Source of the DNA: Acidaminococcus fermentans
GTDB lineage: Bacteria > Bacillota > Negativicutes > Acidaminococcales > Acidaminococcaceae
Assembly: GCF_009696675.1 (NCBI RefSeq)
Contig: NZ_VULN01000003.1
Span: forward strand, 62,001 to 126,000
Length of the DNA: 64,000 nucleotides
Reading direction: 5' to 3'
The notes under the pieces were generated by a model that saw only the letters and a program-made list of their open reading frames with translations, was not told the DNA's origin and did not search any database. Made by a program: the position numbers and the translations under genes. How positions within the stretch are numbered: the stretch's first letter is position 1; every line of letters begins with the position of its first letter. Positions 1-64,000 of this stretch are shown here, in pieces.

Positions 1-1
1 G

Positions 2-1159
2 GCCTTCCCGCTGCCTCGGAAAGAGGACCCGGAATTTGCCGTATACTGCCGGAAGAACCGGTACTGGCTAGAGGATTATGCCCTGTTCCGGGCTCTCCAG
101 GGCAGGTTTCCCGGGCAGTCTTGGCAGACCTGGCCGGAAGAACTGAAAAACCGGGAGCCGGAGGCCCTGGAGAAAGCCCGCCGGGAGCTGGCAGACCAGA
201 TGACCAGGGCCGCCGGAGGGCAGTTCGTGTTCTGGAAAGCCTGGCAGCAGATCCGCCGGGCCGCCCGGGACCGGGGCATCACCCTCCTGGGGGATATGCC
301 TCTCTTTGTGGCACCAGACAGTGCTGATGTGTGGGCTCACCGGGAACTGTTCCAGCTGGACGGGGACGGATATCCCACGGAAGTGGCCGGAGTACCCCCG
401 GATTATTTCAGCCGGACGGGCCAGGTGTGGGGGAACCCTTTGTACAACTGGCAGGCTATGGAAAAGGAAAACTGGCGCTGGTGGCAGGAACGGTTCCAGG
501 TGCTGGCCACAGAGGCAGACTGGGTCCGGATCGACCATTTCCGGGGGTTTGCAGCGGTTTGGGGGGTGAAAGCCGGTGCGCAGGATGCCCGGGAAGGCCG
601 GTGGATCCCGGGGCCGGGAGCGGCTCTTTTTGAAGCCGTGGAGCAGGCCGTGCCGGACCTGGGCTTTGTGGCGGAAGACCTGGGGATCATCACCCGGGAT
701 GTGACAGAGCTCCGGGAAAAACTGGGGTTGCCGGGAATGCGGATCCTCCAGTTCCACAGCCGGACCCGTGAGGACGGAATCAGGGATTTTGCCACGGAAC
801 CCGGGTGCCTGGCCTATACCGGAACCCATGACAACAACACCCTGGTGGGGTGGCTCCAGGAAGACCTGGAGGAGGATGACTTCCAGAAAATCTGGGCCAT
901 GGTAATGCCCCGGGAAGCCGGAGTGTCGGACCGGAAGCGGGCTGCAGAACTGGTGGAGCCCCTGATCCGGTATCTGTACAGCCGGAACGCCCGCTGGACC
1001 ATCGTCCCTGCCCAGGACCTGCTGGCCCTTCCGGGAAAATACCGGATGAACACCCCGGGCACCCCCACCGGGAACTGGCAGTGGAAGCTGGAAAAAGGCC
1101 AGCTGACAGAGAAACTGGCAGAGCGGCTGAGGAAGATGGTAAAGGAATGGGCCCGCTGA
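2..1159 (+). CDS. malQ: 4-alpha-glucanotransferase, 3' part
   Basis: This frame is open from the left edge, so the N-terminus lies outside the window. The product is amylomaltase (glycoside hydrolase family 77), a cytoplasmic enzyme that moves alpha-1,4-glucan segments between maltodextrins or glycogen-derived glucans. The family's RIDHFRGF segment with the catalytic Asp, the EDLG segment with the acid/base Glu and the GTHDNNT motif are all readable in order, followed by a normal C-terminal end. The stop codon sits in the loop of a 12-bp hairpin (1145-1172). Nothing about its operon can be said because the upstream genes are missing. Confidence 0.93.
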   Translation, partial: AFPLPRKEDPEFAVYCRKNRYWLEDYALFRALQGRFPGQSWQTWPEELKNREPEALEKARRELADQMTRAAGGQFVFWKAWQQIRRAARDRGITLLGDMPLFVAPDSADVWAHRELFQLDGDGYPTEVAGVPPDYFSRTGQVWGNPLYNWQAMEKENWRWWQERFQVLATEADWVRIDHFRGFAAVWGVKAGAQDAREGRWIPGPGAALFEAVEQAVPDLGFVAEDLGIITRDVTELREKLGLPGMRILQFHSRTREDGIRDFATEPGCLAYTGTHDNNTLVGWLQEDLEEDDFQKIWAMVMPREAGVSDRKRAAELVEPLIRYLYSRNARWTIVPAQDLLALPGKYRMNTPGTPTGNWQWKLEKGQLTEKLAERLRKMVKEWAR

Positions 1160-1172
1160 GGCGGGCCCATTC
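1145..1172. repeat. hairpin around the malQ stop codon
   Basis: GAATGGGCCCGC (1145-1156) and GCGGGCCCATTC (1161-1172) form a perfect 12-bp stem, and the malQ TGA lies in the 4-base loop. No T-run follows directly, so it may act together with the terminator at 1198-1221 or as an mRNA 3'-end stabiliser. Confidence 0.7.
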
Positions 1173-1176
1173 TGTC

Positions 1177-1190
1177 AACAGACAGCTGAC
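1177..1190. repeat. heptad repeat, 2 units
   Basis: AACAGAC and AGCTGAC are two consecutive 7-base units ending in GAC. They sit between the malQ hairpin and the bidirectional terminator, as at the other heptad loci in this window. Confidence 0.5.
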
Positions 1191-1222
1191 AAAAAAACCA
1201 CCCCCGAAGGGGTGGCTTTTTT
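1191..1222. terminator. bidirectional terminator between malQ and the first citrate carrier
   Basis: CCACCCC-CGAA-GGGGTGG (1198-1215) is flanked by an A-run and a T-run, so it can stop transcription from both the plus strand (malQ) and the minus strand (citrate carrier). The same hairpin recurs at 2836-2853. Confidence 0.85.
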
Positions 1223-1231
1223 GTATGAATC

Positions 1232-2566
1232 TTACAGATGGAACAGACCCAGCATCAGGCCGCAGGCCAGGGAGATCCAGGACAGAACCCACAGGCGGGG
1301 AGCACAGAAGGTGAGCAGTTCTTTGATGGAGATGCCAGCCAGGCCGCAGGCCAGGAAGGTGGTGGCAGCGTGAGGAGTAACCATAACGCCGTAGTTCTTC
1401 CCGATCAGCATGGCCATAGCCATGTTGTGAGGATCAACGCCGAACTGCTGGCCAACGCCGATGGCCAGAGGCAGCAGGCCGAAGAAGTAGGAGTCGGTAC
1501 CCAGCATCATGCCGATGGGTACGGCGAAGAATCCGAACACATCCTGCAGATGGGGCCCCAGAGCTGCGGGAACAATGGCAATCAGCATCTGGGCCATAGC
1601 CTTCATCATGCCGGTCTTGGAGAGAACCCCCAGGAACACACCGGATGCCAAGAGGATCATGGGCATGGTCAGAGCGGTGGCAGCGTGCATCTTAATGGCA
1701 CGAGCCTGGTCTTTGGCGGAATGGAAGTTGGCAACCAGGGCCACGGCCAGACCGAACATGAAAGCACCGTACAGAGGAATCTTGGTGAAGCACAAGAGGC
1801 CGATAACGAACAGGGTCAGGATGCCGTTGAACCAGATCATCTTGGGACGGCGCATGAATTCAGCATCTTCAGCGGACAGGTCATCGTCAGCGGATTTGTC
1901 TTCGTCGTCGTCAGACAGCTGAGCCGCTTTGCCGGTAGGATTCAGACCAGCTCCACGGCGTTTTTCCATAACCCCCATGTAAGCGGCGAATACCAGCAGG
2001 ATGATCAGACCAACGCCCTGCAGGGGCAGCAGTTCCTGCCACAGAGCGTTTACGTCAGCATTCAGCACCACGCCGGTACGGGCTACAGGACCGCCCCAGG
2101 GCAGCAGGTTCATGATGGACATGGCCGCGCCGATGATGCACACCAGCACCACAGGACGCATGTGGAGCTTTTTGTAGATGGGGAGCATGGCGGGGATGGT
2201 GATCAGTAGGGTGGAAGCCAGAGCGCCGTCCAGGTGGGAAATAACAGCGATGCAGGCGGTGGCCACCGTAACCATCACAATGTTGGAACCGGCTTTTTTC
2301 ACCAGCCAGTTCACCATGGGATCAAACAGACCCATATCACCCATCATGGAGAAGTAAACGATGGAGAAGATGAACAGTACAGCCGTAGACCAGGTCTTGC
2401 TCACCCCGGCTTTTACAAAGCCAAAGATTTCCGTAGGGGAGAACCCGCAGATGAGAGCCGCAATCACAGGTACCATCACAAACAGAGGTACCGGGTTGGA
2501 TTTACCGCGGATCAGAGCGGCCACGATAATCACAACCATCAGGAAACCAACAATGCCCAAGAACAT
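1232..2566 (-). CDS. CitMHS-family citrate:cation/proton symporter, copy 1
   Basis: This 444-residue polytopic membrane protein has about a dozen hydrophobic segments and a charged cytoplasmic loop near residues 205-240 rich in Asp and Glu. The family imports citrate, free or as a metal complex, with protons. The sequence is almost identical to the protein encoded at 2869-4203; visible differences are scattered single residues (for example SPTEIFGF versus TPVQIFDF). The start MFLGIVGF is preceded by an AGGAGG site. It sits downstream of its paralogue and of citFED, all on the minus strand, but has its own promoter box (2655-2725) and terminator, so it is probably a separate transcript feeding citrate to the lyase. 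Confidence 0.9.
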   Translation of the reverse strand: MFLGIVGFLMVVIIVAALIRGKSNPVPLFVMVPVIAALICGFSPTEIFGFVKAGVSKTWSTAVLFIFSIVYFSMMGDMGLFDPMVNWLVKKAGSNIVMVTVATACIAVISHLDGALASTLLITIPAMLPIYKKLHMRPVVLVCIIGAAMSIMNLLPWGGPVARTGVVLNADVNALWQELLPLQGVGLIILLVFAAYMGVMEKRRGAGLNPTGKAAQLSDDDEDKSADDDLSAEDAEFMRRPKMIWFNGILTLFVIGLLCFTKIPLYGAFMFGLAVALVANFHSAKDQARAIKMHAATALTMPMILLASGVFLGVLSKTGMMKAMAQMLIAIVPAALGPHLQDVFGFFAVPIGMMLGTDSYFFGLLPLAIGVGQQFGVDPHNMAMAMLIGKNYGVMVTPHAATTFLACGLAGISIKELLTFCAPRLWVLSWISLACGLMLGLFHL

Positions 2567-2654
2567 AATGCATTTCCTCCTTTGAATGGATTTTTGCCTC
2601 CGGAGCGGGCAGGCATCCGGGAGCGGATGAAAGATGAATCCTTTTCCTTACGCC

Positions 2655-2725
2655 ACCATGGTAACATATGAACTTTCTGAAAACTAATATAAATATGAAT
2701 ATGCGATATATAAGAAAATTCTTAT
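2655..2725 (-). promoter_or_regulatory. activator-type promoter with citrate box, citrate carrier copy 1
   Basis: Read on the minus strand: ATAAG-N6-CTTAT (2710-2725), 16 bases, TTTATATT (2686-2693), 2 bases, weak -35 TTTTCA (2678-2683), 17 bases, weak -10 CATGGT (2655-2660). The same blocks at the same spacing precede the second carrier and citD. Poor core hexamers with a conserved upstream palindrome fit a LysR-activated promoter. Confidence 0.65.
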
Positions 2726-2828
2726 AAAACAGGCCAGAAACAAGGTGCCATGAGGGGCTCGGGGAATGGATATAATTTTCAGACTTTCACAGCAATAAAA
2801 ACTTCTTGGGAAAACGCGGACCAGTAAC

Positions 2829-2861
2829 AAAAAAACCACCCCCGAAGGGGTGGCTTTTTTT
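2829..2861. terminator. terminator between the two citrate carriers
   Basis: CCACCCC-CGAA-GGGGTGG (2836-2853) with flanking A- and T-runs is the same hairpin as at 1198-1215. It appears to have been copied together with the carrier gene. Confidence 0.85.
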
Positions 2862-2868
2862 ATGAATC

Positions 2869-4203
2869 TTACAGATGGAACAGACCCAGCATCAGGCCGC
2901 AGGCCAGGGAGATCCAGGACAGGACCCACAGGCGCGGTGCGCAGAAGGTGAGCAGTTCTTTGATGGAGATGCCAGCCAGGCCGCAGGCCAGGAAGGTGGT
3001 GGCAGCGTGAGGAGTAACCATAACGCCGTAGTTCTTCCCGATCAGCATGGCCATAGCCATGTTGTGAGGATCAACGCCGAACTGCTGACCAACACCGATG
3101 GCCAGAGGCAGCAGGCCGAAGAAGTAAGAGTCGGTACCCAGCATCATGCCGATAGGCACGGCGAAGAACCCGAATACATCCTGCAGATGGGGCCCCAGAG
3201 CGGTAGGAACGATGGCAATCAGCATCTGAGCCATAGCCTTCATCATACCGGTCTTGGACAGCACACCCAGGAATACGCCGGAAGCCAGCAGGATCATGGG
3301 CATGGTCAGAGCGGTGGCAGCGTGCATCTTAATGGCACGAGCCTGGTCTTTGGCGGAATGGAAGTTGGCAACCAGGGCCACAGCCAGACCGAACATGAAA
3401 GCACCGTACAGAGGAATCTTGGTGAAGCACAGCAGGCCGATGACGAACAGGGTCAGGATCCCGTTGAACCAGATCATCTTGGGACGGCGCATGAATTCAG
3501 CATCTTCAGCGGACAGATCATCGTCAGCGGATTTGTCTTCTTCGTCGTCAGACAGCTGAGCGGCTTTGCCGGTAGGGTTCAGACCAGCTCCACGGCGTTT
3601 TTCCATAACGCCCATGTAAGCGGCGAATACCAGCAGGATGATCAGACCAACGCCCTGCAGGGGCAGCAGCTGCTGCCACAGAGCGTTTACGTCAGCATTC
3701 AGCACTACGCCGGTACGGGCTACAGGACCGCCCCAGGGCAGCAGGTTCATGATGGACATGGCCGCACCGATGATGCACACCAGCACCACAGGACGCATGT
3801 GCAGTTTCTTGTAGATCGGCAGCATGGCGGGGATGGTGATCAGCAGGGTGGAAGCCAGAGCGCCGTCCAGGTGGGAGATAACGGCGATGCAGGCGGTGGC
3901 AATGGTAACCATTACGATGTTGGAACCGGCTTTTTTCACCAGCCAGTTTACCATAGGATCGAACAGGCCCATATCACCCATCATGGAGAAGTAAACGATG
4001 GAGAAGATGAACAGTACTGCGGTGGACCAGGTCTTGGAAACACCGGCCTTTACGAAATCGAAGATCTGTACAGGAGTGAACCCGCAGATCAGAGCAGCGA
4101 TGACGGGAACCATCACGAACAGAGGAACCGGGTTGGATTTACCACGGATCAGAGCTGCCACAATGATGACAACCATCAAGAAACCAACAACGCCCAAAAA
4201 CAT
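2869..4203 (-). CDS. CitMHS-family citrate:cation/proton symporter, copy 2
   Basis: This 444-residue membrane carrier is nearly identical to the product of 1232-2566, with the same hydrophobic profile and acidic central loop. The start MFLGVVGF follows an AGGAGG site 7-8 bases upstream; an in-frame upstream extension lacks a ribosome site and was rejected. It lies between the citrate lyase genes and its duplicate, with its own citrate-type promoter (4288-4358) and terminator. Substrate assignment rests on family and on the neighbouring citFED; the counter-ion or metal preference cannot be read from the sequence. Confidence 0.9.
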   Translation of the reverse strand: MFLGVVGFLMVVIIVAALIRGKSNPVPLFVMVPVIAALICGFTPVQIFDFVKAGVSKTWSTAVLFIFSIVYFSMMGDMGLFDPMVNWLVKKAGSNIVMVTIATACIAVISHLDGALASTLLITIPAMLPIYKKLHMRPVVLVCIIGAAMSIMNLLPWGGPVARTGVVLNADVNALWQQLLPLQGVGLIILLVFAAYMGVMEKRRGAGLNPTGKAAQLSDDEEDKSADDDLSAEDAEFMRRPKMIWFNGILTLFVIGLLCFTKIPLYGAFMFGLAVALVANFHSAKDQARAIKMHAATALTMPMILLASGVFLGVLSKTGMMKAMAQMLIAIVPTALGPHLQDVFGFFAVPIGMMLGTDSYFFGLLPLAIGVGQQFGVDPHNMAMAMLIGKNYGVMVTPHAATTFLACGLAGISIKELLTFCAPRLWVLSWISLACGLMLGLFHL

Positions 4204-4287
4204 AGTGCAATTTCCTCCTTTGGAAATAAAATGGGGTGTTCCCTGGACGGGCAAGTCCGGGAACCGGAAAATAGTGCATAACACTCA

Positions 4288-4358
4288 TACATAGTAACAT
4301 ATGAACATATTGAAAACGAATATAAAAATCGGAATAAATCCCATAAGCATATACTTAT
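4288..4358 (-). promoter_or_regulatory. activator-type promoter with citrate box, citrate carrier copy 2
   Basis: On the minus strand: ATAAG-N6-CTTAT (4343-4358), 16 bases, TTTATATT (4319-4326), 2 bases, -35 TTTTCA (4311-4316), 17 bases, -10 TATGTA (4288-4293). Spacing is identical to the boxes at 2655-2725 and 7347-7417. Confidence 0.7.
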
Positions 4359-4480
4359 AGAAACGGTGCAACCCTAGGCTGTATGCGGGTTTCAGAAGAA
4401 AAGCGAAATTGTTTCATTTGAACATAAATAGAGATAATTTAAGAATATTTTAAAAAAGGGGGTGAGGGATCGGAGAATAA

Positions 4481-4511
4481 AAAAAAGCCATCCCCGAAAG
4501 GATGGCTTTTT
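4481..4511 (-). terminator. citF terminator
   Basis: GCCATCC (4487-4493) and GGATGGC (4500-4506) form a stem flanked by A- and T-runs just past the citF stop. It resembles the carrier terminators in design, with a changed stem. Confidence 0.8.
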
Positions 4512-4522
4512 CACTTATGGAA

Positions 4523-6085
4523 TTAGAATTCCGCTTTCTTAACCTGACGGACTACGTCCATAACGGAACCGTCACGGGCTTCGATGATGCCCACGATCCG
4601 GTCGCCGAACTGTACAGGGTCAGGAGTGCCTACCATCTTGTATGCGGTATCCCGCAGTTCTTCGATGGTGCAGATGGGCAGATCGGTGTCTTTTACAGCA
4701 TCGATGATATCCTGACGGCGGGGGTTGATGGCAATGCCGTAGTCGGTGACAACCACGTCAACGGTTTCACCAGGAGTGGTGACCGTGGTGCATTCGGTGC
4801 AGATAGCCGGGATACGGCCCTGGAGCAGCGGAGCGATGACGATGGTGCATTTGGCACCGGCAGCGGTATCCGGATGGCCGCCCTGAGCCCCGGTGATCAC
4901 GCCGTCAGAACCTACCACAACGTTGACGTTGAAGTGGGTATCCACTTCAAGTGCGCCCAGGATTACATAATCCAGCTTGTTCACATAAGCGCCCTTGTTG
5001 AAGGGATCGGCATACTGGGAGGTGGTGATTTCGTAATGGTTGGGGTTGGTTTTGATGTCTTCGATGGAAGCCATGTCAAAATCCTGGGTGTCGGCAATCT
5101 TGTCGATCAGGCCTTCATGCTGGAGTTCGCAGATGGCCTGGGCAATACCGCCCATGGCAACCCCGATGTGGATGTTGTCTTTCCGCAGATGTTCTGCCAG
5201 GAATTTGGTGGAGGCAATGGAAGCACCGCCTACGCCGGTCTGGTAGATGAACCCGTCTTTGTACCAGGGAGTGTGCACCATGAAGTCAGCGGCATACTTG
5301 GCCATCAGGAGCTTTCTCTGGTCGGTGGTGGGTTTGGCAGCACCGGTGGCAATCTTGGTGGGGTCGCCGATGGCGTCCACTTTGACCACATAGTCCACGT
5401 TGGTCATGTCGATGGAAGCAGGCACGTTGGGGAAGGGTACCAGGGTATCGGTAACCACAACCACTTTGTCCGCATACTGGGCGTCTACGGCAGCATAGCC
5501 CAGCACGCCGCAGTCAGCGCCGTTCTGGCTGCCTACTGCACGGCAGTTCCCCATGTCATCAGCGCTGGGAGCACCGATGAAGGAAATGTCGATGTGGGTT
5601 TCGCCGGATTCGATGGCACGGACACGGCCGCCGTGGCTGCGCATGATGGCCAGGCCTTTCAGTTTGCCGTTGGAGATGGCTTCACCGATCTTGCCCCGTA
5701 CGCCGGAAGCCTGGATGTTGGTGATGGTGCCGTCTTCGATCATGGGAACGATGGCGTTCTGAGCCTTGCCCAGAGAGGTGGCGCAGATGGTCAGGTCTTT
5801 GATGCCCATTTTGTGGACAGCTTCCATAACCATGTTCACCACATAGTCCCCTTCACGGAAATGATGGTGGAAGCCCAGGGTCATGCCGTCTTTGATGCCG
5901 CATTTCTTCAGGACTTCTTCAATGGAATCCACTACTTTGCTGTAGTTGGGGTCAATCACAGGGGCAACTTTGTGGGTTGCGGCCTGGTATACTTTCTGAT
6001 GTTTGGCATAGCTGCCGGCAAAAGCGTCTTTCCCGGTCAGCTTCAGGATTTCTTCAGGAATCTCTCTACCTACTGCGTTCTTCAT
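4523..6085 (-). CDS. citF: citrate lyase alpha subunit (citrate:acetyl-ACP transferase)
   Basis: The 520-residue protein spans the CitF family. In the cytoplasmic citrate lyase complex it swaps the acetyl group on the CitD prosthetic group for citrate, giving citryl-ACP. I chose the start at MKNAVGRE because its ribosome site (AAGGGGG) lies in the last codons of citE, one base separates the citE stop from this ATG, and the longer in-frame version would begin inside citE. It is the last gene of citD-citE-citF, the usual order for the three core subunits, and is followed by a hairpin terminator. Confidence 0.96.
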   Translation of the reverse strand: MKNAVGREIPEEILKLTGKDAFAGSYAKHQKVYQAATHKVAPVIDPNYSKVVDSIEEVLKKCGIKDGMTLGFHHHFREGDYVVNMVMEAVHKMGIKDLTICATSLGKAQNAIVPMIEDGTITNIQASGVRGKIGEAISNGKLKGLAIMRSHGGRVRAIESGETHIDISFIGAPSADDMGNCRAVGSQNGADCGVLGYAAVDAQYADKVVVVTDTLVPFPNVPASIDMTNVDYVVKVDAIGDPTKIATGAAKPTTDQRKLLMAKYAADFMVHTPWYKDGFIYQTGVGGASIASTKFLAEHLRKDNIHIGVAMGGIAQAICELQHEGLIDKIADTQDFDMASIEDIKTNPNHYEITTSQYADPFNKGAYVNKLDYVILGALEVDTHFNVNVVVGSDGVITGAQGGHPDTAAGAKCTIVIAPLLQGRIPAICTECTTVTTPGETVDVVVTDYGIAINPRRQDIIDAVKDTDLPICTIEELRDTAYKMVGTPDPVQFGDRIVGIIEARDGSVMDVVRQVKKAEF

Positions 6086-6086
6086 C

Positions 6087-6998
6087 TTATAAATCCCCCT
6101 TGTACACACCGGCAGCCTTGGCCATGGAAATGGTTCTCTTGGCGCCGTCATAGAAGGCGATATCCAGCATCTTGCCGTTCAGCTGGAATACACCGATACC
6201 CATGGCTTTCTTGGTATCGATTTCCCGTACCACAGCTTCCGCCCAGCGGATCTGTTTTTCAGTCGGGGTGAACACGTCATGGCAGACAGGGATCTGACGG
6301 GGGTTGATGATGGATTTCCCATCGAAGCCCATTTGTTTGATCATTTCCACATCCTTGCGGAAGCCTTCCATGTCGTCCAGGTCGGTGTACACCGTATCGA
6401 AGCACATACGGCCGGTGGCACGGGCGGTGATTACCATCTGCTGACGGGCGCCCATCAGTTCCACACCGCTCTTGGAAATGCTGGTCTGCAGGTCACGGGT
6501 GTAGTCCCCGCCGGACAGAGCAATCCCGAACAGACGGTCGGAAGAGGTGCAGATGTCATACAGGTTCAGCATCCCTTTGGTGGATTCGATGGCAGCCATG
6601 ATCAGGGTGCTGCCGATGGGACGGTGGAATTCCTTTTCAGCGGCCAGGATGTGTTCTTCCACAGTCTTGATGTCCTTGCCGGATTCAGTCTTGGCCAGAC
6701 GGATGGCGTCGCAGCCGCCGGCAACGGAAACACGGATATCTTCTTTCCAGTGAGGAGTTTCCAGACCGTTGATCCGGACCACTCTTTCACAGCCATGATA
6801 ATCGATTTCTTTCAGGGCATGGAACAGGGAGTACCGGGCAGCATCCTTCTGGTTTTCTGCAACGGCATCTTCCAGGTCCAGCATAATGGAATCGGGTTTG
6901 TATACATACGGGTCTTTGACCAGGCTCGGTTTTTGAGCGTTCAGGAACATCATGGATCTTCTCAGACGCTTGAAGTTCGGATTCGTATTGATAACCAT
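6087..6998 (-). CDS. citE: citrate lyase beta subunit (citryl-ACP lyase)
   Basis: This 303-residue TIM-barrel protein of the CitE/HpcH aldolase family cleaves citryl-ACP to oxaloacetate and acetyl-ACP. Readable family features include the N-terminal RRSMMF stretch, the SIMLDLEDAV acidic motif and the ESTKG segment. One base separates the citD stop and this ATG, with GGAGGTG of the ribosome site inside the citD 3' end, so translation is likely coupled. Oxaloacetate would feed fermentation to acetate and pyruvate-derived products; no oxaloacetate decarboxylase is visible in this window. Confidence 0.96.
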   Translation of the reverse strand: MVINTNPNFKRLRRSMMFLNAQKPSLVKDPYVYKPDSIMLDLEDAVAENQKDAARYSLFHALKEIDYHGCERVVRINGLETPHWKEDIRVSVAGGCDAIRLAKTESGKDIKTVEEHILAAEKEFHRPIGSTLIMAAIESTKGMLNLYDICTSSDRLFGIALSGGDYTRDLQTSISKSGVELMGARQQMVITARATGRMCFDTVYTDLDDMEGFRKDVEMIKQMGFDGKSIINPRQIPVCHDVFTPTEKQIRWAEAVVREIDTKKAMGIGVFQLNGKMLDIAFYDGAKRTISMAKAAGVYKGDL

Positions 6999-6999
6999 C

Positions 7000-7299
7000 T
7001 TACAGCACCTCCCAGGGATTCGGCGTATCAGGATCCTCGTTGACAGAACGGAACACTGCGCCTTCCACGCGTGCTTTTAAAGTGCAGTCCAGAGCGCCCT
7101 TGTCCACAACAGAAACCTTTGCATTGGTTACGTCCAGTTTCTTCAGGGTATCCAGGACAACAGCCTTGATCTGCCGTCCATACTGATGGATGACGCTGCT
7201 TTCAATGGTGAGCTCAATGCCGTTGGTCCCGGGTTCTACCGTGATCTGGGCATCGGAAGACTCAACAGTGCCAGCCATGGCTGCCTTCTTCAATTCCAT
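7000..7299 (-). CDS. citD: citrate lyase gamma subunit (acyl carrier protein)
   Basis: The 99-residue protein is the acyl carrier of citrate lyase. Ser14, in AGTVESSD, matches the known attachment serine for the phosphoribosyl-dephospho-CoA group, and the C-terminal DKGALDC motif is present. The start MELKKAAMAG follows an AAGGAG site; the longer in-frame reading would run through the promoter box at 7347-7417. It is the first gene of the citDEF transcript. The prosthetic group would be made and attached by the CitX-CitG fusion at 8464-9852. No citrate lyase ligase (citC) is seen nearby. Confidence 0.94.
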   Translation of the reverse strand: MELKKAAMAGTVESSDAQITVEPGTNGIELTIESSVIHQYGRQIKAVVLDTLKKLDVTNAKVSVVDKGALDCTLKARVEGAVFRSVNEDPDTPNPWEVL

Positions 7300-7346
7300 T
7301 AAAATCACTCCTTCTGAAAATCGTACATTGTACATTATGATGCACT

Positions 7347-7417
7347 TTGATAGTATCACAGGAAAAATTGGAAATCGAATATAAATAATGATATAATCTG
7401 TATAAGTCATTCCTTAT
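7347..7417 (-). promoter_or_regulatory. citDEF promoter with citrate box
   Basis: On the minus strand: ATAAG-N6-CTTAT (7402-7417), 16 bases, TTTATATT (7378-7385), 2 bases, -35 ATTTCC (7370-7375), 17 bases, -10 TATCAA (7347-7352). The palindrome sits in the region shared with the divergent LysR gene, the usual place for a LysR operator controlling both directions. Confidence 0.7.
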
Positions 7418-7544
7418 CAAACGGCAGAAACTCCCACTCCATGCGGGGTACGGGGATTTGTGCAATTGTGTCAAAATATAAGAAATTAAAACTTCTTTGG
7501 AAATAGGGGAATTTTTGGGAAAAAAAAAGGAAACGGAGGGTGTT

Positions 7545-8459
7545 ATGAACCTGAAACATGCGCAGTATATTATGGAAATCATCAAGGAAGGGAGCATCAC
7601 CAATGCTTCCAAGACCATGCACGTATCCCAGCCGGCCCTGAGCCAGACCATCAAGGCGGTGGAAAAATACCTGGGGGCTCCCATCTTCCTGCGGAACACC
7701 AATCCCATTGTGCTCACGGAAGCGGGGAAAAAATACATTGCAGCGGTGAAACAGGTGATCACCATCAGCTCCAATCTGCTCCATGAGGTGGCGGATATCC
7801 AATATGAAGGGTACGGCACCCTGCGGCTGGGAATCCCGGTCCAGCGGGCCATGCAGATGCTGCCCGCAGTGATGCCGGTGTTCCGTCAGCGGTATCCCCA
7901 TATCAAGCTCCAGATCCATGAAGCGGGCAGCAACATTACGGAAAACGAAGTCCTCAACGGGGGCGTGGACCTGGCTGTGCTCACCACCACGCCCACCAAC
8001 GACGAACTGAAGTATGAACTGGTGGAAACGGAAGACGTGGTGCTGGTAGCCAACAAAATGACCACCCTGGCCCAGCGGGTGAAGCCCGGGACCCCCATCC
8101 ACATCACCGAAGCCAAGAACGAGGAATTCGTCTCCATTACCGAAGGCCACAATGTACGCCGGGTCCAGGATACCCTGTTCAGCGTCTATGAAATCAAACC
8201 CAATGTGATCCTGGAAACCTCCAGCATCGAAGTGGGGAAACGGCTGGTATCCGCCATGGAGGCAGTGTTCATCTGCCCGGATGTGTATCTGGACAATTAC
8301 TTCTTGTCACAGGACAAGTGTGTGTTGTATCCTTTACTGGGCGTGGCCAACAAACGGTACTGCTATGTATGCTGCCGGAAGGACGCCTATCTCAGCCCCT
8401 ATGCCCGGGCCTTCATCGAACTGATCCGGACCCTGGGGAAAACAAGGAAGGAACCATGA
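7545..8459 (+). CDS. LysR-family regulator, probably of citrate genes
   Basis: The 304-residue protein has an N-terminal winged helix-turn-helix (roughly residues 1-60, with the SITNASKTMHVSQPALSQ recognition region) and a C-terminal periplasmic-binding-protein-like effector domain. The start MNLKHAQYI follows GGAGG at 7 bases; an upstream in-frame extension lacks a site. It is divergent from citDEF and 4 bases upstream of citXG, so it is probably co-transcribed with citXG. It is the best candidate to bind the ATAAG-N6-CTTAT boxes. The effector is presumably citrate or a breakdown product, which is inference from position only. Confidence 0.88.
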   Translation: MNLKHAQYIMEIIKEGSITNASKTMHVSQPALSQTIKAVEKYLGAPIFLRNTNPIVLTEAGKKYIAAVKQVITISSNLLHEVADIQYEGYGTLRLGIPVQRAMQMLPAVMPVFRQRYPHIKLQIHEAGSNITENEVLNGGVDLAVLTTTPTNDELKYELVETEDVVLVANKMTTLAQRVKPGTPIHITEAKNEEFVSITEGHNVRRVQDTLFSVYEIKPNVILETSSIEVGKRLVSAMEAVFICPDVYLDNYFLSQDKCVLYPLLGVANKRYCYVCCRKDAYLSPYARAFIELIRTLGKTRKEP

Positions 8460-8463
8460 CTCT

Positions 8464-9852
8464 ATGAAAGAACCTGTAATCCATCTGGCCGGCCCGGCTG
8501 TGGAAGTGCCGGATATGCTCCTGGCCCGGGACGGCCGTGCTGCCGCCCAGAAAAAACTGCTGGAGCGGTATCACAAGCCGCTGCTGTTCTTCACCCAGAA
8601 CATCCCGGGGCCGGTGAAGACTTCTGTCCTGATCCATCTGGGGTTCCTGGAGGGAATCCGCCGGTTGGAAAAGGCCCTGGCAGAAGCCGGGATCCCCATC
8701 CTGTTCCAGAAGATCATTGACTGGAAAACCGGCTATGAAAAATACTATGTACTGGACGGGGATGCCCTCCGTATCAAGAAAATCGCCTGCACCATGGAAG
8801 GACAGGACCGGCTGGGCCGGCTCTATGACATGGATGTGCTGGCAGAAGACGGGCACAAGATTTCCCGGACGGACATCGGGCTCCCCGGCCGGCTGTGCCT
8901 GGTGTGCTCCCAGCCGGCCCAGGCCTGCGCCCGGAGCCGGAAGCACAGTGTGCCGGTGCTGGTGCGGAACATCCACCGGATATTGGAAAATTTTCTCATG
9001 GACCGGGTGGAACAGGCACTGCGCCAGGGACTCCAGGGAGAAGTGGATGCCACTCCCAAACCGGGGCTGGTGGACCGGGACAATCCGGGCGCTCACCGGG
9101 ACATGGACTGGCACACCTTTGCCCGGAGTACTGACGCCATTGTGCCCCATCTCCGGCAGATGGCTGAAAAAGGCTGGAACTGGGAAGGGGAGGACGAAGC
9201 CCTGTTTGCCGCCCTCCGGCCCATGGGGGCGGCGGCGGAAAAGGCCATGTTCCGGGCTACCGGGAATGTGAACACCCACAAGGGAATCATCTTTTCCCTG
9301 GGCCTTGTGACCAGCTTCACCCTCCGTCACCTGGCCCGGACCGGAAAGGTGGAAAGCGAGGCGGTGCTCCGGGAAATCGGAGCGGCGGTGACACCTCTTC
9401 TGGAACGGGATTTTGCCAAAATCGACCGGTACCATCCCCACACCCACGGAGAAGTGCTCTATGTGGAACAGGGGTGCCGGGGAATCCGGGGGGAAGCCAT
9501 GGACGGGTTCCCGGCGGTGGCAAAAATCGCCCTGCCGGCTCTGCGGAAGTTTCGGCAGGAAGGGAGACCGGACAACGAGGCCTATATCCAGACTCTGCTG
9601 CTGCTCCTGAGCCAAGTGGAAGACACCAACATCCTGAGCCGGTCCGATGCCGCCACCCTCCGGCAGGCCCAGGAAGAAGCCCGGGCTGTATTGGACCGGG
9701 GCGGTGCCTTCACCCCGGAAGGGATCCAGGCGGTGTGGGATCTGAACGCAAGCTTCGTGGAGAAGAACATCAGCCCCGGCGGCTGTGCCGATCTGCTGAT
9801 CCTGGCCATCTTCCTGGAGAAGATGGAGGGGCTGGGTCCAGCTGACCGTTGA
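8464..9852 (+). CDS. citXG: fused citX-citG: holo-citrate lyase synthase and triphosphoribosyl-dephospho-CoA synthase
   Basis: The 462-residue protein joins two cofactor enzymes. Residues 1 to about 175 are CitX-like (GRLYDMDVL at 118-126 and the R-x-C-L-x-x-C motif at 143-148) and transfer the prosthetic group to apo-CitD. Residues from about 180 to the end are CitG-like (TPKPGLVDRDNPGAHRDM near 197-214) and make the triphosphoribosyl-dephospho-CoA precursor from ATP and dephospho-CoA. Such fusions are known in other citrate-fermenting bacteria. It follows the LysR gene by 4 bases. Its last codons (Ala-Asp-Arg-stop) are read from a heptad repeat at 9841-9860, so the native C-terminus may have been altered by that repeat. 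Confidence 0.9.
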   Translation: MKEPVIHLAGPAVEVPDMLLARDGRAAAQKKLLERYHKPLLFFTQNIPGPVKTSVLIHLGFLEGIRRLEKALAEAGIPILFQKIIDWKTGYEKYYVLDGDALRIKKIACTMEGQDRLGRLYDMDVLAEDGHKISRTDIGLPGRLCLVCSQPAQACARSRKHSVPVLVRNIHRILENFLMDRVEQALRQGLQGEVDATPKPGLVDRDNPGAHRDMDWHTFARSTDAIVPHLRQMAEKGWNWEGEDEALFAALRPMGAAAEKAMFRATGNVNTHKGIIFSLGLVTSFTLRHLARTGKVESEAVLREIGAAVTPLLERDFAKIDRYHPHTHGEVLYVEQGCRGIRGEAMDGFPAVAKIALPALRKFRQEGRPDNEAYIQTLLLLLSQVEDTNILSRSDAATLRQAQEEARAVLDRGGAFTPEGIQAVWDLNASFVEKNISPGGCADLLILAIFLEKMEGLGPADR

Positions 9853-9860
9853 CTGCTGAC
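9841..9860. repeat. heptad repeat overlapping the citXG stop
   Basis: GCTGACC-GTTGACT-GCTGAC: three 7-base units with GAC in phase. The citXG TGA stop (9850-9852) is made by the second unit. A long terminator hairpin follows directly. Confidence 0.75.
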
Positions 9861-9864
9861 AAAA

Positions 9865-9912
9865 ATGGACCGTGAAAAAATGAGAAATCATTTTTTTACG
9901 GCCCATTTTTTT
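9865..9912. terminator. citXG terminator
   Basis: ATGG-ACCGTGAAAAAATGA (9865-9883) pairs with TCATTTTTTTACGGCCCAT (9888-9906), followed by more T. The inner GTGAAAAAATGA half-stem is shared with the terminator at 28281-28320, which also has heptads beside it. Confidence 0.85.
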
Positions 9913-9913
9913 C

Positions 9914-9942
9914 TTGACAAATTCCCACCAATTAACTATACT
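9914..9942 (+). promoter_or_regulatory. promoter of the Cys-leader / YeiH transcript
   Basis: TTGACA (9914-9919), 17-base spacer, TATACT (9937-9942): a near-consensus housekeeping promoter. The start of transcription would fall near 9950, about 60 bases before the leader ORF. Confidence 0.85.
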
Positions 9943-10010
9943 TTCCCTATGCAGAGAAATGCATATTGAAATCATAGGAATTACAAATCTGGAAATGGGG
10001 AGAAGAAATC

Positions 10011-10079
10011 ATGGGAATTCTGAACATGTGCTGCTGTTGTTGCCGAATGTGCAGCCACAGCGGAACGGGAGGCCGGTAA
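10011..10079 (+). CDS. cysteine-rich leader peptide, 22 codons
   Basis: This short ORF starts with ATG, has GGGGAG 8 bases upstream and ends at TAA 10077-10079. Residues 7-11 are five consecutive Cys (TGC TGC TGT TGT TGC) and residue 14 is a sixth. The stop codon sits in the loop of a GCCGG/CCGGC hairpin. It lies between a strong promoter and an intrinsic terminator upstream of a YeiH-family gene. A run of codons for one amino acid in such a leader is the hallmark of attenuation by charged-tRNA level; polycysteine leader ORFs that act this way are known in mycobacteria. The function as a Cys sensor here is inferred; a free metal-binding micropeptide is the alternative. Confidence 0.75.
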   Translation: MGILNMCCCCCRMCSHSGTGGR

Positions 10080-10103
10080 CCGGCATCCGGACAAGTGAAA
10101 AGA

Positions 10104-10271
10104 CTGCACAGAAAATCATCCGCAGCGGAGGGACTGGCCCCTGGGAAGCTGCCGCCGATGGAACATGGTTCCGATGGTGCTGCCAGCGGGAAATAGCCCG
10201 GCAGATGAGTCTGTGCAGACCCATGGTTGATTTTTTTGCGCGCCATCTGTCGGACAGGTGGCGCATTTTTT
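10104..10271 (+). promoter_or_regulatory. candidate attenuator: competing hairpins and terminator
   Basis: By eye: terminator stem GCGCCATCTGT (10240-10250) with ACAGGTGGCGC (10254-10264) and T-run 10266-10271. Competing antiterminator: CCGGCAGATG (10198-10207) with CATCTGTCGG (10244-10253), 10 pairs with one G-U. A third hairpin, TGCC (10181-10184) and CGGG (10187-10190) with CCCGGCA (10197-10203), would block the antiterminator. A 9-base long-range pairing joins 10104-10112 and 10210-10218. This mutually exclusive set fits transcription attenuation; energies were not computed. Confidence 0.6.
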
Positions 10272-10305
10272 ACGCCTCCTGAAAAAAATGCAGATGAGGT
10301 GGTTC

Positions 10306-11787
10306 ATGATGACAAACGAAAAAACGATTCCGGCGGTCCGTCCCACGGGACTGCTGGGCAGCGAAGACTGGTGGGCGGTATGGCTGGGCCTGTTCATTAC
10401 CCTGTTGGGCCTGGGGAAGATCTGGGGCTTTGACCTGCTGGGCTGGGCCGCCACTTTCGGGGTGTGGATCGATCCCGCCAAGGCGGTGGGCACCGGATCC
10501 AAGGCCTATGCCTGGCTGGGCAGCGCCGGAGCGCTGGCGGCCACCTGGCTGTTCACCCTGGGGGTCACTTCCCTGGGCGCCCATTTCATGAAGGCGGATG
10601 TGAAGAAGTTCGCCGGGGGATTCTCCGTGATCTACTGGATCACCATCCTGTCCAACATCCTGGGGAATTACGCCTATCTGGCCGCCACCCCCAACAAACG
10701 GGAAGCCTTCCACATCGGCTGGTCCCTGAGCCTGGGGGAACTGGGCTTTGTGTTCGCCCTGCTGGCCGGACTGGTGATCGGCAACTTCTTCCCGGGTCTG
10801 GCCCGGTACCTGTCCCATGCGGCCAAACCGGAGTGGTACATTAAAACCGGCATCGTGATCCTGGGGGCCAACATCGGGATCCAGGCCATCAGTGCCCTGG
10901 GCCTGGCCAGCACCGTCATCCTCCGGGGGCTGTGCGCTGTGGTGGAAGCCTATCTGATCTACTGGCCGGTGGTGTATTTTGTGGCCCGGAAATTCTTCAA
11001 ATTCACGCCGGAATGGGCCGCTCCCATGGCTTCCGGCATCTCCATCTGCGGGGTGGCTGCCGCCATTGCCACCGGCAGCGCCATCAAGGCCCGGCAGATC
11101 ATCCCCACCATCCTGGCGTCGGTGATCATCGTCTTCGTGGCGGTTGAACTGCTGATCCTGCCCTTTGCCGCCGCCTATTTCCTGCCGGGGGATCCCATGG
11201 TGGCCGGCTCCTGGCTGGGGCTGGTGGTGAAAAGTGACGGCGGGGCCGTGGCCTCCGGGGCCATTGCCGACAGCCTGATCCGCAGCCGTGCCCTGGAACT
11301 GTTCGGGGTCCGGTACCAGGAAGGATGGATCCTCATGGCGGCCACCACTTCCAAAGTGTTCATCGACATTTTCATCGGAGTCTGGTCCTTTATCCTGGCG
11401 GTGGTCTGGTCCGTGTACCATCTGAATGATCCCAAGGCTGCTGCCGGCGGCGGAAAGGTATCCAAAAAGGAAATCTGGAACCGGTTCCCCAAATTCATCC
11501 TGGGCTTCGTCCTGGCTCTGGTGGGGATCTTCCTGGCGGGCTGGGCCCATCCCTCCATTGTGGCCGGGGCCAAAGCCGGTGCCGGTCAGGCCAACCTGCT
11601 CCGGGCGGTGTTCTTCGGCCTGTGCTTCTTCTCCATCGGCCTGGTGACCAATGTGCGGAAGCTGTGGAAAGCCGGCCTGGGCCGGGTGATCGGGGTCTAT
11701 TCCGTAGCCCTGGCCGGGTTCATCATCTGGGTGGGCCTGGGCATCTCCTACATTTTCTATCACGGCATCCTGCCGCCTACCCTGTAA
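10306..11787 (+). CDS. YeiH/PSE-family (putative sulfate exporter) membrane protein
   Basis: The 493-residue polytopic membrane protein matches the conserved YeiH/UPF0324 family, called putative sulfate exporters; the IKTGIVILGANIGI segment and the SGISICGVAAAIATGSAIKA repeat region are characteristic. It is longer than the roughly 350-residue enterobacterial YeiH because of an extended N-terminus and an inserted loop. I start it at ATG 10306 (GAGG 7 bases upstream) rather than at earlier in-frame codons that would lie inside the terminator hairpin. Its expression is probably set by the Cys leader and attenuator upstream, which suggests a role in sulfur or cysteine metabolism. The transported substrate is unproven. 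Confidence 0.82.
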   Translation: MMTNEKTIPAVRPTGLLGSEDWWAVWLGLFITLLGLGKIWGFDLLGWAATFGVWIDPAKAVGTGSKAYAWLGSAGALAATWLFTLGVTSLGAHFMKADVKKFAGGFSVIYWITILSNILGNYAYLAATPNKREAFHIGWSLSLGELGFVFALLAGLVIGNFFPGLARYLSHAAKPEWYIKTGIVILGANIGIQAISALGLASTVILRGLCAVVEAYLIYWPVVYFVARKFFKFTPEWAAPMASGISICGVAAAIATGSAIKARQIIPTILASVIIVFVAVELLILPFAAAYFLPGDPMVAGSWLGLVVKSDGGAVASGAIADSLIRSRALELFGVRYQEGWILMAATTSKVFIDIFIGVWSFILAVVWSVYHLNDPKAAAGGGKVSKKEIWNRFPKFILGFVLALVGIFLAGWAHPSIVAGAKAGAGQANLLRAVFFGLCFFSIGLVTNVRKLWKAGLGRVIGVYSVALAGFIIWVGLGISYIFYHGILPPTL

Positions 11788-11817
11788 GATCTTTTTGTGA
11801 GAAAGAAGGGATATAAT

Positions 11818-12039
11818 ATGGAAAGCGAAATCCTTACCAACGTCCATTCCACCGCCGATCAGTATTATGAAAGACAGGTGGTCCGTCCCACCGGGGCCAA
11901 AGTCCATGCCGCCCAACTGGAGGCTGACGAAGAAGAATACTTCCCCCTCCAGCCCATAGAGAAAAAACTCTGCGCCTGGTCCCTGGGAGTGGGACTGACG
12001 TTGATGGCCGTGTTCATCGGGGTGTTTGAGAGAATATAA
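11818..12039 (+). CDS. small membrane protein of unknown function, 73 residues
   Basis: I do not recognise this protein. It begins MESEILTNV after a GAAGGG site, is polar and acidic for the first 50 residues, and ends in one hydrophobic segment (about residues 52-70, ending GVFERI). It starts 30 bases after the YeiH-family gene with no terminator between, and a strong terminator follows, so the two form an operon. That pairing suggests a small accessory subunit or regulator of the transporter, which is inference from position. Confidence 0.7.
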   Translation: MESEILTNVHSTADQYYERQVVRPTGAKVHAAQLEADEEEYFPLQPIEKKLCAWSLGVGLTLMAVFIGVFERI

Positions 12040-12040
12040 A

Positions 12041-12076
12041 AAAAGAGCTGTTGCATGCGCAACAGCTCCTTTTTTT
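12041..12076. terminator. bidirectional terminator between the YeiH operon and sdaAA
   Basis: GAGCTGTTGC (12045-12054) and GCAACAGCTC (12059-12068) with A- and T-runs on both sides serve the two convergent transcripts. It is a variant of the GGGGCTGTTGCA terminator family found repeatedly in this window. Confidence 0.9.
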
Positions 12077-12959
12077 ATTCCTTCCCAAACACCTGCTCTT
12101 TCAATCTCTTCCCTGTCTTGGTGACGGCCAGGCCGCCGCCGGCGGTTTCTCTCAGGGAGGCGGGGAGAGCGCTGCCCACAGCCCGCATGGCTTCTACACA
12201 TTCATCCACCGGGATACAGGAACGGATCCCGGCCAGGGCCATGTCCGCTGCAGAGAAGGCGATGACCACCCCGCTGGCGTTCCGCTTGATGCAGGGGATT
12301 TCCACCAGTCCGGCCACCGGATCACATACCAGGCCCAGCTGGTTGGCAATGGCCATGGCACAGGCGTCCGCCGCCATCTGGGGAGTGCCCCCGGCCAGTT
12401 CCACCAGGGCTGCCGCTGCCATGCCGGAAGCACTGCCGCATTCTGCCTGGCAGCCTCCCTGGGCCCCGGCGATGCAGGCGTTCTGGGCGATGACCATACC
12501 GAAAGCGCCGGCGGTGAAGATGGACATGATCACATTCTTCCGGTCCATGCCCTTTTCTTCCATCATGGTCAGGAGACAGCCAGGGAGGATGCCGCAGCTG
12601 CCGGCGGTGGGGGTGGCCACGATCCGGCCCATGGAGGCATTGCAGCCTGCTACGGACAGGGCCCGGGCAATGGCGTGGTCGATGATGGTGCCGGAGAGGC
12701 CGCCGTTGGTCCGGGCGGTGTAGTCGTTCATTTTCCAGCCTTCCCCGCCGGTGAGTCCGGAAGTGGACTTCTGGTCTTTCTTTTCTCCGAATTTCACCGC
12801 ATCGATCATTACGTCCAGATCGGTGGACATCCGGTCGAATAGTTCTGCCTGGCTTTGTTCCATGGATTCCGCCTGGTCAGCCAGGACCAGTTCGCTGATT
12901 TTTTTGCCGCTTTTTTCTGCGGCTTCCACCAGTTCAGCAATGGATGTATAGGTAAACAT
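12075..12959 (-). CDS. sdaAA: L-serine dehydratase, iron-sulfur type, alpha subunit
   Basis: The 294-residue alpha subunit of the oxygen-sensitive [4Fe-4S] L-serine deaminase converts serine to pyruvate and ammonia in the cytoplasm. The conserved TGGEGWKMNDY region, GSCGILPGC and the QGGCQAECGSASG segment with candidate cluster cysteines are all present. The start MFTYTSI follows AAGGAGG. It lies 10 bases after sdaAB in the same transcript, as in other two-subunit enzymes. The neighbouring symporter probably supplies serine, making this a catabolic unit. Confidence 0.95.
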   Translation of the reverse strand: MFTYTSIAELVEAAEKSGKKISELVLADQAESMEQSQAELFDRMSTDLDVMIDAVKFGEKKDQKSTSGLTGGEGWKMNDYTARTNGGLSGTIIDHAIARALSVAGCNASMGRIVATPTAGSCGILPGCLLTMMEEKGMDRKNVIMSIFTAGAFGMVIAQNACIAGAQGGCQAECGSASGMAAAALVELAGGTPQMAADACAMAIANQLGLVCDPVAGLVEIPCIKRNASGVVIAFSAADMALAGIRSCIPVDECVEAMRAVGSALPASLRETAGGGLAVTKTGKRLKEQVFGKE

Positions 12960-12969
12960 GGTTTCCTCC

Positions 12970-13635
12970 TTAAATGGCACGGATCAGGATTACGTTGGTA
13001 ACGTACTGGACGGAACGGATGGCGTCGATTACATCCGCCGGGGGCATCCCGTCCACTTCGATGGTCATCATGGCAATGCCGCCCTTGACGGGACGGGTGA
13101 GCCGGAAGCTGCCGATGTTGATGTCCTTGTGTTTCTGCCACATAATATTGGTTACAGCCGCAATGACCCCCGGCCGGTCGTAATGGGGCACCAGGATGGT
13201 ATTCCGTTCCCCGGTGAAGTCCACCTTCATGCCGTCCACATAGTCCACCCGGATGTTGCCGCCGCCGATGCTGGCTCCCTGGACCGTGTGCTGGCTGCCG
13301 TCAGCACAGGTCACCTGGATCCGGGCGGTGTTGGGATGGGAATTGGGGATCTCCGTGGGGATGTAGGTGTAATGGATGCCTTTTTTGTCCGCAATGGAGA
13401 AGATGCTGCGGATCTCTTCAGAATAGCTGTGGTACCCCAGGATCCCGGCCAGCAGGGCCTTGTCCGTGCCGTGGCCTTTGTAGGTTTTGGCGAAGGAACC
13501 GGACAGTTCGATTTTAATGTCCTTGGGCTCGCTCTGGAGCAGCTTGTTGGCCACCCGTCCCAGACGGACGGCACCGGCAGTGTGGGAACTGGAAGGACCG
13601 ATCATCACCGGCCCGATAATATCGAAAATGTTCAT
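12970..13635 (-). CDS. sdaAB: L-serine dehydratase, iron-sulfur type, beta subunit
   Basis: The 221-residue beta subunit carries the N-terminal serine dehydratase beta domain (MIGPSSSHTAGAVRLG near residues 11-26) and a C-terminal ACT domain from about residue 148, a possible regulatory serine site. It is the first gene of the sdaAB-sdaAA pair, with AGGAGG upstream of the ATG. A promoter and a perfect 13-bp inverted repeat at the transcript start lie just upstream (13710-13791), so the pair is probably controlled separately from the symporter. Confidence 0.95.
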   Translation of the reverse strand: MNIFDIIGPVMIGPSSSHTAGAVRLGRVANKLLQSEPKDIKIELSGSFAKTYKGHGTDKALLAGILGYHSYSEEIRSIFSIADKKGIHYTYIPTEIPNSHPNTARIQVTCADGSQHTVQGASIGGGNIRVDYVDGMKVDFTGERNTILVPHYDRPGVIAAVTNIMWQKHKDINIGSFRLTRPVKGGIAMMTIEVDGMPPADVIDAIRSVQYVTNVILIRAI

Positions 13636-13709
13636 GATGAACCTCCTGAAAGTGAAATAAAAAAACGTTCCATTCTCTCTGTCTGACCGGAACCGGACGC
13701 AGGGAGCAG

Positions 13710-13791
13710 GCTGTCAGGGAAATCCGGTAAAACAGGAAGGATTGTCGGATGTTTCCCTGACAGCATACCCATGGTGCCTGAATCTTGTCAA
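13710..13791 (-). promoter_or_regulatory. sdaAB promoter with inverted repeat at the mRNA 5' end
   Basis: On the minus strand: -35 TTGACA (13786-13791), 18 bases, -10 TATGCT (13762-13767). GCTGTCAGGGAAA (13710-13722) and TTTCCCTGACAGC (13752-13764) form a perfect 13-bp inverted repeat whose outer arm overlaps the -10 and the expected start point. It could be an operator or a 5'-terminal RNA stem. Confidence 0.6.
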
Positions 13792-13843
13792 GCAGACAAC
13801 TGCAGAAGGGGATCAGATGGAGATGGAACGCTTTTGACGGAAA

Positions 13844-15034
13844 TTATTTTTTGATCCAGGTTTTGTAGATTTTGTCCACCACTACGGCGATGGCATTGTC
13901 CCCGGATACGTTGCAGGCGGTCCCGAAGGAATCCTGGGTAATGTACAGGGCAACCATCAGGGCGCAGATGGGGCCGTTGGGGTCGCCCTGTTCTTTCCCG
14001 AAGATCATCCACAGGAAGGGCAGGGCCGTCATGATGGAACCGCCGGGAGCACCCGGAGAAGCCACCATGGCAACCCTCAGGGTCATGATGAAGGGAATGA
14101 CCGTGCCCAGGTGGATGGGGATCTGGTACATAAGGCAGACCGCCGTGGCACAAGCAGTAATGGTGATCATGGAACCGCACATATGGATGTTGGCGCACAG
14201 AGGGATCACGAAGTTGCGGATCTGTTCGCAGACGCCGTCAGCCTTGGAGCATTCCAGGTTGACCGGAATAGTGGCTGCGGAAGACTGGGTCCCCAGGGCG
14301 GTGGTATAGCCCGGGATCTGGTTCTTCATCAGGGTGAAGGGGTTTTTCCCGCTGAAGGAACCGGCAACCATGAACTGTACGAACAACAGAATCAGATGCA
14401 TGGCGATGACCACCAGGAAAACTTTCCAGAGAACACTCAGGATCACGAAGGTCTTGCCGGAACGGGTCATGTCCACAAAGGTGCCGCAGATGTACAGCGG
14501 CAGGAAGGGAACAATGGCATGGGTCAGGACCTGGTCGATGATCTTGGAGAAATCTTTAAAGCAGTTGTACAGGGTATCCCCGATTTCCTTGCCCCGGAGG
14601 GAAGACAGGCACAGGCCCACGATGAAGGCCAGCACCACAGCAGAGATGGTGTCCAGGATGGGCGGAATGGAAATGGAGAAGAAGGGCGGCAGGCTCTTGC
14701 CGGCAGTCTTGGCCAGTTCTTCCAGCACCCCGGCGCTGATGAAGGACGGGAACAGGGTGTCTGCTACGGTAAAGGAGAAGGTCCCGCCAATCAGGGTGGA
14801 ACCGTAGGCGATAATGGCGGTAATCAGGAGCAGCTTGCCTGCGCCCTGGCTCAGATCTGCGATGCCCATGGTCACATAGGCCAGAATCATCAAAGGAATG
14901 ACGAATTTCAGGAAATTGCTGAAGATGCCGGAAAGAGTAACGACGGTACGGCAGACATCTTCCGGCAGATACTGCCCAATAAGGATACCAATGATAATGG
15001 CGATGATGATTTTTGGTACAAGACCGAGTTTCAT
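13844..15034 (-). CDS. dicarboxylate/amino acid:cation symporter (DAACS family), likely serine uptake
   Basis: The 396-residue membrane protein has the DAACS fold: eight hydrophobic helices, a serine-rich re-entrant region (TQSSAATIPV near residue 270) and the NIHMCGS segment. The family couples sodium or protons to uptake of Glu, Asp, dicarboxylates, or Ser/Thr (SstT branch). Position directly upstream of the serine dehydratase genes on the same strand suggests serine as substrate, which is inference. The start has GGGGAGG upstream. It is divergent from a LysR gene, with a TCGATTTAATCGA palindrome between them just upstream of its -35. Confidence 0.88.
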   Translation of the reverse strand: MKLGLVPKIIIAIIIGILIGQYLPEDVCRTVVTLSGIFSNFLKFVIPLMILAYVTMGIADLSQGAGKLLLITAIIAYGSTLIGGTFSFTVADTLFPSFISAGVLEELAKTAGKSLPPFFSISIPPILDTISAVVLAFIVGLCLSSLRGKEIGDTLYNCFKDFSKIIDQVLTHAIVPFLPLYICGTFVDMTRSGKTFVILSVLWKVFLVVIAMHLILLFVQFMVAGSFSGKNPFTLMKNQIPGYTTALGTQSSAATIPVNLECSKADGVCEQIRNFVIPLCANIHMCGSMITITACATAVCLMYQIPIHLGTVIPFIMTLRVAMVASPGAPGGSIMTALPFLWMIFGKEQGDPNGPICALMVALYITQDSFGTACNVSGDNAIAVVVDKIYKTWIKK

Positions 15035-15111
15035 GAAAACTAACCTCCCCTGAACTTGACAAACCGCTTCCCGCCGGCTGGGAAGCTTGCGTTTGACTTT
15101 TCTGTTTATTC

Positions 15112-15163
15112 AGTGTACTATGGTTGTACTCATAAAGCAAATTAATAAACTCGATTTAATCGA
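15112..15163 (-). promoter_or_regulatory. symporter promoter with LysR-type operator
   Basis: On the minus strand: palindrome TCGATTTAATCGA (15151-15163, a perfect T-N11-A box), then -35 TTGCTT (15135-15140), 17 bases, -10 TACACT (15112-15117). The box lies in the divergent region shared with the LysR gene at 15201, fitting activation of the symporter and autoregulation. Confidence 0.65.
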
Positions 15164-15200
15164 TGAAAATTTTTAATAACAACAAGGGGCTGTTGACAAA

Positions 15201-16160
15201 ATGGAACTAAGAGAATTAAAAAGCTTTCTGAAAATTATGGAACTGGAAAGTTTCTCCCGGGCGGCGAAGGAACTGGGGTACTCACAGTCCGCCCTCAGTG
15301 TACAAATTCATTCTCTGGAAAATGAGCTGGGGGTCCGTCTTTTTGACCGGCTGGGCAAGCAGGTAACTCTGACTCCTCCTGGCAGGCAGCTGGCCCGGCG
15401 GGTACTGCCCATTCTCCAGGAGGTGGAGGAACTGGAGAATGTGATGCACAACCGGCCGCCGGCAGAAGCCCTGCGGATCGGCATGATCGAAAGCCTGTGC
15501 AAGGCCCACATGCCCCAGGTGATGGATTACGTATGCCGGAACCTGCCCCAGCTCCATATCACCATCACCATCGATTCGCCCAGTGTGCTGCTGGACGCCC
15601 TGAACCACAACAAGGTGGATCTGGTGTATGTACTGGACAAGCCTTTATATGATGGAAAATGGGAAAAGGTTTTCCAGAAACAGGAGAATATTGTGTTTGT
15701 GTGTTCTGTGGATTCTCCGCTGGCCCGGGAAAAAGACCTGAAACTGGACCAGGTGATCCGCCAACCCTTTTTCCTGACGGAAAAGGCAGACAACTACCGG
15801 CTGAGCCTGGACCAGCAGCTGGCGGCCCGGCAGCTGGCCCTGAACCCTATATTGGAAGTCAGCGATACCGGATTCATCCTGGATATGGTCCAGCGGGGAC
15901 TGGGCCTGTCCTTCCTGCCCCAGTACGTGGTGGAAAACAGCCCCTACCGGGACCGGCTGCAGATCCTCCAGGTGAAGGATTTCCACATGCACATGTACCG
16001 GCAGCTGTTCTACCACAAGGACAAATGGCTGACCCAGGCCATGAAAGTGTTCCTCCGGCTGGCACTCCGGGAGAATCCTCCGGACAAAGGGGAGAACCCC
16101 CCGGATTTTTCCTGGAATAGGGAGAAGGACTCTTGCACGGACAAGGGGAGTATGATATAA
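15201..16160 (+). CDS. LysR-family regulator, divergent from the symporter
   Basis: The 319-residue protein has an N-terminal winged helix-turn-helix (residues about 1-60, with SFSRAAKELGYSQSALSVQ) and a LysR effector-binding domain. It begins MELRELKSFL. The divergent arrangement with the symporter and sda genes and the palindrome at 15151-15163 make it the likely regulator of serine uptake, and perhaps of degradation. The last 20 residues are polar and overlap the rpmE promoter, whose -10 (16156-16161) covers the stop codon. Confidence 0.88.
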   Translation: MELRELKSFLKIMELESFSRAAKELGYSQSALSVQIHSLENELGVRLFDRLGKQVTLTPPGRQLARRVLPILQEVEELENVMHNRPPAEALRIGMIESLCKAHMPQVMDYVCRNLPQLHITITIDSPSVLLDALNHNKVDLVYVLDKPLYDGKWEKVFQKQENIVFVCSVDSPLAREKDLKLDQVIRQPFFLTEKADNYRLSLDQQLAARQLALNPILEVSDTGFILDMVQRGLGLSFLPQYVVENSPYRDRLQILQVKDFHMHMYRQLFYHKDKWLTQAMKVFLRLALRENPPDKGENPPDFSWNREKDSCTDKGSMI

Positions 16161-16161
16161 T
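16133..16161 (+). promoter_or_regulatory. rpmE promoter
   Basis: TTGCAC (16133-16138), 17 bases, TATAAT (16156-16161). It lies inside the 3' end of the preceding LysR gene and would start a transcript about 50 bases before rpmE. Confidence 0.8.
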
Positions 16162-16217
16162 TGTCAAGCGTTAATGTCGGGATATATTAATGCAATTTCA
16201 GAAAGAGGTGTTTCATA

Positions 16218-16424
16218 ATGAAAAAGGGTATCCATCCTAACTACGGTGAATGCACCGTGATTTGTGGCTGTGGGAATACATTCAAAACTGGCAGTGTGAA
16301 AAAGGAACTGCGGGTGGACGTTTGCTCCAAATGCCATCCTTTCTTCACTGGTAAGCAGCGTGATATGTCTGCCAGAGGCCGGATCGAAAAATTCAACAAA
16401 CGGTACGGCAAAGACGCAAAATAA
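16218..16424 (+). CDS. rpmE: ribosomal protein bL31
   Basis: The 68-residue protein of the large subunit is of the zinc-binding (C+) type: C-x-C near residues 16-18 and C-x-x-C near residues 36-39. The MKKGIHPNY start and the FFTGKQR motif are typical. AGAAAGAGG precedes the ATG. It has its own promoter and a terminator at 16441-16474, so it is transcribed alone. Confidence 0.97.
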
Positions 16425-16439
16425 AAAATGCGCTTGAAC

Positions 16440-16475
16440 AGGGAGTGACTTGCAGACATTGCAGCACTCCTTTTC
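16440..16475 (+). terminator. rpmE terminator
   Basis: GGGAGTG (16441-16447) pairs with CACTCC (16465-16470), with an inner TTGC/GCA extension and a short T-run. Confidence 0.7.
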
Positions 16476-16496
16476 TTGTATCCAGGGAGTCATGGT

Positions 16497-17381
16497 ATGA
16501 CCAAAAAATTAAGTGTCGGTGGCCAGGCGGTCATCGAAGGAGTGATGATGCGGGGACCGGGGAAGATTGCCGTAGCGGTGCGCAAACCCAACGGAGAGAT
16601 TACCGTGGACCTGAAGCCTGCAGGAAGCATCAGCGACCGGTATCCCATCCTGAAGAAGCCCTTCCTCCGGGGGGTGGTTTCCCTGGTGGAATCCCTGGGG
16701 TACGGCATGAAGGCTCTGTCTTTTTCCGCCCAGGTATCCGGGGACGAAGAGGACGGGGAAGAATCCATGAGCAGCCTGGAAATGGCAGGGACCATGGCGG
16801 TTTCCATCGGACTGGCGGTGCTGCTGTTCGTGGTGCTGCCCACCGGGGCCATGAAGCTGCTCCAGAACCAGGGAGTGGGGCCCATGGTCCTGAACCTGTG
16901 CGAAGGGCTTATGCGGCTGGCCATTTTCCTCCTGTACATCTGGGGGATTTCCCGGCAGAAAGACATCCAGCGGGTGTTCCAGTACCATGGGGCGGAGCAC
17001 AAGACCATCTATACCTATGAACACGGGCTGCCTCTGCGGGTGGAGAACGTACGGCCCTTTTCCACTCTCCATCCCCGGTGCGGCACCAATTTCCTGATGA
17101 TTGTCATGCTCATCGGGATCTTCATCTTTGCCTTTCTGGGCTGGCCCAGCCTGTGGGAGCGGATCCTGTCCCGGATCCTCCTGATGCCGGTGGTGGCCGG
17201 GATCAGCTACGAAATCATCCGGTTTGCAGGAAAGCATATGGACAAGGCCTGGGTACGGGCCGCCATACTGCCGGGGCTGGCCCTCCAGAAACTGACCACC
17301 CGGCAGCCGGACGACGACCAGATCGAAGTGGCCATCGCTTCCCTGAAAGCGGTGCTGCCGCCGGAAGAAATCATTGAATGA
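16497..17381 (+). CDS. DUF1385 family membrane protein
   Basis: The 294-residue protein belongs to the DUF1385 (YqhQ-like) family: GGQAVIEGVMMRGP at the N-terminus, several hydrophobic helices in the middle, and the conserved EHKTIYTYE and HPRCGTNF segments. Its biochemical role is unknown. In many Gram-positive-type genomes the gene lies next to prfA, as here (12 bases upstream of it), so it is probably the first gene of the prfA-prmC operon. The start chosen (MTKKLSVG) has GGGAG 8 bases upstream. Confidence 0.85.
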   Translation: MTKKLSVGGQAVIEGVMMRGPGKIAVAVRKPNGEITVDLKPAGSISDRYPILKKPFLRGVVSLVESLGYGMKALSFSAQVSGDEEDGEESMSSLEMAGTMAVSIGLAVLLFVVLPTGAMKLLQNQGVGPMVLNLCEGLMRLAIFLLYIWGISRQKDIQRVFQYHGAEHKTIYTYEHGLPLRVENVRPFSTLHPRCGTNFLMIVMLIGIFIFAFLGWPSLWERILSRILLMPVVAGISYEIIRFAGKHMDKAWVRAAILPGLALQKLTTRQPDDDQIEVAIASLKAVLPPEEIIE

Positions 17382-17393
17382 CGGGGAACGCCT

Positions 17394-18470
17394 ATGTTTG
17401 AGAATTTGGATAAACTCCAGGACCTGGAAGACCGGTACCTGGACCTGGAAGCCAAGATCAGCGATCCGGAAGTGATCGCCCGGCAGGAGGAGTGGCTGAA
17501 ATACACCAAGGCCCATTCCAAACTGACGGAGATCGTCACGGTGTACCGGGACTACAAAAAACTGGTGGACACCTGGAAGGACGATGAAGCCATTGTCAAA
17601 GCCAGGGAAGACCAGGAACTCACCGCCATGGCGGAAGAGGAAATGAAGGAACTCCAGCCTCAGCTGGAGGCCTATGAGGAAAAACTGACCCTGCTGCTTT
17701 TGCCCAAGGATCCCAACGATGAAAAGAACATCATCATGGAGATCCGGGCGGGAGCCGGGGGAGACGAAGCGGCCCTGTTTGCCGGGGACCTGTTCCGGAT
17801 GTACACCCGGTATGCAGAACAGAAAGGCTGGAAGGTGGAACTGATGGATTCCAGTCCCACTGGCCTGGGGGGCTTCAAGGAAGTGGTGTTCATGGTGTCC
17901 GGCACCGATGTGTACAGCCACATGAAGTTTGAAAGCGGGGTCCACCGGGTCCAGCGGGTGCCGGATACGGAATCCCAGGGCCGGGTCCACACCTCCACGG
18001 TGACCGTGGCGGTGATGCCGGAAGCCCAGGAAGTGGATATCGAACTGAACCCGGCGGATATCCGGGTGGATACCTATCGGGCCGGAGGGGCCGGGGGCCA
18101 GTACGTGAACAAAACCGAATCCGCCGTCCGGATGACTCACATCCCCACCGGGATCGTGGCCCAGTGCCAGGACGAAAAATCCCAGGCCAAGAACCGGGAA
18201 AAGTGCCTGCGGGTGCTCCGGTCCCGGATCCTGGAAGCGGAACAGGAAAAACAGCGGGCGGCCACCGCGGCGGAACGGAAAAGCCAGGTGGGCACCGGAG
18301 ACCGGAGTGAACGGATCCGGACCTACAACTATCCCCAGGGCCGGGTCACCGACCACCGGATCGGGCTCACCCTCCACAAGCTGCCGGACATCATCAACGG
18401 GGACCTGGATGAACTCCTGGATGCCCTGATGATGGCGGAACAGGCCAAGAAACTCCAGCAGGTGAAATAA
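17394..18470 (+). CDS. prfA: peptide chain release factor 1
   Basis: The 358-residue cytoplasmic release factor recognises UAA and UAG and triggers peptide release. The catalytic GGQ is at residues 234-236 within [18 protein letters not shown]. The length is normal for RF1, and there is no in-frame programmed frameshift as in RF2. One base separates its stop from the start of prmC, the enzyme that methylates this GGQ glutamine, so the two are co-expressed. Confidence 0.97.
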
Positions 18471-18471
18471 G

Positions 18472-19380
18472 ATGCAGGAACAAAGAACCGTTTGGACCAT
18501 ATTGAAAATCCTTCAGTGGACTCAGCAGTACTTCAGCTCCAAAGGCGTGGAAAATCCGCGCCTGGATGCGGAAGTGCTGCTTTGTGCTGTGCTGGACAAA
18601 AGCCGGATCCAGCTGTACACCAATTTCGATGAGCCCCTGGAAGAACAGGAACTGAAACAGTACCGGAGCTATGTGGCCCGGCGGGCGGCCCGGGAGCCGG
18701 TGGCCTATATTCTGGGACACAAAGGGTTCCTCCAGTATGATTTCAAGGTGACCCAGGACACCCTGATTCCCCGTCCGGAAACGGAGCTTCTGGTGGAACA
18801 GCTGGTGAGCCTGACCAAAGACCGGGGTCCGTTACGGATCCTGGATCTGGGCTGCGGCAGCGGGGCCATTGTCGATTCCCTGCTGGCAGAACTGCCGGAG
18901 GCTCATGGCACCGGGGTGGACATCAGCCCGGGAGCCGTGGAAGTGACCCGGGAAAACGCCCGGAGCCTGGGGGTGGAGGACCGGCTGGATACGGTGGTGT
19001 CCAACCTGTATGAAAAGGTCCCGAAGGAACCGAAGTTCCAGGTACTGGTCTCCAACCCGCCCTACATCCCGGAAGGGGATCTGGCCGGGCTCCAGGCGGA
19101 AGTCCACCGGGAACCCCGGCGGGCCCTGGATGGGGGCCGGGATGGCCTGGACTTTTACCGGCGGATCCTGAAGGATATCTGGGAGTATCTGGATCCCCAG
19201 GGCCTGGCGGCCTTCGAGATCGGCCAGGACCAGGGAGAGGACGTGGCCCGGCTGTGCCGGGAAGCGGGCCTGGATTGTGTGAAAGTACGGAAAGATTACG
19301 GGGACAAGGACCGGATGGTCTTTGCCGCCAAAGGGGGTTCTGTCTATGGAAACGCAGTGCTGGAAATTAAAGAACGATGA
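18472..19380 (+). CDS. prmC: release factor glutamine N5-methyltransferase
   Basis: The 302-residue SAM-dependent enzyme methylates the GGQ glutamine of release factors. An N-terminal helical domain is followed by a Rossmann methyltransferase with DLGCGSGAI and the catalytic NPPY at residues 195-198. It directly follows prfA, its substrate gene, and overlaps the start of the next gene by 35 bases. Confidence 0.96.
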   Translation: MQEQRTVWTILKILQWTQQYFSSKGVENPRLDAEVLLCAVLDKSRIQLYTNFDEPLEEQELKQYRSYVARRAAREPVAYILGHKGFLQYDFKVTQDTLIPRPETELLVEQLVSLTKDRGPLRILDLGCGSGAIVDSLLAELPEAHGTGVDISPGAVEVTRENARSLGVEDRLDTVVSNLYEKVPKEPKFQVLVSNPPYIPEGDLAGLQAEVHREPRRALDGGRDGLDFYRRILKDIWEYLDPQGLAAFEIGQDQGEDVARLCREAGLDCVKVRKDYGDKDRMVFAAKGGSVYGNAVLEIKER

Positions 19381-20452
19381 ACCGCTGGATTCCCAGCTGG
19401 AACCGGCGGCTGCCCTGCTCCGGCAGGGAGAAGTGGTGGCCTTTCCCACGGAAACCGTGTACGGCCTGGGGGCGGACGGGCTGAACGGAGAGGCCTGCCG
19501 GAAAATCTTTGCCGCCAAGGGACGTCCGGCGGACAATCCCCTGATCCTCCACATCAGCGAAATGGAAGAGATCCGGCCCCTTACGTCCGGGCTTTCCCCC
19601 ATGGCGGAAAAACTCATGGCTGCCTTCTGGCCCGGACCCATGACCCTCATTGTGCCCAAGTCGGAGATCATCCCGGATGTGGTCACTGCCGGTCAGGAGA
19701 CGGTGGCGGTCCGGTTCCCCAGCAATCCTGTGGCCCGGGCCCTGATCCGGCTTACCGGACGGCCTCTGGCGGCTCCTTCCGCCAACAAATCCGGGAAGCC
19801 CAGCCCCACCAACGCCCAGGATGTGCTCCAGGACATGGAGGGCATCATCGGAGGAGTGGTGGACGGAGGCCCCTGTGACATCGGGGTGGAAAGCACCATC
19901 ATCGACACTACCGGGAAAGAACCGGTGATCCTCCGTCCCGGGGGCATCACCGAAGAGATGATCCAGCAGGTGATGGGGGCCGTGGAACTGGACCCGGGAC
20001 TGGTGAGCCCGGACCAGAAGCCCAAGGCTCCGGGAATGAAGTACCGCCATTATGCGCCCAAGGCCCCCATGGTGCTCATCGAAGGACCGGATGCGGGAGC
20101 AGGGGTGATCCGGGCGGCCATTATGGGGGAAGCCTGGGGACTGAAAGTGGGGGTGCTGGCCCTGGACGAAACGGTCCAACACCTGCCCCATACGCCCCAT
20201 CTGGTGATCTGTGATGCCGGAAAGGATCTGAAGGATCTGGCAGAGAACCTGTACACGGAACTCCGGGAATTCGACCGGCAGCAGGTGGACATCATCCTGG
20301 GAGAAGGGGTCTCCACCCAGGGACTGGGCCTTGCCATCATGAACCGGATGCGGAAAAGCGCCGGTCACAACATCCTGGTCTACGACCGGGGGCTGTACAA
20401 AAAACAGAGCGGCCAGGTGCCGGAGTTTTTACAGGGAATGGTAATAGAATAA
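19346..20452 (+). CDS. ywlC: Sua5/YwlC-type threonylcarbamoyl-AMP synthase
   Basis: The 368-residue enzyme makes threonylcarbamoyl-adenylate from Thr, bicarbonate and ATP for the t6A37 modification of tRNA. The YrdC domain (FPTETVYGLGADG near residue 35, SANKSGKPSPTNAQDV, RPG) is followed by the extra C-terminal Sua5 domain (PGMKYRHYAPKAP onwards), so this is the long form. The start METQCW has AAAGGGGG upstream and overlaps the prmC 3' end, suggesting translational coupling. Confidence 0.93.
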   Translation: METQCWKLKNDEPLDSQLEPAAALLRQGEVVAFPTETVYGLGADGLNGEACRKIFAAKGRPADNPLILHISEMEEIRPLTSGLSPMAEKLMAAFWPGPMTLIVPKSEIIPDVVTAGQETVAVRFPSNPVARALIRLTGRPLAAPSANKSGKPSPTNAQDVLQDMEGIIGGVVDGGPCDIGVESTIIDTTGKEPVILRPGGITEEMIQQVMGAVELDPGLVSPDQKPKAPGMKYRHYAPKAPMVLIEGPDAGAGVIRAAIMGEAWGLKVGVLALDETVQHLPHTPHLVICDAGKDLKDLAENLYTELREFDRQQVDIILGEGVSTQGLGLAIMNRMRKSAGHNILVYDRGLYKKQSGQVPEFLQGMVIE

Positions 20453-20519
20453 CAGGTGTGTTACAATAAATATGATATGCGGCGAACGCATTTTACTTTG
20501 GAGTAGGGAGGCAAAACTT

Positions 20520-20957
20520 ATGAAAATCATGATCGGCTGTGACCACGGCGGTTTTGAATTGAAGGAAGTTTTGAAGAAATATCTGGCGGACAAGGGCTAT
20601 GAAGTGGAAGATGCAGGGGCTTACACCCCGGACCGGGTGGACTATCCGGACTACGCCAAGAAGGTGGGCGAAGGGGTGGCTGCCGGCAAGGCGGACCAGG
20701 GCATCCTGATCTGCGGCACCGGCCTGGGCATGTCCATTGCCGCCAACAAGATCCACGGCATCCGGGCCGCGGTGTGCGGAGACTGCTACAGCGCGGAAAA
20801 GGCCCGGGAACACAACAATGCCAATATCCTCTGCCTGGGGGCCCGGGTGCTGGGCACCGGCCTGGCGGAACAGATCGTGGATGCCTATCTGGGGGCTTCC
20901 TTCCTGGGCAGCTACCATACCCAACGGGTACAGAAGATCATGGACCTGGAGAAATAA
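20520..20957 (+). CDS. rpiB: ribose 5-phosphate isomerase B
   Basis: The 145-residue enzyme interconverts ribose 5-phosphate and ribulose 5-phosphate. The MIGCDHGGFELK N-terminus, the CGTGLGMSI motif with the catalytic Cys, and the ARVLG segment are present. The start at 20520 follows GGGAGG; an upstream in-frame extension has no match to the family. It leads the rpiB-TIGR01440 pair in a run of nucleotide and one-carbon genes. Confidence 0.96.
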   Translation: MKIMIGCDHGGFELKEVLKKYLADKGYEVEDAGAYTPDRVDYPDYAKKVGEGVAAGKADQGILICGTGLGMSIAANKIHGIRAAVCGDCYSAEKAREHNNANILCLGARVLGTGLAEQIVDAYLGASFLGSYHTQRVQKIMDLEK

Positions 20958-20966
20958 GGTGAGACC

Positions 20967-21509
20967 ATGAATCTGGAGGCACTTGCACAGGAAATCGAGG
21001 AAGATGCGGAAGAACTGATCGGTGTGGCCAAGGGCAGAGCCGGTCAGGTACTGGTGGTGGGCTGCAGCAGCAGCGAGGTGCTGGGAAACAAAATCGGCAC
21101 CGGTGGTTCCATGAAAGTGGCCAAGGTGCTCTACACCACCCTCCGGAAAGTGTGCCGGAAACACAAGATGATCCTGGCCGCCCAGTGCTGCGAACATCTG
21201 AACCGGGCCCTGGTGGTGGACCAGAAGGCCATGGAGAAATTCGGCTGGCAGCAGGTGACGGTCCGTCCCATCGAACATGCCGGCGGGGCTTTTGCAGCCA
21301 CGGCCTACAATGAACTGAAGAACCCGGTGGTGGTGGAAGAAATCCAGGCGGACATGGGGCTGGATATCGGCCAGACCCTGATCGGCATGCACCTGAAACG
21401 GGTGGCGGTGCCGGTGCGTCTGTCCCGGAAAAAACTGGGGAATGCGGTACTGACGGCAGCACGGACCCGGCCGCCTCTCATCGGTGGGGAACGGGCTGTG
21501 TACAAATAA
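20967..21509 (+). CDS. TIGR01440 (UPF0340, YwlG-like) family protein
   Basis: The 180-residue protein begins MNLEALAQEIEEDAEELI and contains the conserved VGCSSSEVLG and QCCEHLNRALV segments of the UPF0340 family. Its function is not established. In many Firmicutes-type genomes it lies between rpiB and glyA, the order seen here with 9 bases to rpiB and about 50 bases to glyA. Confidence 0.88.
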   Translation: MNLEALAQEIEEDAEELIGVAKGRAGQVLVVGCSSSEVLGNKIGTGGSMKVAKVLYTTLRKVCRKHKMILAAQCCEHLNRALVVDQKAMEKFGWQQVTVRPIEHAGGAFAATAYNELKNPVVVEEIQADMGLDIGQTLIGMHLKRVAVPVRLSRKKLGNAVLTAARTRPPLIGGERAVYK

Positions 21510-21563
21510 GCGGAAGACCCTGAAAAGAGCCGATCCGTATCAATCCAGCGAGGAGAAAACGAG

Positions 21564-22811
21564 ATGAACAACCAGAAACTGGGCCTGGCAGATCCCCAGG
21601 TGGCGGCGGCCATCGGGGAGGAACTGGGCCGGCAGCGTCACAAAATCGAACTGATTGCTTCGGAAAACTTTGTGTCCCCGGCGGTAATGGAAGCCATGGG
21701 GACCGTCCTCACCAACAAGTACGCGGAAGGGTATCCCGGCCACCGGTATTACGGGGGCTGTGAATACGTGGACAAGGTGGAAGAACTGGCCCGTCAGAGA
21801 GCCTGTGAGCTGTTCGGGGCGGAACACGCCAATGTGCAGCCTCACTGCGGGGCCAATGCCAACCTGGCCGCCTTCTTTGCCTTTGTCCAGCCGGGAGACA
21901 CGGTGATGGGCATGAATCTGTCCGAAGGGGGCCATCTGTCCCACGGATCCCCGGTGAACATCTCCGGGAAGTATTTCCACATCGTCCCTTACGGAGTGGA
22001 TCCTGAAACAGAACGGATCGACTATGACAAGCTGGAAAAAATCGCGGAAGAATGCCGACCCAAAATGATCATCGGCGGGGCCAGTGCCTATCCCCGGATC
22101 ATCGATTTCGAACGGATGGCGGCCATCGCCCACAAGGTGGGGGCCTTCCTGATGATCGACATGGCACACATTGCCGGTCTGGTGGCGGCAGGACTCCATC
22201 CCAGCCCGGTGCCCTATGCGGATGTGGTGACCACCACCACCCACAAGACGCTTCGGGGACCCCGGGGCGGCATGATCCTGTGCCCGGAAAAATACGCCAA
22301 ACAGATCGACAAGGCGGTGTTCCCCGGCACCCAGGGCGGCCCTCTCATGCACATCATCGCCGCCAAGGCAGTGGCTCTGGGCGAAGCCCTGAAACCGGAA
22401 TTCAAGGATTACCAGAAACAGATCATCAAAAATGCCGCTGCCCTGGCGGAAGAACTGACCAAACAGGGTCTGCGGCTGGTTTCCGGCGGTACGGACAACC
22501 ATCTGGTACTGGTGGATACCCGGTCCAAAGGCCTTACCGGCAAGGACGCGGAACACATGCTGGATGCCATCGGCATCACCTGCAACAAGAACACCATCCC
22601 CAACGACCCGGCCAGCCCCTTTGTGACCAGCGGCATCCGTCTGGGTGCGCCGGCTGCCACCACCCGGGGATTCCTGGAAGAAGACTTCCGGGAAGTGGCC
22701 CGGATCATCGGCCTGGTGCTCAGCAATCCTGGGAAAGAAGAAGCTCAGAAAGAAGCCGCTGCCCGGGTGGCTGCCCTGTGTGAAAAATACCCTCTCTATC
22801 CGAATCTGTAA
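21564..22811 (+). CDS. glyA: serine hydroxymethyltransferase
   Basis: The 415-residue PLP enzyme interconverts serine and glycine with tetrahydrofolate, supplying one-carbon units. The PLP-lysine motif [14 protein letters not shown], the SENFVSPAV stretch and the [15 protein letters not shown] substrate segment are intact. Ribosome site GAGGAG lies 8 bases upstream. The upp gene follows within about 20 bases, so glyA-upp-dCMP deaminase form an operon linking folate and pyrimidine supply. Confidence 0.97.
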
Positions 22812-22832
22812 TTGGGAAAGGAACCTGAAACC

Positions 22833-23459
22833 ATGCAAATCCATGTTGTGAACCATCCTCTGATCAAAGAAAAAATGACCCACTTGCGTGACAAAAAGAC
22901 GGCTCCCCGGAATTTCCGCCGGTTGCTGGATGAAATCGCCCAGCTGCTGCTGTTCGAAGTGACCCGGGACCTGCCCATCCGGGAAGTGCCGGTGACCACT
23001 CCCATTGCGGAAACCACCGGGTATGCCTTGGACATCACCGGTATCACCGTGGTGCCCATCCTCCGGGCGGGGCTGGGATTCCTGGATGCAGTGCTGGACC
23101 TGATCCCGGAAGCACGGGTGGGGCATATCGGCCTGACCCGGGATGAAAAGACTCTGGAGCCCATCAAATATTACTGCAAGATCCCCAAGGACAAGGATGC
23201 GGAAATCATCCTCATCGACCCCATGCTGGCCACCGGCGGCAGTGCCGCTGCAGCCCTGTCCATGCTGAAGGCCGATGGCTACAAGCACTTCCGGTTCATG
23301 TGCCTGGTGGCCGCTCCGGAAGGGGTGGAACTGGTGAACAAACTGCACCCGGATGTGCCCATCTATACAGCGGCCCTGGATGATCATCTCAATGAGCACG
23401 GGTACATTGTGCCCGGGCTGGGGGATGCCGGGGACCGGGTGTTCGGGACGGTGGAATAA
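22833..23459 (+). CDS. upp: uracil phosphoribosyltransferase
   Basis: The 208-residue salvage enzyme makes UMP from uracil and PRPP. The PRPP-binding DPMLATGGSAAAAL motif and the C-terminal PGLGDAGDRVFGT uracil-site loop are present. The start MQIHVVNHPL has AAAGGA upstream; the preceding in-frame codons belong to the spacer. Two bases separate its stop from the next gene's ATG. Confidence 0.97.
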   Translation: MQIHVVNHPLIKEKMTHLRDKKTAPRNFRRLLDEIAQLLLFEVTRDLPIREVPVTTPIAETTGYALDITGITVVPILRAGLGFLDAVLDLIPEARVGHIGLTRDEKTLEPIKYYCKIPKDKDAEIILIDPMLATGGSAAAALSMLKADGYKHFRFMCLVAAPEGVELVNKLHPDVPIYTAALDDHLNEHGYIVPGLGDAGDRVFGTVE

Positions 23460-23462
23460 GGT

Positions 23463-23915
23463 ATGGACAGACCTGACTGGGACAGTTATTTCATGGAAAT
23501 CGCGGAAGTGGTTTCCAAACGGTCCACCTGCCTGCGGAGAAAGGTGGGGGCCGTGCTGGTGAAGGACCGGCAGATCCTGGCCACCGGGTACAACGGGACT
23601 CCAAAGGGGCTGCCCCACTGTGAAGTGGTGGGATGCCTCCGGGAAAAGCTCCATGTGCCCAGCGGTCAGAACCATGAGCTGTGCCGGGGCATCCATGCAG
23701 AGCAGAACGCGGTGATCCAGGCGGCGGTGAACGGGGTATCCACCCTGGGCGCCACCTTGTACTGCACCCATCAGCCCTGTGTGGTGTGTTCCAAGATCCT
23801 GATCAACGCCGGGATCAAGCGGATTGTCTACGCCAATCCCTACCCGGACAAACTGGCACAGGAAATGCTCCACGCGGATACTTCCCTGGAGCTGGAAGAG
23901 TTTCATAAGAAGTGA
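23463..23915 (+). CDS. dCMP deaminase (ComEB-like)
   Basis: The 150-residue zinc deaminase converts dCMP to dUMP for dTMP synthesis. The HAEQNAV zinc/catalytic motif and the PCVVC zinc ligands are both present, as is the N-terminal [12 protein letters not shown] segment. It is adjacent to upp. The short form without the extra ComE competence domains and the local context favour pyrimidine metabolism over a competence role. Confidence 0.92.
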
Positions 23916-23932
23916 AGGGGGGCTTTGCCCCG

Positions 23933-23978
23933 GTCACTAGTCTCTAGTCTCCAGCCGCGAGACTCACGACTCGAGACC
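23933..23978. repeat. heptad repeat, 6 units with a strand switch
   Basis: Units GTCACTA, GTCTCTA, GTCTCCA, GCCGCGA, GACTCAC, GACTCGA then GACC. The first half reads GTC every seven bases and the second half GAC, so the block is roughly self-complementary. It precedes the terminator at 23985. Confidence 0.8.
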
Positions 23979-23980
23979 TC

Positions 23981-24016
23981 AAAAGGGGCTGTTGCACATG
24001 CAACAGCCCCTCTTTT
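23981..24016. terminator. terminator of the GGGGCTGTTGCA family
   Basis: GGGGCTGTTG (23985-23994) pairs with CAACAGCCCC (24001-24010), with A- and T-runs on either side. It serves the dCMP deaminase operon and the convergent FliB-like gene. Confidence 0.9.
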
Positions 24017-24021
24017 ATTCT

Positions 24022-24050
24022 GGAACCTGCCAAACGCAGGTTCCTTCCAT
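24022..24050. repeat. GGAACCTG/CAGGTTCC inverted repeat
   Basis: GGAACCTGC and GCAGGTTCC form a short hairpin between terminator and heptads. A related AGAACCTG...CAGGTTCT pair occurs at about 44475-44500 in another heptad-bearing spacer. Confidence 0.45.
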
Positions 24051-24054
24051 TGGC

Positions 24055-24078
24055 TAGTGACTAGTGACTAGTGACTGA
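24055..24078. repeat. heptad repeat overlapping a gene's stop codon
   Basis: Three exact copies of TAGTGAC (24055-24061, 24062-24068, 24069-24075) followed by TGA. On the minus strand the last codons (Ser-His) and the TAG stop of the FliB-like gene are read from this repeat. Confidence 0.85.
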
Positions 24079-24952
24079 TTTTATTGCCCCAAAGGGACAA
24101 TAAAATCCCCACATTTTCCGTATCATACTCGATTTGCTCGGACCAGCGGCGGGGGGCTTCCAGCAGGTCTCCGGTGCGGGCGGCCTGGAGCAGGATAAAC
24201 TGGGTGCTCTTTTGGGCGTAACGGGCCAGGATATCCATGCCGTAAGAGGCTTCCTTGTCCAGCTGCCGATAGAAAATGTACTGGTACAGACGGTCGAAGA
24301 AGAGCAGGGGAGCATTCTCCGCAAAAGTATGGTACCGGTCCAGGGCCCCCTCCAGGTCCCTTTCAATTTTCTGGAGGTCCCGGGTCCAGGCTTGGTCGAT
24401 GGGCTCTGTGGCGGAAAGTTCCCGGATCATTACTTCCAGCTCTTTCCGGGTCAGATCCGGAGAAAAATGGAGCTTTGCTTCCGGCAGGTCCTCCAGCCCC
24501 ATTTCTTCCAGCAGTTCCGGAAAGGTGAAAACATCTCCGGTTTCTTCCTGGGTAAAGTGGAGGGGCCCCGGAAGCGCCGCCATGACCTCGCAGGTCTTCT
24601 CACAGCACAGGCCGGTGCCGCAGAGAATGTATTCATACACATAGGTGAAGAACCGGGGATGGACGGTGCAGATATCGCAAAGGGCGTCTTCCCCCAGTTC
24701 CTTGATCACCCGGCACAGTCCGTCCGGATCCAGCAGATGGCAGTATCCCTGGGGATTCAGCCGGAAATGCCAGGTGCCGTCTTCCCGGACCATGGACCGG
24801 CGCAGGTCGTCCCCCAGCTTTCCGGGCAGTTGCCGGTAGTATTCCGCCGTGTCTTCATCGATGTCGATTTCCCACACCTGGCAGCAGGTATGGCGGCAGG
24901 ACCCTCCTTTGCAGGCAAAATCGTTGAACCCTTCCGGGATGATGGAAATCAT
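24068..24952 (-). CDS. FliB-like (lysine N-methylase family) Cys-rich protein
   Basis: The 294-residue protein has the FliB-family N-terminus: the C-x3-C-x3-CC cluster (CKGGSCRHTCC, near residues 12-22) and later CxxC-type cysteines (CDICTVHPRFF, CCEKTC). FliB methylates flagellin lysines and is reported to use an iron-sulfur cluster. No flagellar gene is in this window, so the target is unknown. The start MISIIPEG has AGGAGG at 9 bases. It is divergent from a radical SAM gene with a short shared promoter region. Its C-terminus ends within a heptad repeat. Confidence 0.7.
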   Translation of the reverse strand: MISIIPEGFNDFACKGGSCRHTCCQVWEIDIDEDTAEYYRQLPGKLGDDLRRSMVREDGTWHFRLNPQGYCHLLDPDGLCRVIKELGEDALCDICTVHPRFFTYVYEYILCGTGLCCEKTCEVMAALPGPLHFTQEETGDVFTFPELLEEMGLEDLPEAKLHFSPDLTRKELEVMIRELSATEPIDQAWTRDLQKIERDLEGALDRYHTFAENAPLLFFDRLYQYIFYRQLDKEASYGMDILARYAQKSTQFILLQAARTGDLLEAPRRWSEQIEYDTENVGILLSLWGNKISH

Positions 24953-25112
24953 GGAAACCCCTCCTTTTGACATGACATCATTATAACACGGAAGTTTTGC
25001 TGAAAAAATTGGAACACTTTCACAGTTTATGGTAAAATATAAGCTAGGTTTGTGTGTGATTTTAGCGTGCGGCTCCTGGGAGAGCTGCAAAAGAAGTTCG
25101 AGGGGATTGACC
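24953..25112. promoter_or_regulatory. divergent promoter region of the FliB-like and radical SAM genes
   Basis: A TATAAT -10 for the minus strand lies at about 24981-24986. On the plus strand GGTAAAATATAAG near 25030 contains a plausible TAAAAT -10. No clear operator was seen. Confidence 0.5.
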
Positions 25113-26093
25113 ATGATCAAGAGAGAAAAAACCGCAGTGGAAGCAGCCAGACACCCGTACAAGACCCGCAACGGCGGGGCCACGGTCACTGTTTTTGTGC
25201 CTTATGACTGCCGGAACCACTGCCCGTTCTGTGTGAATAAAGAAGAGTATGCCGATATGACGGGATTTTCCCTGGAGGCCATCTGTGAAAGCATCCGGAA
25301 AATGGATGCCCTGACTCCTTACTGCGACTTTGTCTTTACCGGAGGGGAGCCCCTGGCCAACCTGAAAAGTCTCCAGGTGATGCTGGACCAGGTGTCCGAT
25401 ACCCATAAAGTGTACATCAACACCACCCTGCCGGTAAGCCGGGAACAGAGCGAAGAGGAAGTGCTGGCCTTCCTGGAGAAGAATGCCGGGAAAATCACCT
25501 GCCTCAATATCAGCCGGCACATGCAGCACTATGTGGAGGAATCCAATGACGGACTCCTGGCCCGGCTGCCGGTCCGGTTCCGGATCAACTGCGTCCTGTA
25601 CAAGAAGTATCCCAAGGATCAGCTGATTCCCTTTATGGAACGGTTCCGGAAGGTCCACGCCCCTTCCATCCAGTTCCGGTTCGACTATACGGAGACCACC
25701 CCGGAAAACCTGTATGACGAACCCCATGACCAGATTCTCCGGGACCTGAAGCAGGTGGCCTGTTACACCGGTCTGGACGGCTGCCGGATGCGCTGCGGGT
25801 TCCATTTCAAATACAAGGATCTGGAGCTGGTGTACCACAAGACCCTGCCCTACAGCACCATTGTGGAAAAGGATCCGGCAGACGGGGAAACCTATGCCAT
25901 CCTGTACGATATCCTGATCAAGCAGAATGGACGGATCGATTCGGACTGGGATGGCACGGTAATGGATCTGGACGCCTACGCCCGGTGCAAGTTCGAGCCC
26001 TACGATCTGAAATGGCTGGAACGGGTGCCCGCCCGTCAGGTGGAAGAAGAGAAAGAAGAACTGTTGGGGGCCCAGCCCTGTACGGCAGTGTGA
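25113..26093 (+). CDS. radical SAM protein of unknown function
   Basis: The 326-residue protein has the C-x3-C-x2-C cluster motif CRNHCPFC (near residue 32), the FTGGEPL motif and a conserved barrel core. The C-terminal part holds a small Cys group (GCRMRCGF) but no obvious SPASM repeat. I do not recognise the subfamily. The start MIKREKTAV follows GAGGGG at 8 bases. It is divergent from the FliB-like gene and followed by a terminator, so it is transcribed alone. Pairing with another Cys-rich, probably Fe-S, protein may be functional. Confidence 0.8.
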   Translation: MIKREKTAVEAARHPYKTRNGGATVTVFVPYDCRNHCPFCVNKEEYADMTGFSLEAICESIRKMDALTPYCDFVFTGGEPLANLKSLQVMLDQVSDTHKVYINTTLPVSREQSEEEVLAFLEKNAGKITCLNISRHMQHYVEESNDGLLARLPVRFRINCVLYKKYPKDQLIPFMERFRKVHAPSIQFRFDYTETTPENLYDEPHDQILRDLKQVACYTGLDGCRMRCGFHFKYKDLELVYHKTLPYSTIVEKDPADGETYAILYDILIKQNGRIDSDWDGTVMDLDAYARCKFEPYDLKWLERVPARQVEEEKEELLGAQPCTAV

Positions 26094-26095
26094 AA

Positions 26096-26124
26096 GAGGG
26101 GTGTTGCGCAGGCAACACCCCTTT
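26096..26124 (+). terminator. terminator after the radical SAM gene
   Basis: AGGGGTGTTGC and GCAACACCCCT form a stem around 26097-26121. It is a GTGTTGC variant of the recurrent terminator family, with only a short T-run. Confidence 0.7.
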
Positions 26125-26173
26125 GCTATAATGGGGAAAAATCCAAGAAGCATGGTAGGAAAGGAAGATTGTT

Positions 26174-26740
26174 ATGAAACTTGACCAAGTGCGTGCCAAA
26201 ATCGATGCCATCGATCCTCAGATCCGGGCTCTTCTCATGGAGCGGCTGGACTGTTCCAAACTGGTGGCGGAAGCCAAACAGGAAGCCGGGGAGACCAACA
26301 TTTACCGGGCGGACCGGGAACAGGCCATTCTGGAAAAACTCTCCCAGGGCGTGCCGGAAGACCGGCTGCCGGAATACCTGGCGGTGGTCCGGAAGATCAT
26401 GGAAACCAGCCGGATGTACCAATACGGCATGCTCTTTGACTGGAATCCCCAACTGTTTGCTCAGCTGGCCAAAGACATTGACATCCACTCCGGAGGCACC
26501 CGGGTGGTGGTCCGGCTCACCCGTCCGGATCAGCCCAATGCCATGAGCAGTATCCTGAACATGGTGGGGGATTACGGGTACAACATGCAGTACATGGAAC
26601 TGCTCCATTTCAATAAACCGGAAAAAACCGTCACTTTCGACCTGACCATCCTGGGGGATCTCAGCGAAACCAACATGCAGAAGCTTATGTTCCAGCTGTC
26701 CAAGGAAAGCCAGGATTTCCGGATCCTGAAAAACGAATAA
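26174..26740 (+). CDS. chorismate mutase (AroQ type) with C-terminal ACT domain
   Basis: The 188-residue protein has an AroQ chorismate mutase domain (residues about 1-88: VRAKIDAIDPQIRALLMERL, the AEAKQE lysine, the RADREQ segment, KIMETSRMYQ) joined to an ACT domain (about 105-185, RVVVRLTRPDQPNAMSSIL). The prephenate dehydratase domain that lies between these two in P-proteins is absent. It would convert chorismate to prephenate, perhaps with Phe or Tyr feedback through ACT. It is nine bases upstream of an SLC13-type carrier and probably co-transcribed with it. Confidence 0.85.
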   Translation: MKLDQVRAKIDAIDPQIRALLMERLDCSKLVAEAKQEAGETNIYRADREQAILEKLSQGVPEDRLPEYLAVVRKIMETSRMYQYGMLFDWNPQLFAQLAKDIDIHSGGTRVVVRLTRPDQPNAMSSILNMVGDYGYNMQYMELLHFNKPEKTVTFDLTILGDLSETNMQKLMFQLSKESQDFRILKNE

Positions 26741-26749
26741 GAGGGAATC

Positions 26750-28207
26750 ATGACTAAATCCCAAAAAGATCTGTTCTGGCTGGCGGCTTCCCTGGCCGCC
26801 GGCTTTGCCGTAAGACTGCTGCCGGCACCGGCTCCCTTGACCCAGGAGGGGCTGGCGGTGCTGGGCATCTTCCTCACCTCCCTCATGATGTGGATCACCA
26901 TTTCCATTGACTGGCCCAGTCTGATCACCGTGTTCCTTCTGGGCTTTTTGCCCCATTTCGGGTTCGGGAACACCCTGAAGGGAACCTTCGGGAACACCAC
27001 CGTGGCCTTCCTGCTGTTCACCTTCATGCTGGTGTATCCCCTGTCCCAGACCCATTTTGTCCGGCGCTGCACGGTGACCTTCATCACCAACGCCATTGCC
27101 CGGCGGGGCCCCTGGTCTTTTGTCACCTTCCTGTTCTTTGCGGTGACTTTCATGGGGCTGTTCATTTCTCCTTCCGTGCTGTTTGTGGCCTTCATGCCTT
27201 TTCTGGAAGACATTTTCCAGGTGCTGGAGCTGAAGAAGGGGAGCCCTTCTGCCAATATGATCATGCTGGGGACGGCCTTCTGCATCAGCCTGTCCTCTGG
27301 GATGACCGCCATCGGCCATGTGTGGCCCACTATGGCCATGGGGTACTATACGGCAGCCACCGGACGGGATGTGAACCAGTTCCAGTACATGGCCATGGGG
27401 ATCCCCACCGGGGTGCTGCTGGTGATTTTGCTGCTGCTGGTGTTCAAGTTCCTGTACCGGCCGGCGGATATCCAGGCCATCGACCCTCAGAAGGCCATGG
27501 GACTCCGGGGCACTGTACCCCGGGCGGACAACCGGGAAAAGATCATCCTGGCCACCATGGCCCTGACGGTGCTCCTGTGGGTGGGGCCCAGCCTGGTAAA
27601 AGGCTGGAATCCGGGCCTGTATAAAATGATCAGCAGCTGGACCACTGCCATGCCGCCTCTTCTGGGGTGCATCATCCTGTTCATTGCCCGCCATGAGGGG
27701 AAACCCATTATGAACTTCAAAGAAGTGATGACCAAAGGGGTGCTGTGGGCTTCCATCGTCATGACCGGGGCCGCCACCATGCTGGGGTCCGCCCTGACCC
27801 ACAACGAAATGGGCATCAAGGCCTGGCTCAGCGGCATGCTGGCGCCGGTAGCCAGCGGACTGCCGGTCCTGGGGCTGATTTTGTTCTTCTTTGCCTGGTG
27901 TGTACTGGAGACCAACTTTTCCTCCAATATCGTCACTACCACCGTAGTCAGCGCCGTGGCCCTTTCTGTGTGCCAGGCTCTGCCGGCGGGAGTGATTTCC
28001 GTAGGGGCGGTAGTGTGTCTCATCGGTTTCGGGGCCGGGATCTGCAACATGACCCCGGCGGGCCAGTCCACCATCAACACCGTGGCCATCGGGTCCGGCT
28101 GGACCACCGCCCGGGATATGTTCATCTGGGGAGGCATCTTCGCCCTCCTGGCCATTCTGGTGATGACCTTTGTGGGATATCCCATCGGGAGTGTGGTTCT
28201 GGGGTAA
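26750..28207 (+). CDS. SLC13/DASS-type anion permease
   Basis: The 485-residue membrane protein has about 12 hydrophobic segments and the DASS-like layout of two repeats, with Ser/Thr-rich substrate regions (CISLSSGMTAIGHVWP, and NFSSNIVTTTVVSAVAL near the C-terminus). The family imports di- or tricarboxylates, sulfate or related anions with sodium. It shares an operon with chorismate mutase-ACT, which raises but does not prove an aromatic or shikimate-type acid as substrate. Confidence 0.8.
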   Translation: MTKSQKDLFWLAASLAAGFAVRLLPAPAPLTQEGLAVLGIFLTSLMMWITISIDWPSLITVFLLGFLPHFGFGNTLKGTFGNTTVAFLLFTFMLVYPLSQTHFVRRCTVTFITNAIARRGPWSFVTFLFFAVTFMGLFISPSVLFVAFMPFLEDIFQVLELKKGSPSANMIMLGTAFCISLSSGMTAIGHVWPTMAMGYYTAATGRDVNQFQYMAMGIPTGVLLVILLLLVFKFLYRPADIQAIDPQKAMGLRGTVPRADNREKIILATMALTVLLWVGPSLVKGWNPGLYKMISSWTTAMPPLLGCIILFIARHEGKPIMNFKEVMTKGVLWASIVMTGAATMLGSALTHNEMGIKAWLSGMLAPVASGLPVLGLILFFFAWCVLETNFSSNIVTTTVVSAVALSVCQALPAGVISVGAVVCLIGFGAGICNMTPAGQSTINTVAIGSGWTTARDMFIWGGIFALLAILVMTFVGYPIGSVVLG

Positions 28208-28210
28208 GAG

Positions 28211-28236
28211 GGGGGTGTGAAGAAATTCACACCCCC
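28211..28236. repeat. GGGGGTGTGAA hairpin
   Basis: GGGGGTGTGAA (28211-28221) and TTCACACCCCC (28226-28236) form a perfect 11-bp stem right after the permease stop, without its own T-run. Related GGTGTGAA stems occur at 31647-31666 and 44713-44740. Confidence 0.7.
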
Positions 28237-28237
28237 G

Positions 28238-28275
28238 GTCACTCGGCCAGTGACCAGTGACCGCTGACCAGTGAC
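28238..28275. repeat. heptad repeat, 4 units plus an inverted unit
   Basis: CAGTGAC, CAGTGAC, CGCTGAC, CAGTGAC (28248-28275), preceded by an inverted GTCACTC unit (28238-28244). It lies between two hairpins. Confidence 0.85.
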
Positions 28276-28280
28276 AGAAA

Positions 28281-28327
28281 GGGGCTGTGAAAAAATGATT
28301 TCTCATTTTTTCACAGCCCCTTCTTTT
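28281..28327 (+). terminator. strong terminator after the permease
   Basis: GGGGCTGTGAAAAAATGA (28281-28298) pairs perfectly with its complement at 28303-28320 over 18 bp, followed by T-rich sequence. The GTGAAAAAATGA core is shared with 9865-9906. Confidence 0.9.
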
Positions 28328-28336
28328 TGCTATAAT
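28308..28336 (+). promoter_or_regulatory. promoter of the zinc-ribbon membrane protein gene
   Basis: TTTTCA within the terminator's 3' arm, 17 bases, TATAAT (28331-28336). The -35 is weak and overlaps the hairpin. Confidence 0.55.
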
Positions 28337-28369
28337 AAACAGTATGGATAAGACAGGAGGTTGGAAAAG

Positions 28370-29191
28370 ATGATCAGATTTTGTCCTCACTGCGGGAAGG
28401 AACTGGAGCCCGGGGTACGGTTCTGCCCTTCCTGCGGGAAAGCGGTTCCGGAAATACAGAGCCAGGGAGCAGAGAGCACCCGGCCGTCTGCACCGGCGGG
28501 AGGGAACCCTGCCTCTGCCAACAGGAACAGGATCCTGGCAGGAGGGCTTGTCGTCCTGCTGCTCCTGGGCGGAGGAGCCTTTTACTTCCAGCATCAGAAA
28601 TCCCAGGAAGCGTCCCAGGCAGCAACTATGGCGGCTCAGGAAGCCAAAACGGAAAAGACGGAAAAAACGGCGGAGCCACAGGAAACCAAAGACCCTGTCG
28701 GGACCGTCCAGAAAATCCTGGATCAGGAAGGTCTTTCCGGAAAGGTGATGGCCACCTCCTATGGTCATGATCCCAACGGCAGTCTGAGCCTGATCGGGGG
28801 CAAGGGACGCCGGCTGCTGGTCATTGATGAAAAAAATCACCAGAAGGCTTTTGTGGATGCCACGTCCAGGCTGTACCAGTTCATCAATCATCGTACCGGG
28901 AACCTGCCTCCTGTCACCTTTCAGATGCGGGTCCTCAGCGAGCAGCCAGGCGACGATGAAAAAGCCGGGTATTGGGATGGAACCAGCCATGTAATTCCCG
29001 TTTATGCCCAATATTCCTTCGATGGGGAGGGAAAAGTGGTCCCGGGGATGCTGAATACGGGAGCTGGCGCCAGACCGTCCCATTACCATGACTATCTCAA
29101 AGAACAGCGCCATGTGGATCTGGCCAATCTGGTCCTTACAGAAATGCAGGCCCTCCACGAAAACGCCGATGCCAATCATGTGCAGCTGTAA
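28370..29191 (+). CDS. zinc-ribbon, single-pass membrane protein, unknown function
   Basis: The 273-residue protein starts MIRFCPHCGKELEP with two CxxCGK knuckles (residues about 5-8 and 20-23) that form a zinc ribbon. A polar linker, one transmembrane helix (about 56-76) and an Ala/Lys/Glu-rich linker follow, then a globular C-terminal domain of about 170 residues that I do not recognise. The start is ATG 28370, 9 bases after AGGAGG, not the nearer TTG. The topology suggests a cytoplasmic zinc ribbon and an extracytoplasmic sensor or binding domain. Confidence 0.75.
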   Translation: MIRFCPHCGKELEPGVRFCPSCGKAVPEIQSQGAESTRPSAPAGGNPASANRNRILAGGLVVLLLLGGGAFYFQHQKSQEASQAATMAAQEAKTEKTEKTAEPQETKDPVGTVQKILDQEGLSGKVMATSYGHDPNGSLSLIGGKGRRLLVIDEKNHQKAFVDATSRLYQFINHRTGNLPPVTFQMRVLSEQPGDDEKAGYWDGTSHVIPVYAQYSFDGEGKVVPGMLNTGAGARPSHYHDYLKEQRHVDLANLVLTEMQALHENADANHVQL

Positions 29192-29226
29192 TCCCTGCAA
29201 ATTTTCAAGAAAGAGGTTTTGACCCT

Positions 29227-29577
29227 ATGGAATTTTTTCTTTTTGTACTGCTTCTGACCCTGGTTTCTTTTTCCATGGCTGTGCTCTGCTATGGACTGAC
29301 CATGCGGTTTTTCAACGGATCCAAACTGGCCCGGTACATTCTGACCCCTCTGGCAGTGGTGGGGTGGGACTTCCTGGTGGTAATCCAGGACCAGACCATG
29401 CGGTGGGTTTTGGGGCTTCTGCCCATTGCTGCCCTGGCGGCCCTTTTCCTCTACGCCCGGAAAAAGTATGCGGAGGATCCGGAACCGCTGGAACTGGCCC
29501 GGAGACAGAACGGCTTTACCCCGGATCGGAAAATGCGCCGGTACCAGAAAAGAAATCAGAAAAAAAGCAAAAAATAA
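29227..29577 (+). CDS. small membrane protein of unknown function, 116 residues
   Basis: I do not recognise this protein. It has three hydrophobic helices (about residues 1-24, 36-52, 58-78) and a strongly basic C-terminal tail ending in a Lys-rich run. AGAGG lies upstream. It follows the zinc-ribbon gene by 35 bases and precedes the universal stress protein cluster by about 60 bases, so it may be co-transcribed with either. Confidence 0.65.
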   Translation: MEFFLFVLLLTLVSFSMAVLCYGLTMRFFNGSKLARYILTPLAVVGWDFLVVIQDQTMRWVLGLLPIAALAALFLYARKKYAEDPEPLELARRQNGFTPDRKMRRYQKRNQKKSKK

Positions 29578-29639
29578 AAGGGATTTTTCGCAAAAAGGCG
29601 AATAATATCCATAAAGAGCAAGGAAGGGGATGAATGTAT

Positions 29640-30083
29640 ATGTTCCAAAAAATCTTGGTGCCGGTAGATGGATCGGATACGGCGTGGAAGGCCCTGAAAA
29701 CAGCGGCAGCGCTGGCGTCCAGATTTCAGGGAGAAATCCGGGTATTCACTGTTATGGAACCGTACAACAGCCTCAGCCTGTTCCAGATTACCCTGGATCA
29801 AAACCTCATGGACCGCAGCAACCGGGAAATGAAAAAAGCCAGTCTGGCGGTCCTGGATACGGCCAAAGAAAAACTCACGGAATATGGCTTCCATGGCAAG
29901 GTTTCCTATGAAGACGGTGAAGGAAATCCGGCAGAACTGATCCTGGAGAAGTCCCGGGAAGACGGCTGTGACTCGGTGGTCATCGGCAGCCGGGGCCTCA
30001 GCGGGATCACGGAATTCCTGTTGGGCAGTGTCAGCTCCAAAGTGTCCCAGTATGCGGAAGTACCTGTATTCGTAGTGAAATAA
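29640..30083 (+). CDS. universal stress protein, copy 1
   Basis: The 147-residue UspA-fold protein starts MFQKILVPVDGS. The G-x2-G-x9-G-S nucleotide motif (GSRGLSGITEFLLGS) shows it belongs to the ATP-binding class. I start it at 29640, by comparison with copies 2 and 3 and because the ribosome site is 10 bases away, although an in-frame ATG two codons earlier exists. It is the first of four tandem Usp genes and 13 bases upstream of the second. Confidence 0.92.
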   Translation: MFQKILVPVDGSDTAWKALKTAAALASRFQGEIRVFTVMEPYNSLSLFQITLDQNLMDRSNREMKKASLAVLDTAKEKLTEYGFHGKVSYEDGEGNPAELILEKSREDGCDSVVIGSRGLSGITEFLLGSVSSKVSQYAEVPVFVVK

Positions 30084-30096
30084 AGGGGGAGATTCT

Positions 30097-30534
30097 ATGT
30101 TCAAAAAAATCCTGGTGCCGGTGGATGGTTCCCAGACTTCTTGGAAGGCTCTGGAAACGGGGAAATCCCTGGCGGAAAAATATGACGGCGTCCTGGTGGT
30201 CATTACGGTGATGCTGCCCTACGGGGCCGGCGGCCTGCTCCAGATGTCCCTGGACCAGACCCTGATCGATCAGAACAATGCAGCTATGAAAAAAGCCGGT
30301 TTTGCCACCCTGGAACTGGCCAAGGAAAAACTCAGCGGCTATAAGGGTGAAGTGGAATATGTGGAAGAAACCGGGAACCCGGCGGAACTGATCCTGGACG
30401 CCTGCAAGAGCAAGGGCTGCGATACCATCGTCATCGGCAGCCGGGGCCTCAGCGGAGTGGAGGAATTCCTGTTGGGCAGTGTCAGCAGCAAGGTGTCCCA
30501 GTATGCCAAAGTCCCTGTTATGGTAGTGAAATAA
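30097..30534 (+). CDS. universal stress protein, copy 2
   Basis: This 145-residue ATP-type universal stress protein is closely similar to copies 1 and 3 (MFKKILVPVDGSQTSWKAL, GSRGLSGVEEFLLGS, conserved SQYAKVPV end). It has AAAGGGGG upstream, is co-transcribed with copy 1, and is closed by the hairpin at 30543-30570. Confidence 0.92.
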   Translation: MFKKILVPVDGSQTSWKALETGKSLAEKYDGVLVVITVMLPYGAGGLLQMSLDQTLIDQNNAAMKKAGFATLELAKEKLSGYKGEVEYVEETGNPAELILDACKSKGCDTIVIGSRGLSGVEEFLLGSVSSKVSQYAKVPVMVVK

Positions 30535-30540
30535 CCTGAC

Positions 30541-30572
30541 AAAAAAATTGCTGCTTCGGCAGCAATTTTTTT
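30541..30572 (+). terminator. terminator after Usp copy 2
   Basis: AAAAATTGCTGC and GCAGCAATTTTT around a TTCG tetraloop (30543-30570) with flanking runs. A textbook hairpin that splits the Usp cluster into two transcripts. Confidence 0.9.
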
Positions 30573-30661
30573 TCGGAAAAAGCAGGAATTTACAATCTTT
30601 CGGTGAATATACTCTATAAGAAAGAAAAAATTGTAACGAAAAATGCGTTGGAGGTGGTTGT

Positions 30662-31099
30662 ATGTTTGAAAAAATCTTGGTTCCGGTGGATGGGTCTGAA
30701 ACGTCCTGGAGAGCCCTGGCGGAAGCCCGGGAACTGGCGGAAGCCTTCAAGGGAGAACTGCTGGTGGTGAACGTAATCCAGCCCTACAACAATTCGGCCA
30801 TGCTGGTGGTGCCTTTGGATCAGGCAACCATCAGTCAGGGAAATGAAGAACTGACGAAAATCGGCAACAGTGTCCTGGATACAGCCAAAGAAAAGCTGAA
30901 GGACTTCAAAGGCAAGGCAGAATTCGACCTGGAAGTGGGCCATCCGTCTGAACGGGTGCTGGCCGTATGCAAGGACAAGAAATGTTCCGCCATCGTCATC
31001 GGCAGCCGGGGCCTCAGCGGCATTGCGGAATTCTTCCTGGGCAGCGTCAGCAGCAAGGTGTCCCAGTATGCCGATGTGCCGGTGCTCATTGTGAAATAA
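30662..31099 (+). CDS. universal stress protein, copy 3
   Basis: A 145-residue ATP-type Usp (MFEKILVPVDGSETSWRAL, GSRGLSGIAEFFLGS). It has its own upstream region: TTTACA near 30588 is a possible -35, followed by an AT-rich stretch and GGAGGTGG before the ATG. It leads a two-gene unit with copy 4. Confidence 0.92.
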   Translation: MFEKILVPVDGSETSWRALAEARELAEAFKGELLVVNVIQPYNNSAMLVVPLDQATISQGNEELTKIGNSVLDTAKEKLKDFKGKAEFDLEVGHPSERVLAVCKDKKCSAIVIGSRGLSGIAEFFLGSVSSKVSQYADVPVLIVK

Positions 31100-31132
31100 C
31101 CCAAGATTGTTCCGGAAAAGGGGGAATATCTT

Positions 31133-31567
31133 ATGATCAACAAAATCCTGGTTCCTGTAGACGGTTCGAAAATTGCCCTCCGGGCTCTGGATTTTGCCAT
31201 GGAACTTGGCAGCAAATTCGGATCCCAGATCATTGTGATCAATATTGACGTGCCTTATGACCTGAGCCGGATCAAACCTCCCCGGAAGGACAAAAACGGC
31301 AATATCATCCCGCTGGAAGCGGCTGCTCCCACTCCGCTGGAAGAAGCAGAACGGGAAGCCAAGAAAGTTTCCTACAGCACCATCACCTTCAAGAAAGTGG
31401 TTGACATCGATCCGGCAGAACGGATTTGTGGGGAAGCCGAGAAGGATGATGTGGACATGATCATCATGGGCAACCGGGGTATGGGTGTACTGGCAGGGTT
31501 CTTCCTGGGCAGTGTCAGTACCAAGGTATCCCAGAGCGCTCATTGCCCGGTGACCATCGTAAAGTAA
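31133..31567 (+). CDS. universal stress protein, copy 4 (divergent)
   Basis: The 144-residue Usp is less similar to the other three: it has a longer loop after strand 2 (IKPPRKDKNGNIIP) and the nucleotide motif reads GNRGMGVLAGFFLGS. It follows copy 3 by about 30 bases and ends the cluster before a terminator. The divergence suggests a separate role or an older duplication. Confidence 0.9.
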   Translation: MINKILVPVDGSKIALRALDFAMELGSKFGSQIIVINIDVPYDLSRIKPPRKDKNGNIIPLEAAAPTPLEEAEREAKKVSYSTITFKKVVDIDPAERICGEAEKDDVDMIIMGNRGMGVLAGFFLGSVSTKVSQSAHCPVTIVK

Positions 31568-31600
31568 GAAGGAACCGGCCACAACTCCAAACGCGGGAAT

Positions 31601-31640
31601 AAAAAGGGGGTGTTGCACATAAGGTGCAACACCCCCTTTG
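31601..31640. terminator. terminator of the Usp cluster (GTGTTGCA variant)
   Basis: GGGGGTGTTGCAC (31606-31618) pairs perfectly with GTGCAACACCCCC (31624-31636), with A- and T-runs. It belongs to the recurrent terminator family. Confidence 0.9.
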
Positions 31641-31644
31641 GTTA

Positions 31645-31674
31645 CAGGTGTGAATTTTTTCACACCCCTTTTTT
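31645..31674. terminator. GGTGTGAA hairpin at the nhaC 3' end
   Basis: GGTGTGAA (31647-31654) and TTCACACC (31659-31666). The TGA stop of the minus-strand NhaC-type gene (31660-31662) is inside the stem. Confidence 0.65.
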
Positions 31675-33207
31675 CTTCAATCTCATTCTGGCCCGTCTGT
31701 GGAGCAGGAACAGGGCCAGCAGCAGAAGACCGATGCCGGTGATGAGGGTCAGGACCACGCTGCCCCCGGAGAAACCGGCGGCCAGGTAGGCCATGAAACA
31801 GCAGGCGGCCACCAGGCAGGCGTAGGGGATCTGGGTTCCCACATGCTGGATGTGGCTGCATCCGGCCCCGGAAGAGGAGAGGATGGTGGTGTCAGAAATG
31901 GGGGAGCAGTGGTCCCCGAACACGGAGCCGGCCAGGGTGGCGGACAGGGTCACGGTCATGATGGTGGGAGTGGCGGACTGGCAGATGAACACCACAATGG
32001 GGATGAACAGACCGAAGGTGCCCCAGGCAGTACCGATGGAGAAGGAAAGCCCGGCTGCCACCAGGAATACAATGGCCGGCAGCAGTTCCATGGGTAGATG
32101 GCTGGTCTGGACCAGCATGCCAATGTATTTCCCGGTGCCCAGGTAGTTCTGGCACAGGGTGCCGATGGTCCAGGCCAGGGTCAGGATGATGTAGGCAGGG
32201 ACCATGGTGTTGATCCCGGCACCGATGCTGTCCATGAACTGCCGGAAGCTCAGGAGCCTGCGGGGAACGAACTGGACAAAGGCCACCACCAGGGCCCAGA
32301 ACCCGCCCAGCACCAGCGCGGCGGAAGAATTGCTGTTGCCGATGGCGGCCTGGAAGGAGAGCCCTTTGGACCAGTAGCCTCCGTTGTACAGCATGGCCAG
32401 GATGGTAAAGACGATGAGAGCGGCAATGGGGATCAGCAGGTCATACACGGTGCCTTTGGCAGTCACCGGCTGCTGCTGTTCCCGGGCTTTCTGATCAATG
32501 GCGCCCAGTTCTCCTTTGGTTTCCGCCAGGTCTTCCACTGTGGCCATGGGCCCGAATTCCAGGTCCGTAACGGACAGGACGGTGACCATCAGGATGGACA
32601 GGATGGCGTACATGTTGTAGGGGATGGTGGCGAAGAAAGCGGACATTTCATTGGGGAAGGCGCCGGTTTCGTACAGGGTGGACCCTACGGCAGCAGCCCA
32701 GCTGGAAATGGGGGCGATGATGCACACGGGGGCGGCGGTGGTATCGATGATGTAGGCCAGCTTGGCCCGGGAAATCCGGTACTTGTCCGTTACCGGCTTC
32801 ATGACCGTACCTACGGTGAGGCAGTTGAAATAGTCATCGATGAAAATCAGGATCCCCAGGATGCTGGTGGCCAGTTCTGCAGCCCGGCGGCTGGTGATTT
32901 TTTTGGTGGCCCACTGACCGTAGGCCTGGGAACCGCCGGCCTTGTTCACCACAGCCACCAGGGAGCCCAGCAGGGCCAGGAACAGGATGATGTTGAACTT
33001 GTCCGGAGTACCGACGGTTTTGGACATGATCTCAAAGGCGGCGGAGCTCATGTCCACCAGGCCTCCGCCGGAAGCGGCCGCATAAATCAGACCGCCGGAC
33101 AGGATCCCCAGCATCAGGGAGGAAATCACTTCTTTGGTGATGAGCGCAAGAGAAATGGCAATAATCGGGGGCAGCAGGGACAGGATCCCCACATCTACAG
33201 GTTCCAT
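31660..33207 (-). CDS. NhaC-family Na+/H+ antiporter
   Basis: The 515-residue polytopic membrane protein has the NhaC/ArsB-superfamily layout: the FIDDYFNCLTVG motif, the AAPVCIIAPISSWAA segment and the VFGDHCSPISDTTILSS motif typical of NhaC. It would exchange sodium for protons at the membrane, balancing the several sodium-coupled carriers in this region. It has a strong ribosome site, is transcribed alone and is convergent with the Usp cluster. A dual substrate such as malate/lactate (MleN type) cannot be excluded. Confidence 0.87.
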   Translation of the reverse strand: MEPVDVGILSLLPPIIAISLALITKEVISSLMLGILSGGLIYAAASGGGLVDMSSAAFEIMSKTVGTPDKFNIILFLALLGSLVAVVNKAGGSQAYGQWATKKITSRRAAELATSILGILIFIDDYFNCLTVGTVMKPVTDKYRISRAKLAYIIDTTAAPVCIIAPISSWAAAVGSTLYETGAFPNEMSAFFATIPYNMYAILSILMVTVLSVTDLEFGPMATVEDLAETKGELGAIDQKAREQQQPVTAKGTVYDLLIPIAALIVFTILAMLYNGGYWSKGLSFQAAIGNSNSSAALVLGGFWALVVAFVQFVPRRLLSFRQFMDSIGAGINTMVPAYIILTLAWTIGTLCQNYLGTGKYIGMLVQTSHLPMELLPAIVFLVAAGLSFSIGTAWGTFGLFIPIVVFICQSATPTIMTVTLSATLAGSVFGDHCSPISDTTILSSSGAGCSHIQHVGTQIPYACLVAACCFMAYLAAGFSGGSVVLTLITGIGLLLLALFLLHRRARMRLKKKGV

Positions 33208-33306
33208 AATTGACTCCTTTTCTTACAGGGTATAGATTGATTTTGGAAAAAATATGTTTTATTTTATCATATTTCTACCGTCATTTCACAAAGACGACGA
33301 AATTTG

Positions 33307-33334
33307 TTGAAAAACTTTCAGACTATGTTATAGT
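33307..33334 (+). promoter_or_regulatory. promoter of the AGCS symporter gene
   Basis: TTGAAA (33307-33312), 16 bases, TATAGT (33329-33334), about 34 bases before the chosen start. Confidence 0.7.
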
Positions 33335-33367
33335 AAAAGAATAAAAATATGAATGAGGGAGATGCTT

Positions 33368-34894
33368 ATGGAGAATTTGTTTGCATGGATCAACTCTGTC
33401 CTGAAGTTCGTCGGCCCCCTGTCCGACTTCTTCTGGGACATTCCTACCCAGTTTGCATGGTACAAAAACCTGCCCCTGTTGGGAAGCTTTTCGTTCGCCA
33501 TTATTGTGCTGGTAGGATCCGGCATCTATTTCACCTGCCGGCTCCACTGTATCCAGCTGACCCATATGGGAACGGCCATCCGGCTGCTGGTCCACCGGCG
33601 CAGTGCCGCCACCGGGATCTCGCCGCTGGCGGCCTTTATGCTCAGTTCCGCCATGCGGGTGGGCCCCGGGAACATCCTGGGGGTCACCGGGGCCATTTCC
33701 GTAGGGGGACCGGGAGCCCTGTTCTGGATGTGGGTATCTGCGTTCTTCGGCATGGCTACCGCCTTTGTGGAAGGGACCATGGCCCAGCTGTTCAAGGAAA
33801 AACGTCAGGGACAGTTTGTAGGGGGACTGCCCTTTTACGGACGGGCTCTTTTCGGAGGCAGCCAGGGTGTGGGCATCTTCCTTTCTCTCCTGTACATCTT
33901 CTATGCCCTGGGATGTCTGCCGGCCCAGGGATACAATGTGGTTTCTTCTGTAGGGGCCATCGGGTCCATGGTCAGCGGTACGGAGATTCCCACCAACTCC
34001 CTCTTCTATTACGGCACGGCAGCTGTGGTACTGGTCTTTACTGCCCTGCTGGCCTTCGGGGGCATCAAAAAGGTGACAAAGGCCACCAATGCCATGGTTC
34101 CGGTGATGGCGGTGGTATACGTGGCCACTACGGTGCTGCTGATTGTGGGCAATGTACGGTCCGTTCCTTACTTTTTTGAAGCGGTGTTTGCGGGAGCCTT
34201 CCGGCCGGAAGCCTTTTTCGGCGGGGTGTTCGGTACCGTCCTGGTCCAGGGAGTGAAACGGGGGCTGATGAGCAACGAAGCGGGCCAGGGGACCATTACC
34301 ATGTCCGCCGCATCCGCCGATGACGAACATCCCTGCGAACAGGGGCTCCTGTCCGCTGCCGGGGTGTTCCTGGACACTCACATCATCTGCACCATGACCG
34401 GGTTCATTGTGATCATGGCCCATGCCTGGACCCAGGATCCTGCCGCCTGGAAAGCCGCCGGGAAGCTGCCCAAATATCTCCTTTCCGTGACCCAGCTGAC
34501 GCCCACTGCCGGGATCAATACGGCGGTGAACCTGGCCCTTACCCTGTGCTTCTGCCTGTTTGCCTACACCTGTCTCATCGGAATGGTGTCCTTTTCGGAA
34601 ATCGCCGCTGCCCGTCTGAGCAAAAATCCCCAGGTGATCGTCACTGTCCGGTGCCTGTGCCTGCTGGTGGCCGCCTTCGGCATCCTGGTGAACATTGCCG
34701 GCTATGACCTGAGCAACCTGTGGGCCTTCTCCGACCTGGCCAACATCATCATGGTCTACTGCAACGTGCCCCTTTTGTACAAGGGATTCCAGTACGTGCT
34801 GAAAGCCCAGCGCCACTTTGTCAGCGAAAGCCCTGAACCCTTCGACGGAAAAAAGATCCTGGGCATTGATACCCCCTGTTGGCCGAGAAAATAA
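33368..34894 (+). CDS. AGCS-family sodium:alanine/glycine symporter
   Basis: The 508-residue membrane protein has the AGCS signature (VGPGNILGVTGAISVGGPGALFWMW, then SNEAGQGTITMSAAS with the Asn-Glu-Ala-Gly-Gln-Gly motif). It takes up alanine or glycine with sodium. I chose ATG 33368 because GAGGGA lies 7 bases upstream; the two earlier in-frame ATGs leave too little space. It stands alone with its own promoter and a terminator, fitting an amino-acid fermenter. Confidence 0.9.
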   Translation: MENLFAWINSVLKFVGPLSDFFWDIPTQFAWYKNLPLLGSFSFAIIVLVGSGIYFTCRLHCIQLTHMGTAIRLLVHRRSAATGISPLAAFMLSSAMRVGPGNILGVTGAISVGGPGALFWMWVSAFFGMATAFVEGTMAQLFKEKRQGQFVGGLPFYGRALFGGSQGVGIFLSLLYIFYALGCLPAQGYNVVSSVGAIGSMVSGTEIPTNSLFYYGTAAVVLVFTALLAFGGIKKVTKATNAMVPVMAVVYVATTVLLIVGNVRSVPYFFEAVFAGAFRPEAFFGGVFGTVLVQGVKRGLMSNEAGQGTITMSAASADDEHPCEQGLLSAAGVFLDTHIICTMTGFIVIMAHAWTQDPAAWKAAGKLPKYLLSVTQLTPTAGINTAVNLALTLCFCLFAYTCLIGMVSFSEIAAARLSKNPQVIVTVRCLCLLVAAFGILVNIAGYDLSNLWAFSDLANIIMVYCNVPLLYKGFQYVLKAQRHFVSESPEPFDGKKILGIDTPCWPRK

Positions 34895-34907
34895 GGGGGT
34901 GAAAGAT

Positions 34908-34921
34908 TCGCGACCCGCGAC
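34908..34921. repeat. heptad repeat, 2 units
   Basis: TCGCGAC and CCGCGAC in tandem, directly before a terminator of the GGGGCTGTTGC family. Confidence 0.6.
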
Positions 34922-34924
34922 CCA

Positions 34925-34964
34925 AAAATGGGGCTGTTGCTTATGCAACAGCCCCATTTTTTAC
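34925..34964. terminator. bidirectional terminator, GGGGCTGTTGC family
   Basis: TGGGGCTGTTGC (34929-34940) pairs with GCAACAGCCCCA (34945-34956), with flanking A- and T-runs, between the convergent symporter and aminotransferase genes. Confidence 0.9.
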
Positions 34965-36154
34965 TTCCCTTCTTTGATCTCCTTCAATGCTTCAGCCATC
35001 CGTTTTACCCCTTCCACAATCCGGTCATCAGGCATGTTGGAGTAGTTGATCCGCATGTGCCGGTCGTTCTTGATGTTGGGGTAGAAGAATTCGCCCAGTA
35101 CACCGGCCACGTTCTTTTCGATGCACTTGTCGAACACCTTCCGGGCGCTGACCCCTTCCGGGAAGGTCAGCCACAGGAACAGGCCCCCTTCCGGATGGGT
35201 CCAGGTGGTGCCGTCGGTGAAGGTTTCTTCCATGGTCTTCAGCAGCAGGTCACGGCGGTGCTTGTACAGCTTGTTGATTTCCGCCACATGGTCATCCAAG
35301 CTGTATTCATCCATGTACCGGTCGATGATGGCCTGGTCAAAGGCGGAGGTGTGCAGGTCGGCACTCTGTTTTACCTTGACGAATTCCTTCATCAGGGTGG
35401 TGGGAGCGGCCAGCCAGCCAATCCGCAGCCCCGGGCAGAAGGTCTTGGAGAAGGTCCCCATGGCCATCACCAGGTCTTTGGTGTCCATGCTCTGGAGGGA
35501 GGGGAGGGTTTCCCCTTCATAGCGCAGTTCCCCGTAGGGATTGTCTTCCAGCACCGGGATATTGTATTTGTTGACGATTTCCATGAATTTCTGCCGCCGT
35601 TCCAGGCTCCAGCAGATGCCGGTGGGGTTCTGGAAATCCGGGATCACATAGATCAGTTTGGCCCGGGGCGTTTCCGCCAGGATCTTGTCCAGTTCTTCCG
35701 GGATCATGCCCTTTTCGTCAGTGGGGACTTCCTTGAACACCGGCTGGTAGGCCTTGAAGGCATTGATGGCAGCCAGGTAGGTGGGGCTTTCCATCAGCAC
35801 CACATCCCCTTCGTCAAAGAAAATCTTCCCGGCCATGTCCAGGTTCTGCTGGGAGCCGGTGGTGATCAGGATGTTTTCCGCTTTCAGATGGGATTTGTAT
35901 TTCCGGTTCATCCGGTCGGCAATCTTGGCCCGGAGGGTGGGACGGCCTTCTGTGGTGGCGTACTGGAGCACCTTGTGGCCTTCAGCGGCGCAGACTTCCT
36001 GACACACCTTGCCGATTTCTTCCACCGGGAACAGTTCCGGTGCCGGCAGCCCCCCGGCAAAAGAAATCACTTCCGGACGCTGGGTCACTTTCAGGATTTC
36101 CCGGACCGCAGAAGCCTGCATCCCGGCCATCCGTTTGGCAAATTTGTATTCCAT
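34961..36154 (-). CDS. PLP-dependent aminotransferase (MocR/Aro8-like class I)
   Basis: The 397-residue fold-type I aminotransferase resembles the 2-aminoadipate/valine-pyruvate/aromatic group: ISFAGGLPAPELFP near the N-terminus, PDFQNPTG, and the PLP-lysine in GTFSKTFCPGLRIGW. There is no N-terminal helix-turn-helix, so it is an enzyme and not a MocR regulator. The start MEYKFAKRM follows GGGGGAGG. Substrate is not readable. It has its own promoter (36221-36249). Confidence 0.88.
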   Translation of the reverse strand: MEYKFAKRMAGMQASAVREILKVTQRPEVISFAGGLPAPELFPVEEIGKVCQEVCAAEGHKVLQYATTEGRPTLRAKIADRMNRKYKSHLKAENILITTGSQQNLDMAGKIFFDEGDVVLMESPTYLAAINAFKAYQPVFKEVPTDEKGMIPEELDKILAETPRAKLIYVIPDFQNPTGICWSLERRQKFMEIVNKYNIPVLEDNPYGELRYEGETLPSLQSMDTKDLVMAMGTFSKTFCPGLRIGWLAAPTTLMKEFVKVKQSADLHTSAFDQAIIDRYMDEYSLDDHVAEINKLYKHRRDLLLKTMEETFTDGTTWTHPEGGLFLWLTFPEGVSARKVFDKCIEKNVAGVLGEFFYPNIKNDRHMRINYSNMPDDRIVEGVKRMAEALKEIKEGK

Positions 36155-36220
36155 AATAAAAACCTCCCCCAAAATCAGCTGTCTTTTCAGGACAGTACCA
36201 ATTTCATTGTATCCTAGAAA

Positions 36221-36249
36221 ATGCTATCACTATTGATTTTTACCGTCAA
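36221..36249 (-). promoter_or_regulatory. aminotransferase promoter
   Basis: On the minus strand: TTGACG (36244-36249), 17 bases, TAGCAT (36221-36226). TGTATA/TGTACA palindromes lie 20-55 bases upstream of the -35. Confidence 0.7.
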
Positions 36250-36372
36250 GAAAATGCATTTAATATATTGTATACAAAAGTCCTAAAGAGTTATTTCTGT
36301 ACAGTTCTATACAAAAACAGAAGAATAGAAAAAATACAGTAATGTAGTATGGATTTATCAGCAGGCAACGGC

Positions 36373-36386
36373 CGCTGACCGTTGAC
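36373..36386. repeat. heptad repeat, 2 units
   Basis: CGCTGAC and CGTTGAC in tandem upstream of polA. Confidence 0.6.
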
Positions 36387-36431
36387 GGGAACTGCTGCCC
36401 CCGCAACAGCTCCCCCTGTCCCTTTCAAATA

Positions 36432-36440
36432 TGGTATAAT
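36432..36440 (+). promoter_or_regulatory. polA extended -10 promoter
   Basis: TGGTATAAT: a consensus TATAAT (36435-36440) with an upstream TG. No good -35 lies at 17 bases, which fits an extended -10 promoter. Confidence 0.65.
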
Positions 36441-36474
36441 AATATGATTAGAATAACACTGAGGATGGTGCGCA

Positions 36475-39093
36475 ATGGACGAAAAATTCCTTCTTATTGA
36501 CGGCAGCAGTCTGATCCACCGGGCTTTCTTTGCTCTGCCGCCTTTGACCAATAAAAAAGGGGTCAACACCGGGGCGGTGTACGGCCTGTGCAATATGATC
36601 CTGAAGCTGCTCCAGGAGATCAAACCCAGCTACATGCTGGTGGCTTTCGACAAATCCCGGAAAACCTTCCGAACGGAAAAATTCCCGGACTATAAGGGCC
36701 AGCGGAAGGCTACGCCTCCGGAACTGAAGGAACAGTTCCCTCTGTCCATCCGACTGCTCCAGGCCATGGGGATCCCCACCCTGGAAGTGGACAACTACGA
36801 AGCGGATGATATTATCGGCACCCTGTCCAGCGGGGCTCCGGACAGTGTCCAGGTCCGGATCGTCACCGGGGACCGGGATGAATTCCAGCTGATCAAAAAC
36901 AATGTCCAGGTGCTGTTCACCAAAAAAGGGATTTCCAATATTGCCGTCTATGACGAAAAGGCCTTCGGGGAAGAATACCAGGGACTGGAACCCCGGCAGA
37001 TCATCGACCTGAAAGGGCTCATGGGGGATACCAGCGACAACATCCCCGGGGTACCGGGAGTGGGCCCCAAAACGGCCCTGAAGCTGATTGCCCAGTACGG
37101 CACCGTGGAAAACACCCTGGACCATGCGGAAGAAGTGAAGGGAAAAGCCCTTCAGGAGAAGCTCCGGAACAACCGGGATCAGGCCCTTTTGTCCAAAGAC
37201 CTGGCCACCATCTGTCTCCAGGTACCCATTGAAAAGGATCCGGCGGCCTATCCTCTCACAGGTCTGACGGAAGAAAGCCGGAAACTGATGCAGGAACTCC
37301 AGTTCAAGAACCTGTGGGACCGGTTCGTACCGGTACTGGGCTGCGCAGCAGGCACGGAAGGGGCCAACGATGATCCTCTGTCCCTGTTCGGTCAGCCGGT
37401 AGCTGCAGATACCCTGGAAAGGGTGGAAATCAGCGACGATGCCCAGGGAGACAGGCTGGTGGAAGAAATCCGGGCCAAAGGGGACCAGGTGGCCCTGGCC
37501 TATGTTCTCCAGGGCAATCTGCCCAGCCAGCGGCTGGAACAGCTGGACCTGGTCTTTGCCGGAAAGCATTATGTCTTCCACCCGGAACAGGCGGGGAAAC
37601 AGGCGGTGCTGGCACTTCTTGAGAATCCGGATCTGCCCAAGGCGGTGGCAGATCCCAAGGAGCTGTACAAATATATGATGGGACAAGGGAAAGCCCTTCA
37701 GGGAGTCACCGACGATCCTTCCCTGGCCGGCTATCTTTATGAACCGGGAGCCAGCAGCTACGGGATCCAGGGTTTGGGAGAAGAATTCCTCTCGGCGGCC
37801 AGCGGAGAAGCCGCCCAGGATACAGCGGCCCTGGTGCCGGTGCTCCGGGACAGGCTCCAGGAACGGGGACTTACCCGGCTCTATGAAACCATCGAACTGC
37901 CCCTTACGGAAAACCTGGCGGAAATGGAATGGAACGGGATCACCATCGACCAGGCCATGCTGGACGAAGTCACCGAAGAAATGACCAAAAAGGTACAGGC
38001 TCTGGAACAGCAGGCTTTTGACCAGGCAGGGGAACAGTTCAACCTGAATTCTCCCAAACAGCTGGGGGCCCTGCTCTTTGAAAAACTGGGGCTGCCCGTT
38101 ATCAAAAAGACCAAGACCGGCTATTCCACTGATGTGTCGGTACTGGAAGCTCTCCAGGGGGAACATCCCATCATCGAGACTCTGATCAGATATCGGCAGC
38201 TGTCCAAACTCCTGTCTACTTATCTCCTGGGTCTCCATCCCCTGATCAACCCGGCCACCGGCCGGATCCACACCCATTTCAACCAGATGGCCACAGTGAC
38301 CGGCCGGCTGTCCAGCACGGAACCCAACCTTCAGAACATCCCTACCCGGACAGAAGTGGGGAAACGGATGCGGGAAATGTTCGTGCCCGGGAAAGATTAC
38401 GATCTGCTCATGAGCTGCGATTATTCCCAGGTGGAACTCCGGGTGATGGCCAGCATTGCCCAGGATGAACTGCTGCTGGATTCCTTCCGTCACGGCCAGG
38501 ATGTCCATGCCCGGACCGCTTCGGAAATCTTCGGGGTGCCTCTGGACCAGGTGACACCCTACATGCGGAGCAAGGCCAAGACTGTGAATTTCGGGATCAT
38601 CTACGGGATCAGCGATTTCGGCCTGGCCCGGCAGCTGGGGGTGCCCCGGGGAGAGGCGGCCCAGTATATTGAAAGCTATTTTGCCCGGTACACCGGGGTG
38701 AAGGATTATATGGAACGGGAAAAACAGAAGGCTCGGGAAATGGGCTATGTGGAGACCCTGTTCGGACGCCGCCGGTACCTGCCGGACATCAACGCCAAGA
38801 ATTTCAACCGCCGGAGCTTTGCGGAACGGACTGCCATCAACACTCCCATCCAGGGAACGGCGGCGGACATCATCAAGGTGGCCATGCTGAAAGTAGCGGA
38901 AAACCTGAAGAAAGCCCAGGTGAAAAGCCGGGTGCTGCTCCAGGTCCACGACGAACTGGTGTTGGAAGTCACGGAAGAAGAAAAGGACCAGGTGGCCCAA
39001 ATCGTCAAGGACACCATGGAACACGCGGTGGAACTGGCGGTACCCCTGGTGGCGGATGTAGCCACCGGGAAAAACTGGGCTCAGGCCAAGTAA
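36475..39093 (+). CDS. polA: DNA polymerase I
   Basis: The 872-residue protein has an N-terminal 5'-3' exonuclease/flap domain (residues 1 to about 290: LLIDGSSLIHRAFFAL, AFDKSRKTFR), a middle domain and a C-terminal polymerase domain (motif A SCDYSQVELRVMASIA, motif B RSKAKTVNFGIIYG, motif C QVHDELVLE). The middle region lacks the DxE and other acidic motifs of an active 3'-5' exonuclease, as in Bacillus and Thermus Pol I. It leads an operon with mutM and coaE, separated by about 10 bases each. Confidence 0.97.
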   Translation: MDEKFLLIDGSSLIHRAFFALPPLTNKKGVNTGAVYGLCNMILKLLQEIKPSYMLVAFDKSRKTFRTEKFPDYKGQRKATPPELKEQFPLSIRLLQAMGIPTLEVDNYEADDIIGTLSSGAPDSVQVRIVTGDRDEFQLIKNNVQVLFTKKGISNIAVYDEKAFGEEYQGLEPRQIIDLKGLMGDTSDNIPGVPGVGPKTALKLIAQYGTVENTLDHAEEVKGKALQEKLRNNRDQALLSKDLATICLQVPIEKDPAAYPLTGLTEESRKLMQELQFKNLWDRFVPVLGCAAGTEGANDDPLSLFGQPVAADTLERVEISDDAQGDRLVEEIRAKGDQVALAYVLQGNLPSQRLEQLDLVFAGKHYVFHPEQAGKQAVLALLENPDLPKAVADPKELYKYMMGQGKALQGVTDDPSLAGYLYEPGASSYGIQGLGEEFLSAASGEAAQDTAALVPVLRDRLQERGLTRLYETIELPLTENLAEMEWNGITIDQAMLDEVTEEMTKKVQALEQQAFDQAGEQFNLNSPKQLGALLFEKLGLPVIKKTKTGYSTDVSVLEALQGEHPIIETLIRYRQLSKLLSTYLLGLHPLINPATGRIHTHFNQMATVTGRLSSTEPNLQNIPTRTEVGKRMREMFVPGKDYDLLMSCDYSQVELRVMASIAQDELLLDSFRHGQDVHARTASEIFGVPLDQVTPYMRSKAKTVNFGIIYGISDFGLARQLGVPRGEAAQYIESYFARYTGVKDYMEREKQKAREMGYVETLFGRRRYLPDINAKNFNRRSFAERTAINTPIQGTAADIIKVAMLKVAENLKKAQVKSRVLLQVHDELVLEVTEEEKDQVAQIVKDTMEHAVELAVPLVADVATGKNWAQAK

Positions 39094-39102
39094 GGAGGAA
39101 CC

Positions 39103-39924
39103 ATGCCGGAACTGCCGGAAGTGGAACAGGTACGGATCAGCCTGCTTCCTCATATAACAGGAAAAACCATCGAAAAGGTCCGGGTGGATCTGCCCAAAAT
39201 GATCCTCCATCCGGATCCGGGAACTTTTGTCCAAAAGCTCCAGGGAGCCCGGTTCACCGGAGTGGAGCGCCGGGGAAAATACCTGCGGCTGGACCTGGAA
39301 AAAGGGGACTGGCTGCTGATCCATCTCCGGATGACCGGAGCTTTGCTGGCCCTGCCCAAAACCGCTCCGGAACCGCCCCATACCCGGATGGCTTTTTATC
39401 TGTCCGGAGACGAAAACCTGTACTTCAGTGACATCCGTACCTTCGGAGTGGCAGCCCTGGTGGGGGAAGATGAATGGAAGGACAAAGGGTACGAAAGCCT
39501 GGGACCGGAGCCTCTGGATCCGGTTCTGACTCCGGAGTATCTCCGGGAAAAGGCACGGGGAAAGACCGCCGTAGTGAAAGCCTTCATCCTGGACCAGACC
39601 ATTATTGCCGGCCTGGGAAACATCTATGCCGATGAGGCCCTGTTTGCTGCCGGGATCTGCCCCACCCGCCGGGTGAACCGGATGACCCGGAAGGACTGGG
39701 AAGCTCTGGCTATGGCCATCAAAGGGGTGATCCGCCAGGGGCTGGAACACCATGGTACCACCTTCCGGAACTACCAGGATGCGGACGGGCACATGGGGGA
39801 CAACAGCCTGTATCTCCAGGTGTACCATCGGAAGGGCCTGCCCTGCAAACACTGCGGTACCCTGCTGAAGCAGATCAAAGTGGCCGGCCGGGGCAGTGTT
39901 TACTGTCCCCGGTGCCAGAAATAA
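39103..39924 (+). CDS. mutM: formamidopyrimidine-DNA glycosylase
   Basis: The 273-residue repair enzyme removes 8-oxoguanine and formamidopyrimidines and nicks the strand. The catalytic N-terminal Pro2-Glu3 (MPELPEVE), the H2TH region with GLGNIYADEALF, and the C-terminal zinc finger (CKHC and CPRC) are intact. The AAGGAGG site is 5 bases upstream. It is commonly placed between polA and coaE, as here. Confidence 0.97.
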   Translation: MPELPEVEQVRISLLPHITGKTIEKVRVDLPKMILHPDPGTFVQKLQGARFTGVERRGKYLRLDLEKGDWLLIHLRMTGALLALPKTAPEPPHTRMAFYLSGDENLYFSDIRTFGVAALVGEDEWKDKGYESLGPEPLDPVLTPEYLREKARGKTAVVKAFILDQTIIAGLGNIYADEALFAAGICPTRRVNRMTRKDWEALAMAIKGVIRQGLEHHGTTFRNYQDADGHMGDNSLYLQVYHRKGLPCKHCGTLLKQIKVAGRGSVYCPRCQK

Positions 39925-39933
39925 GGAGGAACC

Positions 39934-40521
39934 ATGAAGGTAATCGGACTCACCGGAGGCATTGCTTCCGGGAAGAGCACGGTCAGTGCCTATCTGAAAG
40001 AAAAGGGAATCCCGGTGTTCGACGCGGATGCGGCCGCCTGGGAAGTGGAAAAGGCCGGATCCCCCTGTCTCCGGCAACTGGTGGAGGTTTTCGGGCCGGC
40101 CATCCTGACGGAGAAAGGGGAATTGGACCGGAAGGAAATGGCCCGGCTGGCCTTCCATGACCCGGCGGTGCTCCGGCAGCTGAATGCCATTGTCCACCGG
40201 GCCGTGGAGGAAAAACGGGATGCTTTTCTGGCTGCCCACCGGCAGGACCCCGTGGTGATTTTGGATGCCCCTCTCCTCCTGGAATGCGGCTGGGAAAAGG
40301 TGACGGATACCGTATGGCTGGTGTATATTCCGGAAGAGGAGCAGATCCGCCGGGCCATGGCCCGGTCCGGCATGACCCGGGAAGAGGTAAAAGACCGGAT
40401 CCGGAAGCAGCTGTCCCTGGAAGAAAAACGGAAACAGGCCCAGGTGGTGCTGGACAATCGGGGTACCTTGGAAGATTTGTACCGGCAGGTGGACCGGGAA
40501 CTGGACCGGCTCTCTCTCTGA
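39934..40521 (+). CDS. coaE: dephospho-CoA kinase
   Basis: The 195-residue P-loop kinase carries out the last step of coenzyme A synthesis. The Walker A GGIASGKSTVS, the FDADAAAWEV segment and the LLLECGWE stretch fit the family. It is the third gene of the polA-mutM-coaE unit, with AAGGAGG upstream. Dephospho-CoA, its substrate, is also the precursor used by the CitG half of the fusion at 8464-9852. Confidence 0.96.
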   Translation: MKVIGLTGGIASGKSTVSAYLKEKGIPVFDADAAAWEVEKAGSPCLRQLVEVFGPAILTEKGELDRKEMARLAFHDPAVLRQLNAIVHRAVEEKRDAFLAAHRQDPVVILDAPLLLECGWEKVTDTVWLVYIPEEEQIRRAMARSGMTREEVKDRIRKQLSLEEKRKQAQVVLDNRGTLEDLYRQVDRELDRLSL

Positions 40522-40664
40522 GTTTGCCGTAATGTTGCAAAGAACAGTTGAAACACCGCCGGCAGATTTGATATGATAGTAGGAAAAAAGAAATGGACGC
40601 CTTCCGGAAGAGCAGGGACTTTTCCGGAAGAGCGCGGAAGATAGATTTATTGTGAGGGATTGTT

Positions 40665-41264
40665 TTGGAACGGAAGAGAAAGACAAAGCGGCCCGGGTGT
40701 CTGCCGGTGGTGCTGGTGTTCCTGCTGCTGATGGTGGCTGGGTATTTTGGCTGGAAGACGGATACTGCCCAGCGGAAGTTCGTCTACAACTGGCCTTATG
40801 CCCGGGAAATCCATCTGTACAGCGCCCAGTACCGGGTGGATCCCTTCCTGGCGGTGGCTGTGATCAAAAACGAAAGCAACTTCAAACCGGAGGCACAGTC
40901 CAAAGCCGGAGCCATGGGACTTATGCAGATCACCCCGGAAACCGGGGCCTGGATCGCCAAATGCACGGATTTTCCCAATTTCCGGGATTCCATGCTGCTG
41001 AAGCCGGAGCTGAACATCAAATTCGGCTGCTGGTACCTGGCGGAACTGGAAAGCGAATTCCACGGCAATGAGGTGCTGATGCTGGCCGCCTACAACGCCG
41101 GCCGGGGCACGGTGAAGGAATGGATGAAGGATTATGGATGGGATTATGATTTCAACAATCCTGCCCAGATCCCCTTCAGTGATACCAGGGCCTATGTGCA
41201 GAAGGTTTTGAACGACAGGGACAACTACCAAAATTTATATAAAAAAACATTAAAAAACTATTGA
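40665..41264 (+). CDS. lytic transglycosylase, SLT domain
   Basis: The 199-residue protein has an N-terminal signal anchor (about residues 12-30, after a Lys/Arg-rich start) and a soluble lytic transglycosylase domain: the catalytic Glu in IKNESNFKPEAQS, GAMGLMQITPETG and AAYNAGRGTV. It would cleave peptidoglycan from the outer face of the membrane. The start is TTG 40665 with GAGGGA 6 bases upstream; no ATG fits. It lies 140 bases after coaE, in front of the tRNA-Leu genes. Confidence 0.9.
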   Translation: MERKRKTKRPGCLPVVLVFLLLMVAGYFGWKTDTAQRKFVYNWPYAREIHLYSAQYRVDPFLAVAVIKNESNFKPEAQSKAGAMGLMQITPETGAWIAKCTDFPNFRDSMLLKPELNIKFGCWYLAELESEFHGNEVLMLAAYNAGRGTVKEWMKDYGWDYDFNNPAQIPFSDTRAYVQKVLNDRDNYQNLYKKTLKNY

Positions 41265-41318
41265 CGAAGATTCCTGATTGTGGTATTATTTCTTTGTTGC
41301 CGATTGAGAAACAGACAA

Positions 41319-41405
41319 GCGGGCATGGCGGAACTGGCAGACGCGCTAGCTTCAGGAGCTAGTGGGGGCAACCCCGTGGAGGTTCAATTCCTCTTGCCCG
41401 CACCA
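41319..41405 (+). tRNA. tRNA-Leu (anticodon CAG), copy 1
   Basis: An 87-base class II tRNA with acceptor GCGGGCA/TGCCCGC, anticodon stem CTAGC/GCTAG around TTCAGGA (anticodon CAG), a long variable arm (GGGGGCAACCCC), T-arm GGTTCAATTC and an encoded CCA. It is identical to the copy at 41573-41659. Confidence 0.97.
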
Positions 41406-41435
41406 AACTTTTCACCTCAGCAATCACACAACTTT

Positions 41436-41521
41436 GCGGTTGTGGCGGAAAGGCAGACGCGTCAGCTTGAGGGGCTGGTGAGGGAAACCTCATGCGGGTT
41501 CAAGTCCCGCCAACCGCACCA
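41436..41521 (+). tRNA. tRNA-Leu (anticodon GAG)
   Basis: An 86-base class II tRNA with acceptor GCGGTTG/CAACCGC, anticodon loop TTGAGGG (anticodon GAG), long variable arm, T-arm GGTTCAAGTC and encoded CCA. It lies between two identical tRNA-Leu(CAG) genes. Confidence 0.96.
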
Positions 41522-41572
41522 ACTTTCCAATACCGGGGGAAAAGCGAGAGGGCTCGACAACAAATTTCATAT

Positions 41573-41659
41573 GCGGGCATGGCGGAACTGGCAGACGCGC
41601 TAGCTTCAGGAGCTAGTGGGGGCAACCCCGTGGAGGTTCAATTCCTCTTGCCCGCACCA
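41573..41659 (+). tRNA. tRNA-Leu (anticodon CAG), copy 2
   Basis: The same 87-base sequence as 41319-41405, with encoded CCA. A hairpin terminator follows. Confidence 0.97.
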
Positions 41660-41670
41660 TTCAAAGAATG

Positions 41671-41702
41671 AGCACACTGTGGAAACAGCGTGCTTTTTTT
41701 GT
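41671..41702 (+). terminator. tRNA-Leu cluster terminator
   Basis: AGCACACTGT (41671-41680) pairs with ACAGCGTGCT (41685-41694), one mismatch, followed by T7. Confidence 0.85.
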
Positions 41703-41781
41703 TGTTGCATAACGGGACGGGCGTACCCCGGCCCGCTCTTTCTGTTCAAAGGCAAATGGGGCGCATTTGCCTTCCTTCGGC

Positions 41782-41795
41782 CGCTGACTGTTGAC
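41782..41795. repeat. heptad repeat, 2 units
   Basis: CGCTGAC and TGTTGAC in tandem, followed by a GGGGGCGCC/GGCGCCCCC hairpin next to the stop of the WYL regulator gene. Confidence 0.65.
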
Positions 41796-41799
41796 AAAG

Positions 41800-41822
41800 A
41801 GGGGGCGCCTGGCGCCCCCCCT
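41800..41822. terminator. GC-rich hairpin at the end of the WYL gene
   Basis: GGGGGCGCC and GGCGCCCCC (about 41801-41820) form a 9-bp stem with a two-base loop immediately before the minus-strand stop. The T-run on the minus side is short. Confidence 0.6.
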
Positions 41823-42815
41823 CTACTTATACACTCCCAAAATCCGCTCCGCTTCCTGGGCCATCTTTTCCCTGACCCATTCCGGCCGGGTGATTTCCAC
41901 CCCCGGGCCCAGGGCCATGATCCACCCCAGGAACTGGGCACTTACGTCCACCTTTACCGTAAGCCGTACCTGATCTGGTCCATCCGGGACCAGCATGATG
42001 TTCTGACCGAACCGGTCGATGAAGATCCCCACTTTCTCATTGTGAATCTTCAGCTCCACTTCCGTTTGTTCTCCGTTGAACATGCCGAAATGCACATCGG
42101 TGTATTTGGGGATATCCAGCTGGTCATAGGCTTCCTGTCCTTCCCGGGGCTGGCCTTCCAGCAGTTCCAGGTCCGTGATCTTGTCCACCCGGTAGTGGCG
42201 GATTTCCCCGGTTTCCGCATAGTAGGCGGCCAGGTAGTAGTTTTCTTCCGACAGGATCAGCAGCCAGGGGCTGACCTGGAACCAGTTCCCGTTGTTCCGG
42301 GGCACCAGCTGCTTTTTGGCATTCCACCGGTTGTAGTGGAACCGGACCTGGACATTGGCATTGATGGCCTGGTTGAGCCGGTCCACAGTCAGGTAAACAG
42401 TCTCGTTGGGGGTCTTGACCCGTCCGGCGATCACCACTTGGCACTGGAGACTTTTCCCCTGTTCCCGGCTGGCCAGCCCTTCCAGCTTGCCGATGAGCTT
42501 GTGGGACTTTTCGTCGGACAGGAACCGGGCCGCCTGGACGGAATCCACCAGCAGCTTCAGCTCGGGGATCTGGAACCGCCGGTTCCCCAGATGATAGGCG
42601 CAGTTCCGTCCGTCGTTGGAACAGATGATGTCCAGGCCGTAATTCCGCAGTTCTTCAAAATCCGTATACAGGGTTTTCCGGTCTGCGTTGACGCCTTTTT
42701 CATGGAGCTTTTCCGTGATTTCCTGGAGGGTGAGACTGTGGTCGTCGTCAGTTTCCTTTTCGAAGATTTCCTCCAGATAGAGCATTTTCAGTTTCTGGTT
42801 GATCCCTTTGGTCAT
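41823..42815 (-). CDS. WYL-domain transcriptional regulator
   Basis: The 330-residue protein has an N-terminal winged helix-turn-helix of the DeoR/YafY type (residues about 5-65, SLTLQEITEKLHEKGVNADRKTLYTDFEELR) and a WYL domain (about 145-225, with PWLLILSEENYYLAAYYAETGEIRHYRVDKI) plus a C-terminal WCX extension. WYL proteins often respond to nucleotides or DNA ends, but no ligand is readable. The start MTKGINQ follows GGGAGG. It is divergent from the GntP-type carrier gene and may regulate it. Confidence 0.88.
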   Translation of the reverse strand: MTKGINQKLKMLYLEEIFEKETDDDHSLTLQEITEKLHEKGVNADRKTLYTDFEELRNYGLDIICSNDGRNCAYHLGNRRFQIPELKLLVDSVQAARFLSDEKSHKLIGKLEGLASREQGKSLQCQVVIAGRVKTPNETVYLTVDRLNQAINANVQVRFHYNRWNAKKQLVPRNNGNWFQVSPWLLILSEENYYLAAYYAETGEIRHYRVDKITDLELLEGQPREGQEAYDQLDIPKYTDVHFGMFNGEQTEVELKIHNEKVGIFIDRFGQNIMLVPDGPDQVRLTVKVDVSAQFLGWIMALGPGVEITRPEWVREKMAQEAERILGVYK

Positions 42816-42915
42816 GGCACATCCTCCCTGGGCTTTTTCTTTTATCATACCCTTTCTGGGCAGAAAAGGGAACAGATAAAAGAAGAAAAGAGAGTGGCCA
42901 TTAGAAAAAATACCG

Positions 42916-42943
42916 TTTACATTTTTAGCGAACAGCGTATACT
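42916..42943 (+). promoter_or_regulatory. promoter of the GntP-type carrier gene
   Basis: TTTACA (42916-42921), 16 bases, TATACT (42938-42943), about 40 bases before the start codon. Confidence 0.75.
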
Positions 42944-42985
42944 ATAAGGCGAGAGGCCGAAATATTCAAAATACTTTGAGGGGAT

Positions 42986-44395
42986 GTGAGGAAATTGACA
43001 GGCTTACCGTTGATTTTTGCTTTTGTCATTGCCATTATCGTTATGATCATAGCCATTTCCAAATTCCGCATCCATCCTTTCCTGGCAATCCTGGGAGTTT
43101 CCGTGATCTTCGGCCTGATCGGCGGGATTCCTCTGGTGAAGCATGGGAAAGTGCTGGGGATTGCTGATGTGGTCAGTGCCGGATTCGCCGGTACCTTTAC
43201 CAGCATCGGCATTGTGATCATTATGGGGGCCCTGATCGGCACCATTCTGGAAAAAACAGGGGCGGCCCTGAAAATGGCCGACTGTGTGGTCCGTCTGGTA
43301 GGGAAGAACAATACCAGTCTGGCCGTACTGATCATGGGGTGGATCGTATCCATTCCCGTGTTCTGTGACAGCGGGTTCGTCATCCTGAACCCCATCCGGA
43401 AGGCGCTGGTCCGCCGGACCCACTGCTCTGCCGTAGCCACCGCCGTGGCCATGTCCATGGGGCTGTATATTTCCCACTGCTTCATTCCGCCCACACCGGG
43501 GCCCATTGCAGCCGCCAACACCATTTATGAAGGGATGGGCCTGGAACCCAACCTGATCCTGATTATCGGGCTGGGCACCGCGTCCTCCATCCTGCCCATG
43601 ATCGCCGCGTACTTCTATGCCAACTACATCGGCACCAAAGTGAAATCCAAGGAAGAACGGGCGGAAAGTGCCGACCCGGCTGAAACCCAGCAGACCTATG
43701 AAGACCTGATTAAAAGCTATGGCCAGCTGCCCAGTGCGTTCATGAGCTTTGCTCCCATTGTGGTCCCCATCATCCTCATGGGACTGTCCAGTGCCATGGC
43801 CATGGCCGGCACCAAAACGGACGTAATCACCTTCCTGGGGACTCCCATCATCGCCATCAGCGTGGGTGTGCTCCTGGGGATCCTGGTGCTGATGCAGAGC
43901 ACCATTCCGGACAAAATGAAGGCTTTCTACGATATTACCAATGATACCCTGAAAGTGGTGGGACCCATCCTGTTCATCACCGCCGCCGGCGGGGTGTTGG
44001 GCAAGGTCATTGCCTCCACCAGCATGGTGGCCTTCATCAAAGCCAATTCCAACACTCTGGCCAACCTGGGGATTTTCTTCCCCTTCCTGCTGTCCGCCAT
44101 CCTGAAGACGGCCCAGGGCTCTTCCACTGTGGCCATTACCACCACCGCCGGGATCATGGCGCCCTTGATGGGGACCCTGGGACTGGGTACACCCATGATG
44201 GCCGCCATGACGGTTATCGCCATCGGCGCCGGTGCCATGACCGTGTCCCATGCCAATGACTCCTATTTCTGGGTGGTCACCAACTTCGGGGACATGGAGG
44301 TCCAGGACGGCTACCGGGCCCAGACCATGGGAACCCTGGTAACCGGTATTGCCGCTATGATCAATGTGTATATTTTGTATCTGATTCTGGGGTAA
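42986..44395 (+). CDS. GntP-family gluconate/organic acid:H+ symporter
   Basis: The 469-residue membrane protein has the GntP layout: about 12 hydrophobic segments, IPVFCDSGFVIL, HCFIPPTPGPIAAA and AGAMTVSHANDSYFWVV. The family imports gluconate and related sugar acids or hydroxy acids with protons; the exact substrate is not readable. The start is uncertain: GTG 42986 gives a short spacing to AGGGG, while TTG 42995 has GAGG 3 bases and GAGGGG 11 bases upstream. It is divergent from the WYL regulator gene. Confidence 0.88.
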   Translation: MRKLTGLPLIFAFVIAIIVMIIAISKFRIHPFLAILGVSVIFGLIGGIPLVKHGKVLGIADVVSAGFAGTFTSIGIVIIMGALIGTILEKTGAALKMADCVVRLVGKNNTSLAVLIMGWIVSIPVFCDSGFVILNPIRKALVRRTHCSAVATAVAMSMGLYISHCFIPPTPGPIAAANTIYEGMGLEPNLILIIGLGTASSILPMIAAYFYANYIGTKVKSKEERAESADPAETQQTYEDLIKSYGQLPSAFMSFAPIVVPIILMGLSSAMAMAGTKTDVITFLGTPIIAISVGVLLGILVLMQSTIPDKMKAFYDITNDTLKVVGPILFITAAGGVLGKVIASTSMVAFIKANSNTLANLGIFFPFLLSAILKTAQGSSTVAITTTAGIMAPLMGTLGLGTPMMAAMTVIAIGAGAMTVSHANDSYFWVVTNFGDMEVQDGYRAQTMGTLVTGIAAMINVYILYLILG

Positions 44396-44397
44396 GC

Positions 44398-44432
44398 AAA
44401 AGGGGCTGTTGCATATGCAACAGCCCCTTTTT
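44398..44432. terminator. terminator of the GntP-type gene, GGGGCTGTTGCA family
   Basis: GGGGCTGTTGCA and TGCAACAGCCCC (44402-44427) are a perfect 12-bp stem with a two-base loop, flanked by A- and T-runs. Confidence 0.92.
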
Positions 44433-44435
44433 GAG

Positions 44436-44463
44436 GTCTCGGGTCTCCAGTTGTGAGTCTCGG
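44436..44463. repeat. heptad repeat, 4 units
   Basis: GTCTCGG, GTCTCCA, GTTGTGA, GTCTCGG: GTC in phase at three of four units, directly after a terminator. Confidence 0.75.
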
Positions 44464-44606
44464 GCCATTGGATAGAACCTGTCCTTCAGCCAGGTTCTTT
44501 TGAAGGTACAGAACCAGGGTCGTACTGGATATAGAAACGGATATCTCATCGAGAACGGGTCAGATTTAATACGTTCAAAAATTTTCCTGCAAATTTTTCA
44601 TTCGGC

Positions 44607-44627
44607 TCGAGACTAGAGACTCGAGAC
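44607..44627. repeat. heptad repeat, 3 units
   Basis: TCGAGAC, TAGAGAC, TCGAGAC in tandem, in the spacer before sufC. Confidence 0.8.
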
Positions 44628-44654
44628 CGAGCCGCTATGCGGCTCATGAGACCT

Positions 44655-44688
44655 GGGGTGTTGCACAGAACATGCAACATCCCCTTTT
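44655..44688. terminator. GGGGTGTTGCA hairpin in the suf spacer
   Basis: GGGGTGTTGCA (44655-44665) pairs with TGCAACATCCCC (about 44673-44684), one mismatch, with a T-run. It follows no gene on the plus strand for 250 bases, so it may be a relic copy. Confidence 0.65.
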
Positions 44689-44689
44689 G

Positions 44690-44711
44690 GTCGCGGGTCG
44701 CGACCTGCGAC
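44690..44711. repeat. heptad repeat, 3 units
   Basis: GTCGCGG, GTCGCGA, CCTGCGA, then CC: seven-base period between two hairpins. Confidence 0.7.
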
Positions 44712-44712
44712 C

Positions 44713-44746
44713 GGGGGTGTGGATTTTTTCTCACACCCCCTTTTTC
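44713..44746. terminator. GGGGGTGTG hairpin in the suf spacer
   Basis: GGGGGTGTG (44713-44721) and CACACCCCC (44732-44740), followed by T5. Confidence 0.7.
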
Positions 44747-44813
44747 TGTTTCACCCGTAACAAAAACCTTTTCAAAAATCACAAAAAAATTCCCCTGTTT
44801 GCACTATGATATA

Positions 44814-44842
44814 TTGTGGAACTGGAGAAAATCATTTATAAT
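44814..44842 (+). promoter_or_regulatory. suf operon promoter
   Basis: TTGTGG (44814-44819), 17 bases, TATAAT (44837-44842). This gives a leader of about 170 bases before sufC, with an imperfect TCCGATCCCT / AGGGATCCGGA pairing (about 44891-44952). Confidence 0.65.
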
Positions 44843-45020
44843 AGGGAAAGGATTTCAGGTGAATATTTTTTGATTACAGTAGAACCGGAAATCCGATCCC
44901 TATTCTTATTTCCCCCGGACCCGTTCCCATGCGCAGGGCAGGGATCCGGAGCGGTAAGATACAGCAAGATACAAATTCAGTACACAGGCGTTGAAGGGCC
45001 TGTGGGTAGGAGAGGTTAGT

Positions 45021-45758
45021 ATGAGTGAATTATTACGCGTGGAAGGATTGAAAGTTGCCGTTGAAGGTAAGGAAATCCTGAAAGGCCTGGATCTGGTCAT
45101 CAACAAAGGCGAAACTCATGTGATCATGGGCTCCAACGGTGCCGGCAAATCCACCCTGTTCAACACCATTATGGGCAACCCCAAATACGTTGTGACCGAA
45201 GGCCACATTTATTTTGAAGGCAAGGAAATCACCCATGAACCGGTGAATGAAAGAGCCAAGGCCGGGATCTTCATGGCCTTCCAGGCTCCCATCTCCGTCC
45301 AGGGGATCACTGTGGAAAACTTCATCCGCAATGCCAAGGGCACCATTTCCGGGGAAAAACAGCGGATCATGCCCTTCCGGAAAAAACTCCATCAGGAAAT
45401 GGACGCTCTGTCCATGGACCGGAGCTATGCGGAACGGTATGTGAATGACGGCTTTTCCGGCGGGGAACGGAAGAAAAATGAAATTCTCCAGATGTGCATG
45501 CTGGAACCGAAACTGACCCTGCTGGATGAAATCGACTCCGGTCTGGACGTGGATGCGGTACGGATCGTTTCCCAGGCTGTAAACAAGTATCATGACGAAA
45601 ACAACTCCCTGTTGATCATCACCCACCACAGCGAAATCCTCCAGAAGCTCCATCCGGATGTGGTCCATGTGCTGATCAACGGCCGGATCGTCAAGACCGG
45701 CGATGCTTCCCTGATCGGGGAAATCGAAGCCAACGGCTACGACGCTTACAAGAAATAA
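45021..45758 (+). CDS. sufC: Fe-S assembly ATPase SufC
   Basis: The 245-residue ABC-type ATPase of the SufBCD scaffold has Walker A GSNGAGKSTLF, the signature FSGGERKKNEILQ and Walker B LTLLDEIDSGLD. It is soluble and partners SufB and SufD in building Fe-S clusters. The start MSELLRVEG has GGAGAGG upstream. First gene of sufC-B-D-S-U, the common order in Gram-positive-type genomes. It supplies clusters for Fe-S enzymes such as the serine dehydratase in this window. Confidence 0.96.
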   Translation: MSELLRVEGLKVAVEGKEILKGLDLVINKGETHVIMGSNGAGKSTLFNTIMGNPKYVVTEGHIYFEGKEITHEPVNERAKAGIFMAFQAPISVQGITVENFIRNAKGTISGEKQRIMPFRKKLHQEMDALSMDRSYAERYVNDGFSGGERKKNEILQMCMLEPKLTLLDEIDSGLDVDAVRIVSQAVNKYHDENNSLLIITHHSEILQKLHPDVVHVLINGRIVKTGDASLIGEIEANGYDAYKK

Positions 45759-45774
45759 CAGGCGGGTGAGCAGA

Positions 45775-47241
45775 ATGACGGAAGAGAAAAAAGATACGCT
45801 GGCCCGGGAAACCGCGGCTGACGAACAGAAACTCCAGAAGGAACGGAAGACCATTGACGCCCTGACGGATTTCAGCAATATGTATGATTTCAAGAAGGAC
45901 TCCAACCACGAATACAAGACGGAAGCCGGCCTGACTCCTGATGTGGTCCGGGAGATTTCTTCCAAGAAGAATGAACCCAAGTGGATGCTGGATGCCCGTC
46001 TGAAATCCCTGGATCTGTACTATCAGATCCCCTACCCGGAATGGGGTCCGGACATCAGCGGCCTGGATATGGCCAACATCGTCACTTACGTACGCCCCAA
46101 TGCCCGGATGAGTGCCAACTGGAACGATCTGCCGGAAGACATCAAGGACACCTTTGACCGTCTGGGAATCCCGGAAGCGGAAAAGACCTCCCTGGCCGGG
46201 GTGGGAGCCCAGTATGACTCCGAAGTGGTGTACCACAGCATCCAGGACGAACTGGTAAAGCAGGGTGTCATCTACACCGACTTCGATACGGCTGTGAAAA
46301 AATATGAAGACATTGTCCGGAAGCATTTCATGAAGCTGATTCCTCCCACGGACCACAAGTTCGCCGCCCTCCACGGGGCAGTATGGTCCGGCGGATCCTT
46401 TGTGTACGTGCCGGAAGGGGTGGACGTGTCCATTCCCCTCCAGAGCTATTTCCGGCTGAACGCACCGGGAGCCGGTCAGTTCGAACATACCATGATCATT
46501 GTGGAAAAGGGCGCCAAGGTCCATTTCATCGAAGGCTGCTCCGCCCCCAAGTACAACGTGGCCAACCTCCACGCCGGGGCGGTGGAACTGTTCATCGGGG
46601 ATGACGCCACCCTGACCTATTCCACCATTGAAAACTGGTCCAAGAACATGTACAACATGAACACCAAACGGGCCATTGTAGGGAAAAACGGTACCATCAA
46701 CTGGGTCACCGGGTCCTTCGGGTCCCACACCTCCTGCCTGTACCCCATGAGCATCCTCAACGGGGAAGGGGCCCACTGTGAATTCACCGGGGTCACCTTT
46801 GCCGGCAAGGGTCAGTACCTGGACACCGGGTCCAAGGTGGTCCACAATGCTCCCCACACCACCAGCAACATTAACTCCAAGTCCATTTCCAAGGACGGCG
46901 GGGTGTGCATCTACCGGGGCAGCGTGGTGATCAACGAATGTGCCGAAGGGTCCAAATCCAACGTAAGCTGCGAATCCCTGATGCTGGATGAACAGTCCCA
47001 GTCCGATACCATTCCGGCCATTGTGATCAAGAACGACAATGTGGACCTGGGCCATGAAGCCAAGATCGGCCGGATCTCTGACGAAGCCATCTTCTACCTG
47101 ATGAGCCGGGGCCTTAGTGAGGACGAAGCCCGGGCCATGCTGGTACGGGGCTTTGTGGACCCTGTTTCCAAGGCCCTGCCTCTGGAATATGCTGTAGAAA
47201 TGAACAATCTGATCAATCTGGAACTGAAAGGTTCCATGTAA
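45775..47241 (+). CDS. sufB: Fe-S assembly scaffold SufB
   Basis: The 488-residue scaffold subunit is a SufB-type right-handed beta-helix protein (GAVWSGGSFVYVPEGV, EGCSAPKYNVANLHAG, and the C-terminal NVSCESLMLDEQSQSDTIP). It receives sulfur from SufS/SufU. I use ATG 45775; a GTG three codons earlier is also in frame. It follows sufC by 16 bases. Confidence 0.95.
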   Translation: MTEEKKDTLARETAADEQKLQKERKTIDALTDFSNMYDFKKDSNHEYKTEAGLTPDVVREISSKKNEPKWMLDARLKSLDLYYQIPYPEWGPDISGLDMANIVTYVRPNARMSANWNDLPEDIKDTFDRLGIPEAEKTSLAGVGAQYDSEVVYHSIQDELVKQGVIYTDFDTAVKKYEDIVRKHFMKLIPPTDHKFAALHGAVWSGGSFVYVPEGVDVSIPLQSYFRLNAPGAGQFEHTMIIVEKGAKVHFIEGCSAPKYNVANLHAGAVELFIGDDATLTYSTIENWSKNMYNMNTKRAIVGKNGTINWVTGSFGSHTSCLYPMSILNGEGAHCEFTGVTFAGKGQYLDTGSKVVHNAPHTTSNINSKSISKDGGVCIYRGSVVINECAEGSKSNVSCESLMLDEQSQSDTIPAIVIKNDNVDLGHEAKIGRISDEAIFYLMSRGLSEDEARAMLVRGFVDPVSKALPLEYAVEMNNLINLELKGSM

Positions 47242-47257
47242 AAGGGAGGCGGAGATT

Positions 47258-48382
47258 ATGACCAAAGAACAATTCAATGAACTTCCGCGTCCCACCTTCC
47301 GGTGGATGAAAGTGAACCATCTGGAACTGGATCCCCTGGCGGCCCAGGACCTGAAACCGGTGGAACTGGCGGTGCGCCAGGAAGGGAACGTCCAGGTGGA
47401 AACCTATGAGGGAAACCGGCTGCCGGATCTGGGAGATTTCCAGGGAGCCAGCCGGGAAGCCCTGGCAGAAGCCCAAAAAGGCGGCAATGTGAACTGCAGC
47501 GTTACGGTGGCCGATGGGGAAGAAGCCTCTGTATGGGTCACCTACACAGTCACCGAGGATGTGCCCCGCCTGGTGGGCCAGCTGAAGATCCAGGCCGGGA
47601 AGAACAGCCGTCTCCATGTGTATGAACTGTTTGACGGTGACGGAGAAAACGGGCTGGTGAACCTGCTCCAGTTTGTGGAAGCCGGAGACGGCGCCCAGGT
47701 TACCATCAGCAAGGTCCAAATCCATGGGGAGAAGGTCCGGCACATCGACCAGCGGCTGACCCGGGAAGGGAAAGAATCCCAGGTGAAGTTCGTCAGCGCC
47801 GAAGTGGGGGGCCATCAGAACCTGGTGTATGTCCGCACGGACCTGGATCATGATGAAGCCCGGTTCAAGAGCGCTTCCATGTATCTGGGCAGCGATGATC
47901 AGCTGTTCGACTACTCCTACTGGGTGCCCAACAAGGGCTGCAAGACCGATACGGATATCCTGACCACCGGGGCCCTTATGGGCACCAGCAGGAAATATTT
48001 CCGGGGGACCATCGACTTCCTCCGGGGCGGCAAGAAGGCGGTGGGCAACGAATCTGACGTGTGCCTGCTGCTGAACAAAGGCGTCCACTCCATTTCCGTG
48101 CCTCTGCTGTTGTGCAAGGAGGACGATGTGGTGGGCAACCATGCTTCCAGTTCCGGCCAGATCGACCAGGACATGCTGTTCTATCTCATGAGCCGGGGCT
48201 TCAATGAAGCCGGGGCCCAGCTGATCATCGTGGAAAGCAACATCCGTCCTGTCATCGACCAGCTGGGAGATGAAACACTGGAAAACAAGGCGCTCCAGGC
48301 TGTACGGACGAAGATGCAGTTCTGCCACCAGAAAGGAAATTGCCATGATAAATGTACGCAGAGATTTCCCCATCTTGACTAA
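47258..48382 (+). CDS. sufD: Fe-S assembly protein SufD
   Basis: The 374-residue SufB paralogue shares the beta-helix core and the late SSGQIDQDMLFYLMSRGFNEAGAQ segment. It forms the SufBC2D complex. GGGAGG lies before the ATG. Its 3' end overlaps the sufS start by 38 bases, so the two are translationally coupled. Confidence 0.94.
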   Translation: MTKEQFNELPRPTFRWMKVNHLELDPLAAQDLKPVELAVRQEGNVQVETYEGNRLPDLGDFQGASREALAEAQKGGNVNCSVTVADGEEASVWVTYTVTEDVPRLVGQLKIQAGKNSRLHVYELFDGDGENGLVNLLQFVEAGDGAQVTISKVQIHGEKVRHIDQRLTREGKESQVKFVSAEVGGHQNLVYVRTDLDHDEARFKSASMYLGSDDQLFDYSYWVPNKGCKTDTDILTTGALMGTSRKYFRGTIDFLRGGKKAVGNESDVCLLLNKGVHSISVPLLLCKEDDVVGNHASSSGQIDQDMLFYLMSRGFNEAGAQLIIVESNIRPVIDQLGDETLENKALQAVRTKMQFCHQKGNCHDKCTQRFPHLD

Positions 48383-49565
48383 AGTCCACAATGGACATCC
48401 TCTGGTGTACCTGGACAATGCAGCCACCACCCAGAAGCCCTATCAGGTGATCCACGCCATGGTGGATCTGCTGGAACATCACAACGGGAACCCTCACCGG
48501 GGGGCCCATGTGCTGTCCATCGAAGCCGGGGAACTGTATGATCAGGCCCGGGAAGCAGTCCGGAAGTTCATCAACGCCAAGCACTTCGAAGAAGTGATCT
48601 TTGTGCGGAACTCCACCGAAGGGCTGAACCTGATTGCCCGGAGCTACGGGGAAACCCATCTGAAACCGGGGGATAAAGTGGTGATCCCCATTTCCGAACA
48701 CCATTCCAACCTGGTGCCCTGGCAGAGAGCCTGCCGGAAGACCGGAGCGGAACTGGTTTACATGTACCTGGATGAAACCGGGCACTTTACGGAAGAGGAT
48801 CTGGCCAAGATCGATGAACGGACCAAGATTGTTTCCTTTGCTGCGGTGAGCAACGTGCTGGGCATGGTGCGGCCGGTGAAGGAAGTGGTGGAACGGGCCC
48901 ACAAAGTGGGGGCCATTGCCATTGTGGACGGGGCTCAGTCCACTCCTCACATGAAGACCGATGTCCAGGATCTGGACTGCGACTTTTATGTATTCTCCGG
49001 CCACAAGATGCTGGGTTCCACCGGCACCGGTGTGGTGTACGGGAAAAAGGCTCTGCTGGAAGAAATGGAACCTTTCCTGCTGGGTGGGGACATGATCGAA
49101 TACGTCCAGGAACAGACCACCAGCTTCAATGAACTGCCCTACAAGTTCGAAGCCGGGTCCCAGAACGTGGAAGGAGCCGTGGCCCTCCATGCGGCCATCG
49201 ACTACCTGGATGACATCGGCATGGATAAGGTGGAAGAACACGAACGGGAGCTGACCGACCGGTGCCTGGCAGGGATGCTGAAAATGCCCCACATCCACAT
49301 TATCGGCAGCACCGATCCCAAGGAAAAGACAGGGGTGATCTCCTTCACCATCGACGGGGTCCATCCCCACGATGCGGCTACCATCCTGGACAGCTTCGGC
49401 ATTGCCATCCGCAGCGGCCACCACTGTGCCCAGCCTCTGGGAGCTCATCTCCATGTGGAAGCTTCCAACCGGGTCAGCTTCTATATCTACAATACCCTGG
49501 AAGAAGTGGATTACTTCCTGTCCAAACTGCCGGAAGTCCGGAAAGTCATGGGCTTCAAAGATTGA
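48345..49565 (+). CDS. sufS: cysteine desulfurase SufS
   Basis: The 406-residue PLP enzyme removes sulfur from cysteine to give alanine and a persulfide. The PLP lysine is Lys221 in FSGHKMLGSTG and the catalytic Cys361 is in RSGHHCAQPLG. The start MINVRRDFP has AAAGGA upstream inside sufD; the longer in-frame reading lies wholly within sufD. As the main cysteine-consuming step here it is linked in theme to the Cys leader at 10011. Confidence 0.96.
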   Translation: MINVRRDFPILTKVHNGHPLVYLDNAATTQKPYQVIHAMVDLLEHHNGNPHRGAHVLSIEAGELYDQAREAVRKFINAKHFEEVIFVRNSTEGLNLIARSYGETHLKPGDKVVIPISEHHSNLVPWQRACRKTGAELVYMYLDETGHFTEEDLAKIDERTKIVSFAAVSNVLGMVRPVKEVVERAHKVGAIAIVDGAQSTPHMKTDVQDLDCDFYVFSGHKMLGSTGTGVVYGKKALLEEMEPFLLGGDMIEYVQEQTTSFNELPYKFEAGSQNVEGAVALHAAIDYLDDIGMDKVEEHERELTDRCLAGMLKMPHIHIIGSTDPKEKTGVISFTIDGVHPHDAATILDSFGIAIRSGHHCAQPLGAHLHVEASNRVSFYIYNTLEEVDYFLSKLPEVRKVMGFKD

Positions 49566-49584
49566 TGGAAACAGGTGAATGATA

Positions 49585-50025
49585 ATGGAAGACATGAACC
49601 AACTGTACTCTGACATTATTCTGGAGCACAACCAGGACCAGGCCAACAAACATGAGCTGGATCCCCACAATCTCCAGGAACACGGCCACAACCCCAGCTG
49701 CGGGGATGACATTACCCTCCAGGCGGATATCCAGGACGGGATCATCAAAGATGCCGCCTACACCGGCCACGGCTGCGCCATCAGCCAGGCCTCCACGGAT
49801 ATCATGATCGACCTGATCCGGGGGAAATCCGTCAAGGAAGCCCTCCGTCTGGTGGATCTGTTCCTGGCCATGATCAAGCGGGAAGAAACCGATGACGGGA
49901 AACTGGAAGAACTGGACGACGCCATCGCCCTGAAAAATATCTCCAACATGCCCGCCCGGGTAAAATGCGCCGTCCTGGCCTGGCATACCCTGAAGGATGC
50001 TTTGGAGAAGGAAGAGAATAAATAA
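49585..50025 (+). CDS. sufU: sulfur-transfer protein SufU
   Basis: The 146-residue zinc-dependent sulfur acceptor passes SufS persulfide to SufB. The three conserved cysteines lie in NPSCGDD, GHGCAISQAS and RVKCAVLAW. ATG 49585 is chosen because AGGTG is 7 bases upstream; an ATG two codons earlier overlaps that site. Last gene of the suf operon, closed by the terminator at 50076. Confidence 0.94.
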   Translation: MEDMNQLYSDIILEHNQDQANKHELDPHNLQEHGHNPSCGDDITLQADIQDGIIKDAAYTGHGCAISQASTDIMIDLIRGKSVKEALRLVDLFLAMIKREETDDGKLEELDDAIALKNISNMPARVKCAVLAWHTLKDALEKEENK

Positions 50026-50052
50026 GGTGCTGTTTCGCAGCACAATGGCCCT

Positions 50053-50066
50053 GTCAATGGTCAATT
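50053..50066. repeat. heptad repeat, 2 inverted units
   Basis: GTCAATG and GTCAATT, the reverse-complement form of the ATTGAC units found 150 bases downstream. Confidence 0.6.
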
Positions 50067-50073
50067 GCCAGAG

Positions 50074-50108
50074 AAAAGAACCCGCCTTGTTGGACGGGTT
50101 CTTTTTTA
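50074..50108 (+). terminator. suf operon terminator
   Basis: AAGAACCCG (50076-50084) and CGGGTTCTT (50095-50103) with T6 following. Confidence 0.88.
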
Positions 50109-50208
50109 TTTGGCAATCCATAGGATATTTGATGAGGAAACAAGTATTCTTTGAAAAGGTTGGTATACCATATTCAAAAATTTGCTTTGGCAAATTTTAT
50201 CATTTAGC

Positions 50209-50236
50209 CATTGACAATTGACTGTTGACAATTGAC
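50209..50236. repeat. heptad repeat, 4 units
   Basis: CATTGAC, AATTGAC, TGTTGAC, AATTGAC in tandem, followed by a short hairpin with a T-run. Confidence 0.85.
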
Positions 50237-50240
50237 AAAA

Positions 50241-50262
50241 GAGGGCAAAGCCCTCTTTTTTA
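50241..50262. terminator. hairpin between heptads and pnp
   Basis: GAGGGC and GCCCTC (50241-50255) with flanking A- and T-runs. Confidence 0.65.
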
Positions 50263-50334
50263 TAGCTTTTTCCCCGCTGGTGTAGTATAATCTACCCATA
50301 ATGTCAAGAGTGAAACATAAGGAGGATGCAGAGG

Positions 50335-52407
50335 ATGCATAGTTTTAGCACGGATTTTGGAGGTCGGACCCTTACCATTGAAACGGGGAAGATTGCCAAA
50401 CAGGCCAATGGCGCTGTTCTGGTCCGCTACGGCGAAACGGCTGTAGTGGTGGCTGTGACGGGTACCGATACCCCCAGGGAAGGGGTGGATTTCTTCCCGC
50501 TGACAGTGGATTTCGAAGAAAAGATGTACGCAGTGGGCAAGATCCCCGGCGGGTTCCTGCGGAGAGAAGGGCGGCCGGCAGAAACGGCCATCCTCACGTC
50601 CCGGCTCATCGACCGGCCCATTCGGCCTATGTTCCCGGACGGCTACCACAACGATGTACAGATCGTGTGCACGGCAGTTTCCGTGGATCCGGACAATGCC
50701 CCGGACATTCCGGCCATGATCGGCGCTTCCTGTGCCCTGTCCATTTCTGATATCCCCTTTGAAGGCCCCATCGCCGGGGTCCGGGTAGGCCTCATCGATG
50801 GCCAGTTCATTGTGGAACCCACTGTGGAACAGGCCAAGGTCAGCGAACTGAACCTGGCAGTGGCCGGTACCAAAGACGCCATCCTGATGGTGGAAGCCGG
50901 CGCCAAGGAAGTTTCTGAAGAAGTGATGCTGGATGCCATCTGGTTTGCGCACGGCGAAATCAAGAAACTGGTGGAATTCCAGGAAAAGATCCAGGCCGAA
51001 GTGGGCAAGCCCAAAATGGACTTCGAAGTCTACACTCCCCCCGCAGAACTGGCCCAGGAAATCGAAGCCTATGGGGAACCCAAGATCCACGATGCCCTGA
51101 TGGATCCGGACAAGCTGCACCGGGACAAAATGGTCAGCGAAGCCAAGGAGGAAATCCTGGCCCACTTTACGGAACTGTATCCGGACAATGAAATCGATAT
51201 TGCCCATGTGGTGGCCAAACTGGTGAAACGGGTGTTCCGGCACATCATCACCGTGGACAAGATCCGTCCGGACGGCCGTGCCCTGGATGAAGTCCGTCCC
51301 ATCAGCTGTGAAGTGGGGCTCCTGGCCCGTCCTCACGGCTGCAGCCTGTTCACCCGGGGACAGACCCAGGTGCTCAACTGCCTGGCCCTGGCTCCGCTCC
51401 GGGAAGCCCAGAACCTGGAAACCCTGGCCGGGGACATCCAGAAACGGTACATCCACCATTACAACTTCCCGCCTTACAGTGTGGGCGAAACCAAACCTCT
51501 GCGCAGCCCGGGCCGTCGGGAAATCGGTCACGGGGCGCTGGCGGAACGGGCTCTCCTGCCGGTGATTCCTTCGGAAGAGGAATTCCCCTATACCATCCGG
51601 CTGGTTTCTGAAGTGCTGGAATCCAACGGTTCTTCCTCCATGGCCAGCACCTGTGCCAGCACCCTGTCCCTGATGGATGCCGGCGTGCCCATTAAAGCTC
51701 CGGTATCCGGGGTGGCCATGGGCCTGGTGAAGGAAGGAGAAAACTTCACCATCCTTACCGATATCCAGGGCCTGGAAGACGCCAACGGGGATATGGACTT
51801 CAAGGTAGCTGGTACCTCCAAGGGTATCACCGCCATCCAGATGGACATCAAGGTGGACGGCCTGACCAAAGACATCCTCCAGGCGGCCCTGGCCCAGGCC
51901 AAGAAAGGCCGTGCCTTCATCCTGGGCAAGATGCTGGAATGCATCTCCGAACCCCGGAAGCAGCTGAAGAAATACGCACCCAAGATCACCACCATTAAGG
52001 TGAACCCGGAGAAGATCAAAGACATCATCGGACCTGGGGGCAAGGTGATCAAGAAGATCGTGGAAGATACCGGTGCCCAGATCGACATCAACGATGACGG
52101 TACCGTGTACATTGCCGCCGCCGACAGCGCATCCGCCGATGCGGCCATCAAGACCATCCAGGACATCACGGCAGAACCGGAAGTGGGCAAGGTGTACACC
52201 GGCAAAGTCACCCGGATCATGAACTTCGGGGCCTTTGTGGAATTCATGCCCGGCCGGGAAGGGCTGGTGCACATTTCCCAGCTGGCCAAGGAACGGGTGG
52301 AAAAAGTGGAAGATGTAGTCAGCGTAGGCGACGAAATCGTCGTGAAGCTGGTGGAAATCGACTCCAAAGGACGGCTGAACCTGTCCCGGAAAGCCTGCTT
52401 GAAATAA
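50335..52407 (+). CDS. pnp: polyribonucleotide nucleotidyltransferase
   Basis: The 690-residue exoribonuclease degrades RNA phosphorolytically. Two RNase PH domains (the second ending near residue 540), then a KH domain ([20 protein letters not shown]) and a C-terminal S1 domain ([29 protein letters not shown]) are in the usual order. ATG 50335 lies 9 bases after AGGAGG; an ATG-like codon nearer the site is rejected for spacing. Transcribed alone, closed by the hairpin at 52415-52435. Confidence 0.97.
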
Positions 52408-52410
52408 GAA

Positions 52411-52443
52411 AAAAGGGTGCTGCTGTGCAGCACCCCTTTTTTC
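52411..52443 (+). terminator. pnp terminator
   Basis: GGGTGCTGC (52415-52423) and GCAGCACCC (52427-52435), flanked by A- and T-runs; a distant variant of the recurring terminator stems. Confidence 0.9.
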
Positions 52444-52488
52444 ATGTTACAATAATATGGTACACACAGGAAACAAGGAGATCATACT

Positions 52489-52971
52489 ATGGGATTGTTT
52501 TTCAGAAAGACGAAAGTGACCTTGCTGGCTCCTTTGACCGGGGAACTGGTGTCCCTGGATCAGGTGCCGGACAAGGCTTTTGCCCAGAAAATGCTGGGAG
52601 ACGGGGTGGCGGTACGGCCGGAAGAAGGACGGCTGGCAGCCCCCTGTGACGGAACCATTTCCTATGTGCCGGATACGGCCCATGCCATTGCCCTCACGGA
52701 AGGCCACGGACTGGAAATCCTGCTCCATGTGGGACTCAATACGGTGGCCCAGAATGGGGCGGGCTTCAAGGCCCTGGTTAAAACCGGGGACAAGGTAAAG
52801 GCCGGCCAGCCTCTGATCGAATTCGACCGGGAGAAACTGGGAAGCTGCGGCTGCAATCTGACTACCCCCATGGTGATCACCAATGGGGATAAGGTGGGGA
52901 AGATGGAAAAGGCACAGTCAGGACCGGTGGCGGCCGGTAAGGACATTGTCCTGACCATTACCCTGAACTGA
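52489..52971 (+). CDS. stand-alone PTS glucose-type IIA protein
   Basis: The 160-residue protein is a complete EIIA-Glc domain (LLAPLTGELVSL, then the phosphorylatable His80 in EILLHVGLNTV, with the partner His73 in EGHGLE). In a PTS it takes phosphate from HPr and gives it to EIIB. No EIIBC, HPr or EI gene is in this window, so it is an orphan that could be regulatory or serve a remote permease. AAGGAG precedes the ATG. It is 13 bases upstream of a zinc-ribbon protein gene. Confidence 0.88.
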   Translation: MGLFFRKTKVTLLAPLTGELVSLDQVPDKAFAQKMLGDGVAVRPEEGRLAAPCDGTISYVPDTAHAIALTEGHGLEILLHVGLNTVAQNGAGFKALVKTGDKVKAGQPLIEFDREKLGSCGCNLTTPMVITNGDKVGKMEKAQSGPVAAGKDIVLTITLN

Positions 52972-52984
52972 GGGGGAAGGAACC

Positions 52985-53416
52985 ATGAAAGTAAACGGCA
53001 GCGGCGGAAGTTTTGTGGAACAGGTCTACAACCTGGCACCGGCAGTGGCCTGGGAACTGGGGCTTCAGGTATGCCGGGAAATGGAAGTGGAAATCGAAAA
53101 ACAGGATGATGCCGGGATGCTGCTGAACGGCTCCCTGGTGTCGGAAGAAAAATCCTTCCTGTTCGGGAAACCCAAACGGAAGGAAATCGTTTTTGCCGTA
53201 CAGCCTTTGGAACAGGGCTGCAATGTAATCGTGGACATCCACAAAAAACGCATGGAAGTGTACAGCCTGAAGCCCCAGAACCGGGAAACGGATAAATTTG
53301 TGGCCCTGTTCGAGGAAAAGGCCCAGGCTTACCTGGATCAGCGGATTTGTCCCCAGTGTCATGCAGCGCTGCCCAAAAACGTGGCCTTTTGCCCCTTCTG
53401 CGGGGCGAAGCTGTAG
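52985..53416 (+). CDS. zinc-ribbon protein of unknown function, 143 residues
   Basis: I do not recognise the first 110 residues, which are soluble and charged. The C-terminus has a zinc ribbon (CPQCHAALP, then CPFCGAKL at the very end). It is probably co-transcribed with the orphan EIIA-Glc gene (13-base gap, GGGGAAGGA upstream) and closed by a bidirectional hairpin at 53426. A nucleic-acid or protein-binding adaptor is possible but unproven. Confidence 0.75.
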   Translation: MKVNGSGGSFVEQVYNLAPAVAWELGLQVCREMEVEIEKQDDAGMLLNGSLVSEEKSFLFGKPKRKEIVFAVQPLEQGCNVIVDIHKKRMEVYSLKPQNRETDKFVALFEEKAQAYLDQRICPQCHAALPKNVAFCPFCGAKL

Positions 53417-53425
53417 AGAGAAACA

Positions 53426-53459
53426 AAAAAGCTGGCTGCCGAAGCAGTCAGCTTTTTTA
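53426..53459. terminator. bidirectional terminator between the zinc-ribbon gene and rpmB
   Basis: AAAAAAGCTG-G-CTGC, a CGAA loop, GCAG-T-CAGCTTTTTT: a near-perfect hairpin with one internal mismatch, usable from both strands. Confidence 0.88.
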
Positions 53460-53475
53460 TGTTGTAACCTATAGC

Positions 53476-53667
53476 TTAGATGGCGCGGGTTACCTTGCCG
53501 GAACGTAAGCAGCGAGTGCACACGTTGATGCTCTTCACTTCACCGTCTACCACCGCTTTAACCTTTTGAACGTTAGGTTTCCAAGAACGTTTTACATGTC
53601 TATTGGAATGGCTGACGTTGTTGCCGGACAGCTCACCTTTGTTGCAGATTTCACAGATGCATGCCAT
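53476..53667 (-). CDS. rpmB: ribosomal protein bL28
   Basis: The 63-residue large-subunit protein is of the Cys-containing type (CEICNKG at residues 4-10, CTRC near 51-54) with the central SHSNRHVKRSWKPN stretch. AAGGAGG precedes the ATG. It is divergent from recG, a common neighbour, and transcribed alone. Confidence 0.97.
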   Translation of the reverse strand: MACICEICNKGELSGNNVSHSNRHVKRSWKPNVQKVKAVVDGEVKSINVCTRCLRSGKVTRAI

Positions 53668-53786
53668 GGTCCCACCTCCTTCAAGTTATAAGGCAATGCT
53701 TTATTTTTAAAACTCAATGTAGCTATTTTAACACAAATTGGATTATAATTGCAAGTAGAAAACCATGAGAAAAGGAGAAAATGACC

Positions 53787-55850
53787 ATGTGGTGGCAGGA
53801 ACCTGTAAGCAAACTCAAAGGCATCGGGCCCAAAAAGGCCCTGGAATTCGCAAATATCAACGTAGAGACCATCGGCGACCTGCTGAATCATTTTCCCCGG
53901 CAGGGCTGCTATCTGGATTATTCCCACATCCGGACCATCGGAGAACTGACCACCGGTGGGGAAATGCAGCTGTTCCGGGGGACCATCGTCCGGCTGAACA
54001 ACCGGCGGAGTGCCCGGAACATGAAATACGCCACCATTACCCTGGGGGACGGCACGGGCTTTGCGGAAATCGTCCTGTTCGGGGCACAGACCTACATGAC
54101 CCGGGTGTACCATACCGGAGATGAGGTGCTGGTCATCGGCAAGGTGAACCTGGGCCGCACCGCCAAAAGTGTCACCAGCGCCAGTCTGTCCCATGTAAAG
54201 GATGAAAAGGCGGAGGCCCCCGGCATCCTGCCCACTTATGCCCTGACCGGCAGCCTGACCCAGAACCAGGTCCGGGGGGCGGTGCGCCAGGCTCTGGCCC
54301 TGGCCCGGAAGGAACTGCCGGAGTGCCTGCCGGAAAAGATCCTCCAGGCCAAGCATTTCCTGCCCCGGCTGGAAGCCCTGGAGAACATTCACTTTCCCAA
54401 AAGTCCGGAACTGCTGGAAAAGGCCCGGCAGCGGCTGATTTTTGAAGAGCTGTTCTTTCTCCAGTGCGGGCTGCTCCATCACCGGGTGGAAATCAAGAAG
54501 GACAGCCGGGGCATCAAGATGGCCCGGTCCGGAGAGCTGGTGCAGAAGGTACGGGAAGGTCTGGGCTTTGCGCTTACCGACAGCCAGAAAAAAGCCTGGC
54601 AGGAAATCGACGACGACATGCAGAGCCCGGAACCCATGAACCGGCTGGTCCAGGGGGATGTAGGCTCCGGGAAGACGGCCCTGGCCCTTCTGGCCCTGGC
54701 CAAAGCAGTGGAAAACGGCTACCAGGGCTGTCTCATGGCTCCTACAGAGATCCTGGCGGAACAGCATTACCAGGAAATGCAGAAGGTGCTGGAACCGGCC
54801 GGAATCCGGACGGCCCTTTTGACCGGAGGCCTGACTGCCAAAAAACGCCGTCAGGTGCTGGAAGGCCTGGCAGACGGCTCCATCCAGGCAGTGGTGGGGA
54901 CCTACGCCCTGATCCAGGACAAGGTGGTGTTCCATTCCCTGGCCCTGGCCATTACGGACGAACAGCACCGGTTCGGGGTGGCCCAGCGGGCCAAACTCCA
55001 GGCCAAGAGCCAGTATGCGCCCCATGTGCTGGTGATGACCGCCACCCCGATTCCCCGGACTCTGGCTCTCACCGTGTACGGGGACCTGGACGTGTCCCTG
55101 ATGAAAGGAATGCCCCCGGGACGGAAACCGGTCCGGACCCTGTGCTACACCGAGGACAAACGGCCGGCAGTGTACCAGGGGATGGTCCATCAGATCCAGG
55201 AAGGCCACCAGGCCTATGTGGTGTGCCCCCTGATCGAGGAAAGCGAAGGGGTGGACGCCAAGGCGGCGGAAGAACTCTACGAGGAACTGACTTCCACCTA
55301 TCTGAAGGGGATCCCCTGCGGGCTCCTCCACGGCCGTCTGAAGCCGGAAGAAAAGGATGCGGTGATGGAAAGTTTCGCCCGGAACGAAACCAAGGTGCTG
55401 ATCACCACTACGGTGGTGGAAGTGGGGGTGAACGTGCCCAATGCCACACTGATGGTCATCGAGGGAGCGGACCGGTTCGGCCTGGCCCAGATGCACCAGC
55501 TCCGGGGCCGGGTAGGACGGGGCAGCGCCCAGTCCTACTGCGTGCTGCTTACCGCTTCCACCAATCCGGTGACCCTGGAACGGCTCCAGATCATGCGCAG
55601 CTGCAGCGACGGGTTCCTGCTGGCGGAAAAGGATCTGGAACTCCGGGGGGCCGGCCAGTTCTTCGGCCTGCGCCAGCACGGCCTCAGCGACCTGTACATA
55701 GCGGACATCCTCCGGGATACGGATACCCTGGTGGAAGCCCGGAAAGCGGCCCAGTGGGCCATGGGAGACCCGGACACGGCCCAGGAAGTGATCCGCGCCG
55801 CTGCCACCACCCAGTTCGACGGACGGTTCGAGAGGATATTCAATGCATAA
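53787..55850 (+). CDS. recG: ATP-dependent DNA helicase RecG
   Basis: The 687-residue branch-migration helicase rescues stalled replication forks. An N-terminal wedge/OB domain (residues up to about 200), Walker A GDVGSGKTALALL, the DEQH box in ITDEQHRFG, and the C-terminal QLRGRVGRG helicase motif VI are in order. ATG 53787 has GGAG 9 bases upstream; the ATG two codons earlier is too close. Length is normal. Confidence 0.96.
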   Translation: MWWQEPVSKLKGIGPKKALEFANINVETIGDLLNHFPRQGCYLDYSHIRTIGELTTGGEMQLFRGTIVRLNNRRSARNMKYATITLGDGTGFAEIVLFGAQTYMTRVYHTGDEVLVIGKVNLGRTAKSVTSASLSHVKDEKAEAPGILPTYALTGSLTQNQVRGAVRQALALARKELPECLPEKILQAKHFLPRLEALENIHFPKSPELLEKARQRLIFEELFFLQCGLLHHRVEIKKDSRGIKMARSGELVQKVREGLGFALTDSQKKAWQEIDDDMQSPEPMNRLVQGDVGSGKTALALLALAKAVENGYQGCLMAPTEILAEQHYQEMQKVLEPAGIRTALLTGGLTAKKRRQVLEGLADGSIQAVVGTYALIQDKVVFHSLALAITDEQHRFGVAQRAKLQAKSQYAPHVLVMTATPIPRTLALTVYGDLDVSLMKGMPPGRKPVRTLCYTEDKRPAVYQGMVHQIQEGHQAYVVCPLIEESEGVDAKAAEELYEELTSTYLKGIPCGLLHGRLKPEEKDAVMESFARNETKVLITTTVVEVGVNVPNATLMVIEGADRFGLAQMHQLRGRVGRGSAQSYCVLLTASTNPVTLERLQIMRSCSDGFLLAEKDLELRGAGQFFGLRQHGLSDLYIADILRDTDTLVEARKAAQWAMGDPDTAQEVIRAAATTQFDGRFERIFNA

Positions 55851-55882
55851 GGTGGAGCTGCACGTTGCGTGCAGCTCCCCTC
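55851..55882 (+). terminator. hairpin after recG
   Basis: GGAGCTGCAC (55854-55863) and GTGCAGCTCC (55869-55878), a perfect 10-bp stem. The following sequence is C-rich rather than a clean T-run. Confidence 0.7.
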
Positions 55883-56007
55883 GCTGTCAGCGGCCCCCTT
55901 CTTTCACCTTTCTTTACATGCAGTTTTCATTTCTGTAACAAGTTCCGGCTATAATAAATAAAATCCACTATTGACCTTTCATTGATTTTGTCATAAGGAG
56001 CCGTATC

Positions 56008-56736
56008 ATGGAAGCACCTGTACAATCACAACCGCAATATCCTGCCCAAGACCGCTGTTCGGAACGGACTTTCAAACTTCTGGCTTTTGCCGGGCTGTTG
56101 GGGGTCCTGGTCCTGATCCATTTTCTGGACCCCGGATTCTATCACCAGATCGTCCACCTGGCCCGGGGTGGGAACATCCAGGAAACCGTGGACTTTCTCC
56201 GCTCCTTCGGCCCCTGGGCCGTAGTCATCAGTTTCCTGCTGGATGTGTTCATCAACGCCGCCGGCTGTCTTCCCTCCATTTTCCTGTCTACGGCCAATGG
56301 GGTGGTGTTCGGGCTGCCGGTGGGGATCCTGGTATCCTGGTCCGCGGAAAGCGTGGGGGTGATTCTCAGTTTCCTCATTATGCGGTATTTCCTCCGGTCC
56401 ACAGCGGAAACCGTCATTGCCAAAAGCAACAATCTCCAGAAACTGGACGAGATGAGCAGTGAAAACGGCCTGGTGGCCATGGCACTGGCACGGACCCTGC
56501 CCTATTTCCCTTCCGGGATCCTCACCTGCTTGGGAGCCATCAGCCGGATGAAGTTCCGGGACTATGTGATTGCCACCTTTATCGGGAAACTGCCCTCCAC
56601 GGCCCTGGAAGTGGTGGTGGGCCACGACATCGTCCATTTCCGCCAGCATATGGACCGGCTGGCCATCCTGGTGACTCTGGTGCTCCTGGTCTACGGAACG
56701 CTGCTGTACAGCCGGTACCGGAAACGTCGGGCCTGA
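56008..56736 (+). CDS. VTT-domain (TVP38/DedA-like) membrane protein
   Basis: The 242-residue protein has a polar N-terminus, a first helix (about residues 25-43) and a VTT domain core (AAGCLPSIFLSTANGVVFGLPVGILVSWSAESVG, then ARTLPYFPSGILTCLGAIS), ending in a C-terminal helix with a basic tail. Members of the superfamily are proposed lipid or small-molecule transporters; the role here is unknown. TAAGGAG lies upstream of the ATG. It stands alone between recG and the EF-G paralogue gene. Confidence 0.85.
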   Translation: MEAPVQSQPQYPAQDRCSERTFKLLAFAGLLGVLVLIHFLDPGFYHQIVHLARGGNIQETVDFLRSFGPWAVVISFLLDVFINAAGCLPSIFLSTANGVVFGLPVGILVSWSAESVGVILSFLIMRYFLRSTAETVIAKSNNLQKLDEMSSENGLVAMALARTLPYFPSGILTCLGAISRMKFRDYVIATFIGKLPSTALEVVVGHDIVHFRQHMDRLAILVTLVLLVYGTLLYSRYRKRRA

Positions 56737-56750
56737 GAAAGAGCTGCAGA

Positions 56751-56785
56751 AGGAATGTGTATCTATCGTTACACATTCCTTTTTC
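56751..56785 (+). terminator. terminator after the VTT-domain gene
   Basis: AGGAATGTGTA (56751-56761) and TACACATTCCT (56770-56780), perfect 11-bp stem, then T-rich sequence. Confidence 0.9.
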
Positions 56786-56926
56786 TTTTGGGAGAATTTC
56801 AAAAGTTTTCTGTAAAAAGCAGGAAAAAGGCTGTCTTTCCCCGAAAAAGAGTACCATCAGACTTGTTGAGGACCCTGTTTCGGCAGCGGTACCTCCTGCA
56901 CCATACGGAACAAAGGGGGCTGTACA

Positions 56927-59005
56927 GTGAAAGAGTATACAGGTGATAAAATCAGAAACGTGGCAATCGTAGGTCATGGAGGCGCAGGCACCACTTCCCT
57001 GACGGAAGCTCTGCTCTACCGCAGCGGGGCCATCAGCCGGATGTGCAAGGTGGAAGACGGCCAGACCACTACGGACTTTGAACCGGAAGAAATCAAAAGA
57101 GGGGTTTCTGTCAGCGCCACCCTGGCACCGGTGGAATGGCGGGATGTGAAGATCAACTTCATCGATACCCCGGGGTTTGCGGATTTCGTGGCGGAAGTGA
57201 AAGGGGCCTTCCGGGCGGTGGACAGCGTGCTGATCGTGGTCAGCGCCACCAGCGGGGTCCAGATCGGGACGGAACAGTGCTGGAAGCTGGCGGAAGAAGC
57301 AGGTCTGCCCCGGCTGATCTTCGTGAACAAAATGGATCGGGAAAACGCTGATTACGACAATATCCTGGACAATCTCCGGGCCAAGATCGGGAAACGGATC
57401 CTGCCTCTGGAACTGCCTTTGGGCAAGGAAGCGGATTTCTGCGGGGTCATCGACGTGTTCAACCAGAAGGCCTACCGGGGCAACGGCAACGGGGCCGACG
57501 AAATCGAGGTCCCTGCTGATCTGAAGGAATGGGTCCAGGATGCCCATGACAAAATGGTGGAAGCGGCGGTCGAAGCCGATGACGAAATCATGGAACGGTA
57601 TCTGGAAGGGGAAACCATTTCCGATGAAGAAGTGATGAGCTGTCTGGTGAAGGGCATCCGGCAGGGAATCATCTTCCCGGTGCTCTGCGGCTCCGCCTTC
57701 AAGAACATCGGCCTGGGCCGGACCCTGTCCGCCATTGTGGACTATACCTTCCCGGCCATCCTGAACGAATACCATGTAACCAACCTGAAAACCGGAGAAG
57801 TGGAACGGCGGGATTCCAACGCACCGCTGGCCGCTCTGGTGTTCAAGACCACCTCCGATCCCTTTGTGGGACGGATGAGCTTCATCCGGGTGTTCTCCGG
57901 GGTTATCAACGCCGACAGCACTGTGTATAACGCCAGCCGGGATGAAATGGAAAAGGTGGGGGCCATCTGTACCCTCCGGGGCAAGAACCAGATCCCCATG
58001 AAGGCCATTACCGCCGGGGATATCGGGGTGATCTCCCGTCTCCAGTTCACCATGACCGGGGATACCCTGAGTGCCAAGGAGGCACCGGTGCAGTTTGCAC
58101 CCATTGAATACCCTCTGCCCATGTACAGCCGGGCCATCGCTCCCAAAAAGAAAGGGGACGAGGACAAAATTGCGGCGGCTCTGAACAAGCTCATGGACGA
58201 AGATCCTACCTTTATCGTCAGCCGGAACCCGGTGACCAAGGAAACTCTGATCAGCGGCATGGGAGACCAGCATCTGGACATCCTGATGGAACGGATGAAA
58301 CGGAAATTCGGGGTGGAAGCCGTTTTGAAACCGCCCATGGTGGAATACCGGGAAACCATCCGGGGTTCTGCAGAAGTGGAAGGCAAATACAAGAAACAGA
58401 CCGGGGGCCACGGCCAGTACGGCCATGTGGTCATCAAAATGGAACCTCTGCCTCCGGGAAGCGGTTTTGAGTTCGTGGACAAGATTTTCGGAGGTGCCGT
58501 GCCCCGGCAGTACATCCCGGCGGTGGAAAAGGGCATGAAGGAATCCATGGAACACGGGATCCTGGCCGGATATCCGGTGGTGGATCTGAAGATCACCCTG
58601 CTGGATGGGTCCTATCATACGGTGGACTCTTCGGAAATGGCCTTCAAAGTGGCTTCCCACATGGCCTTCCAGAAAGCGGCGGAACAGTCCAAGCCTGTGC
58701 TGATGGAACCCTATTACAACCTGGATGTGTATTGTGACGAACGGATGACCGGGGACATTATTTCCGACCTGAACAGCAAACGGGGACGGATCCTGGGGAT
58801 GCAGTCTGCAGAAGACGGCCGGGCTGTGGTAAAGGCCCAGGTGCCCTATGCGGAAATCCTGGATTACGCTGTGGATCTCCGGGCCCTGACCCAGGGGACC
58901 GGGACCTTCGAAATGAAGTTTGACCATTACGAAGACGTGCCTCCCAAGATGGCGGACAAGATCATTGCTGAAGCCAGAGCCAAGGCAGAAGCCGCCAAAA
59001 AGTAA
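56927..59005 (+). CDS. elongation factor G-like protein with altered GTPase motifs
   Basis: The 692-residue protein has the full five-domain EF-G layout and the EF-G-2 character (KEADFCGVIDVFNQKAY, GHGQYGHV, a C-terminal HYEDVPP end). The GTPase site departs from EF-G. The P-loop reads GHGGAGTT (residues 16-23) with Thr22 where the invariant Lys should be, switch I reads RGVSVS rather than RGITI, and the catalytic His of DTPGH is Phe84 (DTPGF). NKMD (134-137) and GSA are intact. The start is GTG 56927 with GGGGG upstream. It is a paralogue beside the presumed main fusA elsewhere. Hydrolysis is probably weak or lost. Confidence 0.88.
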   Translation: MKEYTGDKIRNVAIVGHGGAGTTSLTEALLYRSGAISRMCKVEDGQTTTDFEPEEIKRGVSVSATLAPVEWRDVKINFIDTPGFADFVAEVKGAFRAVDSVLIVVSATSGVQIGTEQCWKLAEEAGLPRLIFVNKMDRENADYDNILDNLRAKIGKRILPLELPLGKEADFCGVIDVFNQKAYRGNGNGADEIEVPADLKEWVQDAHDKMVEAAVEADDEIMERYLEGETISDEEVMSCLVKGIRQGIIFPVLCGSAFKNIGLGRTLSAIVDYTFPAILNEYHVTNLKTGEVERRDSNAPLAALVFKTTSDPFVGRMSFIRVFSGVINADSTVYNASRDEMEKVGAICTLRGKNQIPMKAITAGDIGVISRLQFTMTGDTLSAKEAPVQFAPIEYPLPMYSRAIAPKKKGDEDKIAAALNKLMDEDPTFIVSRNPVTKETLISGMGDQHLDILMERMKRKFGVEAVLKPPMVEYRETIRGSAEVEGKYKKQTGGHGQYGHVVIKMEPLPPGSGFEFVDKIFGGAVPRQYIPAVEKGMKESMEHGILAGYPVVDLKITLLDGSYHTVDSSEMAFKVASHMAFQKAAEQSKPVLMEPYYNLDVYCDERMTGDIISDLNSKRGRILGMQSAEDGRAVVKAQVPYAEILDYAVDLRALTQGTGTFEMKFDHYEDVPPKMADKIIAEARAKAEAAKK

Positions 59006-59015
59006 AAATATGCGT

Positions 59016-59056
59016 TTACCGGACCTGCCGGCCATTGCCGGAGGTCCGGTTTTTGT
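59016..59056 (+). terminator. terminator after the EF-G-like gene
   Basis: ACCGGACCT-G-CCGGC and GCCGG-AG-GTCCGGT around a CATT loop (59018-59050), followed by T5. Confidence 0.88.
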
Positions 59057-59095
59057 GTAAACTGAAAGGGATCGATTGTACAAGGAGGAATGGAT

Positions 59096-59947
59096 GTGAC
59101 ACTGACTACTGAAAAAAAGGGCATCTTGGCTTCCATCCTGGCGGCGGTGTTCTTTACCACCATGGATGTGGGAGCCAAGAAACTGCTCCACCTGGGCACC
59201 GGGGAAATCACCTTCTTCCGGGGACTGGTGGGGATGCTGTTCCTGCCCTTTATGGCCCGGATGGAAACCCTGCCGGTGTTTTCCGGGAAGGACCGGGGGC
59301 TGCTCCATCTCCGGGGCCTGTTCGGATGTGCCTGCCTGCTGTTCTTTTTTTACTGCCTCAATGGATTGAAACTGGGGGACGCGGAAATCCTCACTCAGCT
59401 CTCTGCCTTTTTCATGTGTCTCCTGTCCCCGATTTTCCTCCGGGGCAGTCTCCAGAAGCGGTCGGTGCCCTGGCTGGGGGTGATCGCCTTGGGAGCGGCC
59501 ATCGTCCTTCAGGTGTGGAATTTCCACTCGTTCAACCTTTATGCCCTGTTTGGAATCCTGTCCGCCTTCTTTGCAGCCAGCGCTTACGTGTGCATCGGGA
59601 AGATGACGGAGCGGGGAGGCCACACCCAGACGGAACTGGTGCTGTATTTCCAACTGTACAGCACTCTGGGAGGACTGGTGCTCATGGGTATGGACCGGTG
59701 GACCCTGCCGACAGGGGCCGAATGGGGATGGATCCTGGAAATGGCCCTGTCCGCCCTGATGGGGCAGGTGTGTCTCACCTGGGGGTGCACCCACATCCAT
59801 CCTACTATGGTGAACTTTCTCATGTATACCGGCATCCTGTTCCATATCCTGGCGGGAGCTCTGCTCTGGGGCGAAGTCCTGACTGGGTATTCCTGGGTGG
59901 GCGGCAGCCTGATTGTGCTGGGGAGCGTGCTGCTGCTGAGACAGTGA
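59096..59947 (+). CDS. DMT-superfamily (EamA) transporter
   Basis: The 283-residue membrane protein has ten hydrophobic helices in two EamA repeats (TTMDVGAKKLLHLGTGEITFFRGLVGM in the first half; LLYGE-like LLWGEVLTGYSWVGGSLIVLGSVLLL at the end). These export metabolites or amino acids; the substrate is not readable. The start is probably GTG 59096, 7 bases after AGGAGG; the ATG two codons earlier is only 1 base from it. It stands alone between two terminators. Confidence 0.86.
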   Translation: MTLTTEKKGILASILAAVFFTTMDVGAKKLLHLGTGEITFFRGLVGMLFLPFMARMETLPVFSGKDRGLLHLRGLFGCACLLFFFYCLNGLKLGDAEILTQLSAFFMCLLSPIFLRGSLQKRSVPWLGVIALGAAIVLQVWNFHSFNLYALFGILSAFFAASAYVCIGKMTERGGHTQTELVLYFQLYSTLGGLVLMGMDRWTLPTGAEWGWILEMALSALMGQVCLTWGCTHIHPTMVNFLMYTGILFHILAGALLWGEVLTGYSWVGGSLIVLGSVLLLRQ

Positions 59948-59957
59948 GAAGAAGGGC

Positions 59958-59978
59958 GGTTGACAGATGACCGTTGAC
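59958..59978. repeat. heptad repeat, 3 units
   Basis: GGTTGAC, AGATGAC, CGTTGAC in tandem, directly before a GTGCTGCTG/CAGCAGCAC hairpin. Confidence 0.8.
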
Positions 59979-59979
59979 A

Positions 59980-60008
59980 GTGCTGCTGTCCTTGCAGCAG
60001 CACCCCTT
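59980..60008 (+). terminator. hairpin after the DMT transporter gene
   Basis: GTGCTGCTG (59980-59988) and CAGCAGCAC (59995-60003). The tail is CCCCTTGC, so termination would be weak. Confidence 0.6.
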
Positions 60009-60035
60009 GCGTTACCCCCTCAAATGGCCTATAAT
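60007..60035 (+). promoter_or_regulatory. tkt promoter
   Basis: TTGCGT (60007-60012), 17 bases, TATAAT (60030-60035), about 55 bases before the start codon. Confidence 0.75.
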
Positions 60036-60092
60036 CAGAATGAATGACTGTGTATACCACTTTTTTACATCCGCTATGGAGGGATTTTTTTC

Positions 60093-62081
60093 ATGCAAAA
60101 TATTGATAATGAAAGCATCAACACCCTGCGTTTTTTGTCCATCGATGAGGTGCAGGCGGCCAATTCCGGTCACCCGGGCCTTCCTCTGGGAACCGCGCCC
60201 CTGATGTACACCATTTGGGACCGGTTCATGAAATACAATCCTGAAAACCCCAACTGGTTCGACCGGGACCGTTTCGTCCTGTCCCCGGGCCACGGCAGCG
60301 CCCTGCTCTATGCCATGCTCCATGTGGCCGGCTATGATCTGTCCCTGGAAGATCTGAAGAACTTCCGTCAGTGGGGCAGCAAGACTCCGGGCCATCCGGA
60401 ATACGGTGTGACCCCCGGGGTGGATGTGTCCACCGGTCCTCTGGGCCACGGCTTTGCCATGGCAGTGGGACTGGCCATGGCGGAAGAAATGATGGCCACC
60501 CGGTACAACAAGGAAGGCTACAAGGTGGTGGACCATTACACCTACGGCATCACCTCCGACGGAGACCAGATGGAAGGGGTGGCTTCTGAGGCCGCTTCTC
60601 TGGCCGGTACCCTGGGTCTGGGAAAACTGATCTTCCTCTATGATGACAACAAGATCACCATCGAAGGCAGCACGGACATTGCCTTCCGGGAAGATGTGGG
60701 AGCCCGGTTCAAAGCCTATGGCTGGCAGGTGCTGCGGGTGGCTTCTTCTGAAGATGTGGAAGCTTTGGCCAAAGCCATTGAAGCCGCCAAGAAGGAAACC
60801 CGGAAACCGTCCCTGATCATCGTGAAGACCCATATCGGCTTCGGCAGCCCCCGGCAGGATATGGCCAGTGCCCACGGGGAACCCCTGGGGGCGGAAAACG
60901 TGGCCAAGACCAAGGAAGCCGCCGGCTGGGACGGCAGCCAGTCCTTTGTGGTGCCGGAAGCCGTGAAGAAACATTTTGCGGACAAACTGCCCCAGTGCCG
61001 GAAAAACGAAGAAGACTGGAACAAACTGCTGGAAGACTACGGCCGGGCTTATCCGGAACTGGCACAGGAACTGGCTGACCGGCTGGACGGGAAAATGGAT
61101 CTGGATGTGAAAGACCTGATGGCTGCCTTCAAGGATACGGACAGTGTGGCCACCCGGGCCGCCTCCGGTTCCGTACTCCAGCTGCTGGCTGACAAGATTC
61201 CTGCTCTTACCGGGGGCAGCGCTGACCTGGGGCCCTCCAACAAAACGGAAATGAAGGGCAAAGGCTTCTTCTCCGCCGAAGACCGGACCGGCCGGAACAT
61301 CCACTTCGGCATCCGGGAACATGCCATGGGCTGCATCGTCAACGGTCTGTGCCTCCATGGCGGTATCCTGCCTTTCGGGGCCACCTTCCTGGTGTTCGCC
61401 GACTTCATGCGGCCGGCTGTGCGGATGGCGGCTCTCATGGGCATCGGCAGCGTGTTCGTCTACACCCATGACAGCGTGTTCGTAGGGGAAGACGGGCCCA
61501 CCCATGAACCCATCGAACAGACCATGAGCCTGCGGCTGATCCCCAACGTATCCGTGTTCCGCCCGGCGGACGCCCTGGAAACGGCTGTGGCCTGGAAAGC
61601 CGCCTGCGAAAACCGGAAGCAGCCCACCTGCCTGCTGCTCACCCGTCAGGGTCTGCCGGTGCTCCATGGGTATGAAAAGACCATTGCCAAGGGTGCGGCC
61701 AAAGGGGCCTATGTGCTGAGCCCCTCCGCCAAAGACAAGGTGAAGGCTGTGATCATTGCCACCGGCAGTGAAGTCCATCTGGCTCTGGATGCCCAGAAAG
61801 CCCTGGAAGAAAAAGGCATTGGGGTCAATGTGGTGTCCATGCCCAGCTGGGATGTGTTCGAACAGCAGAGCAGTGCCTACAAGAAGAAAGTCCTGCCCAA
61901 GGATGTGCCTGCCATCGCCCTGGAAGCCGGAGTACGCACCGGCTGGGCCCGGTACACCGGCAGCGAGGACAGAGTCCTGGGCATCGACCGGTTCGGCGCT
62001 TCCGCCCCCGGCAAGACCGTCTACAAAGAATTCGGCTTCACCGTGGACCATGTGGTGGAAATGGTGAAGAAACTGAAGTGA
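60093..62081 (+). CDS. tkt: transketolase
   Basis: The 662-residue thiamine-diphosphate enzyme moves two-carbon units between sugar phosphates. It is a single full-length chain: the N-terminal HPGLPLG motif, the TDP-binding SDGDQMEGV...DDNKITIEG, the central pyrimidine-binding domain (GIREHAMGCIVNG) and a C-terminal domain. GGAGGGA precedes the ATG. The two downstream thi genes make or recycle its cofactor, although a terminator-like hairpin separates them. Confidence 0.96.
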   Translation: MQNIDNESINTLRFLSIDEVQAANSGHPGLPLGTAPLMYTIWDRFMKYNPENPNWFDRDRFVLSPGHGSALLYAMLHVAGYDLSLEDLKNFRQWGSKTPGHPEYGVTPGVDVSTGPLGHGFAMAVGLAMAEEMMATRYNKEGYKVVDHYTYGITSDGDQMEGVASEAASLAGTLGLGKLIFLYDDNKITIEGSTDIAFREDVGARFKAYGWQVLRVASSEDVEALAKAIEAAKKETRKPSLIIVKTHIGFGSPRQDMASAHGEPLGAENVAKTKEAAGWDGSQSFVVPEAVKKHFADKLPQCRKNEEDWNKLLEDYGRAYPELAQELADRLDGKMDLDVKDLMAAFKDTDSVATRAASGSVLQLLADKIPALTGGSADLGPSNKTEMKGKGFFSAEDRTGRNIHFGIREHAMGCIVNGLCLHGGILPFGATFLVFADFMRPAVRMAALMGIGSVFVYTHDSVFVGEDGPTHEPIEQTMSLRLIPNVSVFRPADALETAVAWKAACENRKQPTCLLLTRQGLPVLHGYEKTIAKGAAKGAYVLSPSAKDKVKAVIIATGSEVHLALDAQKALEEKGIGVNVVSMPSWDVFEQQSSAYKKKVLPKDVPAIALEAGVRTGWARYTGSEDRVLGIDRFGASAPGKTVYKEFGFTVDHVVEMVKKLK

Positions 62082-62088
62082 TTGGATG

Positions 62089-62120
62089 AAAAAGGCTGTC
62101 GCTCAGGCGGCAGCCTTTTT
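62089..62120 (+). terminator. terminator after tkt
   Basis: AAAGGCTG-T-CGC and GGCG-G-CAGCCTTTTT around a short loop (62089-62119). It lies only 20 bases before the thiD start. Confidence 0.78.
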
Positions 62121-62138
62121 CAGAAAGAAGGAGAAAAC

Positions 62139-62954
62139 ATGTTCCATCTGTTGACCATTGCCGGGTCGGATTCTTCCGGCGGAGCCGGCATCCAGGCTGA
62201 CCTGAAGACTTTTGCCGCTCATGGCTGCTACGGCATGAGCGTGATCACTGCCGTGACTGCCCAGAACACCACCGGGGTCACCGCCATCCAGAACATCGAC
62301 CCGGAAGTGGTGGAAGCCCAGATCGATGCCGTATTCCAGGATATCCGGGTGGACGGGGTCAAGGTAGGGATGGTGTCCAATTCCGCTTTGATCCGGGCCA
62401 TTGCCCGGAAAATGGAGGAGTACGCTCCCAAAGTGCTGGTGGTGGATCCGGTGATGGTGGCCACTTCCGGCAGCTATCTCTTGGAAAAAGAGGCCCGGAA
62501 GGACCTTCAGGAAAAACTGCTGCCTCTGGCCACCCTGATCACTCCCAACATGCAGGAAGGAGAAGTATTGTCCGGCCTTTCCATCCGCAGCCAGGATGAC
62601 ATGGAAAAGGCTGCGGCGGTGATCTGCCAGAAAGGGGCCAGGGCCGTGCTGCTGAAAGGCGGCCATCTGGCGGATACGGCCGATGACTACCTTCTGTATC
62701 CCGGGGAAGGGGACTGGCTGAAGGGAAAATGGTTCCCGGGCCAGCGGTTCGACAACCCCAATACCCATGGCACCGGCTGCAGCCTGTCTTCTGCCCTGGC
62801 CGCGGAACTGGCCGCCGGTCAGCCACTTCCGGAAGCCGTGGAAAAGGCCAAGGCCTATGTGGCCCTGGGCATCCAGAACGGTCTGGCGGTGGGCAAGGGC
62901 CACGGGCCCATCCACCATTTCGTGGATCTGTACCGGCATGCCGGCTGGGAGTGA
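62139..62954 (+). CDS. thiD: hydroxymethylpyrimidine/phosphomethylpyrimidine kinase
   Basis: The 271-residue ribokinase-fold enzyme phosphorylates HMP and HMP-P for thiamine synthesis. AGSDSSGGAGIQADLKTF at the N-terminus and the catalytic NTHGTGCSLSSALAA motif are present. The start MFHLLTIAG has AAGGAG upstream; an in-frame upstream codon would include the tkt terminator. No TPP riboswitch is seen in the 57 bases before it. It is 6 bases upstream of thiE. Confidence 0.95.
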   Translation: MFHLLTIAGSDSSGGAGIQADLKTFAAHGCYGMSVITAVTAQNTTGVTAIQNIDPEVVEAQIDAVFQDIRVDGVKVGMVSNSALIRAIARKMEEYAPKVLVVDPVMVATSGSYLLEKEARKDLQEKLLPLATLITPNMQEGEVLSGLSIRSQDDMEKAAAVICQKGARAVLLKGGHLADTADDYLLYPGEGDWLKGKWFPGQRFDNPNTHGTGCSLSSALAAELAAGQPLPEAVEKAKAYVALGIQNGLAVGKGHGPIHHFVDLYRHAGWE

Positions 62955-62960
62955 TGCATC

Positions 62961-63593
62961 ATGAAAAAATTTGATCTGAGCCTGTACCTGGTCACTGACC
63001 GGAACTGTCTCCAGGGCAGGGATTTTTATGAAGCGGTGGAGGAAGCCCTCCGGGCCGGGGTGACCCTGCTCCAGCTCCGGGAAAAGCATCTGGGCCTGGA
63101 AGACCTGGTGGCGGAAGGGAAAAAGGTAAAGGCCCTGTGCCGGAAGTACCAGGTGCCCTTCCTGGTGGACGACAATGTGGAAGCGGCCAAAATCCTGGAA
63201 GCAGACGGTGTCCATCTGGGCCAGGAAGACGAGGCCATCCAGAAGGCCCGGGCGGCTCTGGGGCCGGACGCCATCATCGGCATTTCCGCTCACAATCTGG
63301 AGGAAGCCCTGGAAGCCCAGGCCCAGGGGGCCGATTACCTGGGAGTGGGGGCCCTGTATCCCACCGGGAGCAAAAAGGATGCCTCCCTGCTGCCTGCCGG
63401 GATGCTGGAAAAAATCGTCCAGGCGGTCCGGATCCCGGTTGCAGGCATCGGAGGCATCCAGGAAGACCGGATGGAGGAAGTACTGGACCAGGGTGCCGCC
63501 GGCTGTGCCATGATCAGCGCCATTCTGGGAGCTCCTGACATCACCGCTGCTGTCAGCCGGATGAAGGCCCTAATCCAGGCCCGGCAGCAGTGA
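62961..63593 (+). CDS. thiE: thiamine-phosphate synthase
   Basis: The 210-residue TIM-barrel enzyme joins HMP-pyrophosphate and thiazole phosphate to give thiamine phosphate. LYLVTDRNC, VTLLQLREKH, FLVDDNVEAA, GADYLGVGALYPTGSKKDA and PVAGIGGI all match. It forms a thiDE pair. The start ATG follows the thiD stop by 6 bases. No thiazole-kinase (thiM) gene is visible before the window ends. Confidence 0.96.
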   Translation: MKKFDLSLYLVTDRNCLQGRDFYEAVEEALRAGVTLLQLREKHLGLEDLVAEGKKVKALCRKYQVPFLVDDNVEAAKILEADGVHLGQEDEAIQKARAALGPDAIIGISAHNLEEALEAQAQGADYLGVGALYPTGSKKDASLLPAGMLEKIVQAVRIPVAGIGGIQEDRMEEVLDQGAAGCAMISAILGAPDITAAVSRMKALIQARQQ

Positions 63594-63605
63594 CGGGAGG
63601 CAGCC

Positions 63606-64000
63606 ATGGCAAGCGACCTGAAAACGGAAAAACTGGGGAAGAAGCTCCTGTCCCGGTTCACCCGGCAGCTGACGGACCAGGTGTTCCTGTTCCTCCAGCA
63701 GGACCCGGAGCTTTATGAGGAATACCAGGCCCTGGTCCGGGACAGCAGCCCCAACGGTGTGAATTCCGTCCTGGGCCGGATGATCACCGAAGCCTATGAT
63801 CTGGTGAACCTGAACAAGGAAACCCATCCCCAGTCCCCTCTTTTGAAAAAATACACCCGCCATGCAGTCCGGTGGGAAAAGGAGGACCTGGAAGTCCAGA
63901 AAAAAGTCCTTTACGGGGACCGGGACCTGTTTACTCCCCAGCCGGCCAAATCCGGTGAGGAACGGAAAGCCCCCAAAAAGAAGGGACCGGACCAGGAGAG
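63606..64000 (+). CDS. hypothetical protein, truncated at the window edge
   Basis: The frame begins MASDLKTEKLG with GGGAGG 6 bases upstream and stays open to the window end (131 codons). The visible part is soluble and rich in Lys, Glu and Leu, with RFTRQLTDQVFLFLQQDPELYEEYQAL, and becomes very basic toward the end (APKKKGPD). I do not recognise it. It follows thiE by 12 bases and may be co-transcribed. Confidence 0.7.
   Translation, partial: MASDLKTEKLGKKLLSRFTRQLTDQVFLFLQQDPELYEEYQALVRDSSPNGVNSVLGRMITEAYDLVNLNKETHPQSPLLKKYTRHAVRWEKEDLEVQKKVLYGDRDLFTPQPAKSGEERKAPKKKGPDQE

Follow-up and report, generated by a model that had tools for sequence, protein, structure and literature searches.

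A cysteine-rich leader reading frame over an apparent SAM-I riboswitch relic upstream of a PSE/YeiH-type transporter gene

S-boxes (SAM-I riboswitches) are textbook elements, and an S-box of the layout considered here is ON at low SAM. The conserved SAM-contact positions of the SAM-I family, which include G11, A12, A45, C47 and A61, are listed in PMC3764141. Attenuators based on polycysteine upstream open reading frames (uORFs) have been described in mycobacteria (Canestrari 2020, as cited in PMC13236596), and Cys-codon leader ORFs without conserved terminators are reported from mycobacteria and some other Actinobacteria (PMC1262725). In the Negativicutes, HisR repression rather than attenuation has been reported (PMC9413887). 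Our search of the open-access literature found no paper that places a SAM riboswitch or a Cys leader before the gene studied here, and no description of a Cys leader that sits on top of an S-box or replaces one.

The leader analysed here precedes a PSE/YeiH-type transporter gene in a 64-kb stretch of DNA (the window, meaning the whole stretch). A preliminary description had proposed a Cys attenuator at this position; its Cys-rich ORF, terminator and alternative pairing are indeed conserved, but the elements 3' of the ORF appear to be those of a decayed SAM-I riboswitch. Our best explanation, to which we give a probability of about 0.5, is ribosome-mediated Cys attenuation built on this S-box relic, in which Cys starvation would turn sulfur import on.

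The transporter gene, its orthologues and its promoter

The regulated gene (10306–11787, forward strand, as are all features of the leader) encodes a PSE/YeiH-type transporter according to its family match (PF03601). Against TIGR00698 (YeiH) the protein scores only 34.3 of 232.6 bits, far below the cut-off, which places it in a distinct subfamily of about 492 amino acids. A small ORF of 73 amino acids with no family match (11818–12039, forward strand) is a possible second gene of the operon; the region further downstream (12075–16160) holds serine ammonia-lyase subunit genes, an SstT-like transporter and a LysR regulator, the best NCBIfam match of which is YeiE (133.7 of 480 bits, below the cut-off).

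Relatives of the transporter at E 1e-30 or better were present in 33 of 380 Negativicutes genomes, and the gene is missing from six of the nine genomes of the window's own genus, taken to be Acidaminococcus on the strength of gene content and neighbours. One orthologous locus (L008) differs hardly at all from the window. L009, from a third species of the genus, shares 92% protein identity in the transporter and 65% identity at fourfold sites. The next closest orthologues belong to the Megasphaera group, namely L014 (83%; named record Megasphaera sp. NM10, L041) and L015 (75%; M. cerevisiae, L042). Neighbours of the orthologues include PLP-fold cysK-like, Cys/Met-metabolism PLP, homocysteine S-methyltransferase, ThiF/ThiS, JAB and siroheme sulfite/nitrite reductase genes. 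In L042–L044 and L105 the PSE transporter adjoins genes for ThiF/ThiS-like, JAB and siroheme sulfite/nitrite reductase proteins, to which L044 adds a Cys/Met-metabolism PLP enzyme; the neighbourhood resembles a protein-thiocarboxylate sulfur assimilation cluster.

A sigma-70-type promoter (TTGACA-17-TATACT, 9914–9942) is present as previously noted, with 11 of 12 consensus matches compared with 0.4 such sites in shuffles of the region, and matching promoters were found in the leaders of L009, L014 and L015. Just after the -10 element, where the mRNA is predicted to begin, lies the inverted repeat TATGCA-GAGAAA-TGCATA (9948–9965). Inverted repeats occupy the same place in L009, L014, L015 and L016, the forms observed being TATGCA-N6-TGCATA, ACAT-TGCA-ATGT and AAACAT-N5-ATGTTT; stem sequence and loop length thus vary among the orthologues, a pattern more suggestive of a conserved hairpin at the 5' terminus than of a dimer operator. 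The operator was rejected, as spacers of 4, 5 and 6 nt are better accommodated by a hairpin, and the repeat is probably the 5'-terminal hairpin of the mRNA. The exact 12-mer ACATTGCAATGT has one copy in each of two genomes, at this promoter both times. The L016 orthologue retains the promoter and 5' palindrome, has neither an S-box match nor a Cys ORF, and carries another short stem-rich leader instead. Between citXG and the promoter there is an AT-rich 14-bp hairpin (9870–9901) with T on one flank and A on the other, a probable bidirectional terminator.

The SAM-I-like fold, the antiterminator and the terminator

With permissive Rfam thresholds, RF00162 aligned end to end with 10113–10211, behind the leader ORF, and scored 29.6 bits (E 1e-4). 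This falls short of the gathering score, 44.4 bits, so that a standard Rfam scan does not report this region and its covariance-model score leaves it outside the SAM-I family; three canonical S-boxes elsewhere in the same genome, before metK and methionine-transporter genes (gene names read from sequence), score 80–86 bits. No other RNA class was matched in the leader at the gathering score. A T-box (RF00230) was matched neither in the window at that score nor in 9850–10350 at E 10. The whole genome holds 17 T-boxes, which makes the T-box the normal means of tRNA sensing here and an amino-acid leader-peptide attenuator unusual in this genome. Three tandem tRNA genes of 83–84 nt in the window (41319–41656; 53.5, 51.7 and 53.5 bits) are probably copies.

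Both MFE and centroid folds gave the four-way junction P1–P4, with P2 at 10122–10152 containing an internal loop, P3 at 10153–10179, P4 at 10181–10203 and a possible pseudoknot between CTGG (10134–10137) and CCAG (10183–10186). The leader was more stable than its shuffles, with z-scores of -3.25 for 9950–10280 and -3.27 for 10098–10225. The preliminary description had listed 10181–10203 as a third hairpin; it exists, but as the P4 position of the S-box fold. That description had also called the 160-base distance between the Cys codons and the terminator unusually long, which is explained by the S-box junction lying in between. The 29.6-bit RF00162 match had been missed; by alignment and fold, the body of the leader (10104–10218) is a degenerate SAM-I riboswitch. 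What follows the ORF is therefore no newly built attenuator, and its antiterminator and terminator are those that the riboswitch already had before it decayed.

The S-box letters GGAGGGACTGGCCC and GGTGC and the pseudoknot letters CTGG/CCAG are retained in the window. Comparison with L014 showed that J1/2 AGA (G11, A12) is deleted, that CCG stands in place of CAA (A45, A46), that A replaces C47 and that J3/4 AAUU (A61, A62) is deleted, leaving none of the contact positions G11, A12, A45, C47 and A61 intact. Loss of the SAM sensor in the window is well supported by these changes. Canonical S-boxes do lie upstream of the orthologous gene in L014 (86.8 bits) and L015 (86.2 bits); no SAM-I match was found in the examined leaders of more distant orthologues. 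In L009 there was no match up to E 10 and the core letters have all gone, while the junction topology remains (P1, P2 with its internal loop, P3 and P4); three branches at like positions were obtained in 4 of 1000 shuffles of the L009 interior. The scaffold has thus outlived the pocket, and a new ligand pocket common to the window and L009 is unlikely, as no unpaired core is found in both.

The P1 5' strand (10104–10120) consists of an outer extension, CTGCACAGA (10104–10112), and the inner S-box strand TCATC (10116–10120); the 3' strand (10204–10218) consists of GATGA (10204–10208) and the outer extension TCTGTGCAG (10210–10218). The pairing of 10104–10112 with 10210–10218 had been put forward as a relay; the pairing exists, but it extends the P1 of the S-box, with nine pairs in the window and seven, one of them G-U, in L009. 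No such extension was present in the Megasphaera-group S-boxes of L014 and L015. The antiterminator 5' strand CCGGCAGATG (10198–10207) pairs with 10244–10253 and has its homologues in the antiterminators that belong to the Megasphaera-group S-boxes; the alternative pairing previously described between these segments is therefore present, with one G-U, and conserved as the S-box antiterminator. The intrinsic terminator (10240–10271) was likewise recovered by scan, as 10240–10264 plus U-tract. Homologous terminators occupy the equivalent place in L014 and L015, and the CATCTGT arm is conserved in L009, L014 and L015. The window therefore contains both an intrinsic terminator and a mutually exclusive antiterminator, as an attenuator requires.

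In ligand-free folding up to the 5' arm of the terminator, the antiterminator reached 0.98 in both L014 and L015, compared with 0.00 in the window and in L009, where the ligand-free preference for the antiterminator that is expected of SAM-I is thus absent. According to these models the extended P1 locks the RNA of the window and L009 in the terminator state without ligand. Such a SAM-independent OFF state would need some other means of opening P1.

The Cys-rich leader ORF and the modelled effect of a stalled ribosome

The leader ORF MGILNMCCCCCRMCSHSGTGGR (10011–10079) has 22 codons and is preceded by the Shine–Dalgarno sequence GGGGAG (9997–10002) 8 nt before its ATG. Its Cys codons lie at 10029–10043 and 10050–10052; the first stretch is the only run of five TGY codons in the 64 kb, and 100 shuffles gave none. 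The ORF, its ribosome site and its five consecutive Cys codons are thus as first described. At the equivalent place L009 has MENRFNFVCMCCHCQRMCSDNAESMG, which stays in frame across a 12-nt insertion and has AGGAG at the same 8-nt spacing, and in L015 a probable homologue, MRYLKNLTIMCCNCI, sits between promoter and S-box. The stretches compare as CCCCCRMC (window), CMCCHCQRMC (L009) and MCCNC (L015), sharing MCCxC (MCCCC, MCCHC and MCCNC respectively) 64–80 nt before P1. The polycysteine run, the conservation of which had been proposed as a check, is accordingly not kept as a run in L009 or L015; the conserved feature appears from these comparisons to be the Cys-rich ORF with MCCxC, the five-Cys run being particular to the window.

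A Shine–Dalgarno sequence followed by an ORF of 6–30 codons with three Cys in five codons occurred in 4 of 91 orthologue leaders compared with 0.2 in shuffles, although one of the four, L027, lies inside the upstream coding sequence; the leaders that bear a Cys ORF are those of the window, L008, L009 and probably L015/L042. Both the ribosome site and the Cys richness of the leader ORF are therefore kept in L009 and probably in M. cerevisiae. Across the 380 Negativicutes genomes, ATG-TGY-TGY-NNY-TGY followed by GGACTGG within 67–97 nt was found in the window, its near twin, M. cerevisiae and one other, the last being inside a coding sequence and looking like chance. A looser combination of Cys codons and S-box core matched in 18 genomes, and the listed matches outside this locus look like chance in coding DNA. 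Runs of four TGY codons are common across the genus, where a poly-Cys-like search was uninformative, and substitutions in the leader ORF showed no clear codon periodicity, so that codon-position counts alone do not prove coding selection.

The GCCGG-TAA-CCGGC hairpin noted previously, with the leader stop codon in its loop, is present at 10072–10084, but L009 does not preserve it in this form. Folding predicted a further leader hairpin (10031–10063), with the Cys codons on one arm and seg1, the sequence TGTGCAG (10048–10054), on the other. L009 has a comparable hairpin in a shifted register, and the apparent compensatory changes were not counted as evidence. Seg1 lies inside the ORF just 3' of the Cys run and is a copy of the P1 3' strand; its complement is CTGCACA of the P1 5' strand (10104–10110), and neither sequence differs in L009.

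With a ribosome placed on Cys1–3, and before the P1 3' strand was included, seg1 paired with the P1 5' strand at 0.70–0.95 in the window and 0.89–0.92 in L009, compared with 0.00–0.01 in both without a ribosome. This stall pairing ranked in the top 3–4% of 200 leader shuffles for both sequences. The contrast between stalled and other states was matched by 85 of 200 shuffled leaders for the window (not significant), in part because its P1 5' strand finds other partners within the leader when no ribosome is present; for L009 it was matched by 0 of 200 as long as the P1 3' strand was absent, and by 34 of 200 once that strand was included (not significant). After addition of the 3' strand, seg1 pairing in L009 was 0.50 (Cys2) and 0.82 (Cys3), values that drop with shorter 5' context, and in the window P1 won (0.92–0.99). 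Full folding of the window with ribosome masks kept P1 and the terminator (1.00) in every ribosome state, and an equilibrium switch driven by ribosome position was rejected for the window. Folding with and without a ribosome, as proposed earlier, thus gives a seg1 relay pairing on stalling in both sequences, with a final outcome that shifts partly in L009 and hardly in the window, which stays terminated at equilibrium. The relay is informed by two diverged sequences, the leader hairpins of which differ in register, and no relay pairing was found in the L015 leader. We regard a Cys relay as a plausible and reasonable design, conserved between the two, which in these models would have to act kinetically.

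Proposed sensor replacement, rival explanations and comparison with known systems

The terminator is homologous throughout a series at one orthologous gene: an S-box alone (L014), a Cys ORF together with an intact S-box (L015), a damaged S-box with a Cys ORF (window), and the junction only with a Cys ORF (L009). We suggest, somewhat more tentatively than the attenuation itself, that decay reduced the SAM aptamer to a scaffold without ligand, that the Cys-codon leader took over P1, antiterminator and terminator, and that a two-sensor intermediate survives in M. cerevisiae. The S-box would have lost its ligand pocket and kept its actuator (P1, the four-way junction, antiterminator and terminator), control apparently having been handed to the upstream Cys-rich ORF. 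By default the extended P1 would form without ligand, the antiterminator would be blocked and transcription would stop at 10264–10271. When charged Cys-tRNA is scarce, a ribosome may stall at the first Cys codons, opening the leader hairpin and freeing seg1, which would pair with the P1 5' strand (10104–10110) before the P1 3' strand is made; with P1 so delayed, 10198–10207 could pair with 10244–10253 and the transporter gene would be read.

That the window instead holds a divergent but working SAM riboswitch, to which the Cys ORF contributes little, seems improbable. Its RF00162 match is significant, GGAGGGACTGGCCC, GGTGC and the pseudoknot letters are kept, and canonical S-boxes control the orthologous gene in Megasphaera-group bacteria; however, G11, A12 and A61/A62 are deleted, A45 and C47 are changed, P1 forms without ligand in folding, and in L009 the core has gone while P1 and the terminator stay. 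A variant riboswitch with a changed ligand, such as a cysteine-related compound, might account for the altered contact bases amid conserved stems and pseudoknot letters in the window, but it is to our mind equally improbable: no pocket letters are common to the window and L009, so that no common new pocket is visible, and the extended P1 needs no ligand.

Alternatively, the leader peptide could itself be the sensor, its Cys/His motif binding metal or reporting redox in the manner of the proteobacterial Cys-motif copper uORFs; a copper-responsive uORF is described in PMC9426467. The gene and the neighbours of its orthologues point to sulfur assimilation rather than metal handling, the ancestral control was by SAM, and the stop codon, where release would occur, lies about 24 nt away from P1 and has no evident connection with a nascent-peptide signal, making this quite unlikely even though the fourth position of MCCxC is C, H or N and the Cys codons of L009 do not form an unbroken run. 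Somewhat less unlikely, though still doubtful, is a decaying element, that is, a constitutive terminator with weak read-through before the gene and an incidental Cys ORF. It would fit the terminator value of 1.00 that the window gave in every state modelled and the absence of the gene from six of nine genus genomes, but not the retention in L009 of Shine–Dalgarno sequence, frame, Cys codons, P1, junction topology and terminator despite 65% fourfold-site identity, nor an intact transporter with 92% identity there.

For Cys attenuation on the S-box relic, the simplest reading of the response is that Cys or sulfur starvation induces the gene and that the transporter imports a sulfur compound. Both the logic of the ancestral S-box and the sulfur-assimilation neighbours favour induction by Cys scarcity, as proposed in the preliminary description, and this would be the expected sign. 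Salmonella requires its YeiH, a transporter of unknown direction, when under sulfite stress (PMC12880088); a tie to sulfur starvation would argue that this uncharacterised PSE/YeiH-type transporter imports, and does not export as the family name has it. If this reading is true, one RNA regulator may have been caught mid-change of sensor in an anaerobic gut-type bacterium. Sensor changes of RNA regulators are mostly inferred from scattered end points, and here a graded series exists at one gene, with four short leaders (L014, L015, window and L009) that make sensor replacement testable at the bench. Sub-threshold riboswitch matches can, by the same token, be relics under another control.

The window leader works like an attenuator, descends from an S-box and departs from SAM-I in key respects. 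It resembles SAM-I (RF00162) in the P1–P4 four-way junction, the letters GGAGGGACTGGCCC and GGTGC, an antiterminator formed from the P1 3' side against the terminator arm, and the canonical control of the orthologous gene in the Megasphaera group; it differs in its sub-cut-off score (29.6 bits), the loss of J1/2 AGA, A45/A46/C47 and J3/4 AAUU, the extended, ligand-independent P1 and the Cys-rich ORF upstream. As in the mycobacterial polycysteine uORFs, a short ORF with a run of Cys codons precedes a sulfur-related gene, although those uORFs are leaderless with no intrinsic terminator found (PMC1262725), whereas the window has a Shine–Dalgarno sequence, intrinsic terminator, antiterminator and S-box scaffold. 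The His-leader attenuators of Firmicutes (PMC9413887) share leader peptide attenuation in low-GC Gram-positive relatives but have histidine as the regulatory amino acid. As in trp/his-type attenuators, a ribosome on regulatory codons would choose among competing hairpins and a terminator; in the window, by contrast, an aptamer-derived junction of about 115 nt stands between ORF and terminator, and the choice would be relayed through P1.
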